Below, piece by piece: positions 1 through 64,000 of a DNA stretch of 64,000 bases; the first letter of the stretch is position 1; every line of letters begins with the position of its first letter. The DNA is from Acidobacteriales bacterium 59-55 (GTDB taxonomy: Bacteria > Acidobacteriota > Terriglobia > Terriglobales > Acidobacteriaceae), in the NCBI GenBank assembly GCA_001897435.1, contig MKSV01000007.1, positions 1,302,001 through 1,366,000 on the forward strand, in the 5' to 3' direction. The notes under the pieces are model-generated. The model saw only the letters and a list, made by a program, of their open reading frames with translations, had not been told where the DNA came from and searched no databases. The position numbers and the translations under genes are program-made.

Positions 1-2715
1 ATCTGGGCCCATGCCACCTACTCGATCATGCGTCCGCTGCCGCGCTCCAGCGATCTGGCGGGCGCGACCAAGCTCGACATCCAACTGATCCTCATCCCCA
101 CCGACCGCTCCAGCAACCAGTGGCTGCGCTTCATCGCGCTGGTCTATCTGGCGATCGGAATCTACGTCCTGTTCCGGCGCTGGACCGCGCCCAAATCGAC
201 GCACTTCTACGTCTTCTGCCTGGTCTCTTTCGTCCTTTATTCCTTCAAATACACCACCGAATTCGATACCTTCGACTACATCATCTACTGGGGCAACATC
301 GTTGCCGAAGCTCTGCAACCCGCGCTGTTTCTCCACTTCGCGGTCAGTTTCTCCGATGTCTTCGCTCCCGACCGAGCCCATCGCCTGAGGCGCCGCTTCC
401 TCAGCGCGATCATCTATATCCCCGCGATCTTCCTGATCGGTCTGCAGTACTCCGCGATCCGCTATTTGTCGGCGACCGAGGTCCTGCGCCACCGTCTCGA
501 CCAGATCGCGGTAGCTTATCTCGCGCTCTACTACGTCATCGCCGCCATCGTCTTCCGCTTCCGCTACAAGCGGGCCGAGTCGGGCCTCGAGCGCCAGCAA
601 CTCAAATGGCTTACCCGCGGCACTCTGCTGACCATCACGCCGTTCACGCTGCTCTACGTCATCCCGTATCTCTATTTCTCCGGCACCTCGGTTCCGTCGC
701 TGCTGACCAAGATCGCCGGCCTCTCTCTGATCTTCCTTCCGCTCACCTTCAGTTGGGCCATCGTGCGCTATCGGCTGATGGACGTCGACCTGATCTTCAA
801 GCGCGGCGTCACCTACACGCTGGCGACCGCCTCACTCGTCGGCCTCTACTTCGTCATCGTCGCGGTCTCGGCAGAGATGGTGCGCGCCCGCCTGCCCAGC
901 CTGCACGTCTGGGGCCTGATGGCTGCCATCGTCTTTACCGGAATCCTCTTCGAGCCGCTCAAGAAGGCGATCCAGGGCCGCGTCGACCGCGTCTTCGACC
1001 AGAAGCGCTTCGATTATCGCGAGACCCTGATCGAGTTCGGCCGAAGCCTCAACTCGCAGACCGATCTTCGCGCCCTGCTCGACTCCATCGTCGAGCGCCT
1101 GCCGCAGACGCTTCTGGTCACGCGCGTCGCCGTCTTTCTGGCCACGGAAAGTAACCGTTCTCTCCCCTCTTCCCCCTCTTCGGAGGCCCCGCGCTTCGAG
1201 CTGGCCGCCTCTCACGGCCTCGCCAATCTGCAGGCTGCCGACCTCCAGGCGCTCGATGTCCGCTTCCTCGACTTCGACCGCCCCGGCGCCAACAGCCACA
1301 TCTTTCTCGAATCTCCGCAGCACGTTCTTCGCCTGCCCGACGCACAACGCGCCAGCGCCCGCGACCTGGACATGAACTACTATCTCCCCTGCCGCGTCGC
1401 CAGCCGCGAGGGCGCGGGCACGCGCACCGTCGCGGTCATCGGACTGGGGCGAACCGACAACGGCGACTACCTCTCCAGCGAAGATATGGAACTGCTCGAA
1501 TCGCTGGCCGGCTACATCGGCATCGCCATTCAGAACGCGCAGCTTTACCGGCGGCTCGAACAGAAGATCGGCGAGTTCGAGCGCCTCAAGGAGTTCCACG
1601 AGAATATCGTCGAGTCGATCAACGTCGGCGTCTTCGCCGTCGATCTCGAAGACCGCATCGAGAGCTGGAACACCCAGATGGAGGTCATGTACGCCCGGTC
1701 GCGTGCCGAGGTGCTGCACCAGCCCGTCTCGTCCATCTTCCCGCCCGACTTCGTCGCCCGCTTCGACAGCGTGCGCGAGGAGCAGGGCACGCACACGCTC
1801 TACAAGTTCCGCCTCGCGCTGCCCGACGGCAACCTGCGTACCGCCAACATCGCCATCGCGCCTCTGGTCACCCGCGACTTCATCGCCGTCGGCCGCATCA
1901 TCCTGATCGACGACATCACCGACCGCATCCAGCTCGAAGCCCAGTTGTCGCAGTCGGAGAAGCTCTCCTCCATCGGCCTGCTCGCCGCCGGCGTCGCCCA
2001 CGAGGTCAACACGCCGCTGGCCGTCATCTCCAGCTACACCCAGATGCTCACCAAGCACATGAGCGACGACCAGCGCCTCGCTCCCGTGCTCGAAAAGATC
2101 ACGCAGCAGACCTTCCGCGCCTCCGAGATCGTCAACGGTCTGCTCAACTTCTCCCGCACCAGCGGGGCCGAGTTCACCAGCATCGACCTCAACCATCTGC
2201 TCGGCGATACGCTCACCCTGCTCGAGCATCAGTTCAAGACCGCCCAGATTCACACCGAGATCAACCTCGATCCGCACCTTGCCCGCATCCACGGGAACCA
2301 AGGCAAGCTACAACAGGTCATCCTCAACCTCATGCTCAACGCGAAGGACGCCATGTTCGGCACCGCCAATGCGACCCTCAAGGTCGCTACCTTCAACGCC
2401 TCGGGACAGGTCTTCGTCCGCATCCAGGACTCCGGCGGCGGCATCGAGCGCGAACATCTGCACCGCATCTACGATCCCTTCTTCACCACCAAGACCAAGC
2501 CGCAGGAGGGCGAACACAAGGGCACCGGCCTCGGCCTCGCCGTCAGCTACGGCATCATTCAGGAGCACGGCGGCAAGATCCACGTCGAGAGCGAGCCGGG
2601 CGTCGGAACCGCCTTCCAGCTTGAATTCCCCGCCCTGGGCAGCAAGCCGGCCGCGCCTGCCGAAGGCTATACCAACAACCGTCAGGAGACGGAGAGGAAG
2701 ACGATTCATGTCTGA
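1..2715 (+). CDS. Sensor histidine kinase with 7TM, GAF and PAS domains, 5'-truncated by the window edge
   Basis: The reading frame is open from base 1 (I-W-A-H-A-T-Y-S-I before the first ATG at 28), so the gene starts upstream of the window. Counting from ATG 28, residues about 30-260 form a run of hydrophobic helices with the motif [11 protein letters not shown] seen in 7TM sensor regions. A GAF-like domain follows (about 335-500), then a PAS domain (about 515-640). The HisKA box has the phosphoacceptor H658 in VAHEVNTP. The HATPase domain shows N-box [11 protein letters not shown]1 DSGGGI and G2 GTGLGLAV. It should autophosphorylate and pass phosphate to the regulator whose start overlaps its last 8 bases. 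The signal sensed cannot be told from the sequence. Confidence 0.93.
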
Positions 2716-4153
2716 AGCAACAGAGATGGCAGCGGAGTCGCTCCATCTGCAGCGCACGGCCCAGGCTGCCGGTACGCCCCACATTCTCATCATCGACGAC
2801 GAAGCGGCCATCCGCGAATCGCTCGAAACCCTGCTCTCGCTCGAAGGCTTCACCATCACGATCGCGCGCGACGGCGTCTCCGGGCTGGAGCAACTGGCGC
2901 GCAGCGAGTACGATCTGCTTCTGCTCGACCTCGCTCTGCCCGGCGAGAGCGGCATCGACCTGCTGCCGCGCATCCTTGAGATGCAGCCCAACCTGCCCGT
3001 CATCATGATCACCGCCTACGGCACCGTGGGCAACGTCGTCGATGCCATCCGCGCCGGTGCGGAGAACTTCGTCCAGAAGCCGTGGGACAACGAGAAGCTG
3101 CTCGCCGACATACGCACCGCCATCGCCCGCCGCCGGGCTGAAGAAGAGGTGATCCAGCTCAAGCGCACGCTCAAGCAGCGCTACAACTTCGAGAACATCG
3201 TCGGCAAGAGCGAGCCCATGCTGCGCCTCTTCGACCTGATTGCACAGGTCGCACCCAGCCGCTCCACCGTCCTCATCCAGGGCGAGAGCGGCACCGGCAA
3301 GGAGCTGATCGCCAAGGCGCTGCACGCCAACTCCCCTCGCCGCGACCACCCCTTCGTTCCCGTCAACACCGGCGCCGTCCCCTCGGACCTGCTCGAATCG
3401 ACGCTCTTCGGCCACGTCAAGGGCGCCTTCACCTCTGCCATCACCGCCAAGAAGGGCCTCTTCGAAGTAGCCAACGGCGGCACCCTCTTCCTCGACGAGA
3501 TCGGCACCATGAACATGGACATGCAGGCCAAGATCCTGCGCGTCCTCCAGGATCGCCGCTTCATGCACCTCGGCGGCGTGCAGGAGATTCAGGTCGACGT
3601 CCGCATCATCGCCGCCACCAACGTCAACCTGCAGGAGGCCGTCCGCGAAGGCCGCTTCCGCGAAGACCTCTTCTACCGGCTCAACGTCATCACGCTGGAG
3701 CTTCCCCCGCTGCGCCTGCGCCGCGAAGACATCCCTCTGCTGGCCGCGCACTTTCTCAAGTTCTATGCCAGGGAGAACGGGACCGAGGAGCCCTCGCTCT
3801 CGCCCGAGACCATGCGCATCCTGATGGAGCACGAGTGGCCGGGCAACGTCCGCGAACTCGAAAACGCGATGGAACGCGGCGTCGTCCTCGCCACCTCGCG
3901 CACCATCACGCCGGACCTGCTCCCGGCGCAGTTGACCGGCAGCACCTACTCCGCCAGCCTGCTCGACCACAAGCCCGACGCCTCGCTCTTCGACCTGATG
4001 GAAGAGATCGAGCGCCGCATCATCTCCGACCGGCTCGAGCGCTGTCATTGGAACCAGACCGAGGCCGCGGAGTACTTCAAGATTCCGCTCTCCACCCTGA
4101 ACCAGAAGATCAAGCGCCTCAACGTCGAGATCAAAAAGCGCACCCGCGACTAA
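2708..4153 (+). CDS. NtrC-family sigma-54-dependent response regulator
   Basis: This 481-residue protein has three domains. The receiver (about 24-140) carries acidic pair D30/D31, phosphoacceptor D74 in LLLLDLALPG and K124. The AAA+ domain (about 163-400) has Walker A GESGTGKE (192-199) and Walker B GGTLFLDEIG. A C-terminal Fis-type helix-turn-helix lies around WNQTEAAEYFKIPLSTLNQK. The ATG at 2708 is chosen because it overlaps the kinase stop by 8 bases, indicating translational coupling; the longer in-frame extension overlaps the kinase ATPase domain and is not protein-like. The loop that contacts sigma-54 reads GAFTSA (239-244) rather than the usual GAFTGA. It probably activates sigma-54 promoters in response to the neighbouring kinase; its targets are unknown. 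Confidence 0.93.
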   Translation: MSEATEMAAESLHLQRTAQAAGTPHILIIDDEAAIRESLETLLSLEGFTITIARDGVSGLEQLARSEYDLLLLDLALPGESGIDLLPRILEMQPNLPVIMITAYGTVGNVVDAIRAGAENFVQKPWDNEKLLADIRTAIARRRAEEEVIQLKRTLKQRYNFENIVGKSEPMLRLFDLIAQVAPSRSTVLIQGESGTGKELIAKALHANSPRRDHPFVPVNTGAVPSDLLESTLFGHVKGAFTSAITAKKGLFEVANGGTLFLDEIGTMNMDMQAKILRVLQDRRFMHLGGVQEIQVDVRIIAATNVNLQEAVREGRFREDLFYRLNVITLELPPLRLRREDIPLLAAHFLKFYARENGTEEPSLSPETMRILMEHEWPGNVRELENAMERGVVLATSRTITPDLLPAQLTGSTYSASLLDHKPDASLFDLMEEIERRIISDRLERCHWNQTEAAEYFKIPLSTLNQKIKRLNVEIKKRTRD

Positions 4154-4175
4154 GCGTCTTCTCTCAGGTGTAGCT

Positions 4176-4255
4176 TCCCTTGTTTGTCATTCCCGAAGCG
4201 AATCTGCGTTTGCTCGCATCACCAAGGCTGCCTCTGAAGAAGAACCGCGCTAAGG
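4176..4255. repeat. Dispersed intergenic repeat, family 1 (copy 1)
   Basis: It holds the core TTTGTCATTCCCGAAGCGAA and ends in a GAAGAAGAACCGC block. Related copies sit at 7335-7419 and 32964-33050, all between genes and in the same orientation. Confidence 0.75.
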
Positions 4256-4267
4256 AATGAATGATAG

Positions 4268-4316
4268 ATACAGGGCCTCTCCACTAGCGGCCTGCGAGCC
4301 TCCGGTCGAGATGGCG
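4268..4316. repeat. Dispersed palindromic repeat, family 2 (copy 1, diverged)
   Basis: It starts ATACAGGGCCTCTCCACT and ends CGGTCGAGATGGCG. This is the same left and right end layout as copies at 26431-26497 (reverse), 31370-31431 (reverse), 57829-57886 and 59246-59289. It lies between convergent genes. Confidence 0.7.
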
Positions 4317-4334
4317 TAGCCTTGCGAACAGGTT

Positions 4335-5423
4335 CTAAGGCTGAATCACAATCTTCAACGAATCCGCCTGCGGATTCGAAGCCAGATCGATCGCCGCCAC
4401 CGCATCCTCCAGCGAGAAGCGGTGCGAGATCAGGTTGGTCAGATCGAACCCGTTACGATAGCCATCAAACACCATCTGCGTGACCTCATCCTGAATTGCC
4501 ACCGAGGCGCTGTACGAACCCATCAGCGTCTTCTCGTCCATGCAGACCGCAGCCGGATCGAACGGAGCCTCGCCATGCTGTGTCTGCGCAAACAGCACCA
4601 CTCGGCCACCGGGACGAATCGCGTCCATCGCCACCTTAATAAGCCCGTTACCGCCGACCGCAAGCAGAGCGACATCCGCGCCGCGTCCCTCGGTCGCAGC
4701 CTTCGCCGCCGCCACCACATCGCCTCGCGCGTCGAGCGGATGATGCAGCCCGAACTTTGCCGCCACCGCATGGCGCTCCGCATAGAGATCGCTGGTCAGC
4801 ACCGTCGCTCCGGTCTGCCGCGCCAACGTAGCCAGCAGAATGCCGATCGGTCCCTGCCCAATCACCAGCACCGTCTCGTCCTCCTTGAGGCCGAGCAGCC
4901 GGATCGCCTTGTAGCAGGTATTGACCGGCTCAAGAAACGCCGCCTGCTCAAACGGAATCTCATCGGGAATCTTCACCAGTCCGCGGCGAACGATCCAGTC
5001 CATCACGCGGATATACTCGGCGAAGCCGCCACCGGATGGAGCAAACCCCGCCGTGCAGCCGACCTTCTTGTAAACCTCGCACTGCGCGAAGGTCTGCTTG
5101 CGGCAGTAGTAGCACTCGCCGCAGGGAATGTGGTGATAAGCCATCACGCGGTCGCCCACCGCAAAGCCGGTGACGCCTTCGCCCACGCGCACAATCGTCC
5201 CCGCCATCTCGTGGCCGAAGACGCGCGGCGCATCGTGCGAGCCGCTGTGAATCTTCTTCAGATCCGTCCCGCAGATGCCGCAGGTATGGATCTTCACCAG
5301 CACTTCGCCCTTGCCGATCTCCGGCACCGGAATCGTCTCCACCCGAACATCGTTCACGCCGCGATAAACCGCGGCGCGCATCGTCGCCGGAACTGTCTCT
5401 GCCTGCTTTTGCTGTAGTGTCAC
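4335..5423 (-). CDS. Zinc-dependent medium-chain dehydrogenase, last gene of the hopanoid operon
   Basis: This 362-residue MDR-family alcohol/polyol dehydrogenase has a catalytic zinc site C51 (CGICGTD) and H71-E72 (GHE), and a structural zinc site at C101, C104, C107 and C115. A Rossmann motif GQGPIG lies in the middle. The start is taken as GTG 5423: it has an AAGGA ribosome site about 5 bases upstream and lies 8 bases after the hpnG stop. ATG 5381 is the alternative. It resembles threonine, sorbitol and other polyol dehydrogenases, so the substrate is not fixed by sequence. Tight coupling to hpnG suggests a role in hopanoid side-chain chemistry, which is inference. Confidence 0.85.
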   Translation of the reverse strand: MTLQQKQAETVPATMRAAVYRGVNDVRVETIPVPEIGKGEVLVKIHTCGICGTDLKKIHSGSHDAPRVFGHEMAGTIVRVGEGVTGFAVGDRVMAYHHIPCGECYYCRKQTFAQCEVYKKVGCTAGFAPSGGGFAEYIRVMDWIVRRGLVKIPDEIPFEQAAFLEPVNTCYKAIRLLGLKEDETVLVIGQGPIGILLATLARQTGATVLTSDLYAERHAVAAKFGLHHPLDARGDVVAAAKAATEGRGADVALLAVGGNGLIKVAMDAIRPGGRVVLFAQTQHGEAPFDPAAVCMDEKTLMGSYSASVAIQDEVTQMVFDGYRNGFDLTNLISHRFSLEDAVAAIDLASNPQADSLKIVIQP

Positions 5424-5431
5424 GGATTTCC

Positions 5432-6115
5432 TTACGCTTTCTGTCGATACCAGTTTAGCTGGGACTCCAACTCTTTCGTGAGCGCCTCGACCGCACGCTT
5501 GCTGTTGCCCGCAAGCGCAAAGAGCTTTGGCCAACTCTGCGGTCGAAGGGCGGCATGCGTAGCAAAGGCCGCTTCGCGAAACTGCCCATCGCTCGTGGCA
5601 AACCGGCCAAGCTCCTGCATCTCGAACGATGCCTCATCCGAAATCGCTTTAATCACGCGGAAGGGAATCTCATGGGCTTGCGCCAGCCGCACCACCGTCG
5701 CCGCTTCCATATCGACGGCGCTGGCCTGATACGAATCATAAAGCCGCTGTTTCTCCCTGACGCTCGCGATGGCAGAGGTAGAGATCAGCGTTTGTTCACA
5801 TAATCCGTTGGCAAATCGCTCTCCGGTGTCCGCGTCGATCACCACACCGGCACGAACGATATCGCCAACCCGCAGTGACGGATCGCATGCGCCCGCCAGC
5901 CCCACCGAGAGCAGCGTCGTCACCGGCTTCAGAGAGAGCGCAGCCCGCACGGCAAGCGCAGCCCGTGCCGCTCCCATCCCCGCGCAAACGGCAACCACCC
6001 CAACATTATTGGTATAGGCGATGATCTTGCCCGGCAGCCGATGCTCCTGCCATCCGCGAACGAGATGCTTCACCTCGCGCGGCAGAGCGGCGATGATGGC
6101 GGGGCATTCTGTCAT
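5432..6115 (-). CDS. hpnG: Hopanoid-associated phosphorylase HpnG
   Basis: This 227-residue protein is of the purine nucleoside phosphorylase/nucleosidase fold, with VGLAGACDPSLRVGDIV and the ribose-binding AVDMEAATVVRLA region typical of the family. HpnG is known to remove adenine from adenosylhopane to give ribosylhopane. Its ATG overlaps the hpnA stop by 4 bases (ATGA), and the dehydrogenase gene starts 8 bases after its stop, so the three are co-translated. The family assignment rests on motifs plus the hopanoid gene order. Confidence 0.87.
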   Translation of the reverse strand: MTECPAIIAALPREVKHLVRGWQEHRLPGKIIAYTNNVGVVAVCAGMGAARAALAVRAALSLKPVTTLLSVGLAGACDPSLRVGDIVRAGVVIDADTGERFANGLCEQTLISTSAIASVREKQRLYDSYQASAVDMEAATVVRLAQAHEIPFRVIKAISDEASFEMQELGRFATSDGQFREAAFATHAALRPQSWPKLFALAGNSKRAVEALTKELESQLNWYRQKA

Positions 6116-7122
6116 ACGAGATTCTTGTCGAACGCGGGAGCGTAGCCATGCGCGATGAACCAGTCGATCGCCGAGCGCAGCGCTTGGTAGACCGGCAAGA
6201 CCTTGAAGCCGAGATCGCGCTCCGCCTTTGCCGACGAAGCGAACATCGTCTTCCTGCCCATGCGAACCGCTTCCACCGTCGCACGCGGCTCCTTGCCGCA
6301 GAGCCTGCCGGTAAAGTTTTCATCGAAGAACGCGAACGCCATCGCAACCGTGTGTGGCACCTTCATCGTGGGCGAAGGCAAACCCGTAATCGAAGACATG
6401 CGGTCGAGAATCTGTTTCAACGTCAGATTTTCTCCGCCCAGGATGTAGCGTTCCCCCGGCGTTCCCCGCTCCAGCGCGACAACATGCATGCGCGCAACTT
6501 CAGCGACATCGACGAGATTCAATCCCGTATCCACATAGGCCGGAAATTTCTTATTGAGAAAGTCCACAACGATCCGTCCGGTCGGCGTCGGCTTGGCATC
6601 GCCCGCGCCAATCGGCGTCGTCGGATTCAGGATCATCACGTGCTGCCCGGCCTGCGCGGCTCCAATCGCCTCCTGCTCGCCCAGAAACTTCGACCGCTTG
6701 TAGTGGCCGATCATGTTCGCGAGTCTGACCGGAGTATCTTCATTCACGATCGAGCCATCGCTCTTAAAGCCCATGGTCGCAACGCTCGATGTATAGACCA
6801 CGCGCTCGACGCCGGCCTCACGCGCAATGCGAAGCAACTCCCTCGTCCCATCGACATTCGCCGCATACATCTGCGCCGGATCGCGCACCCACAGCCGATA
6901 ATCCGCCGCAACATGCACCAGCGCATCGCATCCCACCAGCGCCGACCGCAGCTTCTCCGGCTCGCGCAGATCGCCGGTCACGGTCTCCGCATCGAGACCC
7001 GCAAGCGCGTCGAGCCGGCTTGTCGCCCGCGTCAACAGCCGCAGGCTCGCGCCTTCCGACGCATAGGCTCGCGCCACATGGCTGCCGACAAAGCCCGTCG
7101 CTCCCGTAAGGAATACTCGCAA
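6112..7122 (-). CDS. hpnA: Hopanoid-associated sugar epimerase/reductase HpnA
   Basis: This 336-residue extended short-chain dehydrogenase has the N-terminal nucleotide motif GATGFVGSHVA (7-17), a TSSVATMG strand and the YxxxK-type active site YKRSK. HpnA proteins are routinely encoded in hopanoid operons, but their exact reaction is not settled; a role in side-chain sugar modification is assumed. The gene overlaps hpnG by 4 bases. A 293-base gap filled with repeats separates it from the upstream small gene. Confidence 0.88.
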   Translation of the reverse strand: MRVFLTGATGFVGSHVARAYASEGASLRLLTRATSRLDALAGLDAETVTGDLREPEKLRSALVGCDALVHVAADYRLWVRDPAQMYAANVDGTRELLRIAREAGVERVVYTSSVATMGFKSDGSIVNEDTPVRLANMIGHYKRSKFLGEQEAIGAAQAGQHVMILNPTTPIGAGDAKPTPTGRIVVDFLNKKFPAYVDTGLNLVDVAEVARMHVVALERGTPGERYILGGENLTLKQILDRMSSITGLPSPTMKVPHTVAMAFAFFDENFTGRLCGKEPRATVEAVRMGRKTMFASSAKAERDLGFKVLPVYQALRSAIDWFIAHGYAPAFDKNLV

Positions 7123-7211
7123 TTGCTGCTCTTTCTATACAGAGGGACGGCCCTCCGCCGCCCGCCTTCGATAAGCCGCCGGAGTCTCTCAAGAACCTCT
7201 GATCAAGTCCA

Positions 7212-7283
7212 GTCCTGTTAAGGGCACGGCTTCAGCCGTGCCGTAAGTGACTTGCCGACAACGCGGCTTTAGCCGCTGAAGGC
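7212..7283. repeat. Dispersed palindromic repeat, family 3 (copy 1)
   Basis: It contains the hairpin GGCACGGCTTCAGCCGTGCC followed by a second, weaker palindrome GGCTTTAGCC. It is clearly related to 22484-22558 and sits inside the hopanoid operon between hpnA and the upstream small gene. It is non-coding and could affect read-through. Confidence 0.75.
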
Positions 7284-7334
7284 ATCTTCCAAGACTTAAT
7301 TAAACTTTCCCCTAGAGTCATTCTCTCTCGCGCG

Positions 7335-7419
7335 TAGCTTCCTTAATTTGTCATTCCCGAAGGGAATCTGCACCTTATTTCAATCGCCCGGAAAATCCAT
7401 CCGAGGAGAACCGCTCTAG
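7335..7419. repeat. Dispersed intergenic repeat, family 1 (copy 2)
   Basis: The core TTTGTCATTCCCGAAGGGAA and tail GAGAACCGC-TCTAG match copies at 4176-4255 and 32964-33050. The CTAG end coincides with the stop codon (7416-7418) of the minus-strand small gene, so the repeat abuts or supplies that gene's 3' end. Confidence 0.75.
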
Positions 7420-7862
7420 TCCAGCTTCTCAGGATCGATCCGGATATTCGTCTCTCCCGCGGCCTTCTTCTCCCAGTACTTCTTGATCCAGGCCTCGAAG
7501 GTCTTGCCCGCAGCCGTGTCGCGCCCGCTGAAGACCAGCGCGGCCACATCCGAGTAGGCAACATTCACCTTGGTCTGCGCGTTCGACGGAATGATGCGGA
7601 TAAAGGAGTCCGCCAGCGTCGAGCCCGATCTCCGGTCAAAGAGATAGCCTTCGATCTTTGTCCCGTCCTTGCGTGTGACCGTAATGTCGCCACGATAGTC
7701 GAACGCCTTCTCCAGCGCCTCGCGAATCTCCGCCTCGCTCGCCAGTTCCGGAACCCAACCCTCCAGTTGCTCGCTCTCGCGCCCGGCAGCGACTTCAATC
7801 TCATCGGGATTCAGATGGGACAGTTGTTCAATCTTTGCTGCGTCCTGTGTCTCGGTTGCCAT
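7416..7862 (-). CDS. Small conserved-looking protein in the hopanoid operon, function unknown
   Basis: This is a 148-residue soluble, acidic protein that I do not recognise with confidence. Residues about 50-110 look like a small beta-barrel (DITVTRKDGTKIEGYLFDRR, then a VNVAYSDVAALVF strand), followed by a basic helix FEAWIKKYWEKKAAGE. There are no membrane segments, cysteine clusters or nucleotide motifs. Its ATG lies 2 bases after the hpnH stop, so it is translated with hpnH. Its position between hpnH and hpnA points to a role in hopanoid synthesis or its control. Confidence 0.8.
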   Translation of the reverse strand: MATETQDAAKIEQLSHLNPDEIEVAAGRESEQLEGWVPELASEAEIREALEKAFDYRGDITVTRKDGTKIEGYLFDRRSGSTLADSFIRIIPSNAQTKVNVAYSDVAALVFSGRDTAAGKTFEAWIKKYWEKKAAGETNIRIDPEKLD

Positions 7863-7864
7863 GA

Positions 7865-9003
7865 TTAATCTCCTGAGACTTCCTGCAGGTCATTGGATTC
7901 CTGCTTCACCGCGACCGGCTCCGTAATCTTCACCAGCGGACCGTGCGTCGGCTTCCACTCCACCAGGAGCTTCTTCGCGTCGTCATCCTTGTAGCTGCTG
8001 AAGAAGATGGCCTTGGCCGTCTGCAACAGCCCCTTGACCGAACCGAAGGTGTAGTTGACGCCGCTGGCCTCGTAGCCGGAATGAACCATGCAGTTGGCGC
8101 AGTGCGGATTACCCGACTCGGTGCCGTAGTTCGACCACACCGTCGTCTCCATCAACTCCTTGAAGGAATCCGCATACCCGTCCTGCAGCAGGTAGCACGG
8201 CTTCTGCCAGCCGAAGATGCTGAACGTCGGCATCCCCCACGGCGTGCACCGCAGGTCTTTCTTGCCCATCAGAAACTCCATGAAGATGGGCGAGGCATTG
8301 AACCGCCACGTCTTCTTGCGGTTCGACAGGATGGCGCGAAACAGCTTCTTCGACCGGGCGCGGCCAAGGAAGTGCTTCTGGTCAGGAGCCTTGTCGTAGG
8401 TGTATCCGGGCGAGACCATCATGCTCTCGACACCAGCCGTCATCAGCTCGTCAAAATGTGCGCGAACGCTGTTGGGATCGGCGCCGTCGAACAGCGTCGT
8501 ATTCGTGGTCACGCGGAAGCCCGCGGCCACTGCGGCGCGCACGCCCTCCATGGCGATGTCGTAGCCGCCCTCGCGGCACACCGACATGTCGTGGTGCTCG
8601 CGCTGGCCGTCCACGTGAACCGAGAACGAGAGGTACTTGCTCGGCTTGAAGAGATGCAGCTTCTCTTTGAGCAGAAGCGCATTCGTACACATGTAGACGT
8701 ATTTCTTCCGCGCCACCAGACCGGCCACGATCTCCGGCATCTGCGGATGCAGCAGCGGCTCTCCGCCGGGAATCGCAACCATCGGCGTGCCGCACTCTTC
8801 GACGGCTTGAAAGCAGGCCTCCGGCGACAGATCCTTCTTGAGAATGTGGGCCGGGTATTGAATCTTCCCGCATCCCGCGCACGCGAGGTTACAGCGGAAC
8901 AATGGCTCCAGCATCAGTACGAGAGGATACTTTTTCCTGCCCGTCAGCTTCTGCTTCAAAACATAGGTTGCAACCGTCCAGGCCTGCGAAACAGGTACTG
9001 CCA

Positions 9004-9004
<1 letters not shown>
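7865..9004 (-). CDS. hpnH: Hopanoid radical SAM enzyme HpnH (adenosylhopane synthase)
   Basis: This 379-residue protein has the radical SAM cluster motif C38-x3-C42-x2-C45 (FRCNLACAGCGK) and the GGEPLLHP strand that binds SAM. The cysteine-rich C-terminal part (CTPWGMPTFS, CANCMVHSGYE) is typical of HpnH. It joins adenosine to the hopane (diploptene) skeleton to give adenosylhopane. The ATG shares one base with the stop of shc (TGATG), a sign of coupled translation. Confidence 0.94.
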
Positions 9005-11064
<2,060 letters not shown>

Positions 11065-11096
11065 GGATGACAAGCTCTCTGGCTGCAAACGTTCGC

Positions 11097-12110
11097 TTAC
11101 CGGGACACCGGAGGAGCGGACGCAATCGCCTGCACAATTTCTGCCGGTAGACCGAACCGTACATTTTCCGGCATGACTTCCACCTCGTCGACGGAGCCAT
11201 AGCCTTTGGTTTGTAAGTATTCCACGACATCCTTGACGAGAACCTCCGGAGCCGACGCCCCGGCGGTCACGGCGACTGTGCTCGCGCCATTCAGCCATTC
11301 CGGACGGATATCCTCCGCCTTGTCGATCAGGTAAGAGCTTGTGCCCAGGTTCTGCGAGACCTCCACCAGGCGGTTCGAGTTCGAACTGTTGCGTGAACCG
11401 ACCACCAGTACCACGTCCGCTCCGTGGGCGACATTCTTGACCGCCGTCTGCCGGTTCTCCGTCGCATAGCAGATGTCCTGCGCGTGCGGTCCGACAATGT
11501 TCGGGAACTTCTTCTTCAGCGCATCGATCATGTGGCGCGCCTCGTCCAGCGAGAGCGTGGTCTGCGTCAGGTAGGCCACCTTGTCCGGGTCCGGAACCAC
11601 CAGCGCCTCCACCTCTTCGACCGTCGAAACCACCTGGGTCACGGTTGGAGCCTCGCCCTGCGTTCCTTCCACTTCCTCGTGGTCGCGATGCCCCACCAGC
11701 ACCAGCGAATAGCCCTGCTTGGCGAACTTGATCGCCTCTACATGCACCTTGGTCACCAGCGGGCAGGTGGCGTCGATCACCTTCAGCCCCCGCTCCTGTG
11801 CGCGTTGACGCACCGCCGGCGAAACCCCATGCGCCGAGTAGATCACCCGCGCACCTTCGGGAACTTCATCCAGCTCGTTGACGAAGATTGCGCCCTTGGT
11901 TGCCAGATCGGTCACAACATAGCTGTTGTGCACAATCTCCTTGCGAACATAGATCGGCGCCCCAAATGTCTCCAGTGCGATTTTGACGACATCGATCGCC
12001 CGAACCACGCCTGCGCAGAAGCCGCGCGGCTTGAGAAGGAGAACCCGTTTGGTCTTTGTTTCGCCGCCGTTCTGATCCACCGCAGCATGGTCAAGTGTGG
12101 TTGTAGTCAC
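11097..12110 (-). CDS. ispH: 4-hydroxy-3-methylbut-2-enyl diphosphate reductase
   Basis: This 337-residue IspH/LytB makes IPP and DMAPP in the last step of the MEP pathway, using a [4Fe-4S] cluster. The cluster cysteines are C32 (RGFCAGV), the Cys of DATCPLVTKVH and the Cys of DICYATENRQ. The SNSNRL substrate loop is present. It heads the hopanoid operon, so isoprenoid precursor supply and triterpenoid synthesis are co-expressed. Confidence 0.96.
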   Translation of the reverse strand: MTTTTLDHAAVDQNGGETKTKRVLLLKPRGFCAGVVRAIDVVKIALETFGAPIYVRKEIVHNSYVVTDLATKGAIFVNELDEVPEGARVIYSAHGVSPAVRQRAQERGLKVIDATCPLVTKVHVEAIKFAKQGYSLVLVGHRDHEEVEGTQGEAPTVTQVVSTVEEVEALVVPDPDKVAYLTQTTLSLDEARHMIDALKKKFPNIVGPHAQDICYATENRQTAVKNVAHGADVVLVVGSRNSSNSNRLVEVSQNLGTSSYLIDKAEDIRPEWLNGASTVAVTAGASAPEVLVKDVVEYLQTKGYGSVDEVEVMPENVRFGLPAEIVQAIASAPPVSR

Positions 12111-12272
12111 GTCTCTCAGTATACCGCGTCAGCACCGGATCTGGCGTCGGATTGAACCACGGATGGTGCAAAAGCAGGCACACGAACAGCTCCGGAAACC
12201 GACGCCCGGCCGCGCGGCCTCTTCGCCTGTGCCCGTTAACCACTCTCTTACAAGTCTTTTGTGGAGAATGAC

Positions 12273-12428
12273 CTACAGATTTCCTCCGACACATCCGGCA
12301 TGTCCGCAATTGCACTTCAAGGTCGTCATTCCCTTGGCGTTTTCGCAGTAGCTCGAGCAATATTTCTTGCCTGCTTCGGGAACGCAGCTACAGCCTTCCA
12401 TCGCACACTTTTTGGGTTGATTCGTCAT
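12273..12428 (-). CDS. Small prokaryotic metallothionein-like protein
   Basis: This is a 51-residue protein with eight cysteines (positions 8, 13, 15, 24, 28, 39, 41, 46) and one His in the pattern CxxxxCxC...YCSSYC...CNCGHAGC. That is the layout of bacterial metallothioneins, which bind Zn, Cd or Cu. The start at 12428 is supported by a strong GGAGGG site 7 bases upstream; the in-frame extension to 12488 has no such support. It lies about 160 bases upstream of ispH on the same strand but is probably a separate unit. Confidence 0.85.
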   Translation of the reverse strand: MTNQPKKCAMEGCSCVPEAGKKYCSSYCENAKGMTTLKCNCGHAGCVGGNL

Positions 12429-12534
12429 CGTCGATCCCTCCATGTCGATTTTCGAGCGCTTGCTGGTCTGTCGGATGCCTCGCACCACGGAGAAGGATGT
12501 GCCGTCAGAGTAATTCCCCTGCGGGTACCGGAGA

Positions 12535-12600
12535 GTTTGGAGACGAATAGCTCGATACCTTGGTTTTAATATTCAGATAGCGTACAGCACAACAACTTAG
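12535..12600 (+). pseudogene. 3' remnant of a second methyltransferase gene
   Basis: Read in frame, bases 12541-12600 encode RRIARYLGFNIQIAYSTTT then TAG. The intact methyltransferase (14383-15105) has KRIAQDLGFNIQIAYSTTT at bases 14941-14997. The DNA match includes a 24-base identical block starting TTTAATATTCAGATAGCG. No other part of the gene is seen upstream, so this is the tail of a lost paralogue. Confidence 0.82.
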
Positions 12601-12626
12601 CGGATTTTGTATTTATAAGGAGCCCC

Positions 12627-14357
12627 ATGAAGCGAATTCTTTGTCTATTGGTCCTGGCTCTGCCAATGATGGCGCAAACTCCCCTGAAGCCGCTGCCCTT
12701 TCCTGTTTTCAGGGCACTCGATCAGAGCGGCAAGCCACTTGCCGGGGGGCTGCTGTATAGCTATACGGCCGGGACGAGCACTCCCCAAGCTACCTATACG
12801 GATGCATCAGGGGTTACGCCAAATACGAATCCGGTTGTTCTTGATTCAACGGGTTCGGCTAAAGTCTTTCTCAGCAATTCTGCATATAAGTTTATCCTGG
12901 AAGATCAGTTTGGAGTCATCCAATGGACCGTTGATGATATTGTTGGCGGCCCAGCAGCGTCCATCTCGCCTACTCCTACAAGTAGCCAGACAATCACGCA
13001 GCCGGCAGGAACCTCGCTGAATGTGAATATCCTCAACAACGTCTATAACGCTGCGATGTTCTCTGGGAGTGATATCGGGGCCAAGATCAATGCCGCAATC
13101 GCCGCAGTCGGGTGTGGAACGGTCATCGTCCCAGCCGGAACCTACCCTTACACAACCACGATTATTAAACCGCGATGCATTCTTCTCAAGGGGCAAGGAC
13201 TGATTGCGACTAAGCTCAACTATTCATCGAACTCCGGCGTCGCGATTGTCGTGGGCGATTCGGCGAGCGGGACGCAATACGGCGTAGGCGGAATTGAAGG
13301 CCTGGCATTTGTGGGCACGAGCACAGGCTTAGGGACCACAAACACGTCGGTGGGCCTGTGGATTGGTGGCGATCCGGCGTGGGGAGTTCCTTGCGGTGGA
13401 AGCGGGACTTCAGGCGTCATCCCCTGCAACTACAACGGAGACAACCAGGCATTCACCGGCGTCGGAGTTTCAGGATTCGAAATAGGGATGAAGACAGCCA
13501 ACAACGCTTATGTCGATACCTTCACCAGTTCAAATATATTTGCGAACTGGTTTGGAGTTTCGCAAGCTGCCAATTCATTCAATGCGGGAGAAAACAATCG
13601 ATTTGTCGCGTCGGACGTGTTCAACAATACCGGAGGGGGGTTCTTCTCCGCAAATAGTTGGAAGTTGTTTGGGACTTCAATTGATTTCAACAATGATGGC
13701 ACATCGACGACACTGGCTACTCATGCGCAGATCATTGACACAGGTTATGAGTGTTATGGTTGCCATGCAGAGGGCTGGAGCGGAGCAATTTCTACAGGAA
13801 ATCAACCGTTTAGCTGGTTCGGCGGCACGATCCTTCTGGACTCAACCGCGTCGATCATCGACCCTGTAATTGTTTCGAGTAGCGCTGCTAGTATTTCATC
13901 GATGATGACTGGAGCAAGTATCTTCTCAGGGCATGCCGTGACCGCACTGGCAGGAATGACTGGCGGGGGGCAATCTTCTGTCTACATTTCCGGATTGTCC
14001 GGCAATGGCAACGGCACTATCGCCGCGACACTTAGTCCTGGGAGCAACCCGGGGTTCAAATATCTCAATCCGAATTTCCAGTTTATCGACGGGGGCGGCC
14101 AGACCGTTAACGGTGGGCTCACTCTCGTGCAGAACTCTAGCGGATGGCAGGAATGGCGGAACACGAATACCAGCGTCGGTGGAGTAAAAATCACACCGCT
14201 CAATAATCATTCTATTTTTATCAATGACACCACTATCAATGCTAATTCCTTTGACTTGACCGTACATAAGATCATTCCTGCAAATGGGTATTCGGGCACT
14301 TGCGCTTCTGGAACCACGATTACCGTAGTAAGTGGAATCATCACCGGATGCGTATAG
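12627..14357 (+). CDS. Secreted right-handed beta-helix protein with a phage-tail-like N-terminal domain
   Basis: This 576-residue protein begins with a signal peptide (MKRILCLLVLALPMMAQ). Residues about 25-105 contain ALDQSGKPLAGG, YSYTAGTSTPQATY and AYKFILEDQFGVIQWTVD, which resemble a domain common near the N-terminus of phage tail proteins. A pectate-lyase-type start (GAKINAAIAAVGCGTVIVPA, about 150-170) leads into a Gly/Ser/Thr/Asn-rich beta-helix, with a short Cys-containing end (GTCASGTTITV...GCV). The region is clearly less GC-rich than its surroundings, which suggests transfer. No catalytic residues can be assigned; binding or lysis of a surface polysaccharide is possible. Confidence 0.75.
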   Translation: MKRILCLLVLALPMMAQTPLKPLPFPVFRALDQSGKPLAGGLLYSYTAGTSTPQATYTDASGVTPNTNPVVLDSTGSAKVFLSNSAYKFILEDQFGVIQWTVDDIVGGPAASISPTPTSSQTITQPAGTSLNVNILNNVYNAAMFSGSDIGAKINAAIAAVGCGTVIVPAGTYPYTTTIIKPRCILLKGQGLIATKLNYSSNSGVAIVVGDSASGTQYGVGGIEGLAFVGTSTGLGTTNTSVGLWIGGDPAWGVPCGGSGTSGVIPCNYNGDNQAFTGVGVSGFEIGMKTANNAYVDTFTSSNIFANWFGVSQAANSFNAGENNRFVASDVFNNTGGGFFSANSWKLFGTSIDFNNDGTSTTLATHAQIIDTGYECYGCHAEGWSGAISTGNQPFSWFGGTILLDSTASIIDPVIVSSSAASISSMMTGASIFSGHAVTALAGMTGGGQSSVYISGLSGNGNGTIAATLSPGSNPGFKYLNPNFQFIDGGGQTVNGGLTLVQNSSGWQEWRNTNTSVGGVKITPLNNHSIFINDTTINANSFDLTVHKIIPANGYSGTCASGTTITVVSGIITGCV

Positions 14358-14382
14358 GAATTATTGCTGTATCTTTACGAAC

Positions 14383-15105
14383 ATGGCTAATATCGAGGAA
14401 CTCCAGAGCATCGAGTTGGCGGTTTGGGACAAGCTCCAGCATGAGGATTGGCTTTCGAACTTATCGAATAAATTCTCAGAACTGCGCTGGCTATTGCCAA
14501 AACTCACGGCCCATGAGGGTAAATTTCACGGTTCGATTCTCGAATTAGGAGCTGGCGAGGGCTGGGCCTCCTCCGTCGTCAAGCGGATGCACCCCGAAGC
14601 ACTTGTTATTGCCTCGGACATAAGCCCCGCAGCTATTGGCGGAATAGGTAAATGGGAAAAGATATTCGAGGCTAAAGTCGATGCTCAAATCAGTTGCAGA
14701 AGCTACTCGGTGCCACTGCCGGACAGCAGCGTGGACTTGATATTCAGCTTTCAAGCTGCGCATCACTTCATTTTGCAGAAAGAGACTCTTCACGAGGTCA
14801 AAAGGCTTCTCAGGCCTGGGGGGATTTGTATGTACCTCCATGAGCCTTCCTGTCGGGAATATATCCACCCAGCGGCCAAATGGCGAGTCAACCATAAGCG
14901 ACCGGAATGCCCCGAGGACTTGCTCGTTATTGAACGTATGAAACGAATTGCTCAAGACCTCGGCTTTAATATTCAGATAGCGTACAGTACAACAACGCTG
15001 AATCGCGGCGTCGTCGAAGGGGTCTACTACAAAGCCTTGTCCGCATTCCCCTTTTTGTGCGATTGGTTGCCATGCACCGCCGATTTTATCTTTACGAAGC
15101 AATGA
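14383..15105 (+). CDS. Class I SAM-dependent methyltransferase
   Basis: This protein of about 240 residues has SAM motif I ILELGAGEGWASSV, an acidic motif II end VIASDIS, VDLIFSFQAAHHF as motif III/IV and the LLRPGGICMYLHEP post-motif. This is the Methyltransf_11 layout. The ATG at 14383 follows the beta-helix gene stop by 25 bases; GTG 14332 is an alternative overlapping start. The base composition is low-GC like the gene before it, so the two form one island. The substrate is unknown; modification of an exopolysaccharide or glycan is plausible from context only. Confidence 0.82.
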   Translation: MANIEELQSIELAVWDKLQHEDWLSNLSNKFSELRWLLPKLTAHEGKFHGSILELGAGEGWASSVVKRMHPEALVIASDISPAAIGGIGKWEKIFEAKVDAQISCRSYSVPLPDSSVDLIFSFQAAHHFILQKETLHEVKRLLRPGGICMYLHEPSCREYIHPAAKWRVNHKRPECPEDLLVIERMKRIAQDLGFNIQIAYSTTTLNRGVVEGVYYKALSAFPFLCDWLPCTADFIFTKQ

Positions 15106-15184
15106 TCTAAAAGAACACTCCCAAACAACCGCCCTTTCAGGCTCGTGTCCGATTGGTCTCACTGCCTAAATAGGGGAAATTGCT

Positions 15185-16879
15185 CTACCGGCTGCTCTTC
15201 AGCAGCTGCTCCGCATGTTTCATGCTGGTCTCGGTCAGCTTCGCCCCGCTGAGCATCCGGGCGATCTCCTGCGTCCGCTCGCTCTCCTCCATGCGCCGGA
15301 CATCGGTCTGCGTCCGCCCCCGCTTCTCAGTCTTCTCAATAAGAAAATGCTGGTCGCCAAACGCCGCAATCTGAGGCAGATGCGTGATGCACAACACCTG
15401 CTGCCCCTCGGAGAGCGTCTTCAGCTTCCGCCCCACCGCCTCCGCCGCCCGCCCGCCGATGCCGATATCGATCTCGTCGAAGACCAGCGTCCGCGGCAGC
15501 GGCGCTTTCTTCTTTCGCCCCGCCCCGGCCGAAGCCCCCTCCTCCACCGTCACCTTCAGGGCCAGCATCACCCGCGACATCTCACCCCCCGACGCAATCT
15601 CGTGCAACGGCTTCAGCGGCTCGCCCGCGTTGGTCGCAATCAGGCACTCGACCCGATCCCATCCATGCGCCGTCCATACCTCCCGCGACTGTTCCGCCGT
15701 GACCTCAATCCTGAACCGTGTACTCATCGCCAGATCGTTGATCTGTCCCTCGGCCAGCTTCTCCAGCTTCTTCGCCGCATCCTTCCTGCGAGCGGTCATC
15801 GCAGTTGCCGCCGCCTGGTATACCGCCGCATCCTGCTCCTGCTTCGTCTTCAACTCCAGCAGCAGCGCGTCCCTGTTCTCCACCTCGGCCAGCCTCCGCG
15901 ACGCCTCCGCGCCAAACGCGATCACCTCGGCCAGCGTCTGCCCATACTTGCGCTTCAGCCGGTCGAGAGCCGCGAGCCGGTCTTCAATCTCCTCCAGCCG
16001 ACCGGGCGCGGCGTGAATATTGTCGGCAAAGTCGCGCACCCCGGCATCCACATCCTCGACCGCCGCCTTGGCCGCCGCCAGCTGCTGCGCAGGCTCCTGA
16101 AACCGCGCGTCGTAGCGAGCCAACTCTTCCAGATGCTTCACCGCCGCACCCAGCGTCGTCTCCGCCGAGTTCTCCGACTCATAGAGCAGCTCATGCGCAC
16201 TCATCGCCGCCGTATACAGCTTCTCGGCGTTGCCCAGCACGCGCTTCTCGGCCTCCAGATGAGCGTCCTCATCCTCGGCAGCCAACTCAGCCTGCTCGAT
16301 CTCTTTACTCTGAAAACGCCACAGATCGGCCATGCGCAGGCGGTCCTGCTCGGCCGATTGCAGTTCATCGAGCTTGTCCGTCGTCGCCCGCCACGCCGCG
16401 AACGCCTCGGCCACCGCGTCGGTCGATATCCCGCCGAACCGGTCCAGCAGAATCCGCTGCTGCGCCTGGTCGAACGAGCCCAGCGTCTCGCCCTGCGAGT
16501 GCACCAGCGCCAGTTCCGGCGCAAGCTGCCGCAACACGCTCACCGTCGCCGGCTGATTGTTGACAAACACCCGCCCCTTGCCGCCCGCCGCAATCTCGCG
16601 CCGCAGCAGCACATGATCGGCATCGGCATCGATGCCGTTGGCCTCGAGGATCGCCGTCACCCCCGGCGTCATCTCGAAGACGCATCCGACGACCGCCTTG
16701 TCGGCCCCATGCCGAACCACGTCTGCCGACGCCTTGCCGCCCAGCAGCAGCGCCAGAGCGTCGATCAAAATCGATTTGCCCGCGCCGGTCTCCCCCGTGA
16801 GCAGGTTCAATCCCAGCCCGAAGTTAGCGACCGCACGGTCGATCACAGCATAGTTTTCCGCGCGCAATTCCAGCAGCAT
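15185..16879 (-). CDS. recN: DNA repair ATPase RecN
   Basis: This 564-residue SMC-like protein takes part in double-strand break repair. It has Walker A GETGAGKS near the N-terminus, a long coiled-coil middle, the signature ASGGEMSRVMLALK and Walker B LVFDEIDIGIGGRAAEAVG. ATG 16879 has a GAGG element about 6 bases upstream and gives the canonical MLLELRAENYAVID start and the usual RecN length. It is divergent from the tol operon. Confidence 0.95.
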   Translation of the reverse strand: MLLELRAENYAVIDRAVANFGLGLNLLTGETGAGKSILIDALALLLGGKASADVVRHGADKAVVGCVFEMTPGVTAILEANGIDADADHVLLRREIAAGGKGRVFVNNQPATVSVLRQLAPELALVHSQGETLGSFDQAQQRILLDRFGGISTDAVAEAFAAWRATTDKLDELQSAEQDRLRMADLWRFQSKEIEQAELAAEDEDAHLEAEKRVLGNAEKLYTAAMSAHELLYESENSAETTLGAAVKHLEELARYDARFQEPAQQLAAAKAAVEDVDAGVRDFADNIHAAPGRLEEIEDRLAALDRLKRKYGQTLAEVIAFGAEASRRLAEVENRDALLLELKTKQEQDAAVYQAAATAMTARRKDAAKKLEKLAEGQINDLAMSTRFRIEVTAEQSREVWTAHGWDRVECLIATNAGEPLKPLHEIASGGEMSRVMLALKVTVEEGASAGAGRKKKAPLPRTLVFDEIDIGIGGRAAEAVGRKLKTLSEGQQVLCITHLPQIAAFGDQHFLIEKTEKRGRTQTDVRRMEESERTQEIARMLSGAKLTETSMKHAEQLLKSSR

Positions 16880-17035
16880 GAAGGCCTCAGACGATGAACG
16901 TACCGCGAGAATAGCAAAAGATGGCAAACCTCGTGCAAGGCATCGATTTGCCGTCGCCGGGGCATCACGGCAGATGCCCCCTGCCTGCATTTCTCCGCAA
17001 CCTCGATTTACACTAACGACTGGTGATCAATAACT

Positions 17036-17815
17036 ATGCTCTGGACCTTCGCCCTTGCACTCCTCCAGGAAGACATCTCCAACTCGCTCCCCGCGGCAGC
17101 CTCCAACAGCGCGCTGGTCGAGATGGTTCACAACAGCGGACCTGTCGCCTTCACGGTGCTCGTCATCCTGCTCATCGGCAGCATCTTTTCCTGGGCCATC
17201 ATGTTCTCCAAGTGGTCGAGCTTCCGTCGCGCGCAGATGCAGGGCCAGCGCTTCGTCCGCGCCTTCCGCAAATCCAGCCGCCTGAGCGAGATCGCCGCCG
17301 TCGCCGAGCAGTTCAAGCCCAGCCCGCTGGTCGCCGTCTTCACTGAGATTCACGACGAGTACCAGCGCCAGAACGGCGGCCGCGGCCTGCCGCGCAACCC
17401 CGTCGCCCTTGAGCGCGCCGCCCAGACCGCGTCGAGCGAAGCTCTCACCGCGATGGAGAAGAACATGACGTGGCTGGCCACCATCGGCAACATCGCCGTC
17501 TTCGTCGGCCTCTTCGGCACCGTCATGGGCATCATCGACGCCTTCCACGGCCTCGGCACCGCGGGCGCCGCCACCCTGCGCGCCGTCGCCCCCGGCATCT
17601 CCGAGGCGCTGATCACCACCGCCGCCGGCCTGGTCGTCGCCATTCCCGCCGTCATCGGCTACAACCAGCTCACCGCGCGGCTGCGCGAGTTCGCCTCACG
17701 CATGGACGATTTCGGCCGCGAACTGCTCAACGCCATCGAAAACTCTGCGCTACTCACGCCGCCTCCCACGCAACAGCCCCAACAACCCGAGGAGCCGCGC
17801 CGGAGGTCCTTCTAG
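17036..17815 (+). CDS. tolQ: TolQ/ExbB-family proton channel subunit
   Basis: This 259-residue inner-membrane protein has three hydrophobic segments (about 36-58, 140-165 and 185-210), with the family motif TAAGLVVAIPAVIGYN in the last. With TolR it forms the proton-driven motor that powers the Tol-Pal system. It is the first gene of a co-directional run ending at cpoB, so it is called TolQ rather than ExbB by context. Confidence 0.92.
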   Translation: MLWTFALALLQEDISNSLPAAASNSALVEMVHNSGPVAFTVLVILLIGSIFSWAIMFSKWSSFRRAQMQGQRFVRAFRKSSRLSEIAAVAEQFKPSPLVAVFTEIHDEYQRQNGGRGLPRNPVALERAAQTASSEALTAMEKNMTWLATIGNIAVFVGLFGTVMGIIDAFHGLGTAGAATLRAVAPGISEALITTAAGLVVAIPAVIGYNQLTARLREFASRMDDFGRELLNAIENSALLTPPPTQQPQQPEEPRRRSF

Positions 17816-17817
17816 CG

Positions 17818-18234
17818 ATGGCCTTCTCCGTCAAGGGCCGCACCCAGACCTCGCTCGCCGAGATCAACGTCACGCCGCTGGTCGACGTCGTTCTTGTGCT
17901 GCTGCTCATCTTCATGCTGACCGCGCCCGTGCTTCAGTCCGGCGTCGTCGTCGCCATTCCCAAGACGCGCTCCGTCAACCAGCTCACCGAAGAGCGCATG
18001 GTCGTCACCATCGACAAGGACCAGAACGTCTTCCTTCAGGACAAGCCCGTCAACGTCAATGAGCTGCCTGCCCGCCTGCGCAGCGTCGGCACCGCCGAGC
18101 CATCCAAGCGCGTCATCTATCTGCGCGCCGACGAGCGGGTGCCCTTCGGCGCCTTCGCCTCCGTGATGGACGCAGTCAAGCAGGCCGGCATCACCAACAT
18201 CAGCATCGTCACCCAGCCGATCCAAGCCAAGTGA
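17818..18234 (+). CDS. tolR: TolR/ExbD-family motor subunit
   Basis: This 138-residue protein has one N-terminal transmembrane helix (about 19-41) carrying the proton-relay aspartate D23 in INVTPLVDVVLVLLLIF, followed by a periplasmic domain. ATG 17818 has a GGAGG site 11 bases upstream inside the end of tolQ, whose stop is 2 bases before. It partners TolQ. Confidence 0.93.
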   Translation: MAFSVKGRTQTSLAEINVTPLVDVVLVLLLIFMLTAPVLQSGVVVAIPKTRSVNQLTEERMVVTIDKDQNVFLQDKPVNVNELPARLRSVGTAEPSKRVIYLRADERVPFGAFASVMDAVKQAGITNISIVTQPIQAK

Positions 18235-18292
18235 GGACCGGGTCATAGCTACTCACCTCCAATACAGTCGCGACACCGGCCCCGGTGAGAAT

Positions 18293-19042
18293 ATGCGCGG
18301 CAACCTTGTCGGCTCGCTTGTCCTGCACGGCCTGGTCGCCGCGGTTATCTTCGGCTGGGCCTTCATCTTTCGCTCCTACACGCCGCCCTGGGGCGAACAG
18401 GCGTCGAACGCCGGAGCTATCCAGGCCACCATGGTCGCCTCGCTCCCGCTTCCGCCCAAACAGCGCGATCTCGACACCGGCGTGCTCACCTCGGAGAGGC
18501 CAAGTCCGGCTCCGCTCATCGCAAAAGAGAAGACCGAGCCGCCGCCCACGCCGCATGAGGTTCCCATCCCCACCAAAGCGGCGAAGCCTCCCAAAATCGC
18601 TCCCAAGGAAACCCCGCAGCCGCCCAAGCACGTTCAGCCCGTGCCGCCGCAGCCGCAGAAGGCTGCCACCGGTGACACCGGCGGCATCCGCATTCCCCAG
18701 GCGACCACGGATGTCAAGAACGGCACCGCCAGCATGAGCGTGCAGAATCGCACCTTCGGAGCCCGCTTCGCCTACTACGTCAACATCGTCAACCGCACCG
18801 TCGCGCAGAACTGGTACACGCAGGAGGCAGACCCCATCGCCTCGAACGGCAAGAGCGTCACCATCGTCTTCGATATCAACCGCGAGGGCATCCCCTCCAA
18901 CGCCCGCATCGAGACCCGCAGCGGCTCCCCGACTCTCGATACCTCGGCCATGCGCGCCCTGCAGCGCGTCGACGGCTTCGGTCCGCTGCCCCAGGGCGAT
19001 CACATTACCGTGGAGTACACCTTTAATTACCGTCGGCAATAA
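18293..19042 (+). CDS. TolA/TonB-type energy transducer
   Basis: This 249-residue protein has one N-terminal membrane anchor (LVLHGLVAAVIFGWAFIF), a long Pro/Lys/Glu-rich periplasmic linker (about 75-130) and a C-terminal TonB-like domain (FGARFAYYVNIVNRTVAQNW, then VTIVFDINREGIPSNARIE and TVEYTFNYRRQ). It should carry the TolQR force across the periplasm. It holds the tolA position but its C-terminal domain reads like TonB, so the symbol is left blank. Confidence 0.88.
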   Translation: MRGNLVGSLVLHGLVAAVIFGWAFIFRSYTPPWGEQASNAGAIQATMVASLPLPPKQRDLDTGVLTSERPSPAPLIAKEKTEPPPTPHEVPIPTKAAKPPKIAPKETPQPPKHVQPVPPQPQKAATGDTGGIRIPQATTDVKNGTASMSVQNRTFGARFAYYVNIVNRTVAQNWYTQEADPIASNGKSVTIVFDINREGIPSNARIETRSGSPTLDTSAMRALQRVDGFGPLPQGDHITVEYTFNYRRQ

Positions 19043-19103
19043 CGTGTTTATTATCATTTGCAAATACCCTGCGTCTAAATATTTGCATCTACCATAGGAG
19101 AGA

Positions 19104-20477
19104 ATGTTTAGCCCAGTCCGTACCTCCACTCCCACACCCGCGCGGCTGCCCTTCTGCATGGCAGTCCTTTGCCTCCTTGTGCTCGGCGCCTCCTCTCTGC
19201 ACGCGCAGGACTGGTTCAAGACCGAGACCTCGAGCGGAGCCTCCAGCATCCGCATCGCCGTGGCCGATTTCAAGCCCCTCTCCACCGATCCCCAGACCGC
19301 CCCCTTCAAGCACACCTTCGATACCACGCTCTTTAATGACCTCACCAACGCCGGCATCTTCGACGTGGTCTCAAAGAGCCTCCAGCCGCAGTCCACCCCC
19401 GGCGCGCCGGCGGAGATCAATCTCCAGCAGTGGTCCACGGCTCCGGTATCGGCGGCCATGGTCGCCTTCGGCGGCTTCAGCGTTCAGGGCGGCAGAGTCA
19501 TCTGCAACGGCTACCTCTTCGACGCCAAAAATACGCAGTATCCCCAGGTGCTAGCCAAGCAGTACAACGAGGCGGCCTCCGAGGACGCAGCACGCCAGAT
19601 CGCCCACCGCTTCGCCGATGAGATCATCTTCCGGCTCGGCGGCGGCACCCCCGGCATCGCCGAGACGAAGATCTATTACGTCAAGATGGCCGGCGGCAAC
19701 AAGGAGATCTGGGCAATGGACTATGACGGCGCCAATCAGCATCCCGTCACCCATCTCGGCACCATCTCCATCTCTCCCCGCATCTCGCCCGACAACTCGC
19801 GCCTCGCCTTCTCCTCCCTGGGCAAGAACGGCTTCCAGATCCGCATGTTCTCCCTTCTCCTCAACCGGATGGTCAACTTCCCCGCCGCCGGAGGCACCAA
19901 CCTGTCGCCCGCGTGGTCACCCAACGGCAAGGATGTCGCCTACTCGTCGTCCCGCACCGGTGACCCCGAGATATGGATCGCCGACGCCAACGGCGGTCTG
20001 GCGCGCCGCATCACCAGCTTCCGCGGGCCCGATGTCTCGCCCACCTACAATCCCAAGACCGGCTCCCAGATCGCCTGGGTCAGCGGCCGCACCGGCCTTC
20101 CGCAGATCTACATCATGGACGCCGACGGCTCCGCCGTGCAGCGCATGACCGACGGCGGCTATGCCTCTTCGCCCTCGTGGTCGCCCAACGGCCAGTTCCT
20201 CGCCTTCGCATGGAATCGCAAGTACGGCCCCGGCGCTCCCGGCGGGCAGGACATCTACGTCATGGAGATCGCCACCAAGCGCTGGATTCAGCTCACCCAC
20301 GACGGCGGCCCCTGCGACTTCCCCTCCTGGTCGCCCGACGGCAGGCACATCGTCTACGCCAATAGCGCCAACGGAAGGGCGTCTCAGACCAGGATCTGGT
20401 CCATGCTCGCCGACGGTACCCAGAAGCATCCCCTTACCGGCGCCGGCACGGACATGCCAAACTGGAGTTGGAAGTAG
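19104..20477 (+). CDS. tolB: Tol-Pal system beta-propeller protein TolB
   Basis: This 457-residue periplasmic protein has a signal peptide ending near SSLHAQ, a TolB N-terminal domain (about 45-180) and a C-terminal propeller of PD40 repeats with recurring SP.WSPNGK/SPDGR motifs (for example SPAWSPNGKDVAYSSSRTG). TolB binds Pal and outer-membrane partners. It lies 61 bases after the TonB-like gene in an AT-rich gap that might hold its own promoter. Confidence 0.95.
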   Translation: MFSPVRTSTPTPARLPFCMAVLCLLVLGASSLHAQDWFKTETSSGASSIRIAVADFKPLSTDPQTAPFKHTFDTTLFNDLTNAGIFDVVSKSLQPQSTPGAPAEINLQQWSTAPVSAAMVAFGGFSVQGGRVICNGYLFDAKNTQYPQVLAKQYNEAASEDAARQIAHRFADEIIFRLGGGTPGIAETKIYYVKMAGGNKEIWAMDYDGANQHPVTHLGTISISPRISPDNSRLAFSSLGKNGFQIRMFSLLLNRMVNFPAAGGTNLSPAWSPNGKDVAYSSSRTGDPEIWIADANGGLARRITSFRGPDVSPTYNPKTGSQIAWVSGRTGLPQIYIMDADGSAVQRMTDGGYASSPSWSPNGQFLAFAWNRKYGPGAPGGQDIYVMEIATKRWIQLTHDGGPCDFPSWSPDGRHIVYANSANGRASQTRIWSMLADGTQKHPLTGAGTDMPNWSWK

Positions 20478-20556
20478 TTTTTCTGCCTGACCCGCGGACT
20501 CGCTCCGCGGTTAACCTCTGATTGTTTTGAGATACTGCTTTTAACATGGGAGATAG

Positions 20557-21324
20557 ATGATGAGCGCAACACAAACCAAACTTCAACGGGCCATCGTGCT
20601 GGCCACCGCCGTAATCACAATTGCTGCCGTCACCGGCTGCCACAAGAAGAACAGCGGAGTGAACCCCAGCAGCCTCGGCCCAACGACCGCTTCCACCGGA
20701 GAAGCGCCGACGGCGACCATTACCGCCGATCCGCTCACCATCGACCAGGGCCAGTCCGTCGTCCTCAACTGGCGCACCCAGAACGCCGACACCGTCACCA
20801 TCGACGGCATCGGCCCGGTCAACGCCAACGGCACCCAGACCGTCTCGCCGTCCACCTCGACCAACTTCCACCTCACGGCCAAAGGCGAAGGCGGCACCAC
20901 CGACGCCAATGTCCGCGTCACCGTCCGCGTTCCCGAAGCGCCCACCGTTCCCAGCAACGAAGGCGACATGGGCAGCGAAGAGGTCTTCCACCAGAACGTC
21001 AAGGACGTCTTCTTCGACTACGACAGCTACGACCTTCGCCCCGACGCGCAGAGTTCCATCGCGCAGGCCGCCAGCTATCTCTCCGCGCACCCTGCCATCC
21101 GCGTCGTCATCGGCGGCTACTGCGATGATCGCGGCTCGGCAGAGTACAACCTGGCCCTCGGCGAGAACCGCGCCAACTCCGCCCGCACCGCTCTGGTCAA
21201 CGCCGGAGTCGCGGCCAGCCGCCTGCGCGTCATCAGCTACGGCAAGGAGAAGCAGTTCTGCACCGAAGAAAACGAGAGCTGCTGGCAGCAGAACCGCCGC
21301 GCTCAGTTCTCTCTCGACCGCTAG
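20557..21324 (+). CDS. pal: Peptidoglycan-associated lipoprotein Pal
   Basis: This 255-residue lipoprotein has a signal peptide and lipobox AAVTGC with lipidated C28. A Thr/Pro-rich region follows that holds an Ig-like segment (about 50-120: PTATITADPLTIDQGQSVVL). The C-terminal OmpA-type domain binds peptidoglycan (VFFDYDSYDLRPDA, GYCDDRGSAEYNLALGENRA). The inserted Ig-like segment makes it longer than enterobacterial Pal. Two adjacent ATGs exist (20557, 20560) after a GGGAG site. Confidence 0.95.
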   Translation: MMSATQTKLQRAIVLATAVITIAAVTGCHKKNSGVNPSSLGPTTASTGEAPTATITADPLTIDQGQSVVLNWRTQNADTVTIDGIGPVNANGTQTVSPSTSTNFHLTAKGEGGTTDANVRVTVRVPEAPTVPSNEGDMGSEEVFHQNVKDVFFDYDSYDLRPDAQSSIAQAASYLSAHPAIRVVIGGYCDDRGSAEYNLALGENRANSARTALVNAGVAASRLRVISYGKEKQFCTEENESCWQQNRRAQFSLDR

Positions 21325-21345
21325 ACCGGGTCGTCGTTACTCACC

Positions 21346-21381
21346 GTCAGCCCTCGCGCTCTCGACTGCGCGAGGGCTGAC
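21346..21381. other. Perfect 14-bp hairpin between pal and cpoB
   Basis: The arms GTCAGCCCTCGCGC and GCGCGAGGGCTGAC pair fully around an 8-base loop. No T-tract follows on either strand, so it is not a classical terminator. It could lower cpoB expression relative to pal or stabilise the upstream mRNA. Confidence 0.8.
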
Positions 21382-21411
21382 AGCATCCTCAGAAAGCCGA
21401 GCCTATTTGCC

Positions 21412-22398
21412 ATGGCCAAATACGATATCTCTCTTCCCTTTGCCCGCAAGCCGATCCGCATCGCCTCCGCAGCCGCTCTCGCAGCGGCCATGCTCTTTGC
21501 ATCGCCCGCCTTTGCCGCCAACCGCGACATGGTCCAGTTGCAGACCCAGGTCCAGCAGTTGCAGAACGCCGTCGCCAGGCTTCAGCAGGTAAGCGCCGAG
21601 AACATGGGCGTACTCAAGGATCTAGTCCAGCAGAGCGCCGATACCGTCAACAAGATGTCGGCTAACATGGACGATCTGAAGAAGCAGATGCTCGTCCAGC
21701 AGAACGCGCAGAACCTCAAGGTCGATCAGGTCTCCAACCAGATCCAGACCATGAACGACTCCATCGATGAGGTCAAGGCGCGCATTGCCAACCTCGAAAA
21801 GGTGCTCCAGAACATCCAGAATCAGCAGCAGTCGATGAGCGCAACCATGCAGCCCGCAGCCTCCGGCCTGCCTGACGCCTCCGCTGCTACGCCCGGCGGC
21901 GCTCCCTCCGACGCCTCTGCCCTTCCCGCTCCGGCCACCGGCCCCGGCGGCAAGCCGCTCGCCGGAACTCCCATGCCGCCCGCCGATGCCGGCCCCGCAG
22001 CTCCTCCCGCCGATCAGCTCTACAAGACCGCGCTCGGCGATTACATGTCGGCCAAGTACTCGCTCGCCGCCTCCGAGTTCAGCGACGTCACCAAGTACTA
22101 CCCCGACAATCCCCTCTCCGGCAACGCCTATTACTACCAGGGCGAGATCGCCTATCGCGGCGGCCACTACAGCGACGCCATCAAGAACTACGACAAGGTG
22201 ATCGAGCAGTACCCGGCCAGCAACAAGGTACCCGTCTCGCGCCTGCACAAGGGCAACGCGTTGATCGAGTCCAAGCAGACCGCCGCCGGAGTCCGGGAAC
22301 TGCGCTCGCTCATCCAGCGCTATCCCAACGCGCCCGAGGCAATGCAGGCACGCAGCAAACTCAGCGGCATGGGCGTCCCTGTCACTGCCCGCCGCTAG
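21412..22398 (+). CDS. cpoB: Tol-Pal accessory protein CpoB (YbgF)
   Basis: This 328-residue periplasmic protein has a signal peptide (cleavage near ASPAFA), an N-terminal coiled coil (about 38-145, rich in Gln and Asn: QTQVQQLQNAVARLQQ), a Pro/Ala-rich linker and a C-terminal TPR domain (about 200-328, for example YYQGEIAYRGGHYSDAIKNY). CpoB links the Tol system to cell-wall synthesis during constriction. It is the last gene of the tol-pal cluster. Confidence 0.93.
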   Translation: MAKYDISLPFARKPIRIASAAALAAAMLFASPAFAANRDMVQLQTQVQQLQNAVARLQQVSAENMGVLKDLVQQSADTVNKMSANMDDLKKQMLVQQNAQNLKVDQVSNQIQTMNDSIDEVKARIANLEKVLQNIQNQQQSMSATMQPAASGLPDASAATPGGAPSDASALPAPATGPGGKPLAGTPMPPADAGPAAPPADQLYKTALGDYMSAKYSLAASEFSDVTKYYPDNPLSGNAYYYQGEIAYRGGHYSDAIKNYDKVIEQYPASNKVPVSRLHKGNALIESKQTAAGVRELRSLIQRYPNAPEAMQARSKLSGMGVPVTARR

Positions 22399-22420
22399 AG
22401 CACAACCCGCATAATCCGGG

Positions 22421-22459
22421 TGCCCCATGTCCCGCCTCTGGGACATGGGGTTTTCATTT
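22421..22459 (+). terminator. Rho-independent terminator of the tol-pal cluster, formed by a palindromic repeat
   Basis: The arms CCCCATGTCCC and GGGACATGGGG surround loop GCCTCT and are followed by TTTTCATTT. With the preceding GGGTG, the same element in reverse orientation matches 56338-56369 inside mutS over 32 bases. It is the non-coding form of the GGGGCACCC repeat family. Confidence 0.88.
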
Positions 22460-22483
22460 CAACCTAAACAACTCTTGATGTAA

Positions 22484-22558
22484 GTCAGGCTCTGTTAAGG
22501 ACACGGCTTCAGCCGTGTCCTTAACGCTTTGTCTCCCGCGGGCTTTAGCCCCTGAGGT
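22484..22558. repeat. Dispersed palindromic repeat, family 3 (copy 2)
   Basis: The hairpin AAGGACACGGCT / AGCCGTGTCCTT with a 2-base loop is followed by GCGGGCTTTAGCCCCTGA. It matches the copy at 7212-7283 in order and spacing. It is non-coding, between the end of the tol cluster and the convergent gene at 22667. Confidence 0.75.
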
Positions 22559-22666
22559 ACGGCTCTTCATTCCGCAACCCTGTTCCGTCGCTGAGGAAAC
22601 CTCCAGAGACCCGATCAGAATCTTCCCTGACCAATCAGAAAACGAAGGAATCGATGCCGCGCTCCA

Positions 22667-23719
22667 TTAACTCCGCAAACCATGCATCAGCGTCTCAACC
22701 TCTTCCCGCTCCGCTCCCGTCAGCGGCAGTCGCGGCAGCCGAGGCTGGCCGCCGCAGTAGCCATTGAAGTCGCAGCCGAACTTGACCCCAGCGACCCCCA
22801 GCTCCTCTTCCACTCTCTTCGCCACTGATTGCAACCGCTCCTGCTTCTCCTCCGCCAGTCCGCGGTCGCCATCCTTCCACGCCGCCAGCACCTCGTAGCA
22901 GGCCTGCGGCGCGCAGGCGGCAAAGGGTGGCATCGCGCCCACCGCCCCAGCCAGCAAAGCATCGAGCATCCGCGCCGTGCCTCCGGCCAGTATCTGAAAT
23001 CCCACCGTCTTCGTGCGCGTCTTCAGAGAAGAAGCCTTTGACGCCGTAGGCGCAGCCACCGCCGTTCCCCCGCCAGTAAGCTTCTCCACCCCGAGCACCG
23101 TGCCCGTCGACGCCCTGTGCCGCGCAAGCATCCTTCCTGTCACCGCCGCAAACACGGCCGTCACCGTCACCTCGCGCTTCACCGCCGCCGTCGCCTCGCG
23201 GAGCGCGACAACACGGTCCGGCGCGGCATCATGCGCCACCATTCCGGCAATCCGGGGATGCCCCGCCAGTTCCGCAACCATCTCCGCCGTCAGACTCAAG
23301 CCTTCGTCACAGATCACCAGCGGAATCGCGGAGCGATCCGCCACCGCCTGAAAGTAGGTGAGCGTCTCCTGCGTCCGCCGCGCGTCGCCGCTCAACCCAT
23401 ATGGCCTCCGCACCAGCGCAGCGTCGTAGCCCAGCACCGCCGCAGCATCGACCACTGCCAGCGTTCCCTTCACGCTCTCGCGAAACGCTCCAGCCAGCAT
23501 CACCTTCTCGGCGGCGGCAGCACTAATAGCCGCCCGCAACGCCTCCAGCGTCTCTTCGTCCGACAGCATCGCCGGCTCGCCATTCGCGCTCAGCACTGCC
23601 AGCCCCGCCGCCGGAGTCTTCGAATAAGCGGCGACATTCTGTTCCAGTTTGCGAAGGTTGAGCCGCCCATCGGGATAAAACGGCGTGGTCAGAGGAAGTT
23701 GAAGTCCTTCAAGCAGCAT
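22667..23719 (-). CDS. DapA-family (dihydrodipicolinate synthase-like) protein lacking the Schiff-base lysine
   Basis: This 350-residue protein of the DapA/NAL TIM-barrel family starts LEGLQLPLTTPFYPDGRLN. The GTTGE motif of the family is changed to SANGE (44-48). The catalytic lysine expected after a strand ending GIK or GMK is replaced by V161 (RIAGMVAHD). About 20 extra residues rich in Ala/Thr/Lys (about 218-240) interrupt the C-terminal half. Class I aldolase chemistry is therefore doubtful, and its role is unknown. It lies 44 bases after the NHL-protein gene on the same strand. Confidence 0.8.
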   Translation of the reverse strand: MLLEGLQLPLTTPFYPDGRLNLRKLEQNVAAYSKTPAAGLAVLSANGEPAMLSDEETLEALRAAISAAAAEKVMLAGAFRESVKGTLAVVDAAAVLGYDAALVRRPYGLSGDARRTQETLTYFQAVADRSAIPLVICDEGLSLTAEMVAELAGHPRIAGMVAHDAAPDRVVALREATAAVKREVTVTAVFAAVTGRMLARHRASTGTVLGVEKLTGGGTAVAAPTASKASSLKTRTKTVGFQILAGGTARMLDALLAGAVGAMPPFAACAPQACYEVLAAWKDGDRGLAEEKQERLQSVAKRVEEELGVAGVKFGCDFNGYCGGQPRLPRLPLTGAEREEVETLMHGLRS

Positions 23720-23763
23720 CCCTCTATTTTAGAGGGAACTCCCGAAGCCGTCCGGCCGGCGTC

Positions 23764-26241
23764 CTACTTCGCGCCGCCGACAGCATGGACCACCAGTTCC
23801 ACCGTCATCGACTGCGTAAGAGCGCCGCCCGTAGCGCCGGTCGCCGTCGCGGTCACGGTGATCGGGTAAGTCTTCACCAGGTCGCCGGACGAATCGCCCG
23901 TGTTGATGCGGCTCCCGCAGCCCGAGCAAAACGCGCACAGCCCCAGCGTCCCCGCCAGAAGAACAGCCGCAGCCCCGATCCTTCCCCGGCGAAATCTTCG
24001 TAGGCGCGAGCGCCAGCCGATCACCGGAAACAGAAGCAGCCCCAACAGCACATCGGAACCGCGAGCGAGCGCAGCAGTCTGCGGCATCGTAACGGTCATC
24101 GTAAAGCTGGCCGGCGTCGCTCCAGGCGGCAGATAGGCCGGGTTGAACGCTGCCGTCGCCAGCGGAGGCAGCCCGCTCGCCGCCAGCGTAATGGGACTGG
24201 ACAGCTCCGCGCCCGCAATCTGCACGGTGAAGTTGAAGTTCGCCACTCCCCCGGCAGGAATCGTCTGCGTAGCCGTTCCCGCCGCGCTCAGCGTAAAGCC
24301 TGGCGTCGTTCCCGGCCCCGGCAGGACCGTAATCAGCGTCGGCGCCGAAGCGCTGGCGTCGAAGTTCGCGCTGCCCGCATAAAACGTCGTCAGGCTATGC
24401 GTGCCGGGCGCAAGCGCGCTGGTGCTGAAACCCGCATCGCCATTCGGAAGCACCGCAGCGGTCAGCAGAGTCGCACTCCCATCCATCAGCGTGACCAACC
24501 CCGAAGGAGCTCCCGCTGTCGTGCTGACCGTGTGCGCCGTCAGCGCAATCGGGCTACCCGCCGCCACCGAGGTCGACGACGCGGCCAGCGTCGTCACCGT
24601 GGGCGCGGGCCTGACCGTCACGCTGGCAGCCACCGCAGTCAGCTTGTAATTCTTCGCCGCTGTCCCGCCGACAGCAACCGAGATGGGATAAGTCCCCACC
24701 GCAGGCGAAGCCGGAATCTGCGCCGTAAAACTCGCCGTAACGCTGCCATCGTCACGCGGCAGCAGGCCGTTGAAGCTCCCCGTCAGCGCGGGAACAGCCT
24801 GCCCATAAAGCAGCGTGACGGCATCGGGCGTGACCACGAGCGGACGCGGCAAGATTTGAAAGGCAAGCGGCTGGCTCTCGATCGCTGCATGAGTCGCGTC
24901 GCCCGAGTAAGCCGCCGTCAGCGTGTAAGCGCCCACCGGCAGCGCGCCCGCATCAAAGACAGCGGCATCGTCCGCCAGCAGGATGCCTCCCACCGTGGTC
25001 GCCGCAGCCGTGGAGTCATCGAGCAGCGTAAAGCTGACAGACCCAGTTGCCGTATTCGCGGCGGCGAGGCTGGCAGTCAGTTCTCCCGTGCCATAGACCA
25101 TCGCAGGCGAAGCCGCGAGCGTCAACGCGCCACCCGCAACCGAAGACACACCCGCGATGGTATGAATCACCGGCGCATCCTCGGCGTCGAGCTGGCGAAC
25201 GCGCCCATTCGCTGTATCCGCCAGCGTCGCCAATCCCCCAGGCGAGATCGCCGCCGCACCGGGTGAGTCCAGCGCTGCCGATGCAGCCGCGCCGCCATCG
25301 CCAGAAAATCCCTGCACGCCATCGCCCGCAACCGTGGTGATGGCGTGCGTCACCGCGTCGATGCGGCGAATGCGGTGGTTGGCGCTATCCGCAATATAGA
25401 GATTGCCGCCGCCGTCGATGCTGAGTCCACGCGGAAGCGCAAGCGCAGCAGCAGTGGCCGCAGTGTCGTCGCCCGAAAACGCCTCGGCCCCTGTGCCTGC
25501 AATCGTCGTAATCACGCCGGTCGCAGCCGCCACCCTGCGGACACGATGATTGTGCGTATCGGCGATATAAAGATTCCCGGCCGCATCGACGGCAAGCCCG
25601 GAGGGCGAGTCGATGGAAGCAGCCGTCGCCGCGCCGCCGTCGCCCGAGAATCCCTGCCTCCCATTGCCCGCAACCGTGGTGATAAGCCCACCAACGGCAG
25701 CAATCTTCCGAACGCGGAAGTTCTCCGTATCGGCGATGTAGAGGTTTCCAGCCTCGTCGAGCGCAAGCCCCGTTGGCAGGTCCAGCCGCGCCGCAGCAGC
25801 CGGGCCGTTGTCGCCCGCAAAGCCAGCGCCTGAACCAGCGACGGTAGCAATCAGGCCCGTCGCGAGGTCGATCCTGCGAATGCGATGGTTATGCGTGTCC
25901 GCTACATAGAGTTTATTGTCCGCGCCCAGCGCCAGCCCCTCCGGCGAATCCAGTCGCGCCGCCACCGCCGGGCCACTATCGCCCGAAAATCCCTGCGTCC
26001 CGGTCCCGGCAATCGTGGTGATAACGCCCGCCGCATCGACCCTGCGGATGGTGTTGCCACCCGTCTCCGCAATATAGAGATTGCCCTGCGCATCGTAGGC
26101 AATCGCCGAAGGAAGCATCAGCGGAAGCGCGGTGGCGGAGGTCTGCGCAGCGAGCGAATCAACCCCAAACACAAGAAGAAGCACGATCCAGAGAGGAGCG
26201 CGGACGCGGCGTAGCGAGGGTGTGATGCTCTGCGAACCCAT
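23764..26241 (-). CDS. Secreted NHL-repeat and Ig-like domain protein
   Basis: This is an 825-residue protein with a signal peptide (ending near SLAAQ). At least five NHL repeats of about 56 residues follow (ITTIAGTGTQGFSGD, LYVADTHNHRIRRID and close variants; about 35-370) and form a beta-propeller. Ig-like/MBG-type domains follow (about 370-700), then a hydrophobic segment around VLLAGTLGLCAFCSGC and a short tail. This architecture is common in acidobacterial envelope proteins. Surface or extracellular binding is likely; no enzymatic site is seen. Confidence 0.85.
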   Translation of the reverse strand: MGSQSITPSLRRVRAPLWIVLLLVFGVDSLAAQTSATALPLMLPSAIAYDAQGNLYIAETGGNTIRRVDAAGVITTIAGTGTQGFSGDSGPAVAARLDSPEGLALGADNKLYVADTHNHRIRRIDLATGLIATVAGSGAGFAGDNGPAAAARLDLPTGLALDEAGNLYIADTENFRVRKIAAVGGLITTVAGNGRQGFSGDGGAATAASIDSPSGLAVDAAGNLYIADTHNHRVRRVAAATGVITTIAGTGAEAFSGDDTAATAAALALPRGLSIDGGGNLYIADSANHRIRRIDAVTHAITTVAGDGVQGFSGDGGAAASAALDSPGAAAISPGGLATLADTANGRVRQLDAEDAPVIHTIAGVSSVAGGALTLAASPAMVYGTGELTASLAAANTATGSVSFTLLDDSTAAATTVGGILLADDAAVFDAGALPVGAYTLTAAYSGDATHAAIESQPLAFQILPRPLVVTPDAVTLLYGQAVPALTGSFNGLLPRDDGSVTASFTAQIPASPAVGTYPISVAVGGTAAKNYKLTAVAASVTVRPAPTVTTLAASSTSVAAGSPIALTAHTVSTTAGAPSGLVTLMDGSATLLTAAVLPNGDAGFSTSALAPGTHSLTTFYAGSANFDASASAPTLITVLPGPGTTPGFTLSAAGTATQTIPAGGVANFNFTVQIAGAELSSPITLAASGLPPLATAAFNPAYLPPGATPASFTMTVTMPQTAALARGSDVLLGLLLFPVIGWRSRLRRFRRGRIGAAAVLLAGTLGLCAFCSGCGSRINTGDSSGDLVKTYPITVTATATGATGGALTQSMTVELVVHAVGGAK

Positions 26242-26381
26242 GGGGAGACGATGCGGGACTCTGACGATACAGGCTGAAGTACTTCCTACTTTAGAGCATG
26301 TTCAGTATTTCTGTGACAACACAAATTCGGCATTTTGTAGCAACAAACGAGCGCATCCTCTCGGCTCCGCGACCAATTCAG

Positions 26382-26440
26382 TCATCTCGATCCTCCATCC
26401 ACGCACATCATCTCGATTCTCTATCAACGCACGTCATCTC
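26382..26440. repeat. 26-bp tandem direct repeat
   Basis: Units starting TCATCTCGAT at 26382 and 26408 differ at a few bases, and a third partial unit starts at 26434, where the family 2 palindrome begins with the same TCATCTCGA. The units may have arisen by slippage at the end of that element. Confidence 0.65.
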
Positions 26441-26497
26441 GACCGAAGCAACGGACAGGTTTATCGTCGGTTGCGCAGTGGAGAGACCCCTGTATTT
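26431..26497 (-). repeat. Dispersed palindromic repeat, family 2 (copy 2, reverse)
   Basis: Read on the minus strand it starts AATACAGGGGTCTCTCCACTG and ends GGTCGAGATGACGT. It lies in the 348-base gap between the NHL gene and the glycosidase gene. The rest of that gap shows no gene or clear promoter. Confidence 0.75.
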
Positions 26498-26589
26498 TTC
26501 CTTCTTCGGAAGCAAAAGCCTCCATACCATCCGCGAAACCGCCCCGCCACTCTTGATTCAACTACGCGATCTCATGCATACTACGCCGT

Positions 26590-28206
26590 CTACTCAAAGC
26601 GATACACGCTCGCCTTCTCGACCTTGACCTCGCGCTGATCGAAGCGCCAGTAGCTTCCCTGGTCGCTCTCGTCGCCATTCAGCCTGCGTCCAGCGATCCA
26701 CTTGCCGTCCTCGAACCTGCCCTCGTCGATCGTCCCGATGCCGACGCGCTGATTTGGCGAGCGAGTGCTGAAGGAGACGCGGAAGCCTTTGCCCGCGCCC
26801 AGAAACTCCTCCGGCCCGGTGGCCATCACCAGTCCAAAGCCCTCGTCCGTTCCGCGACCGAAGATCTCGTCGAGACTCACGTGGACCACATATCCGTTCA
26901 TCGAAAAATCCACCGCGGGATGAGCCTTGTTGAGCAGAAAGCCATGCACCTCGCCCTTGCTCTGTGCTTCGAGCAGTTGCGGCGCCAGCGACGCAATCAC
27001 GCTGTAGCTCTTGCCCAGGATGTTGTCCTTATCGTTCCACGAATCGATGCCGAAGGGCGAGAACCCCAGCGCGGCATGTTCTCCCACCGCATAGAAGACG
27101 TTGGCCGCGCCCACCGCTCCACCGGCGGTCTCGGGAACGAAGAGAGGATTGTCCGGGCGATGATAGCGATTGGCCCACCAGGTAAAGTTCGGCAGGTAAA
27201 TATCCGGCCCATAGATATCCAGCGCCGTCCCTGCCGCCTTCCATATGTCGATCACGCGCGGCTGCGGCCCGCCGCTGGGATAGTCGCCCGGCGCCGTATC
27301 CTCGCTCGCCAGCCACGTATTAACATACATGGGCAGCGGATAGGCGGCCTTGCCTTTCGCGGCCACGGCCTGCACATAGCGGCCATAGTTCCACGCCATG
27401 AAGATCTCATCGGCCCGCGACGTATCGCCGAAGACCTGCGTCCACGTGCCCGTCGTCTTCTCGCCGTTCGCCAGCCACAGAGCGCGAAGCTCGGGGTCGA
27501 GCGCGTCTCTGTGCGCCTTGAGATAGCTCAGAAGCTCCGTGGGTACAGCGGCGTCGAAGGCTTTGTTGGCGGCGTCCGAGTGGTCGCGCGTATCGCCCAG
27601 CACGCCCACCTCGTTCTCCACCTGCATCATCAGAACAGTGTGATCCTTGCCGTCGACCTCGCGAAGATGCTGCATCACGGCAGCAAACGCGCGGGCGTCC
27701 GCATCGACGGTCGCCGGAGCCAGAGTGCTCAGAATATTGACAGGATTACCATTCTCGATCACGCGCGGAAAACGCTTCGTATCGCGCCTCACCCACACCG
27801 GAGCATAGCTCGACATGCCGTTCTTCCACGATGCCAGCCACAGGAAGACGACGTGAAGATGCTGCTCGCGAGCCTGCGCCAGCAGACCGTCGATCAGGGC
27901 GAAGTCGAACTTGCCCTCGGCCGGCTCCACCAACTCCCACGAGATCGGCGTGAGCACCGTATTGAGGGGGATCGCGGCCAGCTTCGGCCACTCCGGCTTC
28001 ATATACTCCAGGCTCGACGAGCTGGAGTTATGCAGCTCCGCCGCCAGCATCAGGAAGGGCTTGCCATCGACGATCAACTGCGTCGCCGCGCCGCGCTTCT
28101 CCAGATGAGGAGCAGCCGCCGTCTGCGCATCGAGAGCCTTGACGCCGAAGCACGGCAAAAGGAGAAAAACAGGCAGCGCGAATCGACAAAAATTAGTCAA
28201 TCTCAT
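26590..28206 (-). CDS. Secreted beta-galactosidase-like glycoside hydrolase (GH35/42 type, DUF5597-like)
   Basis: This 538-residue protein has a signal peptide (ending near KALDAQ) and a TIM-barrel glycosidase domain. The acid/base glutamate is E199 in MQVENEVG, and a likely nucleophile lies in LFVPETAGG. The C-terminal part is a beta-domain that matches the DUF5597 extension of such enzymes. The start ATG 28206 gives a good signal peptide. It lies 52 bases after the FAH-hydrolase gene on the same strand, so it probably belongs to the fucose operon and releases sugars from plant or fungal polysaccharide. Confidence 0.82.
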   Translation of the reverse strand: MRLTNFCRFALPVFLLLPCFGVKALDAQTAAAPHLEKRGAATQLIVDGKPFLMLAAELHNSSSSSLEYMKPEWPKLAAIPLNTVLTPISWELVEPAEGKFDFALIDGLLAQAREQHLHVVFLWLASWKNGMSSYAPVWVRRDTKRFPRVIENGNPVNILSTLAPATVDADARAFAAVMQHLREVDGKDHTVLMMQVENEVGVLGDTRDHSDAANKAFDAAVPTELLSYLKAHRDALDPELRALWLANGEKTTGTWTQVFGDTSRADEIFMAWNYGRYVQAVAAKGKAAYPLPMYVNTWLASEDTAPGDYPSGGPQPRVIDIWKAAGTALDIYGPDIYLPNFTWWANRYHRPDNPLFVPETAGGAVGAANVFYAVGEHAALGFSPFGIDSWNDKDNILGKSYSVIASLAPQLLEAQSKGEVHGFLLNKAHPAVDFSMNGYVVHVSLDEIFGRGTDEGFGLVMATGPEEFLGAGKGFRVSFSTRSPNQRVGIGTIDEGRFEDGKWIAGRRLNGDESDQGSYWRFDQREVKVEKASVYRFE

Positions 28207-28258
28207 ATCGGTTGCCCAATCTAACACAGCCGCCCGCCTCTACGCCGCGGAACTTCCG

Positions 28259-29179
28259 CTACTCCGCGACCGTCCGATTGCGAAGTTGTCCGAGCCCGCT
28301 GATCGTAACCACGACCTCTTCGCCCGGCTTGAGCCAGCGCTTGGGCGTGCGTCCCAGACCCACGCCCTCCGGCGTTCCCGTGCTGATGATGTCCCCTGCC
28401 TCGAGCGGCGTCAGGCTCGACAGATGCGCGATCAGCGCCGGAATCTTGAAGATCAGGTCGCTCGTATTCGAGCTTTGCAGCGTCTCGCCGTCGATCGTCA
28501 GCGAGATATCGAGCGCGTGCGGATCGGCCACCTCATCGGCAGTCACGATGGACGGCCCCAGCGGACAGAAGCTGGGGAACGACTTACCCAGCGTCCACTG
28601 CGAGGTCGCCAGCTGAATGTCGCGCGCGCTCACATCGTTGACGATCGTGTAGCCGAAGACATGCTGCTTCCAGTCCTCCGCCGCGATCTGGTAGCCCGGC
28701 TTGCCGATCACCACACCGAACTCCGCCTCGTAGTCCGGCTGCTCGCTGATCTTCGGCAGCACGATCGGCGCGTCCGGCCCCACCACCGAACTGGCCAGCT
28801 TCATAAAAACGGTCGGCACCTTCTGCACCGCCATCTTCGACTCGTCGGCGTGCTTCTGGTAGTTCAACCCGATAGCGAAGATCCGCGACGGCCGCGGAAT
28901 CGGAGCGTGCAGCGTGACGGAGGACAACGGCAGCCGCGGCGCGTTGACGACCTTGGCGCGAATGTCGTCGAGCGCCTGCTCCCCGCTCTGGATGATGTTG
29001 CGCACCGAGCGGAAACCCAGCGAAGAGAGGCTCACCACCTCCTCGCCCTCTGCACCCGAAACCAGAACGCCCGGCGTGGGAACACCGCAATTGAGCAAAT
29101 CGGCGGGCACCGATGCTCCCAGCGTGCGCAGTTGCAGGTTGGCGGCATCGGCGTTGACAGAGTAGGTGACGAGCTTCAT
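28259..29179 (-). CDS. Fumarylacetoacetase-family hydrolase, probable 2,4-diketo-3-deoxy-L-fuconate hydrolase
   Basis: This 306-residue FAH-family protein has metal ligands E151 and E153 (DYEAEFGVVIG) and D182 (TIVNDVSARD). Its ATG overlaps the L-fuconate dehydratase stop by 4 bases. In the Xanthomonas type L-fucose pathway an FAH-family enzyme cleaves 2,4-diketo-3-deoxy-L-fuconate to pyruvate and L-lactate, and the neighbours here fit that step. Other acylpyruvate substrates cannot be excluded by sequence alone. Confidence 0.87.
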   Translation of the reverse strand: MKLVTYSVNADAANLQLRTLGASVPADLLNCGVPTPGVLVSGAEGEEVVSLSSLGFRSVRNIIQSGEQALDDIRAKVVNAPRLPLSSVTLHAPIPRPSRIFAIGLNYQKHADESKMAVQKVPTVFMKLASSVVGPDAPIVLPKISEQPDYEAEFGVVIGKPGYQIAAEDWKQHVFGYTIVNDVSARDIQLATSQWTLGKSFPSFCPLGPSIVTADEVADPHALDISLTIDGETLQSSNTSDLIFKIPALIAHLSSLTPLEAGDIISTGTPEGVGLGRTPKRWLKPGEEVVVTISGLGQLRNRTVAE

Positions 29180-30480
29180 TCGGTTGTGCTCCAGGCCGCG
29201 CCCTGCGGAAAGGCGAAGCGGGTTAGGGATTCTTGGTGAACCTCGATGCTGTAGCCGGGCTGTCGCGGCAAAAGGTAGCGCCCGTTGCGAATCCGGACCG
29301 GATCGACGAAGTGTTCGTGCAGGTGATCGACGAACTCGATCACGCGGTCGTCGAGCGAGCCTGAGACGCTGAGAAAATCAAAGGCCGAGAGATGCTGCAC
29401 ATACTCGCACAGTCCCACGCCGCCGGCGTGCGGACAGACAGGGACGTTGAATTTGGCCGCGAGCAGGATGATGGCAAGGTTCTCATTAACTCCGGCGACG
29501 CGGCAACTGTCGATCTGCACCACGTCCAGCGCCCCGGCCTGCAAAAACTGCTTGAACATGATGCGATTGTGAACATGCTCGCCGGTCGCGATCCGCACCT
29601 CGGGCACCTCGCGCCGTATGCGCGCATGGCCGAGGATGTCGTCGGGATTGGTCGGCTCCTCCATCCACCACGGCTTCAGCTCGGCAAGCTGCCGGGTGCG
29701 GGCAATCGCCTCGGCGACGCCCCACTTCTGGTTGGCATCGACCATCAGCCTGTTCTCCCAGCCGATCTCCTCGCGCACGATGTGGCCACGGCGCAGATCG
29801 TCCGCCGCATCGCCGCCCACCTTCAGCTTGAAGTGCGTCCAGCCCTCCGCCAGTGCCTCTTTCGACAGCCGCCGTATCTTCTCCTCGCTGTACCCGAACC
29901 AACCCACCGACGTCGTATAAGCCGGGTAGCCCTTCTCTTCCAGCGGCGCCAGCCGCTCCGCCTGCCCCGCCCTCCGCGAGCGCAGCAGATCGAGCGCCTC
30001 TTCCGGCGAAAGCGCGTCATCGATATAGCGGAAGTCGATGGCGCCGATCAGCCGCTCCGGCTCCATCTCCGAGAGAAGCTGCCACAGCGGCTTGCCCTCG
30101 GCCCGCGCATACAGATCCCATAGCGCATTAATCAGCGCCGCGGCGGCAAGCTGGATCACGCCTTTCTCCGGCCCCAGCCAGCGAAACTGCGTGTCGTCGG
30201 TCAGCTCCCGCAGGAAGGCGCGGAAGTCGTCGGTGATCGACGCCAGCGTGCGGTTCACCGCGTAGCGCGACAGATACTGCGCCGCCTGCACCACCAGGTC
30301 CGTGCCCCGCCCCAGCGTGAACGAGAGCCCATAGCCCGCAAGCCCGCTGTTGGTCTCCACGATGCAGTAGGCAGCCGAGTAGTCCGGGTCCTTGTTCACG
30401 GCGTCGGAGCCGATATGATCGCGCGATGTTGGGAAACGAAGATCGATGACGCGGACTGCGGTAATAAGGATGTCGTTCAA
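29176..30480 (-). CDS. L-fuconate dehydratase (enolase superfamily)
   Basis: This 434-residue enzyme of the mandelate racemase subgroup dehydrates L-fuconate to 2-keto-3-deoxy-L-fuconate. All active-site residues are visible: K218 and K220 (HFKLKVGGD), metal ligands D248 (MVDANQKW), E274 (WMEEPTNP) and E301 (ATGEHVHN), and H351 (CPHAGGVGLCEY). The N-terminal TSRDHIGSDAVNKDPDYSAA segment is typical of fuconate dehydratases. It is coupled to the hydrolase gene by a 4-base overlap. Confidence 0.93.
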   Translation of the reverse strand: MNDILITAVRVIDLRFPTSRDHIGSDAVNKDPDYSAAYCIVETNSGLAGYGLSFTLGRGTDLVVQAAQYLSRYAVNRTLASITDDFRAFLRELTDDTQFRWLGPEKGVIQLAAAALINALWDLYARAEGKPLWQLLSEMEPERLIGAIDFRYIDDALSPEEALDLLRSRRAGQAERLAPLEEKGYPAYTTSVGWFGYSEEKIRRLSKEALAEGWTHFKLKVGGDAADDLRRGHIVREEIGWENRLMVDANQKWGVAEAIARTRQLAELKPWWMEEPTNPDDILGHARIRREVPEVRIATGEHVHNRIMFKQFLQAGALDVVQIDSCRVAGVNENLAIILLAAKFNVPVCPHAGGVGLCEYVQHLSAFDFLSVSGSLDDRVIEFVDHLHEHFVDPVRIRNGRYLLPRQPGYSIEVHQESLTRFAFPQGAAWSTTE

Positions 30481-30529
30481 GGTGGCGGCTTCCTGTCGGT
30501 AGTTTTTTTTGAGAGTTCTCAGTGCGCGT

Positions 30530-31279
30530 CTACGCTGCGGTCCAGCCGCCGTCGATGGGAATCAGAGCGCCGTTGATGAACTCGGCCTCGCGTGAGCAAA
30601 GAAAGCGAACCAGCGTGGCGATATCCTCGGGCGTCCCCAGCCGTCCGATCGGCTGGCGCGCCACCAGCTCGGCGCGAATCTTTTCCTTCTCGTGGGCGTG
30701 GTACTTGTCCAGATAGCCTTCGACGAACGGCGTCTGCACCGTGCCGGGAGCGATGCAGTTGATGCGCAGCTCCTTCGGATAATCGACCGCGATCTGCCGC
30801 GTCATCGCCAGCACCGCGCCCTTGCTGGCGCAGTAGGCGAACCGCTGCTTCACGCCCACAACCGAGGCCACCGAACCGATATTGACGATCGAGCCGCGCG
30901 CAGCCAGCAGCAGCGGAAACGCCGCCTGCGTCACCAGGAAGACGCTATGCACGTTGACCTGCATCACACGGGCAAAGTCCGCCTCCGACGTGCGCGTAAT
31001 GTCGCCCACCAGCCCGATGCCCGCGTTGTTGACGAGGATATCGAGGTGAGCAATGCCCGCGAGGGCGCGGGCAATCGAAGCCGAATCGGTCACGTCCATC
31101 GCAACCGCCTTCGCATGCGGCAGCTCGGCGGCAAGCGCTTCGGCCGCCGGCAGGTTGAGGTCGGCAATCACGACGTGCGCTCCGGCTCGGGTCAGCTCGC
31201 GGGCGGTCGCGGCGCCGATGCCGCTGGCACCGCCGGTCACAAGAGCGATCTTATTTTCCAGGCGAAATATATCTGTCAT
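30530..31279 (-). CDS. Short-chain dehydrogenase, probable 2-keto-3-deoxy-L-fuconate dehydrogenase
   Basis: This 249-residue classical SDR has cofactor motif TGGASGIG (15-22), NNAG (84-87), catalytic S136, Y149 and K153 (YCASK) and the PGTVQTPF loop. ATG 31279 gives the normal SDR N-terminus; the upstream in-frame ATG at 31324 would add 15 unrelated residues. It lies 49 bases upstream of the fuconate dehydratase gene on the same strand. That context suggests it oxidises 2-keto-3-deoxy-L-fuconate to the 2,4-diketo form. L-fucose dehydrogenase is the alternative. Confidence 0.87.
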   Translation of the reverse strand: MTDIFRLENKIALVTGGASGIGAATARELTRAGAHVVIADLNLPAAEALAAELPHAKAVAMDVTDSASIARALAGIAHLDILVNNAGIGLVGDITRTSEADFARVMQVNVHSVFLVTQAAFPLLLAARGSIVNIGSVASVVGVKQRFAYCASKGAVLAMTRQIAVDYPKELRINCIAPGTVQTPFVEGYLDKYHAHEKEKIRAELVARQPIGRLGTPEDIATLVRFLCSREAEFINGALIPIDGGWTAA

Positions 31280-31369
31280 AGGCTGAAATCCAATTGTTGC
31301 ACAAAACGAGAATACCGCATTCACGGGCTAGCTAAAAGTTACCGCAATTCCTAAACGCCACCGAATAAA

Positions 31370-31431
31370 CGTCATCTCTACCGAAGCCGCGCGGCATCAT
31401 CGCGCGGCGCAGCGGAGAGACCCCTGTATTT
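31370..31431 (-). repeat. Dispersed palindromic repeat, family 2 (copy 3, reverse)
   Basis: On the minus strand it begins AATACAGGGGTCTCTCCGCTG, has a central GCGCGATGATGCCGCGCGG palindrome and ends GGTAGAGATGACG. It sits in the 275-base divergent region between the SDR gene and the mutarotase gene, so any promoters for the two must flank it. Confidence 0.78.
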
Positions 31432-31554
31432 CTTTGCCTCGCTCCCGCCCGTTCACTGCGGAAACACTTTGCCATAAGAAAATGTTACTCTTCGATTGAA
31501 TTTATCCCCGTTCTTCCCCGGGGCTATCGAACAAATCCAATCCGCGGAGCAAGA

Positions 31555-31893
31555 ATGCCACGTTACTGCCTAGCACTGGACCTCAAGAACGACCAAGCCG
31601 CCATCGCGGAGTACAAACGCTACCACGTCAAGATCTGGCCCGAGGTCAAACAGAGCCTCTTCGACGCCGGCATCGAGGCAATGGAGATCTACCTCGCGGG
31701 AAATCGCCTCTTCATGATTATGGATACCAACGACGCCTTCTCCCTCTCCGCCAAGGCCGCCGCCGACGCCGCCAACGCCAAGGTGCAGGAGTGGGAGACC
31801 CTGATGGCTAACTTCCAGCAGGAGTTACCTCTCTCCACCCCGACTCAGAAGTGGGTGGTCATGGAAAAGGTGTTCGATCTCTCCGCCCAATAG
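31555..31893 (+). CDS. L-fucose/L-rhamnose mutarotase family protein
   Basis: This 112-residue protein of the RhaM-like mutarotase family (DUF718) has the pattern RYCLALDLKNDQAAIAEYKR, then HVKIWPEVKQSL and a conserved EIYLAGNRLFMIM strand. It interconverts the alpha and beta anomers of L-fucose or L-rhamnose. It is divergent from the fucose catabolic operon, which supports L-fucose as the sugar. Confidence 0.88.
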   Translation: MPRYCLALDLKNDQAAIAEYKRYHVKIWPEVKQSLFDAGIEAMEIYLAGNRLFMIMDTNDAFSLSAKAAADAANAKVQEWETLMANFQQELPLSTPTQKWVVMEKVFDLSAQ

Positions 31894-31964
31894 GTACAGA
31901 ATTCAGCGGCAAGAGTATGGTGGATAGGTATTTTGCCACCGGAAGTGAATGATTTCCCATCCGG

Positions 31965-32028
31965 CAGCTTTGCCCCGAGGTGCAAAGCTGCATCCAATGT
32001 CAGCAGCGGCTGGACCGTAGGCCGCTGC
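31965..32028 (+). promoter_or_regulatory. Structured 5' leader of the glycine-zipper lipoprotein gene
   Basis: Two hairpins stand in tandem. One has arms CAGCTTTGC/GCAAAGCTG with an 8-base loop (31965-31990), the other arms GCAGCGGC/GCCGCTGC with a 10-base loop (32003-32028). The second ends 11 bases before the GGAGG ribosome site. No known riboswitch class is matched. Transcription start is unknown, so the leader role is inference. Confidence 0.5.
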
Positions 32029-32049
32029 CAAATTTACGGAGGAAAGACC

Positions 32050-32886
32050 ATGATGAGCACGAAACCGTTAAAGATGTGGGGCGCTCTGGCGCTGGGCGCA
32101 GCGATAATCCTGAGCGGATGCAAGAGTTCTCCTCCCGCGGGCACGAAGAATGCGGATGGGTCGATTACCAACGCCGACGGGTCGGTCACCTATCCGGCCG
32201 GGGTCAAGCCACCGGTCGTGACCAAGAACGCCGACGGCTCCATCACCAACGCGGATGGCTCCACCACCTATCCCGCAGGCACCGCGCCTGCGCAGGCGGC
32301 CAAGCGCGAACCCGCCGCTCCGGCAAGGCAACAGGCGGCAAGGGCTCCGGCTGCTCCAGCCCCCGCCCCGGCCCCGGCTGTGGCCGAGTCGAAAGTCGTT
32401 CCCAGCGGAGCGGCTGTGCGCGTCAGCATGTCACAGACGCTCAGCGCAAAGCAGAGCAACGTAGGCGACAGCTTCAGCGGAGTCCTCAGCGGACCTCTGT
32501 CCACAAGTGACGGCGGCACTGTCTTCAAGAGGGGCACCGAGGTGGCGGGAACAGTCGTCGCCGCCAAGGGCCAGGGCCGCTTCAAAGGAGCAGGCGACCT
32601 CGCGATTCAACTGACCTCGATCGCCGGAATTCCCGTACAGGCATCCACCTATGAAGAGGTAGCCAAGGGCAAGGGCAAGCGTACAGCAACCCTGACCGGA
32701 GGCGGTGCCGGTCTCGGCGCAATCATCGGCGGTCTCGCGGGCGGCGGCAAGGGCGCTCTGATCGGCGGCCTCGCAGGCGCGGGCGCGGGCGGCGCAGGCT
32801 CGGCTCTGACCGGCAACAAGGACGTCGTCATCCCCGCCGAGTCGCAGATCACCTTCCGCCTCACCGCTCCCCTCACCGTGAAGTAG
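32050..32886 (+). CDS. Lipoprotein with ADGS repeats and a glycine-zipper tail
   Basis: This 278-residue protein has a lipobox LSGC (after LGAAIIL). Two near-identical repeats of about 26 residues (NADGSITNADGSVTYPAG and NADGSITNADGSTTYPAG) are followed by an Ala/Pro linker, a beta-rich central domain (about 120-215) and a glycine-zipper segment (LGAIIGGLAGGGKGALIGGL). It is probably anchored in the outer membrane with the zipper inserted in a membrane. ATG 32050 is preceded by GGAGG with 7-base spacing. The function is unknown. Confidence 0.82.
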   Translation: MMSTKPLKMWGALALGAAIILSGCKSSPPAGTKNADGSITNADGSVTYPAGVKPPVVTKNADGSITNADGSTTYPAGTAPAQAAKREPAAPARQQAARAPAAPAPAPAPAVAESKVVPSGAAVRVSMSQTLSAKQSNVGDSFSGVLSGPLSTSDGGTVFKRGTEVAGTVVAAKGQGRFKGAGDLAIQLTSIAGIPVQASTYEEVAKGKGKRTATLTGGGAGLGAIIGGLAGGGKGALIGGLAGAGAGGAGSALTGNKDVVIPAESQITFRLTAPLTVK

Positions 32887-32906
32887 CTTCATAACCGAAA
32901 AGTCTG

Positions 32907-32944
32907 AAAACCACGTCCCGATTCTGGGACGTGGTTTTTTGGAT
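32907..32944 (+). terminator. Rho-independent terminator after the lipoprotein gene
   Basis: The arms AAAACCACGTCCC and GGGACGTGGTTTT enclose loop GATTCT, and a T-run follows. The CCACGTCCC-AGA-GGGACGTGG core (minus strand) resembles the repeat that forms the tol-pal terminator, but the GGGGCACCC end is missing. Confidence 0.88.
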
Positions 32945-32963
32945 TAGAGCTATTTCCTCTCAG

Positions 32964-33050
32964 TGCAGATTCCTTTGTTTGTCATTCCCGAAGGGAATCC
33001 GCGTTTTGATCGAATCACTAAGACTACATCTGGAGAAGAACCGCATCTAG
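32964..33050. repeat. Dispersed intergenic repeat, family 1 (copy 3)
   Basis: The core TTTGTCATTCCCGAAGGGAA, the CGAATCACTAAG middle and the GAGAAGAACCGC-TCTAG end match copies at 4176 and 7335. It is non-coding, between a terminator and engB. Confidence 0.75.
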
Positions 33051-33115
33051 TCGCGCCCGATCTTATATCCGTTGCGCTTTTCCTGCCGCCGGCCATAGAA
33101 CGATAGACTGAAGCC

Positions 33116-33727
33116 ATGCCGCTGACCCCCGTCTTCCTGCTCTCCGCAACCGACGTCGCTCACTTCCCCGCTGAGTCGAAGACCTCGGGCGCGCCGGAGA
33201 TCGCGTTCCTGGGACGGTCAAATGTCGGCAAATCCTCGCTCATCAACTCGCTGCTCGGCTCCAAGCAGGCGCACACCTCGTCCACCCCGGGACGAACCCG
33301 GGCCATCAACTTCTTCGCGCTGCACGAGGGCGCGGGAAGCAAAATGAAGATCGCGCCGTCGCTCATCTTCGCCGACCTGCCCGGCTACGGCTACGCCAAG
33401 ATCTCGAAGTCCATCTCCGCTGAGTGGCCCAAATTCATTGAGCCGTACCTCGCCGATCGCGAGACGCTGGCGCTGTGCATCTGCCTGGTAGACACGAATA
33501 TTCCGCCGCAGCCGAGCGACACCCAGTTGATCGACTACTTCAAGCAGACCGAGCGGCCCTACCTGGTCGTCGGAACAAAATCCGACCGGCTCTCCAACAA
33601 CGTGCTGGCAAAGTCCATCGCCGCCTTGAAGCGAGAGCATGGGGTCGACGAGGTGCTCGCCGTCTCGTCCAAGACCGACGCCGGAACCAGGGCTCTCTGG
33701 CAGCGATTGATGGCCGTAGCTGGATAA
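33116..33727 (+). CDS. engB: Ribosome biogenesis GTPase EngB (YihA/YsxC)
   Basis: This 203-residue small GTPase is needed for large ribosomal subunit assembly. G1 is GRSNVGKS (33-40), G2 the conserved Thr in SSTPGRT, G3 DLPG (87-90) and G4 TKSD. The length and the AFLGRSNVGKSSLINSL-type start match EngB. It is a single gene, convergent with ino1. Confidence 0.95.
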   Translation: MPLTPVFLLSATDVAHFPAESKTSGAPEIAFLGRSNVGKSSLINSLLGSKQAHTSSTPGRTRAINFFALHEGAGSKMKIAPSLIFADLPGYGYAKISKSISAEWPKFIEPYLADRETLALCICLVDTNIPPQPSDTQLIDYFKQTERPYLVVGTKSDRLSNNVLAKSIAALKREHGVDEVLAVSSKTDAGTRALWQRLMAVAG

Positions 33728-33753
33728 AAGCAATAGAAACAGTAACTTAATAG

Positions 33754-33785
33754 AAAAGGTGGCTACAGATCTCTCTGTAACCACC
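33754..33785 (-). terminator. Terminator for inositol-phosphate synthase
   Basis: The arms GGTGG-TACAGA and TCTGTA-CCACC have one mismatch pair and a 4-base loop. Read on the minus strand they are followed by TTTTCTATT. It lies between convergent genes and may act mainly for the minus strand. Confidence 0.8.
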
Positions 33786-33803
33786 TAAACACTGTTTCTC
33801 TCG

Positions 33804-35150
33804 TTACATGCCGTAATATTCCAGTCCCAGGTGCGTGATGAGATCCTCGCCCATGATGTGGCGAAGGGTGTTTTTCAACTTGGTGTGCTGGATGAAAAGA
33901 TCGTGCTCCGGATAGACTCCCTGGGCATGTTGCGGCGCTTTGAAGAAGAAGCTGAGCCACTCCTGAATGCCCAGGCCGCGCAGGCTTGGAGTCCGTGCTG
34001 CAAGGTCCATGAAGAGGACCAGATCGAGCGCCAGCGGAGCGGCAAGGATGGAGTCGCGGCAGAGGAAATCCACCTTGAGCTGCATCGGATAGCCAAGCCA
34101 GCCGAAGATATCAATATTGTCCCAACCCTCTTTATTATCACCGCGAGGAGGGTAATAGTTAATGCGAACCTTGTGGTAAAGCTCCTTGTAGAGATCGGGG
34201 TAGAGGGCGGGCTGAAAGATGTATTCGAGCGCGCCCAGCTTTGACTCCTCCTTGGTCTTGAACGACTCCGGATCGTCGAGCACCTCGCCGTCGCGGTTGC
34301 CCAGGATGTTGGTCGAGTACCAGCCGCTGACGCCCAGAAGACGGGTCTTGAAGGCCGGGGCGAGCACCGTCTTGATGAAGGTCTGCCCGGTCTTGAAGTC
34401 CTTGCCGCAGATGGGAGCGTTCATCTTCTTTGAAAGCTCCTGTAATGCTGGTATATCAACGGTTAGGTTTGGTGCGCCGTTGGCGAAGGGGATGCCTTCT
34501 TTAAGCGCCGCCCAGGCATAGAGCATGGAGGGCGAGATGTTGGGATCGTCCTCGACCAGCCCCTTCTCGAAGGCTTCGAGCGTCTGGTGAACGGCGGTCG
34601 GCTCAAGGAAGATCTCAGTCGAGCCGGTCCAGATCATGACCTGCCGGTCGGTTTTGGTCTTGAATTCGGCGATGTCGTTGCGAATCTGGTTGGCGAGATC
34701 GCACTTGTTCTTGCCGGTCTTGATCTTCTTGCCGTCGAGCCGCTTGACGTAGTGCTGATTGAAGGCGGCGGGCATCGGCTCGATGGACTGGAGGAAGGGC
34801 TTGATCTCCTCCAACTGGTCGCGGTCGAGCACCTGTGCTGTCTTGGCTGCATCGTAGAGGTTGCCGCCGAAGATATCCCAGCCGGTGAAGACGAGATCGT
34901 CGAGCGGCGCGATGGGGGCGAAGTCCTTGATGAGCGGGCTGCGTCCTTCGGTGCGCTTGCCAAGCCGGATGGTTCCCATCTGGGTGGTGGAGCCGATAGG
35001 TTTGGCGAACCCGCGGCGAACGGCTTCTACGCCGGCGATAAGGGTGGTGGCGACGGCTCCCATGCCGGGAATCATGACGCCTAATTTTCCTGTTGCAGGT
35101 TTGATATCTGCCGCTGCCGGTCTGGCGGCATCCGAATCCGAGATAGACAT
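33804..35150 (-). CDS. ino1: Inositol-3-phosphate synthase
   Basis: This 448-residue MIPS-family protein turns glucose 6-phosphate into inositol 3-phosphate with NAD. Family features include GVMIPGMGAVATTL (NAD-binding start), GSTTQMGTIRLG, APLDDLVFTGWDIF, and the later LLGVSGWYSTNILGNRDG and KVDFLCRDSILAAPL segments. ATG 35150 is chosen because the upstream extension to 35399 lacks family features. Its product may feed inositol lipids or compatible solutes. A 56-base piece of the same gene is found at 42325-42380. Confidence 0.93.
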   Translation of the reverse strand: MSISDSDAARPAAADIKPATGKLGVMIPGMGAVATTLIAGVEAVRRGFAKPIGSTTQMGTIRLGKRTEGRSPLIKDFAPIAPLDDLVFTGWDIFGGNLYDAAKTAQVLDRDQLEEIKPFLQSIEPMPAAFNQHYVKRLDGKKIKTGKNKCDLANQIRNDIAEFKTKTDRQVMIWTGSTEIFLEPTAVHQTLEAFEKGLVEDDPNISPSMLYAWAALKEGIPFANGAPNLTVDIPALQELSKKMNAPICGKDFKTGQTFIKTVLAPAFKTRLLGVSGWYSTNILGNRDGEVLDDPESFKTKEESKLGALEYIFQPALYPDLYKELYHKVRINYYPPRGDNKEGWDNIDIFGWLGYPMQLKVDFLCRDSILAAPLALDLVLFMDLAARTPSLRGLGIQEWLSFFFKAPQHAQGVYPEHDLFIQHTKLKNTLRHIMGEDLITHLGLEYYGM

Positions 35151-35444
35151 ACTGAGCAAAACCCTTCCATGAAGCAATTTTCCGCTGTGCGGAAGAGTCA
35201 GTATCGCGCAGCAAACACAGGGGGAGCAAATGAGTTGAGCGCTCCAAAACGGAGTCAGCGATAACCTGCCCCACATAAGCGATAACGTAGAAAATCCTTG
35301 AAAACCGGCCATCCGAGAGCCGATGCTCCATCTCGAATGAAGTTGGACAAAACGGAGTGAAGTGAGAGGCAGCACGTCGCCGCACGAACCGGGGCTCATT
35401 GGACACAGCGTTGCTTCTGAGAGAATGGAAGCGGCACTTTATCC
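35151..35444. other. Divergent intergenic region, no gene seen
   Basis: It separates ino1 (minus) from the signal-peptide protein at 35445 (plus). No repeat family member, RNA gene or strong hairpin was recognised. Promoters for both genes should lie here but no convincing -35/-10 pair was assigned. Confidence 0.5.
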
Positions 35445-36263
35445 ATGAGAACTTTGCGAAGAATCCATCTGCGCGCACTCGCACTGATCGGCATCGCGTT
35501 GATGGTCGCGCCCATTGCGGCCCTCGCACAGACCGACGAAATCCAGGTCTACGACGCGAACATTGCGCCGCCAGGAATATTCGGCGTCATGGCGCACAGC
35601 AACTTTACCCCTGTGGGAAGGACTGAGCCCTCATACCCCGACGCCGTTATTGCCAATCATTCCTTCAACGGAGCATGGGAATGGGCCTATGGAGTCACTC
35701 CGTGGATGGAGCAGGGGCTGTATTTGCCCGTCTATTCGCCGTATTCCACCGGGCGCGGAGGGGCGATCGATGGTTTTAAAATCCGCGAACTGTTCGTCCG
35801 ACCCAACGCGCAGCAGCACAAGCTCTTCTGGGGTAACAACTTCGAATTCAGCTTCAACTACCACTATTGGGAGCCGCGCAAGTACACGGCCGAGATAAGG
35901 CCCATCGTCGGTGCAAACCTCGGCAAATGGGAGCTTATTTACAACCCGATTGTGGATACGGATTACACCGGCGGCCTGGCGGGACTGGAGTTCAACCCTT
36001 CCGGACGGATCGTGTACAACCTCAACGACAAATGGGATGTGGCTGCTGAGGTGTATGACGGCTTCGGACGTTTTCGAAGTTTCGACAGCCTGCACGATCA
36101 ATTCCATGAAGTGTGGGGTGCATTTGACCGCAACGGCAAGACCTGGAATATCGAAGCGGGCGTGGGCCGCGGTCTGACGGCTGGATCCGACCAATGGACG
36201 TTGAAGCTCATGATCTCGCGGGATATCAACAAGACACCCTGGCGCCTCCCCATCCACTTCTAA
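35445..36263 (+). CDS. Secreted protein, probable outer-membrane beta-barrel
   Basis: This 272-residue protein has a signal peptide (ending near IAALAQ). The mature part alternates aromatic and polar residues in strand-like runs (FEFSFNYHYWEPR, WELIYNPIVDTDYTGG, WTLKLMISRDIN) and ends in a hydrophobic residue (PIHF), which fits an outer-membrane barrel. I recognise no specific family. It is convergent with the efflux operon, so it is probably an independent gene. Confidence 0.7.
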   Translation: MRTLRRIHLRALALIGIALMVAPIAALAQTDEIQVYDANIAPPGIFGVMAHSNFTPVGRTEPSYPDAVIANHSFNGAWEWAYGVTPWMEQGLYLPVYSPYSTGRGGAIDGFKIRELFVRPNAQQHKLFWGNNFEFSFNYHYWEPRKYTAEIRPIVGANLGKWELIYNPIVDTDYTGGLAGLEFNPSGRIVYNLNDKWDVAAEVYDGFGRFRSFDSLHDQFHEVWGAFDRNGKTWNIEAGVGRGLTAGSDQWTLKLMISRDINKTPWRLPIHF

Positions 36264-36321
36264 TCCTTCCGTGTTGTATGCCGTTAAGGGCGTGGTTCCA
36301 CAGTTGTGGAGTGCAGGATAT

Positions 36322-36342
36322 CCAGTCGGAGACTCCGACTGG
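36322..36342. terminator. Possible bidirectional terminator between convergent genes
   Basis: The arms CCAGTCGGAG and CTCCGACTGG form a perfect 10-bp stem around one base between the 35445 gene and the efflux pump. There is no T-run on either side, so termination is likely but not certain. Confidence 0.5.
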
Positions 36343-36352
36343 CACGAGGGGG

Positions 36353-39300
36353 TCATTCTTTTGGAAGAGGACCTGTTGCCCGCCTGAGGAGAAGCGGGAG
36401 GAGGAAGAGGATGGTGATGATGGTGGTGGCCATACCTCCGACGACGACGCGGGCAAGAGGTTGCTGGGCCTGGGCCCCGATGCCATTGGAGAGTGCAGCG
36501 GGGAGGAGGCCGAGACCGGCGGCAAGGCAGGCCATGACGACCGGACGCATCTCGTCGAGGCAGCCCTCTTCGAGGCCCTTCTCTGCACTCTTCTCGCGTT
36601 GAGCACGACGCACTCCTGACATGAAGACGACGGCTGCCAGCGTGGCAACTCCGATCAGGGAGGTGAAGCCGACCGCAGCAGAGATGCTGAAGGGCGTTCG
36701 TGTCACAAAGAGGGATACAGCTCCGCCGACGGCTGCGAAGGGGAGTACGGCGAGAATGATCAGGGCATCCTTCCAGTCGCTGAACTGGATATAGAGAAGG
36801 AGGAAGATGATGGCGAGCGAGATCGGAATGATGATGGCGAGACGGCGCTGTTCCTTTCTGAGCGCATCGAACTGGCCGGCCCAGGTGTAGTCGTATCCGG
36901 TGGGGAGTTTGATGGTGTGCCTGAGTTTGCTCTGGAGTTCGCTGATGGTGGCGGCGAGGTCGCGGCCCCGCACGCTGAACTTGACGGGGATGTAGCGGCG
37001 GCCTCCTTCACGGTAGATCATGAAGCTGCCTTCGCGGATATCCACATTGGCAACCTGTCCGAGAGGAATGCTGCCGCCGTCAGCGGTGGGAATCAGGATG
37101 GCGCGGATGGCGTCCGGGCTGCTGCGGTCGGCCTCGGGATAGCGCACGGTAAGGTCGAAGCGGCGGTCGCCCTGGATGACCTGCGAGATGGGTGCTCCGC
37201 CGACGGCTGCCTGAACGGCGGCGTTGATATCCGAGGAGAGAACGCCATAGCGGGCGGCCCTGGCGTGATCGATCTGGATCGTAAGCGAAGGCTGTCCGCC
37301 GATCTTGAAGATCCCAACGTCGGCCACGCCGGGCACAGACTTCATCACCTGCTCGATTTTGCCGGCCAGGCTGGTGAGCGTGTCAAAGTCATCGCCGAAG
37401 AGCTTGAGGGAGTTCTCGCCTTTGACTCCGGACATAGCCTCTTCAACGTTGTCCTGAATATTCTGGGAGAAATTGAGCTCGATACCCGGGAAGCGGGAGA
37501 GGCGACGACTCATCTCCTCGATGAGTTTCTCCTTGGTGAGGCCGGCGCGCCACTCGGAGGCAGGCTTGAGCGCGACGGAGACTTCGATGTTGTTGAAGGT
37601 ACTGACGTCGGTGCCGTCATCGGGGCGGCCCATCTGCGAGACGGTCTGCGTTACCTCCGGAGATTGGGCGATGACTGCGCGAATCTGGTTGGCCAGATGG
37701 GCGGAGGTATCGAAGGAGATGTCCTGGGGAAGGGTGGCGCGGATCCAAAGGTTGCCTTCTTCGAGCGGAGGCATGAACTCTCCCCCTACAAAGACAAAGC
37801 AGAGAATACCGATGACAAGCATCGAGGCTCCGCCGGCCCAGATGGCAGAGGAGTGCCGGAGCGAGCCATGGAGGAGGCGCTTATAGTGTTTACGAAGAAA
37901 GCGGCTGAACCAGGTATACCCGTCGCCTGCCTGCTTCTTTGTATGTGCGGTGAGATAGCTGAGGACGGGGGCAAAGACAAGGGCGAAGATGAGCGCGCCG
38001 AGAAGAGCAAACCCATAGGTGACCGACATGGGAGAGAAGATCTGTCCGGCGACGCCCTGCATGGTGAAGAGCGGAATGAATGCAACGACGATGATCGCGG
38101 TCGAGAAGAGGACAGGAAGCGAGGCATCGGCAACGCCTTCGACGATGAGGGCCCCGGTATCTTCACCGTTGACGCGGCGGGAGAGCTTGCGGTGAATACT
38201 TTCGAGCACGATGATCGAAGCGTCCACGAGGATTCCGAAATCGATGGCGCCGATGGAAATGAGGTTAGCGGAACGATCCGTAAGCACCATCATCCCGAAG
38301 GCAAAGAGCACGGCAAAGGGAATCGTGACTGCAGCGATGAATGTAATGCGCAGGTCTCCCAGCATCGTGAGCAGGACGAGCGTCACGAGGATGAGCCCGA
38401 CAACGATGATTTCGCGGACAGTGAGAGTGGTGCGGGCAATGAGGGTGGTGCGGTCATAGACCGCGCTGATATGCATGCCCGGCGGAAGGAGACTGCCGGA
38501 GTTGAGGCTGGCGATCTTTTCCTTAAGAGCTTTGAGAGCGGGTAGAGATTGTTCCCCTTTCTGGAGCAGAACGATACCGAGGACAATATCGTTCTGCTTA
38601 TCGCGGCCGACCTGGCCGAGGCGGAGCTGAAAGCCTTCAGTCACTTTCCCGATATCGCGGACCGTAATGGGCGTGCCGCTCTTTTCCGCGACGACAATCG
38701 CGCCGATGTCGTCGATCGTGTGGACCTGGCCCAGGGCACGCACGTTGACGTTCTGGTTACCGAGTTGGAGATAGTTGCCGCCGGCGTTGGCATTGGAAGA
38801 CTGAACGGCGCTGATGACCTGAGGAAGGGTGACGCCGAAGCTGATGAGTTTGTTGGGGTCGGCCTCAATTTGATACTGGCGGGTGGTTCCACCGAAGGTG
38901 GTGATGTCGATGATGCCGGGAACCTCTTTGAGTTCGCGGCGAACGAGCCAGTCCTGAGTGGCCTTGATCTCGTCGAGAGTATAGCCGCGGCCTACAAGCT
39001 GGTAGCGAAAGATCTCTCCGATGGGCGACCAGGGGGAGAGCTGCGGTTGAAGATTATTGGGCAGACTCAAGGTTTGCAGGCGGTTGAGGATCTCCTGCCG
39101 GTCGCGGAAGTTATCACTGTCGAAGTTGAAGTAGAGTTTGACGTCGGAGAGGCCGAAGACGCTGATGGAACGCACCTGGTCGAGGCGGGGCGTGCCGTTG
39201 AGGGCGGTCTCGATGGGTACGGTGACCTGCTGCTCCATCTCTTCGGCGGACCAGGAGGGATTTTGCGTGATGACTTCGACGAGCGGAGGTGAGGGGTCCG

Positions 39301-39415
39301 GGTAGGCCTCGATGTCGAGGCGCGTGAGCAGGTAGCCGCCAAGGACAAACATGACGGCAAAGAGGATCATGATGATGGTGCGGTAGCGGATAAAGAGACG
39401 AACGAGAGATTTCAT
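36353..39415 (-). CDS. RND heavy-metal efflux pump, CzcA/CusA family
   Basis: This 1020-residue inner-membrane transporter has the RND layout: TM1 near the N-terminus, a large periplasmic loop, TM2-6, a second loop, and TM7-12. TM4 carries the proton-relay residues of the heavy-metal branch, D392, D398 and E405 (AIDFGILVDASIIVLE). The first periplasmic loop starts GYLLTRLDIEAYPDPSPPLV as in CzcA. It exports divalent or monovalent metal ions with the adaptor and channel encoded just upstream; the metal is not fixed. The start ATG lies 2 bases after the adaptor stop. Confidence 0.93.
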   Translation of the reverse strand: MKSLVRLFIRYRTIIMILFAVMFVLGGYLLTRLDIEAYPDPSPPLVEVITQNPSWSAEEMEQQVTVPIETALNGTPRLDQVRSISVFGLSDVKLYFNFDSDNFRDRQEILNRLQTLSLPNNLQPQLSPWSPIGEIFRYQLVGRGYTLDEIKATQDWLVRRELKEVPGIIDITTFGGTTRQYQIEADPNKLISFGVTLPQVISAVQSSNANAGGNYLQLGNQNVNVRALGQVHTIDDIGAIVVAEKSGTPITVRDIGKVTEGFQLRLGQVGRDKQNDIVLGIVLLQKGEQSLPALKALKEKIASLNSGSLLPPGMHISAVYDRTTLIARTTLTVREIIVVGLILVTLVLLTMLGDLRITFIAAVTIPFAVLFAFGMMVLTDRSANLISIGAIDFGILVDASIIVLESIHRKLSRRVNGEDTGALIVEGVADASLPVLFSTAIIVVAFIPLFTMQGVAGQIFSPMSVTYGFALLGALIFALVFAPVLSYLTAHTKKQAGDGYTWFSRFLRKHYKRLLHGSLRHSSAIWAGGASMLVIGILCFVFVGGEFMPPLEEGNLWIRATLPQDISFDTSAHLANQIRAVIAQSPEVTQTVSQMGRPDDGTDVSTFNNIEVSVALKPASEWRAGLTKEKLIEEMSRRLSRFPGIELNFSQNIQDNVEEAMSGVKGENSLKLFGDDFDTLTSLAGKIEQVMKSVPGVADVGIFKIGGQPSLTIQIDHARAARYGVLSSDINAAVQAAVGGAPISQVIQGDRRFDLTVRYPEADRSSPDAIRAILIPTADGGSIPLGQVANVDIREGSFMIYREGGRRYIPVKFSVRGRDLAATISELQSKLRHTIKLPTGYDYTWAGQFDALRKEQRRLAIIIPISLAIIFLLLYIQFSDWKDALIILAVLPFAAVGGAVSLFVTRTPFSISAAVGFTSLIGVATLAAVVFMSGVRRAQREKSAEKGLEEGCLDEMRPVVMACLAAGLGLLPAALSNGIGAQAQQPLARVVVGGMATTIITILFLLPLLLRRATGPLPKE

Positions 39416-39417
39416 GT

Positions 39418-40512
39418 TTAGTCTCCGCCGGTGGGGCGGAGAAGGGCTCCACCGGCTATAACAACCTTGTCGCCATCGTTGAGGCCACTGAGAATTTCAA
39501 TGCTCTTCACGGAGCCTGATTGGAGAGAGCGGCCAACCGTGACGACGCGCTGATCGAATTTTCCCGAAGCGTTGGAGAGGAAGACAAAGGTCCGGCCGTC
39601 TTCATGCAGGACGGCGGTCGCAGGCAGGACGAAGACCGTGCGCACAGCGCCGGCCACCCGGATGGTGGCAAACATATCAGCCTTGAGCAGGTGTTTCGGG
39701 TTCGCCAGAACCACCCGCAGCTTGAGGGTATGGGTGATGGGATCGAGGGCATCGGAGACGTTGTTGATGCGGCCGGTCAGCTTGAGATCGGGGTAGGCGG
39801 GAACGACGATGTCAACGGTGCGACCGGTGCGAAGCGAGCTGAGATCGCGCTCAAAGACGTTCCCGACAATCCATACCGTATCAAGGTTGGCGATGGTGGC
39901 AATCGCGGTGGCGCTGTCGAGCGAGCGCTGCATCTCTCCGGCGGCGGTACCGATATCGAGGACGACCCCGGAGATGGGAGCGCGGAGGGCAACGATATCG
40001 GAGGCGCTGTTCTCAGCGAAGCCGAGTTCGTGAATGCGCTGACGGGAGCGCTCCAGTTCGGCGTGCGCGACCTGGTCTGTTGCCTGGAGTTCATCGAAGT
40101 CAGCCTGCGACAAAACGTCATGCGCGAGCAGGAGCTTGCCGCGTTTGAGGGCGCTGTCGGCACGGATCACTTCGATCTTCGATTTCTCGAAGTCCGAGCG
40201 TGCCAGCGCGATGTCGCTGCTCTGCAGTTGCGCGATGACCTGTCCCCTGGTGACGCTCTGGCCGGGCAGGATGTTAAGGCCGAGAATGCGGCCGCTCAGC
40301 GGGGGGTAGATATGGACGACGTGCGCGGGGTCTGCGGTGACGTGCGCCGGTACGTCGAGGTAGTCGGTATTCTGCGTGGAGTGCACGACCGTGGTTTCGA
40401 CGTCGACATTGCCGGGCTGATTCTCAGCCGTTGGCGGAGCGTGCCTGCAGGCAGTCAAGGGAACGACAGAGAGCGCAAGGATCAACAGAACTTCGATGCG
40501 TATTTTATTCAT
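39418..40512 (-). CDS. RND efflux periplasmic adaptor (CzcB/CusB-like), lipoprotein
   Basis: This 364-residue membrane fusion protein has a lipobox-like PLTAC and a barrel-sandwich hybrid half (about 65-210: YPPLSGRILGLNILPGQSVTRG, then ISGVVLDIGTAAGEMQ) flanking a coiled coil, followed by beta-barrel and membrane-proximal domains (DADKVVIAGGALL-like end). It joins the pump to the outer-membrane channel. It overlaps the channel gene by 4 bases. Confidence 0.92.
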   Translation of the reverse strand: MNKIRIEVLLILALSVVPLTACRHAPPTAENQPGNVDVETTVVHSTQNTDYLDVPAHVTADPAHVVHIYPPLSGRILGLNILPGQSVTRGQVIAQLQSSDIALARSDFEKSKIEVIRADSALKRGKLLLAHDVLSQADFDELQATDQVAHAELERSRQRIHELGFAENSASDIVALRAPISGVVLDIGTAAGEMQRSLDSATAIATIANLDTVWIVGNVFERDLSSLRTGRTVDIVVPAYPDLKLTGRINNVSDALDPITHTLKLRVVLANPKHLLKADMFATIRVAGAVRTVFVLPATAVLHEDGRTFVFLSNASGKFDQRVVTVGRSLQSGSVKSIEILSGLNDGDKVVIAGGALLRPTGGD

Positions 40513-41777
40513 GGCAGGATATCCGTCGCGGTCGCGAAGCTGAGTTGGTGAATGGCAAGCCAGACCTGAACGTTGGCGTTGAGGCCGCTGAGTTGGATGG
40601 AACGGTAATCACGCAGGGCTTCGAGGTAGTCGAGGAGCGTTGAATTCCCGCTGCGATAACTGAATTGCAGGTTGTCCCGAACGCGGACAGACTCATCGAG
40701 GTAGTGGGTGTTGTAGCGAATGGCCTGACGCCGGGTGGTTTCGAGTGCGAACCACGCCTGGTCCACATCGGAAACAACCTGATTGCGCGCAGCGATCACG
40801 GCGAAGCGGTTGGAATTGACCTCGTAGCCGGTGCGCTGCTTCTCACCCTGGTTGCGGTCGAAGATGCGCAGAGGGATGGAGACGCTGACCCCAAAGGTAT
40901 TGTCGGTACCGTTGCGCTCGTATTCGCCGCTCACCGTAGGATCGGCGGTGCCGTTAGCGATGGCGAAGCGGGCGTTGGCCTGGGCGAGCAAAAGAGATTG
41001 CCGTGCTGCCTGATAGTCGGGGCGAGCGGCAAGCGCGCGCGTCTCGGCCTCTGCCATCGTCAAAGTCAGGGCGGGTGGCTCCAGCGTGCCCGTGACGTCG
41101 AAGGTTGGCGATGGATGATCGACGCCGAAGAGTTGCTGCAGTTGCGCGCCGGCCTGCTGCCTGTTCAGGCGGGCAGTGTCATCGTCGGATTCAAATTGAG
41201 CAAGCTGGAGATCGATACGCTCGAAGTCGGTGCGGGTAATATCTCCGGCATCGAGGCGGGCTTTGCTCAGGTCTACTGTCTTGCGATAGTCGGTGAGGTT
41301 TTCTTCGGCGATCGCAAGGGCGGCCTTTGCGCCGAGCATGACGGTAAAGGCCTGGCGGACGCTGAGGACAACCTGCCGCACCTGGTCGTGGAGCTGGCTC
41401 TCGGTTACCTGTGCGGTTGCGGCTGCGCCTTCCATCCGCCAGCGGCGCTTTTGTCCCCGCTCAAAGAGCCGGGAGACGTTCGCCGAGTAAAAGGAAGGGT
41501 TGCCGCTGCTATTGTTGACTTCAGGCAGCGTGACACTCTGCCCCAGCAGCGAGAGGGTCGGGTTCTGACGCGCGCTGGCGGTGAGCATGGTCGCGTGTTC
41601 CGCGGAAAGATGCTCTCGCGCCGCGATAAGCGACGGGTTGCCGGTCAGCGCAAGATCGACTGCCTGCTGCAAGGTAATTGGAGCGGTTGCGGCGCCGGGC
41701 GGCGGCGATGGTGGCGCCGCAAGAGCAGGGGATGCCATCAAAATGGCACAAAGAACGTACGAAACTTTCCGCGTCAT
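40509..41777 (-). CDS. TolC-family outer-membrane efflux protein (CzcC-like)
   Basis: This 422-residue protein has a signal peptide (ending near SPALAAP) and two repeats of the OEP domain with long helices (for example GNPSLIAAREHLSAEHATML and ALAARPDYQAARQSLLLAQA). It forms the outer-membrane duct of the metal efflux system. It is the first gene of the three-gene set, with ATGA overlap to the adaptor. Confidence 0.92.
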   Translation of the reverse strand: MTRKVSYVLCAILMASPALAAPPSPPPGAATAPITLQQAVDLALTGNPSLIAAREHLSAEHATMLTASARQNPTLSLLGQSVTLPEVNNSSGNPSFYSANVSRLFERGQKRRWRMEGAAATAQVTESQLHDQVRQVVLSVRQAFTVMLGAKAALAIAEENLTDYRKTVDLSKARLDAGDITRTDFERIDLQLAQFESDDDTARLNRQQAGAQLQQLFGVDHPSPTFDVTGTLEPPALTLTMAEAETRALAARPDYQAARQSLLLAQANARFAIANGTADPTVSGEYERNGTDNTFGVSVSIPLRIFDRNQGEKQRTGYEVNSNRFAVIAARNQVVSDVDQAWFALETTRRQAIRYNTHYLDESVRVRDNLQFSYRSGNSTLLDYLEALRDYRSIQLSGLNANVQVWLAIHQLSFATATDILP

Positions 41778-41831
41778 ACTGCCTTCGAGATCTAAAAAAA
41801 GAGGAAGAGGGGTGTCACAAATGAATCTCTG

Positions 41832-42293
41832 CTAGCGAGCGAAGAGCGCTGATGCAGGAGGCGGACGAACGCCAAAGGCTCGAATGAAACCAGCCAGAAG
41901 CATTTCCGCAAATACGCGGGTGCGTACTCGGGAGTAGAGGCTGAGCGCAGCCATGTTCAGGATAACCAGCAAGAACGCGGCCAACAGTCCGAAGAGCCCG
42001 GGAAGGATTGCCTGAGCAAGAGGCGCTTCGATGGATGCCATCACATGTTCCATCCTGACAGGCGTGCTCATGGCAACACGATCGTCCGTCATGGAGATGG
42101 CAGGAAACAGCAGCACAAGCAGGAGAGCAAGCGCCACTATGGTTGTCCATTGGAACTCAGTGTGGCCCTTACGGATCGACCAAACCCAACCTGCAATCAG
42201 AAGGATGGAGATGGTCGCCCATGCGAGATTGAGAAAAAGTTCCACGCTCGGATGAAGAATAGCACAGCCGGAACGAAGGCAACGCCGCAGCAT
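41832..42293 (-). CDS. Small membrane protein upstream of the efflux operon
   Basis: This protein of up to 153 residues has three or four predicted membrane segments (LFLNLAWATISILLIAGWVW, IVALALLLVLLFPAIS, ILPGLFGLLAAFLLVILN). The loop MTDDRVAMSTPVRMEH lies between segments 2 and 3. It lies 54 bases upstream of the channel gene on the same strand and may be co-transcribed. The start is uncertain; GTG 42245 would give a shorter protein beginning just before the first membrane segment. I do not recognise the family. Confidence 0.65.
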   Translation of the reverse strand: MLRRCLRSGCAILHPSVELFLNLAWATISILLIAGWVWSIRKGHTEFQWTTIVALALLLVLLFPAISMTDDRVAMSTPVRMEHVMASIEAPLAQAILPGLFGLLAAFLLVILNMAALSLYSRVRTRVFAEMLLAGFIRAFGVRPPPASALFAR

Positions 42294-42324
42294 GAACGAT
42301 CTATGTTCAGCTCATTGCAGCAGT

Positions 42325-42416
42325 CCGCCGAAGATATCCCAGCCGGTGAAGACAAGATCGTCGAGCGGCGCGATGGGGGCTTCGGATTCTCCCGCCACCA
42401 GCGGACTGGATCCCTG
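42325..42416 (-). pseudogene. Remnant of an ino1-like gene
   Basis: Bases 42325-42380 match ino1 bases 34864-34919 with one mismatch. In frame the piece reads GSSPLVAGESEAPIAPLDD and then LVFTGWDIFGG, against RSPLIKDFAPIAPLDD and LVFTGWDIFGG in the intact gene, so similarity continues beyond the near-identical block. It ends in an unrelated LLQ and a stop. No other part of the gene is seen. Confidence 0.82.
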
Positions 42417-42486
42417 AAGTGAAGAGTATTCGCAATGGACAGCCCACACATAGGAGCCAAGCCATCACAGAATCCTTCATGTCTAA

Positions 42487-42546
42487 TACTTAAGTAAATA
42501 CTTGACTATGTATCGATCCTCGATGGATAGTTAAGTTGCAACTTAA
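42487..42546 (+). promoter_or_regulatory. Promoter and operator of the AHSA1-ArsR operon
   Basis: This AT-rich stretch carries a perfect 16-base palindrome TTAAGTTGCAACTTAA (42531-42546) and a smaller one TACTTAAGTA (42487-42496). A candidate -35 TTGACT (42502) is followed 18 bases later by GATAGT. The layout fits autoregulation by the ArsR-type protein of the operon. Confidence 0.65.
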
Positions 42547-42564
42547 ATAAACCAGGAGACAGAA

Positions 42565-43065
42565 ATGGACAATCTGCAAATCACTCACGGCACATTCACC
42601 ATCGAGAAGCGCTATCCCCATGCACCTGAGAAGGTGTTCGACGCTTTTCGAGATCCAGAGAAGAAACGCCGTTGGATGGGAGGCGAGCACGATCTACACT
42701 CAGTAGCCCGCAAACATCACGGAGCCGATTTTGAAATCGTTAGCTTCGAGATGAATTTCAAAGTTGACGAGTTTGAGCGTTGGACCTTCCGTGTTCCCGG
42801 CGGCGAGTTGATGCGCAATGACACCCGTTACCACCGGATCATTCCCAACCATAGCATCGTTTTCGTATACACGATGGACTGTGGCGACCGCCGTATGTCT
42901 TCCTCTCAGAACACCATCGAATTTATTCGAGACGGACAGGGTACGAAACTCGTGTTTACCGAGCAGGGCGTTTATTTTGACGGTCCCGAGGCCGCCCGCG
43001 GTCGTGAGGAAGGTACAACCGACATTCTCGGCAAACTCGGTGAAGAACTGGATCGGAACGGCTGA
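42565..43065 (+). CDS. AHSA1/SRPBCC-family protein
   Basis: This 166-residue protein of the START-like (activator of Hsp90 ATPase homologue) fold has the motif RYPHAPEKVFDAFRDPEKKRRWMGGEH at its start and EQGVYFDG near the end, typical of the bacterial branch found next to ArsR genes. It probably binds a small hydrophobic ligand in a deep cavity. It shares one base with the ArsR gene (TGATG), so the two are co-translated. Confidence 0.88.
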   Translation: MDNLQITHGTFTIEKRYPHAPEKVFDAFRDPEKKRRWMGGEHDLHSVARKHHGADFEIVSFEMNFKVDEFERWTFRVPGGELMRNDTRYHRIIPNHSIVFVYTMDCGDRRMSSSQNTIEFIRDGQGTKLVFTEQGVYFDGPEAARGREEGTTDILGKLGEELDRNG

Positions 43066-43388
43066 TGAGAACAGCACACGACATCACCCGCGTCTTCAAC
43101 GCGCTTGGCGATCCCACCCGCCGCGCAATCGTGGAACGCGTGAGCAACGGGCCCCTCTCGGTCTCCGATCTGGCGAAGCCGCTGAAGATGACCTTGGCGG
43201 CGGTCGTTCAGCACATACAGGTGCTGGAGGCCGGGGGGCTTGTTCGCACGAAAAAGGCCGGGCGCGTACGAACTTGCTCCCTCCAAACGAAGGGCTTTGA
43301 TCTGGCCAGCGAGTGGATTGCCGATCGTAAGTCCCTTTGGGAGAGGAGGCTCGATAGACTAGGCGCAATGCTCGATGAGGAGAGTTAA
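43065..43388 (+). CDS. ArsR-family transcriptional regulator
   Basis: This 107-residue winged-helix protein has FNALGDPTRRAIVERV as the family start and a recognition region PLKMTLAAVVQHIQVLEAGG, with a beta-hairpin wing VRTKKAGRVRTC. There is no CxC metal site (ELCVCDL) of the arsenic type, so it is probably not a metal sensor. It likely represses its own operon through the palindrome at 42531. Confidence 0.9.
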   Translation: MRTAHDITRVFNALGDPTRRAIVERVSNGPLSVSDLAKPLKMTLAAVVQHIQVLEAGGLVRTKKAGRVRTCSLQTKGFDLASEWIADRKSLWERRLDRLGAMLDEES

Positions 43389-43449
43389 TGGATAAGGCGC
43401 ATCGTGCCACCTCCAGAAGATTCGGCAGTGCCTCGCGCGATTTTTTGAA

Positions 43450-44613
43450 CTAGCTTGCGATGTGCTGGATGGGACGTGTGATCTTCTGCTCTTCCCCATG
43501 GCCGAACCGGCTCTTCAGCTTCAGCAAGGGAGACTCCAGGTACCGGAACGAGAGCGTGGCGATCAGCAGGGTACAGGGCAGGCCGATGGCGGCAACGGCA
43601 ATCGCGGTGACAGCCTGGCTGCGCGGACCCAGCAGGGAGCGCGCAGCCTGTTCGTACAGTCCAAGGAAGAGCACATGGTAGACGTACAGCCCATAGCTGA
43701 TGCCTCCGAGCCAGCGTAGCCAGCCCATCTGCATCGCGTGGCGGAAGCGAACGCCGCTGATCGCGAGCACGATCATGGACGCGCCAAGAAGAGCAAGGAA
43801 GGCCAGGCCCGCGGTCGTCATCCGGGGAGCCGCAAGTTCAAAGCCGCCGTCAAGAATCCCGATGCCAAGGAGTGCGAGCATCGAGACGATGGCGCACCAG
43901 GGAGCCCAGCGCACGATCCGCTTCCACTCGCGTTCCGTGCCTCGGATGGAGAGGGCAAGCCAGGCGCCGGAGGCGAGTTCGCCGGCGCGCGAGAGCGTCA
44001 ATCCGCTGAGGTCCTCAAATTGATAGTGAATGCCAATGAGACGAAAGGCCAGTGAGCCTGCAATCACCGCGACGCAGAGCCGCTTCGCGCTCAGACGCGA
44101 AGGGCAAAGGTGAACGACGAACGGCCAGACAAGGTAGAACTGCTCCTCTACGGCGAGACTCCAGAAATGGTAGAGCTTGAGACGGGTCACCAGGGAGTTT
44201 GGAAAGATTGCCGGGTAGTTTTGTAGATAGAGCGCATAGACTGCGAAATTTTTGAGATTGCGCAGGATTGCTCCATGCCATTCGGCAAAGCAGGCGGTCA
44301 GCACCAAAGCAACGATGTAGAGCGGGAAGATTCGAAGCGATCTTCGAATATAGAAGTTCTTCCACCAGTGCAGCTTGCCGCGTGCGTCCCAGAGAATGCC
44401 TGTAATAAGAAAACCGGAGAGAACGAAGAAGAGGGAGACGCCGGACCACCCGAATTTGGTGAGTACCCCCATGGCGTGAACCAGCGGCTGATGGGACTGC
44501 GCCCCACCTCCATAATGAAAAAAAACAACGAGTACCACTGCAAGACCGCGCACACCATCGAGAGCGGTAATGTGCTTCTCGCGCGTGACTTCGCCGGCAT
44601 TAGTCTGAACCAC
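43450..44613 (-). CDS. Acyltransferase 3 family membrane protein
   Basis: This 387-residue membrane acyltransferase (OafA/YrhL type) has about ten helices. The family start is ITALDGVRGLAVVLVVFFHY with the active-site His in FFHY, followed by FFVLSGFLITGILWDAR and FYIRRSLRIFPLY. It transfers acyl groups to sugars of the cell surface. The start is a GTG at 44613 with an AGGAG site 6 bases upstream. It lies 16 bases after the DedA gene. Confidence 0.9.
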   Translation of the reverse strand: MVQTNAGEVTREKHITALDGVRGLAVVLVVFFHYGGGAQSHQPLVHAMGVLTKFGWSGVSLFFVLSGFLITGILWDARGKLHWWKNFYIRRSLRIFPLYIVALVLTACFAEWHGAILRNLKNFAVYALYLQNYPAIFPNSLVTRLKLYHFWSLAVEEQFYLVWPFVVHLCPSRLSAKRLCVAVIAGSLAFRLIGIHYQFEDLSGLTLSRAGELASGAWLALSIRGTEREWKRIVRWAPWCAIVSMLALLGIGILDGGFELAAPRMTTAGLAFLALLGASMIVLAISGVRFRHAMQMGWLRWLGGISYGLYVYHVLFLGLYEQAARSLLGPRSQAVTAIAVAAIGLPCTLLIATLSFRYLESPLLKLKSRFGHGEEQKITRPIQHIAS

Positions 44614-44629
44614 CTGAGACTCCTCGGGT

Positions 44630-45271
44630 TTACTGAGCTGGATTCTGGGCGCGTCTGCTCAGATGGGTGCGAACGAACCAGGCGATGGCGATGACGATCA
44701 GCAGAATGATAACCAGGTCGGCTTTGTGAAGAATGCGGTGCAACAGCGAGTTGGGATCGTTCCAGTTCTCGCCGGCCTTCATCCCGATGTAGGCAAGCAG
44801 GAAGCACCACGGCCACGAGCCAATAAATGTGTACACGTGAAAGCGAAGCTGCGGCATGCGGGCGATGCCCGCGGGCAGAGCGATGAAGGTGCGGACGACA
44901 GGGAGAAGACGGCCGACGAGCACGGTGATGTCGCCATATTTGGCGAAGAATTTTTCGGTGCGGTCGAGGTCGTGATGGCTAAGAAGAACGTAGCGGCCAT
45001 AGCGCTCGATCATGGGACGGCCGCCGTAGGCACCGATCCAGTAGGCAACCCACGAGCCTATGTTGCAGCCGATGGCCCCGGCGGTGGCCGCCCAGAAGAG
45101 GGTCATCTTGCCCTGGTAGACGGCAAAGCCGGCGAAGGTCATGATGATCTCGCTGGGCAGCGGAATGCAGGCCGACTCGATCGCCATCAGCAGCACGATG
45201 CCGGGGTAATGGATCGCCGCGATCAGTCCGGTGATGTAGGGCAGAAGGAAGTTGACGATTTTTTCTGTCAT
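44630..45271 (-). CDS. DedA-family membrane protein
   Basis: This 213-residue protein has the DedA hallmarks: an ESACIPLPSEIIMTFAGF re-entrant loop, an AYWIGAYGGRP segment and the GRLLPVVRTFIALPAGIARM motif with its essential Arg. DedA proteins work in lipid scrambling and membrane homeostasis. It is probably co-transcribed with the acyltransferase downstream. Confidence 0.93.
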   Translation of the reverse strand: MTEKIVNFLLPYITGLIAAIHYPGIVLLMAIESACIPLPSEIIMTFAGFAVYQGKMTLFWAATAGAIGCNIGSWVAYWIGAYGGRPMIERYGRYVLLSHHDLDRTEKFFAKYGDITVLVGRLLPVVRTFIALPAGIARMPQLRFHVYTFIGSWPWCFLLAYIGMKAGENWNDPNSLLHRILHKADLVIILLIVIAIAWFVRTHLSRRAQNPAQ

Positions 45272-45355
45272 GGGCTACGCAGTGGGCGGGCCTCCTTAGT
45301 ATAGCTGCGCCGCGGGCTTCTCTGCGGCGGCCCCGCTCTTTGTTACGATTGACGT

Positions 45356-46126
45356 ATGTCCGAATCAAAATCCGATACGCCTGCCACCGTCCCTGCTTCG
45401 CCTGCACGTCCTGTTCGCGTGACCCACAAGGCTCCTGCCAACCGGCAGATCGTTGCTTTCAGCTTCTATAAAGTGATGCCGGAGTGGCGCAGGCTGCCCG
45501 CCGAGGAGAAGGCCGCGCACAAGGCCGCCTTTGCCGCCGTGCTGGCCAAGTGGGAGAGGCCGGGAGAGTTCATCTCGCTGACCTACTCGACGATCGGCAC
45601 GCGCGGCGATGTGGATATGTGTATCTGGTCAATCGGCTATGCCGTCGACGAGATGAACCGGATGCGGAGCGAATTGCTGTCCAGCCCCCTGGGCGGCTAC
45701 CTGAACACGCCGCACCACTATCTCGCGATGACCAAGCGGTCGCAGTACCAGATCGGCCGGGCGGACGAGAGCGAGGGCGAAGGCCGCGGCGCGATTCGTC
45801 CCGGCGGGCAGAAGTACAACTTCATCTATCCGTTCATGAAGACGCGGCCCTGGTATCTGCTGTCGGCGGAAGAGCGCAAGCGGTTAATGGACGAGCATAT
45901 CCGCATCGGCCTGAGCTACCCGCGGGTGAAGCTCAATACAACCTACTCGTTCGGCCTCGACGATCAGGACTTCGTGGTGGCGTTTGAGACTAACTTCCCC
46001 GAGGACTTCGTCGACCTGGTGCAGCAGTTGCGCGAGACCGAGATCAGCCTGTACACGCTGCGCGACATCCCGGTCTTCAGTTGCGTGCGCCTGACTCCGG
46101 AAGAGATGTTGAACCGGCTGGGGTAG
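45356..46126 (+). CDS. chdC: Coproheme decarboxylase ChdC (HemQ)
   Basis: This 256-residue chlorite-dismutase-fold protein turns coproheme into heme b, the last step of the coproporphyrin-dependent route. The active-site tyrosine is Y158 in YNFIYPFMKTRPWY and the proximal heme ligand is H181 (MDEHIRIG). Its occurrence near hemD, hemC and hemA supports this role over chlorite dismutation. The Pro/Ala-rich first 25 residues are probably disordered. Confidence 0.9.
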   Translation: MSESKSDTPATVPASPARPVRVTHKAPANRQIVAFSFYKVMPEWRRLPAEEKAAHKAAFAAVLAKWERPGEFISLTYSTIGTRGDVDMCIWSIGYAVDEMNRMRSELLSSPLGGYLNTPHHYLAMTKRSQYQIGRADESEGEGRGAIRPGGQKYNFIYPFMKTRPWYLLSAEERKRLMDEHIRIGLSYPRVKLNTTYSFGLDDQDFVVAFETNFPEDFVDLVQQLRETEISLYTLRDIPVFSCVRLTPEEMLNRLG

Positions 46127-46134
46127 CTGGAGCG

Positions 46135-46911
46135 ATGATGGCGCGCGCAAGGTCAGCGAAGACGGTTGAACCAGTAGCAAAATCCCCTGCGGGCAACCGG
46201 GCGCGGGCGATTGCGGCGAGCGCGCCCGCATCCGCGAAGAAGAAGCCGGGCAAGACAGTTAAGCCTCTGGCGCCGGAGCGCGTCTCGGCAATTCTGGAGA
46301 TACTGGCGAAGACCTATCCCGGGGTGGTCTGCGCGCTCCACCATCGCAGCGCGTGGGAGTTGGTCGTCGCCACAATCCTCTCGGCGCAATGCACGGACGT
46401 GCGCGTCAACCTCGTCACGCCGGCGCTGTTCAAGGCCTTCCCTACTCCCAAGGAGATGGCTGCGGCCTCGCTGCCCGAACTGGAAGAGTTGATCCGCACG
46501 ACGGGCTTCTTTCGCAACAAGGCGAAGTCGATTCAGGGCGCGGCCAGAACGGTGGTCGAGGAGTTTGGCGGCAAGGTTCCGAAGACGATGGACGAGCTGC
46601 TGCGGCTGCCGGGCGTGGCTCGCAAGACGGCCAACGTTGTCCTCGGATCATGGTTTAAGATTGGCGTCGGAGTTGTTGTAGATACGCATGTTATGCGTTT
46701 GACGACGCGGCTTGAGCTGACCCGCGAGACGGCTCCCGAGAAGGTGGAGCGGGACATGATGAAGATCATTCCCCAGGACCACTGGATCGCCTTCTCTCAT
46801 GAACTGATCCATCACGGGCGGCAGGTCTGCATCGCCCGCAAACCGAGGTGCGCGGATTGCACGCTGGAGAAGCTGTGCAACTCGTCGGATAAGACTTGGA
46901 CCTCGCACTGA
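46135..46911 (+). CDS. nth: Endonuclease III
   Basis: This protein of about 258 residues is a DNA glycosylase/AP lyase for oxidised pyrimidines. It has a helix-hairpin-helix LPGVARKTANVVLG with catalytic K164, catalytic D183 (VVDTHVMRLT) and the C-terminal [4Fe-4S] motif C-x6-C-x2-C-x5-C. A basic Ala/Lys-rich N-tail of about 45 residues is longer than in E. coli. It starts 8 bases after the chdC stop; two adjacent ATGs (46135, 46138) follow a GGAG site. Confidence 0.93.
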   Translation: MMARARSAKTVEPVAKSPAGNRARAIAASAPASAKKKPGKTVKPLAPERVSAILEILAKTYPGVVCALHHRSAWELVVATILSAQCTDVRVNLVTPALFKAFPTPKEMAAASLPELEELIRTTGFFRNKAKSIQGAARTVVEEFGGKVPKTMDELLRLPGVARKTANVVLGSWFKIGVGVVVDTHVMRLTTRLELTRETAPEKVERDMMKIIPQDHWIAFSHELIHHGRQVCIARKPRCADCTLEKLCNSSDKTWTSH

Positions 46912-46933
46912 GGCGGCTTCTCTACGAAAGAAC

Positions 46934-47752
46934 TTACTTCTTCGACCAGTGATCCTCGATGGCTTCGACCAGCGCGGGTAAGGTTGGCTCGGCAGCCTCG
47001 ACGGCGGGCTCAAGCCCCAGGTCGCGCAGCGCCTGCGATGTGATCGGGCCGATCGAGATCAGGGCGATGGAGGCGGGAAGGACCACGCCGGCGGCTTCGA
47101 GCAACGCAACGAGGTTGCGCGCGGTCGAGGCGCTGGTGAAGGTGATGGCGTCGGGCAAGGCGTCCGGCTGGGCGAAGAGTTGCTGAAGCTCTGCGATCGA
47201 GGCGGGCGGAATCCGGGTGCGGTAGGCGTCGGCGATGGTGAGATGCGCGCCGGCGGCGGTGAGAGCCTCGGGCAGAACGTCGCGAGACTCGGCGGCACGG
47301 ACGAGCAGGAAGCGCTTGCCGACTGCCTCGGGGATGAGGGCTTTCGCGAGCGATTCGGCGACGTAGTGCGGGGGGACGAGATCGACCGGGAGGCCAATTC
47401 CCTGCACCGCGCGGGCGGTGGCGGGACCGATGACGGCGACCTTCGGGGTTGTGGAGACCCACGTCCGAGAGTCCGGGCGTGGGGCACTCGGGTTTTGCTG
47501 GCTGAGAAGCTGGCGACGCTGGTGGAAGACCTCGACGGCGTTGGCGCTGGTGAAGAGGAGCCAGTCGTAGCTTTCGAGCTGCTTGAGCGCGTCGTCAAGT
47601 GGAGCGTAGGTCTCCGGAGGGACGATCTCAATGGTCGGGATGAGGATGGGCGTCGCTCCGAGAGCCTCGATCAGCCGGGCCAGTTCGGAGGCCTGGCGAC
47701 GGGTGCGGGTGACGAGGACGCGCTTGACCGGTCTGCTGTGGAGAGTAGCCAT
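46934..47752 (-). CDS. hemD: Uroporphyrinogen-III synthase
   Basis: This 272-residue HemD closes hydroxymethylbilane to uroporphyrinogen III. Two alternating Rossmann-like domains are visible (VLVTRTRRQASELARLIEAL at the start, LLFTSANAVEVF, AVIGPATARAVQ, ITFTSASTARNLV, ISIGPITSQALRDLG). Residues 87-99 are encoded by a palindromic repeat-like sequence (47457-47492) between FHQRRQLL and VAVIGPAT. The gene is convergent with nth and close to hemC. Confidence 0.9.
   Translation of the reverse strand: MATLHSRPVKRVLVTRTRRQASELARLIEALGATPILIPTIEIVPPETYAPLDDALKQLESYDWLLFTSANAVEVFHQRRQLLSQQNPSAPRPDSRTWVSTTPKVAVIGPATARAVQGIGLPVDLVPPHYVAESLAKALIPEAVGKRFLLVRAAESRDVLPEALTAAGAHLTIADAYRTRIPPASIAELQQLFAQPDALPDAITFTSASTARNLVALLEAAGVVLPASIALISIGPITSQALRDLGLEPAVEAAEPTLPALVEAIEDHWSKK
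47457..47492 (+). repeat. GGGGCACCC-type palindromic repeat inside hemD (diverged)
   Basis: The element reads CCCACGTCCGAGAG, then TCCGGGCGTGGGGCACTCGGG with near-palindromic arms. Layout and most bases match the 32-base element at 56338-56369, with GGGGCACTC for GGGGCACCC. It is read in frame by hemD from the opposite strand, adding about 12 residues. Confidence 0.6.
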
Positions 47753-47873
47753 CTGCTTGCGATTGTAGACGGACCTTGAACGGCATTTGCGCCGGACAGG
47801 TTACAATCGCTGGCACTAAAGTATGGGCCGCAAGGAGATGCACGAAAAGCTCCCTACCGGACAAGGAGGAACA

Positions 47874-48209
47874 ATGGCAGGAAAGTTCGAAATCAAGAAG
47901 GCGAAGGACGGGCAGTTCTACTTCCATCTCAAGGCGGGCAATGGGGAGAAGATCCTGGCGAGCGAGATGTACAGGGAAAAAGGCTCGGCCGAAAACGGGA
48001 TTGAGTCGGTGAAGAAGAACGCGCCCGACGATTCGCGCTATGAGCGGAAGGAGACGAAGAACGGGCAGTTCATGTTCAACCTGAAGGCCGCCAACCACCA
48101 GATCGTCGGAACCAGCGAATCTTATACGACCACGGCGGCGCGCGACCATGGCATCGAATCGGTCAAGGCGAATGCTCCGGGCGCGTCGGTGCATGACGAG
48201 ACGGCCTGA
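47874..48209 (+). CDS. YegP/DUF1508-family protein
   Basis: This 111-residue protein is made of two copies of the DUF1508 motif (GKFEIKKAKDGQFYFHLKAG and RYERKETKNGQFMFNLKAAN), each followed by ILASEMYREKGSAENGIESV-like helices. The family is small and cytoplasmic with a poorly known role. ATG 47874 has a GGAGG site 5 bases upstream. Confidence 0.9.
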   Translation: MAGKFEIKKAKDGQFYFHLKAGNGEKILASEMYREKGSAENGIESVKKNAPDDSRYERKETKNGQFMFNLKAANHQIVGTSESYTTTAARDHGIESVKANAPGASVHDETA

Positions 48210-48311
48210 GCGCCGCGACTATTTGTTCGGAACTTTGCCTTCAAAGTCCGGCTCGCAGTGGACGCGGACCGGACTGAATGCATCGAACCCTAACAGAGAG
48301 GTTGGATATCT

Positions 48312-48725
48312 ATGGCGACGGAAGGTTTTGCAGCAGATGGCACGATGTTGAAGGACAGCGCGCAATTTGATCTGGCGCAGGAGATGGCTGACGCGGAGCA
48401 GAAGAAGCCCTGGGCGGCGGGCAGATACACCAAGAGCCTGTTCAAGAAGTCGGACTTCAGGATCGTGATGATCTCGATGGAGAAGGGCGCCATCATCAAG
48501 GAGCATCATGCCGACGGAACGCTGTCGGTGCAGGTGCTGAAGGGCGCGGTACGGCTTACCGTCGAAGGCAAGGCATATGAGTTGAAGACGGGTGGGGTGC
48601 TGACGCTGGGCGCGTCGATTAAGCACGAGGTGGAGGCGCTGGAGGACACGGCGTTCCTGTTGACGATCTCGTGGCCGGACGCGGCGAAGCTACAGGCGAT
48701 GGAGCACCGCGGGTATGGGACGTAA
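48312..48725 (+). CDS. Cupin-domain protein
   Basis: This 137-residue single cupin barrel has a first motif around KEHHADGTLSVQVLKG (H-H-x-D as possible metal ligands) and a second around LTLGASIKHEVEALEDTAFL. It is a small sensor or isomerase-like fold. No substrate can be told from sequence. It lies 102 bases after the DUF1508 gene on the same strand. Confidence 0.82.
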   Translation: MATEGFAADGTMLKDSAQFDLAQEMADAEQKKPWAAGRYTKSLFKKSDFRIVMISMEKGAIIKEHHADGTLSVQVLKGAVRLTVEGKAYELKTGGVLTLGASIKHEVEALEDTAFLLTISWPDAAKLQAMEHRGYGT

Positions 48726-48759
48726 TAGTCCCGATTAAAGTCGGCGGGGGTAAAGAAAC

Positions 48760-49725
48760 TCAGGAGGCGAGCAGGTCGAGTGCGCCCCTGGAGATGAGGT
48801 CGTCGGCTAACCACCGCCCGAGCGCCTGGGGAGTGGTGTCGAGGCGAGCTTCGGTGTCAATCTGGACCATGGCTTCGCCGTCGGGCGCGAGCACCTGGGC
48901 GAAGACGCGCCACCTTTCAAACTCTGGGACGCAATGGATGCCGATGGGGATGGAGCAGCCGCCGCCGAGGGCGTCCAGAGCGGTGCGCTCGGCTTCGACG
49001 CAAAAACGGGTCTCGGGGTGGTTAAAGAAGGCGATGGCCTGGCGGATGTAGGCGTCGCGGGCCTCGTCGACCGGATAGTCGGGGCTGCGGGTTTCGAGGG
49101 CAAGAGCACCCTGTCCGGGGGCGGGACAAAGCTCGTCGGGAGAGAAGCGGTGGTGGATGGACTCGGTTCGTTGGAGGCGATCGAGACCGGCGGCGGCAAG
49201 CACAAGGGCGTCGCACTGGCCGGAGGCGAGCTTCTTGAGGCGGGTGTCGATATTGCCGCGCACCTCGACGAAGGTGACATCGGGGCGGAGGGCGAGGAGC
49301 TGGGAACGGCGGCGCGGGCTGGTGGTCCCGATGCGTCCTCCCAGGGGAAGCGTATTAAGTGACCAGTACGGCTCGCAGACCCAGACATCGCGGGCATCAG
49401 CGCGTTTGGGAATGGCGGTGAGGTCGAACTGAGGGGAGAGCGTGGTCGGCAAGTCCTTGAGGCTGTGGACGGCGAGATCGATCTCGCCTGAGGCCAGTTC
49501 CTCCTCGATCTCCTTAATAAAGATGCCTTTGCCGTCGAGGTTCGCGGGCGGCACGAAGCCGGGTTGCTGCATGCGGTCGCCGGTGGTGCGAATGACCTTG
49601 AGTTCGACGTGGTAGCCGGCGTCGCGGAGAGCATAAAGGACGTGGTTGGCCTGCCAGAGAGCTAGCTGAGAGCCTCGGCTGCCGATACGGATCGGGTTCT
49701 TTGGATTGTTGAACTCGCTGCTCAT
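48760..49725 (-). CDS. hemC: Porphobilinogen deaminase (hydroxymethylbilane synthase)
   Basis: This 321-residue enzyme polymerises four porphobilinogens. The dipyrromethane-bearing cysteine is C257 (ALGGGCSIPIG), and the family segments IGSRGSQLALWQA, AVHSLKDLP, GTTSPRRRSQLL and APGQGALALE are all present. It is a separate minus-strand unit about 170 bases downstream of the FecR-like gene. Confidence 0.96.
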   Translation of the reverse strand: MSSEFNNPKNPIRIGSRGSQLALWQANHVLYALRDAGYHVELKVIRTTGDRMQQPGFVPPANLDGKGIFIKEIEEELASGEIDLAVHSLKDLPTTLSPQFDLTAIPKRADARDVWVCEPYWSLNTLPLGGRIGTTSPRRRSQLLALRPDVTFVEVRGNIDTRLKKLASGQCDALVLAAAGLDRLQRTESIHHRFSPDELCPAPGQGALALETRSPDYPVDEARDAYIRQAIAFFNHPETRFCVEAERTALDALGGGCSIPIGIHCVPEFERWRVFAQVLAPDGEAMVQIDTEARLDTTPQALGRWLADDLISRGALDLLAS

Positions 49726-49855
49726 GCTTTCGACTTGCCTCGGTGCTCATTGTAGCATGAGGAGGCAGCGGAATAATTCGTTATAGTGCTGATACATAAA
49801 GGGATACGTCGTATTTTACTCGGCAGGCCGGGCACCGGTTCCCGAGAGACCGCTC

Positions 49856-49884
49856 CTGCCGGCTGCATGATTCTCAGCCGGCAG
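49856..49884. other. Perfect 10-bp hairpin downstream of the FecR-like gene
   Basis: The arms CTGCCGGCTG and CAGCCGGCAG enclose a 9-base loop, 12 bases after the minus-strand stop. There is no T-run, so it may act as a weak terminator or an mRNA end stabiliser. Confidence 0.6.
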
Positions 49885-49896
49885 AGCGGGTTCTAA

Positions 49897-50955
49897 TTAG
49901 CGGTGGCCACCGCCGCCCCGGGAGGCTCCGCCTCCATGCGGCGCTCCACCGCCCATACCCCTTCCGCCGCCGGGATAGGCGTGACCGCCGCCGCCACCGG
50001 GAGGCCGGGCGATCGGTCCACTGCCATGTCCACCCGGACGAACGTAGCCGCTGCCGGGACGGACGTAGCCGCGACCCGGAGAGACGTAACCGCGACCGGG
50101 ATAGACGTATCCGCGGCCAGGTCCGTAGAAGCCTCTGCCCGGATAGACGAAGCCGCCGCCGTAGAGGTAGTAGGGCGAGTAGAAGCCATAGCCGAAGGTA
50201 TTCCAATAGAGCCCGTTGCCGGGAAGCCAGGTATAGCCGAAGGGGCCTCCCGCCCAGTACCAGCCGGGGCTGAAGCTTCCGTATCCGGCGTACTGCGAGG
50301 CCAGGTTGATGTTGGCGTCGCCCAGGTAGGCCGAACGAAGACTGCTCCATTTATAGAGGTCCGTGGTCTTGGCCTGGTCCTTGTCGAAGCGCTGCGGCTT
50401 GTTCGGCTCGCCGTTGAGCGCGAGTTGACGTCCGCCCTTCACCTCGATGGGCTTGATGTTGCTCTGAAAGTCGTGGCCGGGATAGACAGCGGCCTTGCCG
50501 TCGAAGACTCGGACGGTGGAGTCGTTGGCGTCGAAGGCGTAGAGGCCGTTTTTGAGCAGCTGCGTCTGGCCGTTCTGGAAGTCGACGAGGATAGTGTTCT
50601 GCTTGTAGATCTGGTTGACTTCGACGTTGGCGCGGCCGCGCTCGAGCTTGACCTCGGTGTGGGTCAGATCGGTGGAGACCATCTCGAGGGTGCTGTTCTC
50701 TCCGAGCCGAAGGAAGATGCCGGGCGTGAGCAGAATCTCTACTTTGCCGTTGGCCGTGGCGATGACTTCGCCGGGCTGCATGCCGGTAGTGCCGACGGAG
50801 CCGGAGGAGAGCGTCTGGCCCTCAAGCGAGGCCTGACCTTCGACGTAATTTACCGTTCCCGGGCTGGCCGCGTTCGTGCTCTGCCCGAAGGCGGGCGCGC
50901 ACAGAGCCGCCAGCGTGAGAACCAACAGCGCTTTGAACCTTGGCATTCGCATCAT
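49897..50955 (-). CDS. FecR-domain secreted protein with a Gly/Tyr/Pro-rich tail
   Basis: This 352-residue protein has a signal peptide (ending near APAFGQ), a FecR-like domain (about 32-160: VNYVEGQASLEGQTLSSGSV, VEILLTPGIFLRLGENS) and a middle part with a Tyr/Gly/Trp-rich region. The tail holds five short repeats of the type PGRGYV or PGSGYV, then Gly/His-rich sequence. It is probably an envelope protein. There is no sigma factor next to it, so it is not an obvious anti-sigma regulator. Confidence 0.78.
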   Translation of the reverse strand: MMRMPRFKALLVLTLAALCAPAFGQSTNAASPGTVNYVEGQASLEGQTLSSGSVGTTGMQPGEVIATANGKVEILLTPGIFLRLGENSTLEMVSTDLTHTEVKLERGRANVEVNQIYKQNTILVDFQNGQTQLLKNGLYAFDANDSTVRVFDGKAAVYPGHDFQSNIKPIEVKGGRQLALNGEPNKPQRFDKDQAKTTDLYKWSSLRSAYLGDANINLASQYAGYGSFSPGWYWAGGPFGYTWLPGNGLYWNTFGYGFYSPYYLYGGGFVYPGRGFYGPGRGYVYPGRGYVSPGRGYVRPGSGYVRPGGHGSGPIARPPGGGGGHAYPGGGRGMGGGAPHGGGASRGGGGHR

Positions 50956-51293
50956 AAAACCCTCATCTCTTTAGATGGTCGAAAAGGCGAAAGGTCACAT
51001 GAAAGAAGCCAGTGAAATTATTGCAATGGCTGGAGATAGGACGATACCGCAAGCGCAACTATTTTTGATATCCGGGGTTGCAATGTCACGGGGAACAAGC
51101 AGGGTTCAATACACTGAACCAATTGCCGGAGGCAGGGGCTAAACGGCAATCATGGGGAGAGCACCACAGCCAACCTTTGACCGGATCGGGATGCTGCACC
51201 CTGAATCTTAACCGCCAATCCAGCGAGATCGTATCGGCCTCAATGACTCGTTGAATACGATGCAACGGTGTTGCGCGAGATGACGAGGCAGCA
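50956..51293. other. Divergent intergenic region, no gene seen
   Basis: It separates the FecR-like gene (minus) and the MFS gene (plus). It holds a short hairpin GGTTCA/TGAACC at about 51103-51120 and a weak one ATTGCCG/CGGCAAT about 20 bases on. No RNA gene or repeat family member was recognised. Confidence 0.5.
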
Positions 51294-52529
51294 ATGAACA
51301 AATGGATGGTGGTTGCGCTCCTCTGGATCGTGACTTGTCTCAACTACATGGATCGCATGACGATCTTCGCGATCTTTCCTGTACTCCAGCGCGAGATGCA
51401 TATCTCGAATGTGGCTCTGGCCTTGCTGGGAACAGTCTTTTTATGGGCCTACGGCATCAGCTCTCCTCTCTGCGGATATCTGGGAGATCGCTTCAATCGC
51501 AAAAAAGTGATCCTGTGGAGCCTGCTCCTCTTCAGTGCGGTAACCTTCGGGACGGGGCTGGCACAGAGCCACACGCAACTCATCGTGCTGCGCGTCTTTC
51601 TCGGGCTCTCCGAGGCGCTTTTTTTGCCGGCGGCGCTGGCTCACGTTGCCGCATTTCACACCGACTCGACCCGTTCCCTGGCGAATGCCGCGATCCTTAC
51701 CGGCTTGCCGGCTGGGGCCGGCCTTGGCGGCTTCTACGGCGGCTTTATGGCCGAACATCTCTCGTGGCGGGCGAGCTTCTACCTTCTGGGAGCGCTCGGC
51801 CTGGCGCTGGCACTGGTACTGCTCCTATGGCTGCCAGAGAAAGATTCATCCTCCGGCGATGCGCTCGCGACTAAGAGCGATAAGGCTGCCCAGGAATCGC
51901 TGGCACGGAATCTGCTCGGAGTCTTTCAAAACCGCACCGGTGCCTGCCTGATCTTTCTGGCGTTCGCGCTGTCGCTGACAAGCTGGCCGACAGCCTCGTG
52001 GATGCCGACCTATTTCTATGAGCAGTTTGGCATGAGCCTCACGCAGTCGGGCTTCTATCTGGCGATGTTCACCTATATCCCTGCGCTCGCTGGATCGATG
52101 GCGGGCGGAGTGTGGGCCGATCGCTGGGCGAAGAGCAACGTCCGGGGAAGGATCTGGGTTCAGGTGATAGGTCTGAGCTTCATGGCTCCGACGATGCTGG
52201 CGACGGGATTCATTCCCTCGGTTGGCCCACTCAGCGCCAACCTGCTGGTGTACTCGGTTGCGCGGGGGATGCTGGAGGTGAACTCCATGCCGATCTTCAG
52301 CAGCGTGATGCCTTCCGATAAATGGGCGACAGCCTATGGACTTTACAACTTTGCCGGGACGATGGCGGGCAGCCTCGGAATTCTGGCGGTCGGATATTTG
52401 AAGAGTTCCTGGGGAATTGGGCGCAGCCTGTCGCTCATGTCGGTCGCGCTGTTCTGCGCGGTAGTCGTGATGGCGCTGGCCCCGATTCACATCACATCGA
52501 AATCGCGCACGGAGGGCAATGCGCTCTGA
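51294..52529 (+). CDS. MFS transporter, ACS-like family
   Basis: This 411-residue protein has twelve membrane segments, an N-terminal LLWIVTCLNYMDRMTIFAI start and the loop 2-3 motif GYLGDRFNRKKVILWS, both typical of the anion:cation symporter branch that takes up sugar acids. The substrate is not fixed by sequence. It stands alone, with no sugar-acid genes beside it. Confidence 0.87.
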   Translation: MNKWMVVALLWIVTCLNYMDRMTIFAIFPVLQREMHISNVALALLGTVFLWAYGISSPLCGYLGDRFNRKKVILWSLLLFSAVTFGTGLAQSHTQLIVLRVFLGLSEALFLPAALAHVAAFHTDSTRSLANAAILTGLPAGAGLGGFYGGFMAEHLSWRASFYLLGALGLALALVLLLWLPEKDSSSGDALATKSDKAAQESLARNLLGVFQNRTGACLIFLAFALSLTSWPTASWMPTYFYEQFGMSLTQSGFYLAMFTYIPALAGSMAGGVWADRWAKSNVRGRIWVQVIGLSFMAPTMLATGFIPSVGPLSANLLVYSVARGMLEVNSMPIFSSVMPSDKWATAYGLYNFAGTMAGSLGILAVGYLKSSWGIGRSLSLMSVALFCAVVVMALAPIHITSKSRTEGNAL

Positions 52530-52562
52530 TCTTCCGATGAAGTCCGCTCTGGCAAGCTGATC

Positions 52563-53885
52563 TTACTCGTCGGTGGGCGGGTCGGATTTGGAATTGGACT
52601 GGCCGGTGTAGAGGCGTTCCAACTCGGCGAGGGTTTGAGCGTCTCCCTGCCGGGCTGCTTCGCGGATGCCGGTGAGGGGATGGTGGAGGAACTTCGCCGT
52701 CAGCGAGCGGGTGAGCGCTTCGACGGCCTCGCGCTGTTCCGGGGTGAGGGTGGACAGGCGGGACTGCGAGCGGCGCAGCTCGGCCTGGCGCATGGCCTCG
52801 GCGTACTGCTGGAGGGACTGGATGACCGGGACCGCGTTGAGCGACTGGAGGCGCTGGAGGTACTTGTCGACCTCACCGGTGACGATGACCTCGGCGGCCT
52901 CGGCCTCGCGGCTGCGATCGGCGAGATGGGCCTGCGCGACCTGCTGGAGGTCGTCGATGTCGTAGACGAAGCAGCCCTCGACGTCGTTCATGCCGGGATC
53001 GACGTCGCGGGGAACGGCGATGTCGATGAAGAACATGGGGCGGTTGCGGCGGCGCTGGAGAAAGTGCTGGCCATGGGAGCGGCCGAAGATCTTCTGCGGC
53101 GCACCGGTGGATGTGATAACGATGTCGGCGCGGTCGGCCTGCTCGTAGAGGTGATCGAAGGGGATGACCTGCCCGTTGAAGTCTTTCGCTATCTGCTCGG
53201 CTCTGGACTGGGTTCGGTTCGCGACGAGGATGGAGGCCGCGCCCTGCTGGATGAGATGGCGGGCGGCAAGCTCGGACATCTTGCCCGCGCCGACGAGAAG
53301 GACGGTCTTGCCTTCGAGGGAGTCGAAGATCTTGCGGGCGAGATCGACGGCCACCGAAGCGATGGAGACGGAACTGGAGCCGATCTGGGTCTCGGTGCGA
53401 ACGCGCTTGGCCACGGTGAAGGCGCGCTGGAGGAGGCCTTCGAGGGTGGAGGCGACGGCCCCGACCTCGCGGCCCGTGGTGTAGGCCTCTTTGACCTGGC
53501 CGAGGATCTGGGGCTCGCCGACGACCATGCTGTCGAGCGAGCTGGCGACGCGGAAGAGGTGGCGGACGGCCTCGCGCTCGCGGAACTCGTAGAGGTGCGG
53601 CTTGAGATCGGTGACGGGGATGCTGAGGTATTCGTTGAGGAAGTTGAGGGTGCCCGGATTTTCGGACTGCGAGGCGTCCTGCACGGTGAGCAGCTCGACG
53701 CGGTTGCAGGTCGACAGGATGAGTGCCTCGCGGATGCCGGGCTGATGGGCAAGCGCGCGGGTGGCGTCGGCCAGACGCGCCGGGGAGATGGCGAGGCGCT
53801 CACGGACCTCGATGGGCGCGGTGTTGTGATTGATGCCGAGCAGGATGACAACGGTTGAGCCCGGCGCTGTGGACGTTTTCATCAT
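52563..53885 (-). CDS. hemA: Glutamyl-tRNA reductase
   Basis: This 440-residue enzyme makes glutamate-1-semialdehyde, the first committed step of tetrapyrrole synthesis. The catalytic cysteine is C60 in ILSTCNRVEL, the NADPH domain starts VLLVGAGKMSELAA, and the C-terminal dimerisation helix is present. ATG 53885 overlaps the stop of the HemX-like gene (ATGA). The upstream extension to 54035 runs inside that gene and is not used. Confidence 0.95.
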   Translation of the reverse strand: MMKTSTAPGSTVVILLGINHNTAPIEVRERLAISPARLADATRALAHQPGIREALILSTCNRVELLTVQDASQSENPGTLNFLNEYLSIPVTDLKPHLYEFREREAVRHLFRVASSLDSMVVGEPQILGQVKEAYTTGREVGAVASTLEGLLQRAFTVAKRVRTETQIGSSSVSIASVAVDLARKIFDSLEGKTVLLVGAGKMSELAARHLIQQGAASILVANRTQSRAEQIAKDFNGQVIPFDHLYEQADRADIVITSTGAPQKIFGRSHGQHFLQRRRNRPMFFIDIAVPRDVDPGMNDVEGCFVYDIDDLQQVAQAHLADRSREAEAAEVIVTGEVDKYLQRLQSLNAVPVIQSLQQYAEAMRQAELRRSQSRLSTLTPEQREAVEALTRSLTAKFLHHPLTGIREAARQGDAQTLAELERLYTGQSNSKSDPPTDE

Positions 53886-54694
53886 GGCGCGGCGAACCTG
53901 TGGACGACGGAGAGTTGGTTGGCCGCCCAGACAGCGAGGACGACCAGGAAAACGAAGCTGGAGAGGTAGACGGCGCGGCGTCCACGCAGGCCGGAGTGGC
54001 GGCGGATAAAGATCATGGCGACGTAGGCCAGCCACATGGCGAAGGAGAGCAGAACCTTGGGGTCGAGGAAGTAGGTCGGCCCGATGGTCTGCTGCGCGAT
54101 GACAGTGCCGATGAGCAGGCCGGCGGTCATGCAGGGGAGGCCGAAGAGCAGAGTCTTGAGGGCGATCTGGTCGGTGGTCTCGAGCGCAGGCAGCCAGGTG
54201 AGGCCTCGCGACTTCTTTTTGAGGCGGCGCTCCTGCACAAGATAGAGGAGAGAGGCCAGAAGCGATAGGAAGAGCGCGGCGTAGGCGGCGAGCAGAAGGG
54301 CTACGTGGAGGAAGATCCAGCCGGCGTGGAGGTGATGGGGGAAGGCGGTCGCCTCTTCGCCGGGGCGAAAGGCGGGGAGCAGGCCGAGGAGAAAGCAGAT
54401 GGGCAGCAGAAAGATGCCGAGGGAGATGGCGCGGTAGCGTCCGTAGATGAAGAGGAAGGCGATGGCGAGGACGAGGCTGAGGAAGGACTGCGCCTCATGG
54501 GTGTCGACGGGGAGGCGGTGGTGGGCCGCGTTGAGCATCTCGACGAGCGAGACGAAGTGGAAGAAGATGGCGGCAGTGGTGGCGGGGATGGCGATGTGGC
54601 GCCAGCGGGGACGGTCGTATAACGCCGCCGGAAGAACGGCGAGCGAGGCGAATGCGTAGAGAAGGACCGCGACTCTGAGCCAGAGGAGGGACAT
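53882..54694 (-). CDS. Cytochrome c assembly/HemX-like membrane protein
   Basis: This 270-residue membrane protein has about eight helices and belongs to the CcsA/HemX family (HLHAGWIFLHVALLLAAYAA and the later AQQTIGPTYFLDPKVLLSF region). HemX proteins are encoded next to hemA in many bacteria and influence GluTR level. The classic WWD motif of CcsA is not obvious, so HemX is the better guess. Co-translated with hemA. Confidence 0.85.
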   Translation of the reverse strand: MSLLWLRVAVLLYAFASLAVLPAALYDRPRWRHIAIPATTAAIFFHFVSLVEMLNAAHHRLPVDTHEAQSFLSLVLAIAFLFIYGRYRAISLGIFLLPICFLLGLLPAFRPGEEATAFPHHLHAGWIFLHVALLLAAYAALFLSLLASLLYLVQERRLKKKSRGLTWLPALETTDQIALKTLLFGLPCMTAGLLIGTVIAQQTIGPTYFLDPKVLLSFAMWLAYVAMIFIRRHSGLRGRRAVYLSSFVFLVVLAVWAANQLSVVHRFAAP

Positions 54695-54866
54695 GGGTAG
54701 ATTCGTTCGCTTTTTGGCGAATCTTAAGTATATCGGGTATGGAGGGATGAGGTATCGACCGCGCGGGGAAAGAGATACTGCACCTCAGGCTACGGGCTTG
54801 CTGGTTGGCTCGGGATCGCTGCTTCAAAGGTAAATGCGGCGTGTTGCTGGATGGAGCGGTTGTGAA

Positions 54867-54907
54867 TCCCACCCATCGCGATGAGACTGCGATGGATGGG
54901 GCACCCG
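54867..54907 (+). repeat. GGGGCACCC-type palindromic repeat upstream of mutS
   Basis: This 41-base element runs TCCCACCCATCGC, GATGAGACT, GCGATGGATGGGGCACCCG; the two ends pair. It is identical to 55600-55640 inside mutS. The 303-base gap around it holds no gene. An in-frame ATG lies inside it, but translation of mutS from there is not supported. Confidence 0.88.
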
Positions 54908-54997
54908 AACACCGAAACCCGGAGATTTTGGGCGAGCCTGGAAAAGACGGATAACGGCAGGCGTGGCGGTGGGTGCGGTATTCTGGCGTTTCTGCTT

Positions 54998-57796
54998 ATG
55001 GCAATCGAAACGACAACGGAGACAACGCTGACACCGGTGATGCGGCAGTACTTTGCGGCGAAGGAGCAGTATCCCGACTGCCTGATGTTTTGCCGGATCG
55101 GGGACTTCTACGAGCTGTTCTATGAGGACGCGATTACCGCATCGCGCGAACTGCAACTGACGCTGACGGCGCGCGACCGGGAGAAGAAGCAGCCCATGTG
55201 CGGCGTTCCTTACCACGCGGCGGAAGGGTACTTTCAGCGGCTGCTGCGCAAAGGGTATCGCATCGCCGTCTGCGAGCAGATGGAGGACCCGAAGCAGACC
55301 AGGACGATTGTGAAGCGGGAGGTGACCCGGGTGCTGACGCCGGGGACGGCGGTCGATCCGGCGCTGGGGGCGGAGCAGAGTAATTATCTGGCCAGCGTTG
55401 CGGTACTCGATAAACGTGTGGGGCTGGCGCTGCTGGATCTCTCGACGGGAGAGTTTCGCGCAACCGAGTTTGCGGGAGCCGAGGGGTGGGCCGATGCAGT
55501 CGATGAATTGGGGCGGGTGAGGCCGGTGGAGTTGCTGTATCCGCAGGGTGGGCTGGCGGGAATGGACGGTCACTCCGGCGGTCGTTCGAGCGGTTTACTT
55601 CCCACCCATCGCGATGAGACTGCGATGGATGGGGCACCCGGAAGCTCGGGGCCGGATGAGACGAAGGAGGTCGAATCGGCGGGGCTGGATGCGATTCGGA
55701 CGAAGACGGCGGTGGAGGATTGGGTGTTTACCGCCGACTATGCGGTGCCGCTGCTGCGGAATCATCTGCGGGTGCAGTCGCTCGACGGGATGGGACTGGG
55801 AGGGCATGAGACGGCGGCGGTGGCGGCGGGGGCGCTACTGCACTACATGCGGGCGACCAAGCAGGGGGGCCTCGAGCATGTGGATGGGCTGCGGTTTTAC
55901 GAGCGGTCGACGTGCCTTGAACTGGATGCGGTGAGTGTAAGAAATCTGGAGCTTGTCGAACCGTTGTTCTCGGGGGAGTCGGCGCAGACGACCTTGTTTT
56001 ATACGCTCGATGCCTGCTCGACGCCGATGGGCAAGCGGTTGCTGCGGGCGACGCTGCTGCGGCCTTCCAATGAATTGACAGAGATTGAAGCGCGGCTGGA
56101 GGCGGTGGGCGAGGCGACGGCGGATTTGCGGCGGCGCGAAGAGCTGCGGCGGTCGATGCATGGGGTGCTCGACCTGGAGCGGCTGCTGGGGCGCGTGGCG
56201 CTCGACTCGGCGGGGCCGAGAGAGGTGATGGCGCTGGCCGGGACGCTGGGATGCCTGCCCGGGATTCAGGCGGCGGTGGGGACGTTCGAGGCGGGGTTGT
56301 GGCGGAGGCTGGGGGGAGTGATTGCCGCTGCGGAAACCCATGTCCCAGAGGCGGGACATGGGGCACCCAATCTTGTGGCTGGGTCTGTGACGGCATTCGA
56401 TGCGATGGAAGATCTGCACGAGATGATCGTGGAGACGATTGCGGAGGAGCCTCCGGCGACGCTGGCCGATGGCGGGGTGATTCGCGCGGGCGTGGATAAG
56501 GAGCTGGACGAGTTGCGCGAGTTGAGCCGGAGCGGGCGGCAGGCGCTGGCGGCGATTGAAGAACGCGAGCGGCAGCGGACGGGGATCGGATCGCTGAAGG
56601 TGCGGTTCAACTCGGTGTTTGGCTACTACCTTGAGGTGACGAAGGCGAACGCGAAGGCGGTTCCGGCGGACTATGAGCGCAAGCAGACGCTGGTCAACGC
56701 GGAACGGTTTACGACTCCTGAGTTGAAGGAGTACGAGACGAAGATTCTGACTGCGCAGGAGCGGTCGGGCGAGATCGAACGCAGATTGTTTGCGGAGCTG
56801 CGGCGGCAGTTGCTGGATGCGGCGAAGCGGATGCGGGAGACAGCGCGGCGGGTAGCTGAGATCGATATGCTGGGGTGCTTTGCGCATCTGGCGGCGTTGC
56901 GCGGATGGGTGAAGCCTGTAGTGGATGCGAGCGGCGTGCTGGAGTTTGTGGGCGCTCGGCATCCCGTGGTGGAGCGGCGGATGGAGGAGTCGGGAGGCGG
57001 GCGGTTTGTGCCGAACTCTGTGCATCTCGATGCCGATGCGGGGCCGGCGGTGCTGCTGATTACGGGGCCGAACATGGGCGGCAAGAGTACTTATCTGCGG
57101 CAGGCGGCGCTGCTGGTGGTGATGGCGCAGTGCGGCTGTTTTGTTCCGGCGGAACGGATGCAGGTGGGACTGGTCGACCGGGTCTATACGCGAATCGGCG
57201 CGAGCGATAACGTGGCGCGGGGGCGGTCGACGTTCATGGTGGAGATGACGGAGACGGCAGCGATTCTGAATACGGCGACGAACCGGTCGCTGGTGCTGCT
57301 CGACGAGATGGGGCGAGGGACGGCGACCTATGACGGGCTTTCGCTGGCCTGGGCTACGGTCGAGCATCTGCACGACAGGATTGGAGCGCGGACGCTGTTT
57401 GCGACGCATTACCACGAGCTAACACTGCTGGCGGAGCAGCTTCAGCGGCTGACGAATCTACGGGTGACGGTGAAGGAGACGCCTTCGGGGATTGTGTTTC
57501 TGCATACAGTGGAGGCAGGGGCGGCGAGCAAGAGTTACGGCATCGAGGTGGCCCGGCTGGCGGGATTGCCGGGGGCGGTGATCTCGCGGGCGCGCGAGGT
57601 GCTGAAGGTGCATGAACGGGCGGAGACGCGGCAGATTCGCGAGGCCGCTCCGGTAACGCCGCAGATGCAGATGACGATGTTTACGCCGCTGTCGCAGAGG
57701 ATTGTGGATAGGCTGGGCGAGGTGGATGTGGATGGTCTGACTCCGCGGGAGGCGCTGAATTTGTTGGCGGAGTTGCAGCGGGAGTTGAAGGGATAA
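54998..57796 (+). CDS. mutS: DNA mismatch repair protein MutS
   Basis: This 932-residue mismatch-recognition ATPase has the mismatch-binding F37-x-E39 (GDFYELFYED), connector and lever domains, Walker A GPNMGGKSTYLRQ (starting near residue 688), the ST-rich FMVEMTETAAIL motif and Walker B LVLLDEMGRGTATYDG. ATG 54998 gives the usual start just before TLTPVMRQYFAAK. Two stretches are foreign-looking: residues 201-214 and 447-457 are encoded by palindromic repeats found elsewhere in the window, in the connector and before the lever/clamp region. The protein is about 50-80 residues longer than the usual MutS. Confidence 0.95.
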   Translation: MAIETTTETTLTPVMRQYFAAKEQYPDCLMFCRIGDFYELFYEDAITASRELQLTLTARDREKKQPMCGVPYHAAEGYFQRLLRKGYRIAVCEQMEDPKQTRTIVKREVTRVLTPGTAVDPALGAEQSNYLASVAVLDKRVGLALLDLSTGEFRATEFAGAEGWADAVDELGRVRPVELLYPQGGLAGMDGHSGGRSSGLLPTHRDETAMDGAPGSSGPDETKEVESAGLDAIRTKTAVEDWVFTADYAVPLLRNHLRVQSLDGMGLGGHETAAVAAGALLHYMRATKQGGLEHVDGLRFYERSTCLELDAVSVRNLELVEPLFSGESAQTTLFYTLDACSTPMGKRLLRATLLRPSNELTEIEARLEAVGEATADLRRREELRRSMHGVLDLERLLGRVALDSAGPREVMALAGTLGCLPGIQAAVGTFEAGLWRRLGGVIAAAETHVPEAGHGAPNLVAGSVTAFDAMEDLHEMIVETIAEEPPATLADGGVIRAGVDKELDELRELSRSGRQALAAIEERERQRTGIGSLKVRFNSVFGYYLEVTKANAKAVPADYERKQTLVNAERFTTPELKEYETKILTAQERSGEIERRLFAELRRQLLDAAKRMRETARRVAEIDMLGCFAHLAALRGWVKPVVDASGVLEFVGARHPVVERRMEESGGGRFVPNSVHLDADAGPAVLLITGPNMGGKSTYLRQAALLVVMAQCGCFVPAERMQVGLVDRVYTRIGASDNVARGRSTFMVEMTETAAILNTATNRSLVLLDEMGRGTATYDGLSLAWATVEHLHDRIGARTLFATHYHELTLLAEQLQRLTNLRVTVKETPSGIVFLHTVEAGAASKSYGIEVARLAGLPGAVISRAREVLKVHERAETRQIREAAPVTPQMQMTMFTPLSQRIVDRLGEVDVDGLTPREALNLLAELQRELKG
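55600..55640 (+). repeat. GGGGCACCC-type palindromic repeat inside mutS (first)
   Basis: This 41-base element is identical to 54867-54907. It is read in frame as PTHRDETAMDGAP within a low-complexity stretch rich in Gly/Ser/Asp. It lies in the MutS connector region, which tolerates length change. Confidence 0.88.
56338..56369 (+). repeat. GGGGCACCC-type palindromic repeat inside mutS (second)
   Basis: The arms CCCATGTCCC and GGGACATGGG enclose AGAGGC, and GCACCCA follows. It is identical over 32 bases to the reverse strand of the tol-pal terminator (22421-22450). In mutS it is read as THVPEAGHGAPN. Confidence 0.88.
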
Positions 57797-57828
57797 GGCT
57801 AGTCTGAAAACAAGCAACCGCAAAGACT

Positions 57829-57886
57829 AAATACAGGGGTCTCTCCGCTGCGGCGGCAAAAGCGCCGCCTTCGGTCGAGATGACGT
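57829..57886 (+). repeat. Dispersed palindromic repeat, family 2 (copy 4)
   Basis: It starts AATACAGGGGTCTCTCCGCTG, has a GCGGC-rich middle palindrome and ends CGGTCGAGATGACG. It is non-coding, between mutS and anmK. Confidence 0.8.
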
Positions 57887-57912
57887 TATTTAGGTGGGTT
57901 CAGGGTTGATGG

Positions 57913-59109
57913 ATGGTGACGATGGCTAAGTCGATGGTCGTGGCGGGGGTGATGAGCGGGACTTCGGCGGATGGGGTCGATGTGGCGCTCTGCCGGGTCG
58001 CTCCGGCGCTGGACGAGGGCGGAACGCCAAGGGTAAAGCTGCTGGGCCATGCGGGGTTTAAGTATTCGAAGGCTGTGCGGGCGGCGGTGCTGGCGGCGAT
58101 GGATGCGAAGGCGATCCCGGTCGCGGAGCTGTCGCGGTTGAACTGGCGGCTGGGGGAGATCTATGCCGATTGCGTGGAGAAGGCGGCGGCGAATTTCGGG
58201 GTAAAGGTGGGACTGGTGGGGTGTCATGGGCAGACGGTCTATCACCAGGGGGCGGCTGCTCGATTTTTAGGCAGCGATGTGCGCTGTACCTGGCAGATGG
58301 GGGAGCCCTCCGTCGTCGCAGAACGCTTGCGGGTTCCGGTGGTGAGCGACTTTCGTCCGGCAGATATGGCTGCGGGCGGGCAGGGTGCGCCGCTGGTGCC
58401 GATGCTCGATTATGCGATGTTCCGGTCGGCGAGGGTGAATAGGGTGTTGCAGAACCTGGGGGGCATCGGAAATCTGACGGCGATTCCGGCGGGGGCCGGG
58501 GTGGATGGCGTGATGGCCTTCGATACCGGACCGGGAAATATGGTGATCGACGGCTCTATGGCGCGGCTGTACAACCGCGGCTTCGATCGCGGGGGTGCGG
58601 TGGCTCGGCGCGGGCGCGTGATTTCGGCTGTGGTGGCGCGGGTTCTGGAGGGCGGGTACTTCTCTGCCCTGCCGCCGAAGAGCTGCGGACGAGAGGAGTT
58701 TGGGGCGGGGTTTGTTGCGGAATTTATTGAGCGATGCAGGAAGGCGGGAGCAAAGGATGCCGATGTGGTGGCGACGGCGACGGCTTTGACGGCGGAGTCG
58801 GTGGTGGAGGGGTATCGGAGGTTTGTGTGGGCGCATCTGGGGAGCGCCGCTCCGCTGGCGAAGACGGAGTTTGTGGTGGCGGGGGGCGGAACGAAGAACG
58901 CCGCGTTGATGGGGATGCTGCGCGAGGGGCTGGAACCGCTGGGGGTGAAGGTCCGATTGATGGAGGAGTTGGGGGTTCCGGCGCAGGCGAAGGAGGGAGT
59001 GGCGTTTGCGCTACTGGCGTGGCTGACGTGGTTTGGACTGCCGGGGAATGTTCCGAGCGCTACGGGTGCGCGGCGTGTGGTGGTACTGGGGAAGGTGACG
59101 CACGGATGA
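57913..59109 (+). CDS. anmK: Anhydro-N-acetylmuramic acid kinase
   Basis: This 398-residue sugar kinase recycles cell-wall 1,6-anhydro-MurNAc. The family start GVMSGTSADGVDVALC (ATP phosphate site), CHGQTVYHQG, the NLGGIGNLTAIP motif and FDTGPGNMVIDG are all visible. A second ATG at 57922 would remove three residues. It follows mutS by 116 bases that hold a family 2 repeat. Confidence 0.94.
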   Translation: MVTMAKSMVVAGVMSGTSADGVDVALCRVAPALDEGGTPRVKLLGHAGFKYSKAVRAAVLAAMDAKAIPVAELSRLNWRLGEIYADCVEKAAANFGVKVGLVGCHGQTVYHQGAAARFLGSDVRCTWQMGEPSVVAERLRVPVVSDFRPADMAAGGQGAPLVPMLDYAMFRSARVNRVLQNLGGIGNLTAIPAGAGVDGVMAFDTGPGNMVIDGSMARLYNRGFDRGGAVARRGRVISAVVARVLEGGYFSALPPKSCGREEFGAGFVAEFIERCRKAGAKDADVVATATALTAESVVEGYRRFVWAHLGSAAPLAKTEFVVAGGGTKNAALMGMLREGLEPLGVKVRLMEELGVPAQAKEGVAFALLAWLTWFGLPGNVPSATGARRVVVLGKVTHG

Positions 59110-59155
59110 GCGATGCGGCCGGGCGGAGGAATGCGGTTCGCGCTGTTGCGCGAAT

Positions 59156-59195
59156 GCCCACCCATGCGATGAGGCCGCATGAATGGGGCACCCGG
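59156..59195 (+). repeat. GGGGCACCC-type palindromic repeat, after anmK
   Basis: The left arm CCCACCCATGCG, middle ATGAGGCC and right arm GCATGAATGGGGCACCCGG form a variant of the 54867 element. It is non-coding. A family 2 element follows 50 bases later. Confidence 0.82.
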
Positions 59196-59219
59196 CTGTG
59201 GTGCTGGGGAAAGTCAGCC

Positions 59220-60851
59220 ATGGTTGAAAACGAGGAAAGAGCGAGATACAGGGGTTTCTCCACTCCGCTTCGCTCCGGTCGAAATGACGTTTGTTTCAGG
59301 CAGCGACAATACCTGCTTCTTATTGCCGCGATCATGTGTTGCGTTTGTCTGTGGGGGTGCAAAGGGCGAGTGGAAGCGCCGGGGACGGTGGTGATGATTA
59401 TTGAGAGCAGCCCCAATAATCTTGATCTGCGGCAGGGGACGGATGCGCAGTCGGAACGGATTGGGGGGCTGATCTTCGATGCTCTGGTGCGGAAAGATGA
59501 GCACTACAATTTGCAGCCGTGGCTGGCTACGAGTTGGGAGCAGCCGGATGCCTTGACGTGGGTCTTTCATCTCCGCGACGGAGTACGGTTTCAGGATGGA
59601 AGGCCGCTGACGGCGGAGGATGTGGCCTACACGATCAACAGCCTGATCGACGGGACTCTCATCTCGGCGAAGAGCGGCAACTTTGCCTCGGTGGCGAGGG
59701 CGGAGGCGCGGGATCGGCTGACCGTGGTCGTGCACATGAAGCGGCCGGACGAGAGCCTGCTGTTCAACGTGAGCGATGGCCTGTTCGGCGTGGTGCCGAA
59801 GGGGGCGGGGAAAGACTTCGGACTGCATCCGGTGGGCAGCGGGCCGTTCCGGTTCGTGAGCGCGGTGCAGGACAAGGATGTGATTCTGGAGCGGAATCCG
59901 GATTACTGGGTGAAATCTCCCGAGCCTCCGGCGGGTGCGCACAGGATTGAGCGGGTGCGGTTCGAGGTGGTGCCGGACACGATTACAAGCGCGCTGGAGT
60001 TGCAGAAGGGCTCGGCGGACATGGCCAGCAACGTGGTGACGCTGGACATGGTGCACGAGTTGGAGCGCAATCCGAACCTGAAGGTCGAGACCGGGCAGGG
60101 GTCGCCGGTATTTTACCTGACGTTCAACGTCACCGATCCTCTGCTCAAGGACAGGCGCGTGCGGCAGGCGGTGGCCTGCGCGATGGATCGGCAGACGATC
60201 ATCCGCGCGCTGTGGCGGGGGCAGGCGAAGATCGCCAATACGCTGCTTCCGCTGGGGCATTGGGCGGCGGCGACGGATGCGGAGATGGCGCAGTATCCGC
60301 ATGATGTGGTGCGGGCCGAACGATTGCTCGACGAGGCCGGCTTCCCTGCCGGTAAGGATGGGGTGCGCCTGACGTTGACGTTGAAGACGAGCACGGACGA
60401 GTCGACGCGGCTGATGGCGATGGTGCTGCAACAGCAACTGCGGGCGGCGGGGATTCGGCTGAATATACGGTCGGCGGAGTTTGGGACCTTCTATGCCGAT
60501 GTGACCCATGGGGCCTTTCAGATGTATGGACTCAAGTGGATCGGCAGCAATGAAGCGCCGGACATCTTCCGTTATGCGTATGGCTCGGAGAGCTTTCCGC
60601 CGAGGGGAGGCAACCGGGGACGGTACTCGAATCCGAAGGTCGATGCGCTGTTGAAGGAGGCCTCGGAGGAGACCGACCAGGGGAAGCGGCGGGCGGCCTA
60701 CATCGAGGTGCAGAAGATTCTGGCCGAAGACCTGCCGGGGATTCCGCTCTGGTATCCGAACAATGAGGTGGTGCATACGCGGCGGGTTGGAGGGATTCGG
60801 CAGCGGGGATCAGGGAGCTTTGATTTTCTGCGGGATGCGTGGGTGCGGTAG
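59220..60851 (+). CDS. ABC-transporter peptide-type substrate-binding lipoprotein
   Basis: This protein of about 543 residues belongs to family 5 solute-binding proteins (OppA/DppA type): SSPNNLDLRQGTDAQSERIG, LATSWEQPDALTWVFHLRDG, GRPLTAEDVAYTI, GSGPFRFV and a late YSNPKVDALLKEA. The lipobox LWGC follows a hydrophobic YLLLIAAIMCCVC. ATG 59220 is the nearest start that gives a full signal; its first 23 codons then include a family 2 repeat (59246-59289: RYRGFSTPLRSGRND). No permease genes follow, so it is an orphan in this window. The start remains uncertain. Confidence 0.85.
   Translation: MVENEERARYRGFSTPLRSGRNDVCFRQRQYLLLIAAIMCCVCLWGCKGRVEAPGTVVMIIESSPNNLDLRQGTDAQSERIGGLIFDALVRKDEHYNLQPWLATSWEQPDALTWVFHLRDGVRFQDGRPLTAEDVAYTINSLIDGTLISAKSGNFASVARAEARDRLTVVVHMKRPDESLLFNVSDGLFGVVPKGAGKDFGLHPVGSGPFRFVSAVQDKDVILERNPDYWVKSPEPPAGAHRIERVRFEVVPDTITSALELQKGSADMASNVVTLDMVHELERNPNLKVETGQGSPVFYLTFNVTDPLLKDRRVRQAVACAMDRQTIIRALWRGQAKIANTLLPLGHWAAATDAEMAQYPHDVVRAERLLDEAGFPAGKDGVRLTLTLKTSTDESTRLMAMVLQQQLRAAGIRLNIRSAEFGTFYADVTHGAFQMYGLKWIGSNEAPDIFRYAYGSESFPPRGGNRGRYSNPKVDALLKEASEETDQGKRRAAYIEVQKILAEDLPGIPLWYPNNEVVHTRRVGGIRQRGSGSFDFLRDAWVR
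59246..59289 (+). repeat. Dispersed palindromic repeat, family 2 (copy 5), probably within a coding region
   Basis: It starts ATACAGGGGTTTCTCCACTC, has a GCTTCGC middle and ends CGGTCGAAATGACG. It lies between the likely start codon of the binding lipoprotein and its signal peptide core, so it is read as protein if ATG 59220 is used. Confidence 0.8.
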
Positions 60852-60879
60852 GGATCGGCCGAAGTTGTTGGCACAATTT

Positions 60880-60895
60880 TGCATAATTTTATGCA
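60880..60895. promoter_or_regulatory. Inverted repeat upstream of the PEP-CTERM gene
   Basis: The palindrome TGCATAA-TT-TTATGCA lies in an AT-rich patch about 120 bases before the PEP-CTERM start, in a 164-base gap. It could be an operator; no regulator gene is next to it. Confidence 0.5.
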
Positions 60896-61015
60896 TATGT
60901 TTGCGGAGATCTATGGCTGCAACGATGCGAAGCGCCGTGGTAGCGCGGGGTTCTATTGGCTATCTACGTGCCTGAATGCACATGCTTGAATCCTTTCCCA
61001 GGAGCATTGATTCTG

Positions 61016-61693
61016 ATGAGCTTCGACTTCAAACGGATTGCCATTCTGACTTCCTGCGCCTTTGCGATGGTCGTATTGCCTGGTGCGCGAGTCTTTGCGG
61101 ACACCTATTCCGTGAGAGAGGTCGCGTATACCCAGGATGAGATCTTTGCGGGCGGGGACGACTTCGGGAACTACACCATCAATATCTCCAATCGGATGTT
61201 GAACAATCCGCAGTTTGACTGCGGCGGCATGGTAAACCCGATGTCCTGCTACGAGACTCACTACATCAACAGTTCAATCCCGGTGTTTACGACGGAACCA
61301 CCTCTTCTCTGGAACGACCCTCATCCGATTGCCGGATCGGATTCATGTGCGCTGAATGCGGGATCAGGATTCCACCCCTATCGTATTTTTTGCGGCAACG
61401 GCCATATGATCTTCGCCGGAAGCTTCGACCTGCCGGACGGAAGCTATCTCCGCGGGATATGGGTGGGATCGAACCCGGACCTGTATGCGGATTATTTAGG
61501 CGACAGGTCTATCGATGGCGGCTTCATGACACCAAACGGGAACGCTTATTTTGTCGATGGCCTTCGCAACAGCCTGGATGTAGCTCTGAACCTGTCCGCC
61601 ACGCCGGTTCCCGAGCCGGGCACGCTGGTGTTGCTGGGGACAGGGGCGCTGTCTCTGCTGGGGATCGCTCGCAGGAGATTTGCCCGGGGCTGA
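61016..61693 (+). CDS. PEP-CTERM sorted secreted protein
   Basis: This 226-residue protein has a signal peptide (ending near ARVFAD), a beta-rich body with four cysteines and the exosortase tail VPEPGTLVLLGTGALSLLG followed by a basic end. PEP-CTERM proteins are cut and exported by exosortase, often with exopolysaccharide genes; no exosortase is in this window. ATG 61016 has an AGGAG element 11 bases upstream; a longer TTG start would add 20 residues with no signal character. Confidence 0.85.
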   Translation: MSFDFKRIAILTSCAFAMVVLPGARVFADTYSVREVAYTQDEIFAGGDDFGNYTINISNRMLNNPQFDCGGMVNPMSCYETHYINSSIPVFTTEPPLLWNDPHPIAGSDSCALNAGSGFHPYRIFCGNGHMIFAGSFDLPDGSYLRGIWVGSNPDLYADYLGDRSIDGGFMTPNGNAYFVDGLRNSLDVALNLSATPVPEPGTLVLLGTGALSLLGIARRRFARG

Positions 61694-61830
61694 TACGGTA
61701 AATCGACAGGTCTCCCTCTTGGATTTCCTCCGCATAGTGGGCTATCCGGACATAACATCCTTTGAGTAAAGTTGAGGGGAGCCAGGCTTTGCGCCGCTCA
61801 CGAGTACTGAATGGATGGGGGTCTTAGAAG

Positions 61831-62100
61831 ATGTGCCGAAATATCAAAATGCTTTTCAATTTCGATCCTCCCGTCACCGCAGACGAGATTCGAGATGCTT
61901 CGCTCCAATTCGTTAGAAAGATTAGCGGCTTCAACAAACCGTCAAAGGCAAACGAAAAAGCGTTCACGGCTGCAATTGATGCAATTGCTGAAATTTCGAC
62001 TCAGCTACTTTGTTCCCTCGAAACAAATGCACCTCCAAAGAATCGAGAAGAAGAAGCGGCAAAAGCCAAAGCTCGCAGCGCGGAGAGATTTTCAGTTTAA
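61831..62100 (+). CDS. DUF2277-family small protein
   Basis: This 89-residue protein has the DUF2277 pattern MCRNIKMLFNFDPPVTADEI, then LQFVRKISGFNKPSKANEKA and a C-terminal NAPPKNREEEAAKAKARSA. The family is common and its function unknown. The gene has clearly lower GC than its neighbours. Confidence 0.88.
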   Translation: MCRNIKMLFNFDPPVTADEIRDASLQFVRKISGFNKPSKANEKAFTAAIDAIAEISTQLLCSLETNAPPKNREEEAAKAKARSAERFSV

Positions 62101-62158
62101 GAATGCAGGGCACTTCCGGTTAGTTAAAGGGTATCCCCGAAGTCATACTCCGTATTCA

Positions 62159-62186
62159 GCATAAGGCCGCCATGAAGGCCTTATGC
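62159..62186. terminator. Perfect 10-bp hairpin between convergent genes
   Basis: The arms GCATAAGGCC and GGCCTTATGC enclose an 8-base loop between DUF2277 (plus) and the GH28 gene (minus). There is no T-run beyond it, so it is a possible weak bidirectional terminator. Confidence 0.6.
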
Positions 62187-62232
62187 ACGCTGACCTGAAG
62201 TGAATTCATCATCATGCTTGTACCGGCCGGAC

Positions 62233-63519
62233 TTAAACGGAGTAGGGCTTTCCGTTGACGATGACGTTTTCCAGCTTGAGGTTGGTGACGCCGGAGGTGT
62301 TGAGCTTGTCGTTCTTGATGGTGACGTCAAAATCTTTCAGGAGGACGTCGCTGATCTCGGTCTGGCCGGGGTTGGGCTTGATGGTGCCGAAGGAGTTGAA
62401 CGTGCCCTTGATGCCGATGATCTTCAGGTTTTTGACGATGGATTTGGGCGGCGCCATGCCCTGGAGATCGAAGTACTGCGACCAGGGCGCCATGTTGATG
62501 ATGCTGCTCGCGGGGCCTTCGGAGGTGATGTTGCGAAAGGTGATGTCCTCGTAGTGCTGGGGAGTGTCGGGGCGCAGCTTGAGGGTTGCGATGCGGACGC
62601 GGCCGGCGATCTTGCAGTCCTCGGCGATGACGTCTCGAACAATGGTGGCTTCGCTGCCGCAGGTGAGAACGCCGCCGCCGCGCTTGAAGGTGCAGTTGCG
62701 GACGCGGATGCGCTCGACCGGAGGGCTGTCCTTGTCCTGCATGGCGCGCGGCCCCTTGGAGCCTTTGCAGGCAATGCAGTCGTCGGTGACTGAGAAGACG
62801 CAGCCGTCGACGGTGACGTCGCGGGAGCTGTCGATATCGATGCCGTCGGTGCTGGGAGCCTGCCTGTAGTCGTCCGGCACCTGGAAGTGGACGTTGCGCA
62901 CGAGAACCCCGTCGTTGTTATAGAGATGACAGTTCCAGAACTGGGAGTCCTTGAAGGTGATGCCTTCGATCCTGACATCTTTCGAGCCTTCGATGAGTGC
63001 CAGACGGGCGCGCGGCAGGCCGGTGTTCGCAAAGTTTCTGTCTTTGGCTCGCCCTTTCCAGAACGCCTCCCAGACAGGCATGCCGGCACCGTCGAGGATG
63101 CCTTCGCCGGTAAGCTGGAATCCGTGGCAATTCTTCGCATTGATGAAGGCGGGGGTGAAGTGCTCCAGGAAGTGGCCTTCGATGCGCGTGCGCTGCGCGG
63201 GGAAGTTCGAGAGGTCGGTGGAACACTTGAGGACGGCACCCTCGGTCAGGCGAAGATGGACCTTCGGTTTGAAGAAGAGAGCGCCGGAGACGAAGACGCC
63301 TTTGGGCACGACGACTGTACCGCCGCCCCTGGCGGCAAGCTGATCGATGGCGGCCTGGATAGCCTTTGTGTTGACGGTGGAGTCGTCGGCGACCGCGCCG
63401 GATTTGGTAATAAGAAGTTCATGAGTGGACGCGGCGAAGGCTTTCGCAGCGAGCGGCCACAGAGAAGCCGAGGCGATGAGGGAGTTAAAGCGGCGGCGGG
63501 AGTAGAGCTCGATAGACAT
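62233..63519 (-). CDS. GH28-family polygalacturonase-like protein, Tat-exported
   Basis: This 428-residue right-handed beta-helix has a twin-arginine signal (YSRRRFNSLIASASLWPLAA). The domain start is ITKSGAVADDSTVNTKAIQA. The GH28 acid residues are present in STDGIDID and TDDCIACK. The usual GHG motif is replaced by RGGGVLTCGSE, without its histidine, and the RIK-type segment is altered. Substrate binding may therefore differ from classical pectinase. ATG 63519 has an AAGGA site 7 bases upstream. Confidence 0.85.
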   Translation of the reverse strand: MSIELYSRRRFNSLIASASLWPLAAKAFAASTHELLITKSGAVADDSTVNTKAIQAAIDQLAARGGGTVVVPKGVFVSGALFFKPKVHLRLTEGAVLKCSTDLSNFPAQRTRIEGHFLEHFTPAFINAKNCHGFQLTGEGILDGAGMPVWEAFWKGRAKDRNFANTGLPRARLALIEGSKDVRIEGITFKDSQFWNCHLYNNDGVLVRNVHFQVPDDYRQAPSTDGIDIDSSRDVTVDGCVFSVTDDCIACKGSKGPRAMQDKDSPPVERIRVRNCTFKRGGGVLTCGSEATIVRDVIAEDCKIAGRVRIATLKLRPDTPQHYEDITFRNITSEGPASSIINMAPWSQYFDLQGMAPPKSIVKNLKIIGIKGTFNSFGTIKPNPGQTEISDVLLKDFDVTIKNDKLNTSGVTNLKLENVIVNGKPYSV

Positions 63520-63665
63520 CAGCAGATCCTTAGGATAGTGGTCAGGGCCGAATGATCCAGGACCCGACTCCTGATCATCCGTTGCCGAGAGGTTTCTTGT
63601 CCAATACGAGTACAAATTGGAGGGTTTTGCCTGGCAAAGGCCTCTCAGCGCCTCCATCAATTCTT

Positions 63666-63815
63666 GTGCGTCCGTTAGAAGACTGGCTGCGCGAAACTGT
63701 GGTACCCGCCTACGATGCCCTCAAAGCCGACCTGTCTCGCGCCGTGTCTGCGACGCATGTGCATTCTGCCCTCTCCAAGGCACATCAGAAGGCGCTCGCA
63801 AAGAAGAGATCATGT
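63666..63815 (+). pseudogene. Decayed ParD-like antitoxin C-terminus
   Basis: The in-frame stretch RPLEDWLRETVVPAYDALKA, then DLSRAVSATHVHSALSKAHQ and KALAKK matches the C-terminal part of antitoxins encoded before ParE toxins. No ribbon-helix-helix N-terminus is seen in frame upstream. The antitoxin frame runs on past KALAKK instead of stopping at the toxin start. Confidence 0.65.
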
Positions 63816-63880
63816 CCTATTCCGTCGTCTTTACACCGGAGGCAAAAATCCACACCTGTCAGATCGAACTAAGTTATTGA
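63812..63880 (+). pseudogene. Truncated ParE-like toxin
   Basis: A 22-codon frame begins MSYSVVFTPEA, the usual start of ParE/RelE-family toxins, and then breaks into KIHTCQIELSY and a stop. The toxin body is missing. It overlaps the antitoxin frame, as expected for such pairs. The remaining 120 bases of the window show no gene. Confidence 0.65.
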
Positions 63881-64000
63881 TTTTATTTTGGTTGCCCCCC
63901 AGGGATTCAGAGGTATTGAAAATAAATAAGATAGCCTAGATTTCCACAGTGATACCCTCCTCGATACCCGCAAAAGAATCCCTGACGTGAAAAACGACGG

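Follow-up and report, generated by a model that had tools for sequence, protein, structure and literature searches.

Introduction

The closest described counterparts of the repeats considered here are the REP elements associated with RAYT genes, and the Rickettsia palindromic elements (RPEs). For the former, the available text of Nunvar (2010; PMC2817692) states that RAYTs are always flanked by two inverted REPs, with which they co-evolve, and the accessible part of PMC8266576 assigns the GTAG tetranucleotide and the irregularities of the stem a function in binding and cleavage, with roles that vary between systems. REPs of the GTAG and CGTC types also occur inside genes, where they add residues to the protein, and many of the genes concerned are repair genes, as set out in the available text of Di Nocera (2013; PMC3733652). 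The same text reports that recB of two Xanthomonas species is hit at about one site, and that RAYT-like genes of acidobacteria have long TIRs on their flanks, in some cases with the motif GGGGWSAS; it further speculates on altered repair as a consequence of REPs within repair genes. RPEs, according to the portion of PMC10969869 that is accessible, are about 150 bp long and lie in frame in genes.

The window, i.e., the whole 64-kb stretch of DNA that was analysed (G000:C7:1302001-1366000, from a 4.92-Mb genome in 12 contigs, here G000), contains a mutS gene with two in-frame repeats that the original prediction had likened to RPEs. The nearest named match to this mutS is found in an Edaphobacter MAG (82% identical), and we infer that the genus used for comparison is Edaphobacter, a soil bacterium. 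The repeats are real and genus-wide, and they are well explained as a RAYT-associated REP family with in-frame intragenic copies; what is unusual is how often one protein, MutS, is hit.

Results

The repeats fall into two types, A and B (Table 1), which have a common outer frame, CCCA...TGGGGCACCC, and different stems. In the alignments of both types, the elements end in GGGGCACCC (reverse complement GGGTGCCCC), and a GTAG or CGTC tetranucleotide is absent from the element ends. The computed structure of type A is a hairpin of 11 pairs with a C.A mismatch and a 9-nt loop, and that of type B a hairpin of 10 pairs with a 6-nt loop; what had been described as palindromes are thus self-complementary, but not perfectly so. 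The exact recurrence within mutS of the 41-base element that precedes the gene, which was the starting point of the original prediction, holds at every base. The second element in the gene, initially placed at 56338-56369, has the predicted end GGGGCACCC, but it covers the interval given in Table 1, with its core one base further to the left.

Paired cells account for 97.4% of the stem in type A (14 copies) and 99.1% in type B (11 distinct copies), levels reached in 0 of 500 shuffles for either type, and some stem positions are altered on both strands of the stem with pairing kept. The pattern CCCAN{10,40}TGGGGCACCC gives 93 raw matches in the genome (nested ones counted twice) and its reversed control gives none, which together with the stem pairing beyond that of the shuffles rules out chance palindromes. 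The element cores measure 31-43 nt, mostly 32-43, and there are two partial matches of 22 and 27 nt. The unlike palindromic repeat immediately 3' of mutS is probably a CGTC-type REP.

Table 1. Repeat elements of the window and the two genes in which they are inserted (positions in the window)
Feature	Position	Strand	Details
A-type REP, intergenic, 5' of mutS	54867-54907	+	41/41 bases identical to 55600-55640; covariance-model match G000:C7:1356867-1356907
mutS, 932 aa	54998-57796	+	NCBIfam NF003810 and TIGR01070 above cut-off; conserved MutS alignment columns retained
A-type REP in frame in mutS, site 1	55600-55640	+	residues 202-214 PTHRDETAMDGAP; pLDDT <50 at 190-226
B-type REP in frame in mutS, site 2	56336-56369 (core 56337-56368)	+	residues 447-457 THVPEAGHGAP; pLDDT <50 at 443-464; missing from G023 MutS
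Unlike palindromic repeat immediately 3' of mutS	57829-57885	-	repeat pairs; reverse complement starts CGTCATC
A-type REP, intergenic	59156-59194	+	covariance-model match G000:C7:1361156-1361194
B-type REP, intergenic	22417-22450	-	covariance-model match G000:C7:1324417-1324450
Weak partial B-type copy	32911-32934		covariance-model search
hemD-like gene (uroporphyrinogen-III synthase), 272 aa	46934-47752	-	NCBIfam uroporphyrinogen-III synthase models, best E 9e-34, under curated cut-offs
B-type REP within hemD-like gene	47457-47490	+	antisense to gene, in frame, peptide SAPRPDSRTWVS

Both mutS elements keep the reading frame and add residues to the protein, as had been predicted, and the protein is indeed unusually long: counted from a shared start motif, it has 922 residues, compared with 869-892 in the aligned insert-free congeners. 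The site-1 copy and its identical upstream copy are 733 bp apart, and the flanks beyond the element differ. Residues 185-241 and 433-470 are skipped in three PDB alignments, and many congener MutS sequences align piecewise only, with breaks at about 190-226 and 440-465, in agreement with the expectation that orthologues would be without the added residues. In the AlphaFold prediction (40 sequences, mean pLDDT 79.4), the two low-confidence segments that hold the elements (Table 1) are two of five segments with pLDDT <50. At site 2, the extra sequence of G000 exceeds the element alone, with 120 nt compared with 45 in G023.

In the whole genome, covariance models detect at least 48 A-type and at least 43 B-type copies at E <0.001, both numbers being lower bounds, with 150 of 6395 (A) and 150 of 3165 (B) first-look candidates scored. 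Gene context is available for 90 copies, 13 of which lie inside called genes, spread over nine genes, while the other 77 have no placement within a called gene as defined by a codon-score script rather than an annotation pipeline; given that coding sequence makes up about 0.8 of the genome, genes hold far fewer copies than expected. In agreement with the original prediction, the elements are dispersed, and within the window, too, some copies are intergenic. The genes hit are mutS (two copies), mnmG (two), RNase R (three), and, with one copy each, DNA ligase, a thiE-like gene, ispE, polA, argS, and the hemD-like gene, where the thiE-like and hemD-like assignments derive from profile matches under curated cut-offs. 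Copies in the eight genes other than mutS, and between genes, rule out that the element is restricted to mutS. Genes for DNA repair, polymerase or ligase make up three of the nine. The thiE-like copy begins 17 residues past the called start, ahead of the matched domain (residue 48 or later), and from this position near the called start it may be located outside the real gene and be non-coding.

All 13 in-gene copies are in open frames, six in sense and seven in antisense orientation. The Gly-Ala-Pro frame that results from the conserved end is used in 11 of the 13 (as Ser-Ala-Pro in the hemD-like gene; P 0.0002 against one third, for copies that are not strictly independent). The five in-gene A copies are all 39 nt long, whereas only 17 of the 43 other A copies have a length divisible by three (P 0.015). 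The in-gene copies are also clustered, with five same-gene pairs compared with about 0.03 expected under the assumption of some 4100 genes and a length factor of 1.6.

Three close relatives, G023, G001 and G048, have an empty argS site, and argS of G000 is longer at this point by exactly 33 nt. In G014 and G032, an element with a different stem lies in the same loop of argS, with the orientation and frame of the copy in G000. Among 30 fetched loci for each gene, the element is present in three for argS (the G057 locus gave the wrong ORF) and in four for RNase R (59 genomes with a match), in the latter case at differing sites. The MnmG alignments shown skip residues 133-209 and 601-670, which span both elements, and two of the three RNase R copies are likewise in skipped stretches; the third, in the C-terminal tail, is weakly aligned in one of two alignments. 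IspE is a less clear case, as the best alignment passes weakly through the insert and stops at residue 214.

The RAYT of G000 is a 175-aa ORF (C3:259211-259738) that scores 100 bits with NF047646 REP_Tyr_transpos (cut-off 80), and has a pair of A elements on either side, in inverted arrangement, one of the elements overlapping the 3' end of the gene. Two further Y1_Tnp genes (C9:96247 and C6:147912) were rejected as partners, since they are situated among GGGGCTTTAGCCCC-type repeats and not this element. Of the 60 genus members, 45 have a RAYT match with E 1e-8 or better, and these matches include distant ones of about 30% identity. A copy that fulfils the strict pattern is found within 450 bp of the RAYT in 25 of 30 fetched genus loci, compared with 0.55 expected, and on both sides in 14 of 30, in a count that sets the RAYT start 1500 bases into the locus and fails near contig ends; with RAYTs placed by tblastn, a hairpin copy is found within the same distance in 27 of 30. 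The distances between stems and between RAYTs are correlated across 27 loci (Mantel r 0.45, 0 of 5000 permutations), with stems that vary between RAYT lineages, and stems A, B, and C adjoin the RAYTs of G000, G019, and G036. Two stem types are present in some RAYT flanks. At 16 two-sided loci, that of G000 included, the nearest flanking copies are inverted in eight cases and direct in eight. At C7:267670-267938, a decayed RAYT with a stop adjoins a degenerate element, the stem of which resembles those next to the RAYTs of G048 and of G001.

Genomes with a RAYT match have a median of 59 pattern matches (n=45), compared with 21 in those without (n=15; P 0.005). At E 1e-8, 15 of the 60 genus members have no RAYT match, and for these NF047646 gives no hit in 13 and sub-cut-off fragments in two. 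Copies exist without a current transposase, since G005 and G057 are rich in pattern matches (215 and 157) and have no RAYT match.

The CCCA...TGGGGCACCC pattern is present in 59 of the 60 genus members. Across 297 genomes of the phylum, high counts are seen only in the family to which the window belongs (Acidobacteriaceae), and not in all of its genera; in the phylum outside this family, counts resemble those of the reversed control, and most of the matches listed have no such hairpin by eye.

From the 60 genus members, 52 mutS sequences were aligned, as G004, G005, G020, G027, and G046 have no complete mutS, and three rows (G049, G056, and G029) were left out for a missing start motif; among the latter, G056 has elements by peptide, G029 has none, and G049 has at most a degenerate one. 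Judged by eye, and with degenerate copies in G008, G022, and G035 counted, 20 of the 52 (G000 included) have an element at MutS site 1 and/or site 2. Four kinds of element occupy these two loops, namely A, B, a longer type C (KMGHP frame), and type D (peptide VLRSAKDD and the like). A strict scanner detects A/B or D elements in 14 of the 52 mutS ORFs, and reports no C copies. The G009 clade has a ATTTCCACAGG tandem at site 2 (type E), which was kept out of the REP counts. A third MutS loop, near residue 680, contains A or B elements in G023, G021, and G017, and in G056 by peptide.

Parsimony on a loop-free MutS tree, with types A-D assigned by eye, gives 26 state changes, distributed over A, B, C, and D as 5, 2, 3, and 5 at site 1, and as 2, 5, 2, and 2 at site 2. 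The flanking codons of the site-1 A elements are common to several species, also distant ones, and these copies may represent one old insertion with losses, which makes the number of independent MutS insertions uncertain. G048 and G023 differ from G000 in the letters of the site-1 stem, and the 450 bases 5' of mutS in these two genomes contain no element copy.

Among the family's other genera, 0 of 38 mutS ORFs contain the element by the strict pattern; the ORFs come from 40 loci, fetched out of 76 matching genomes, minus G057, which is of the same genus, and G388, which gave no usable ORF. On this basis, an ancestral origin of the extra MutS residues was rejected, and the outcome that would have contradicted the original prediction, i.e., the same residues in orthologues of distant acidobacteria, is not seen in these ORFs. 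Some MutS proteins of other genera have long loop-1 linkers without an element, and several genomes of other genera without a mutS element are rich in copies elsewhere, for example G192 with 297 pattern matches. Within the genus, pattern matches have a median of 91.5 in genomes with a mutS insert (n=20), compared with 46 in those without (n=32; P 0.002), as is expected if insertion equals exposure plus tolerance.

Discussion

It is very probable that the elements constitute a RAYT-mobilised REP family, the in-frame survivors of which are accommodated in flexible loops of conserved proteins. In the genomes searched, this would be a REP family of one bacterial family, with CCCA...TGGGGCACCC as fixed frame and a variable self-complementary stem. 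RAYTs, which are HUH/Y1 transposases, would mobilise the elements as single-stranded hairpins, with stem recognition specific to each RAYT lineage. Most insertions would land or survive between genes, and some would land in flexible surface loops, where survival would require that the frame is kept and no stop is introduced. The hit gene would then be translated with 11-13 extra residues, retained in a near-neutral manner. Because MutS would offer at least three tolerant loops, different families could have gathered there in different species. This view draws on the hairpins and their copy number, the association and co-variation with RAYTs, the in-frame positions, the empty sites of relatives and the predicted disorder. 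The direct orientation of half of the flanking pairs at two-sided RAYT loci slightly weakens the RAYT-driven view. Also at odds with it are the copy-rich genomes that have no RAYT match, the missing GTAG or CGTC tag, the two stem types in some RAYT flanks, and the extra length of MutS site 2 in G000.

It appears unlikely that the main route of spread is homologous recombination or gene conversion instead of RAYT transposition, with the site-1 A copy of MutS as one old insertion that other copies have overwritten. In favour of such a process, the flanking codons of site-1 A elements are common to distant species, the mutS copy equals the upstream copy over 41 bases while the stem letters are different in G048 and G023, and many copy-bearing genomes have no detectable RAYT. 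On the other hand, the flanks outside the element differ between the two identical copies, argS of G000 has gained a clean net 33 bp relative to three relatives, B, C, and D elements fill the same MutS loops in other species, and the copies are associated with RAYTs. Conversion may nevertheless alter existing copies. A selective explanation, in which MutS and further repair proteins keep their insertions for the sake of altered mismatch repair (mutator tuning), as PMC3733652 in its available text speculated for other repair genes that contain REPs, is distinctly unlikely. The repeated hits in mutS by different families, the additional hits in polA and DNA ligase, and the many REP-tagged repair genes found elsewhere in that study point in this direction. 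However, mnmG, RNase R, argS, ispE, and the hemD-like and thiE-like genes have functions outside repair, and MutS keeps its invariant columns, with the inserts in regions of AlphaFold-predicted disorder, as for tolerated inserts. It is similarly unlikely that the MutS loops are recurrent landing sites under selection, where different REP families would repeatedly enter three shared loops in frame and change mismatch repair or partner binding; if this were the case, mobile hairpins would tune the mutation rate of the host. The match to RPEs made in the original prediction applies to behaviour, i.e., in-frame position in genes, but hardly extends to kinship. That the elements are members of the RPEs, or horizontally related to them, is barely conceivable: the behaviour in unrelated genes is the same as that given for RPEs in the available text of PMC10969869, but RPEs are there about 150 bp long compared with mostly 32-43 bp here, RAYTs with matching stems are present, and 77 of 90 copies are not placed in called genes. 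Since the elements are tied to RAYTs, they are REPs rather than RPE relatives.

The RAYT-associated family offers a natural experiment across many species in the gain of peptide by conserved proteins from mobile DNA: within one genus, a given MutS loop is either vacant or filled with one of several elements, and the transposase and matching stems are known. The speculation of 2013, according to which repair is altered by REPs in the genes for it, thereby becomes directly testable, and the elements also point to insertion-tolerant loops in ArgS, MnmG, RNase R, PolA, and IspE. In the open-access literature searched, mostly by title and opening abstract, neither a GGGGCACCC-ended family nor repeated hits on MutS loops were found, and none of the matches listed mentions, in its title or the beginning of its abstract, REPs within mutS of acidobacteria.

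Compared with the known systems, to the extent that their available texts describe them, the present elements resemble RPEs in their in-frame entry into conserved genes and in the tolerance of the extra peptide, but they are shorter, occur in another taxon, are mostly outside genes and are tied to RAYTs. Like the intragenic REPs of the GTAG and CGTC types (PMC3733652), the present elements add residues within coding regions, DNA-repair genes included; the earlier cases concern other phyla and genes, with mutS not appearing in the main text, whereas here many species share the same loops. The acidobacterial RAYT-like genes in that study have long TIRs, unlike the RAYT flanks described here, which are hairpins ending in GGGGCACC. 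With REP/RAYT systems as described in PMC2817692 and PMC8266576, the elements have in common an imperfect palindrome that is short and occurs in tens to hundreds of copies, a RAYT flanked by repeat copies, co-variation between RAYT and stem, and, in type A, a stem mismatch. In contrast to the consistently inverted flanks reported by Nunvar, flanking copies are inverted at only eight of 16 two-sided loci, and in place of a GTAG or GT(A/G)G head there is a fixed end, GGGGCACCC or GGGTGCCCC. Because of these ends, the elements are RAYT-associated REPs outside both the GTAG and the CGTC super-families.

Further repeats and transposase genes

The A and B elements, two families of REP-type hairpins, are clustered at the starts of two contigs of the genome (C4:1-28000 and C6:1-8100), and because an element copy begins at base 28 in both, these contig ends may have arisen from assembly breaks at repeats. 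At C7:905156-905413, three A elements lie in the same orientation with a spacing of about 109 bp, and share a core identical to that of the mutS copy.

Additional genes for Y1 transposases, the class that includes the REP-associated enzymes, are located between repeats of another type (table), and the gene on C6 also has a CACGGCTTCAGCCGTG-type repeat close by. In one clade of congeners, site 2 of MutS (the loop around residues 447–457) is enlarged by tandem units encoding the peptide STEISTG; TTATCCACA may resemble a DnaA box. The right half of the 48-bp repeat is palindromic, and the units at 25261-26085 perhaps encode a repeat protein.

Locations of further repeats and transposase genes (window positions unless a contig or genome is named)
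Feature	Location	Remark
Y1 transposase gene	C9:96247-96573	between GGGGCTTTAGCCCC-type repeats
Y1 transposase gene	C6:147912-148199	between GGGGCTTTAGCCCC-type repeats
CACGGCTTCAGCCGTG-type repeat	7205-7240, 22482-22517	
Palindromic repeat, distinct from A/B	57829-57885	directly after mutS
Related copies	26473-26497, 31405-31431	
48-bp repeat	4160-4207, 7324-7371, 32955-33002	contains TTTGTCATTCCCGAAG(G/C)GAATC
Units about 170 bp apart	25261-26085	two segments, four and five copies
MutS site 2 with tandem ATTTCCACAGG / TTATCCACAG units	G009, G022, G008, G035, G038, G017, G056	

Comparison with CGTC-type REPs

Near an A element, RNase R (C3:504035-506833) also holds RHPERSEGAP, a peptide resembling the translation product of a CGTC-type repeat, a type named for the tetranucleotide at one end. 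The palindromic repeat that follows mutS is rather similar to the D-type inserts (VLRSAKDD and similar peptides) of congener MutS, and its reverse complement begins with CGTCATC, a start that resembles CGTC-type REPs.
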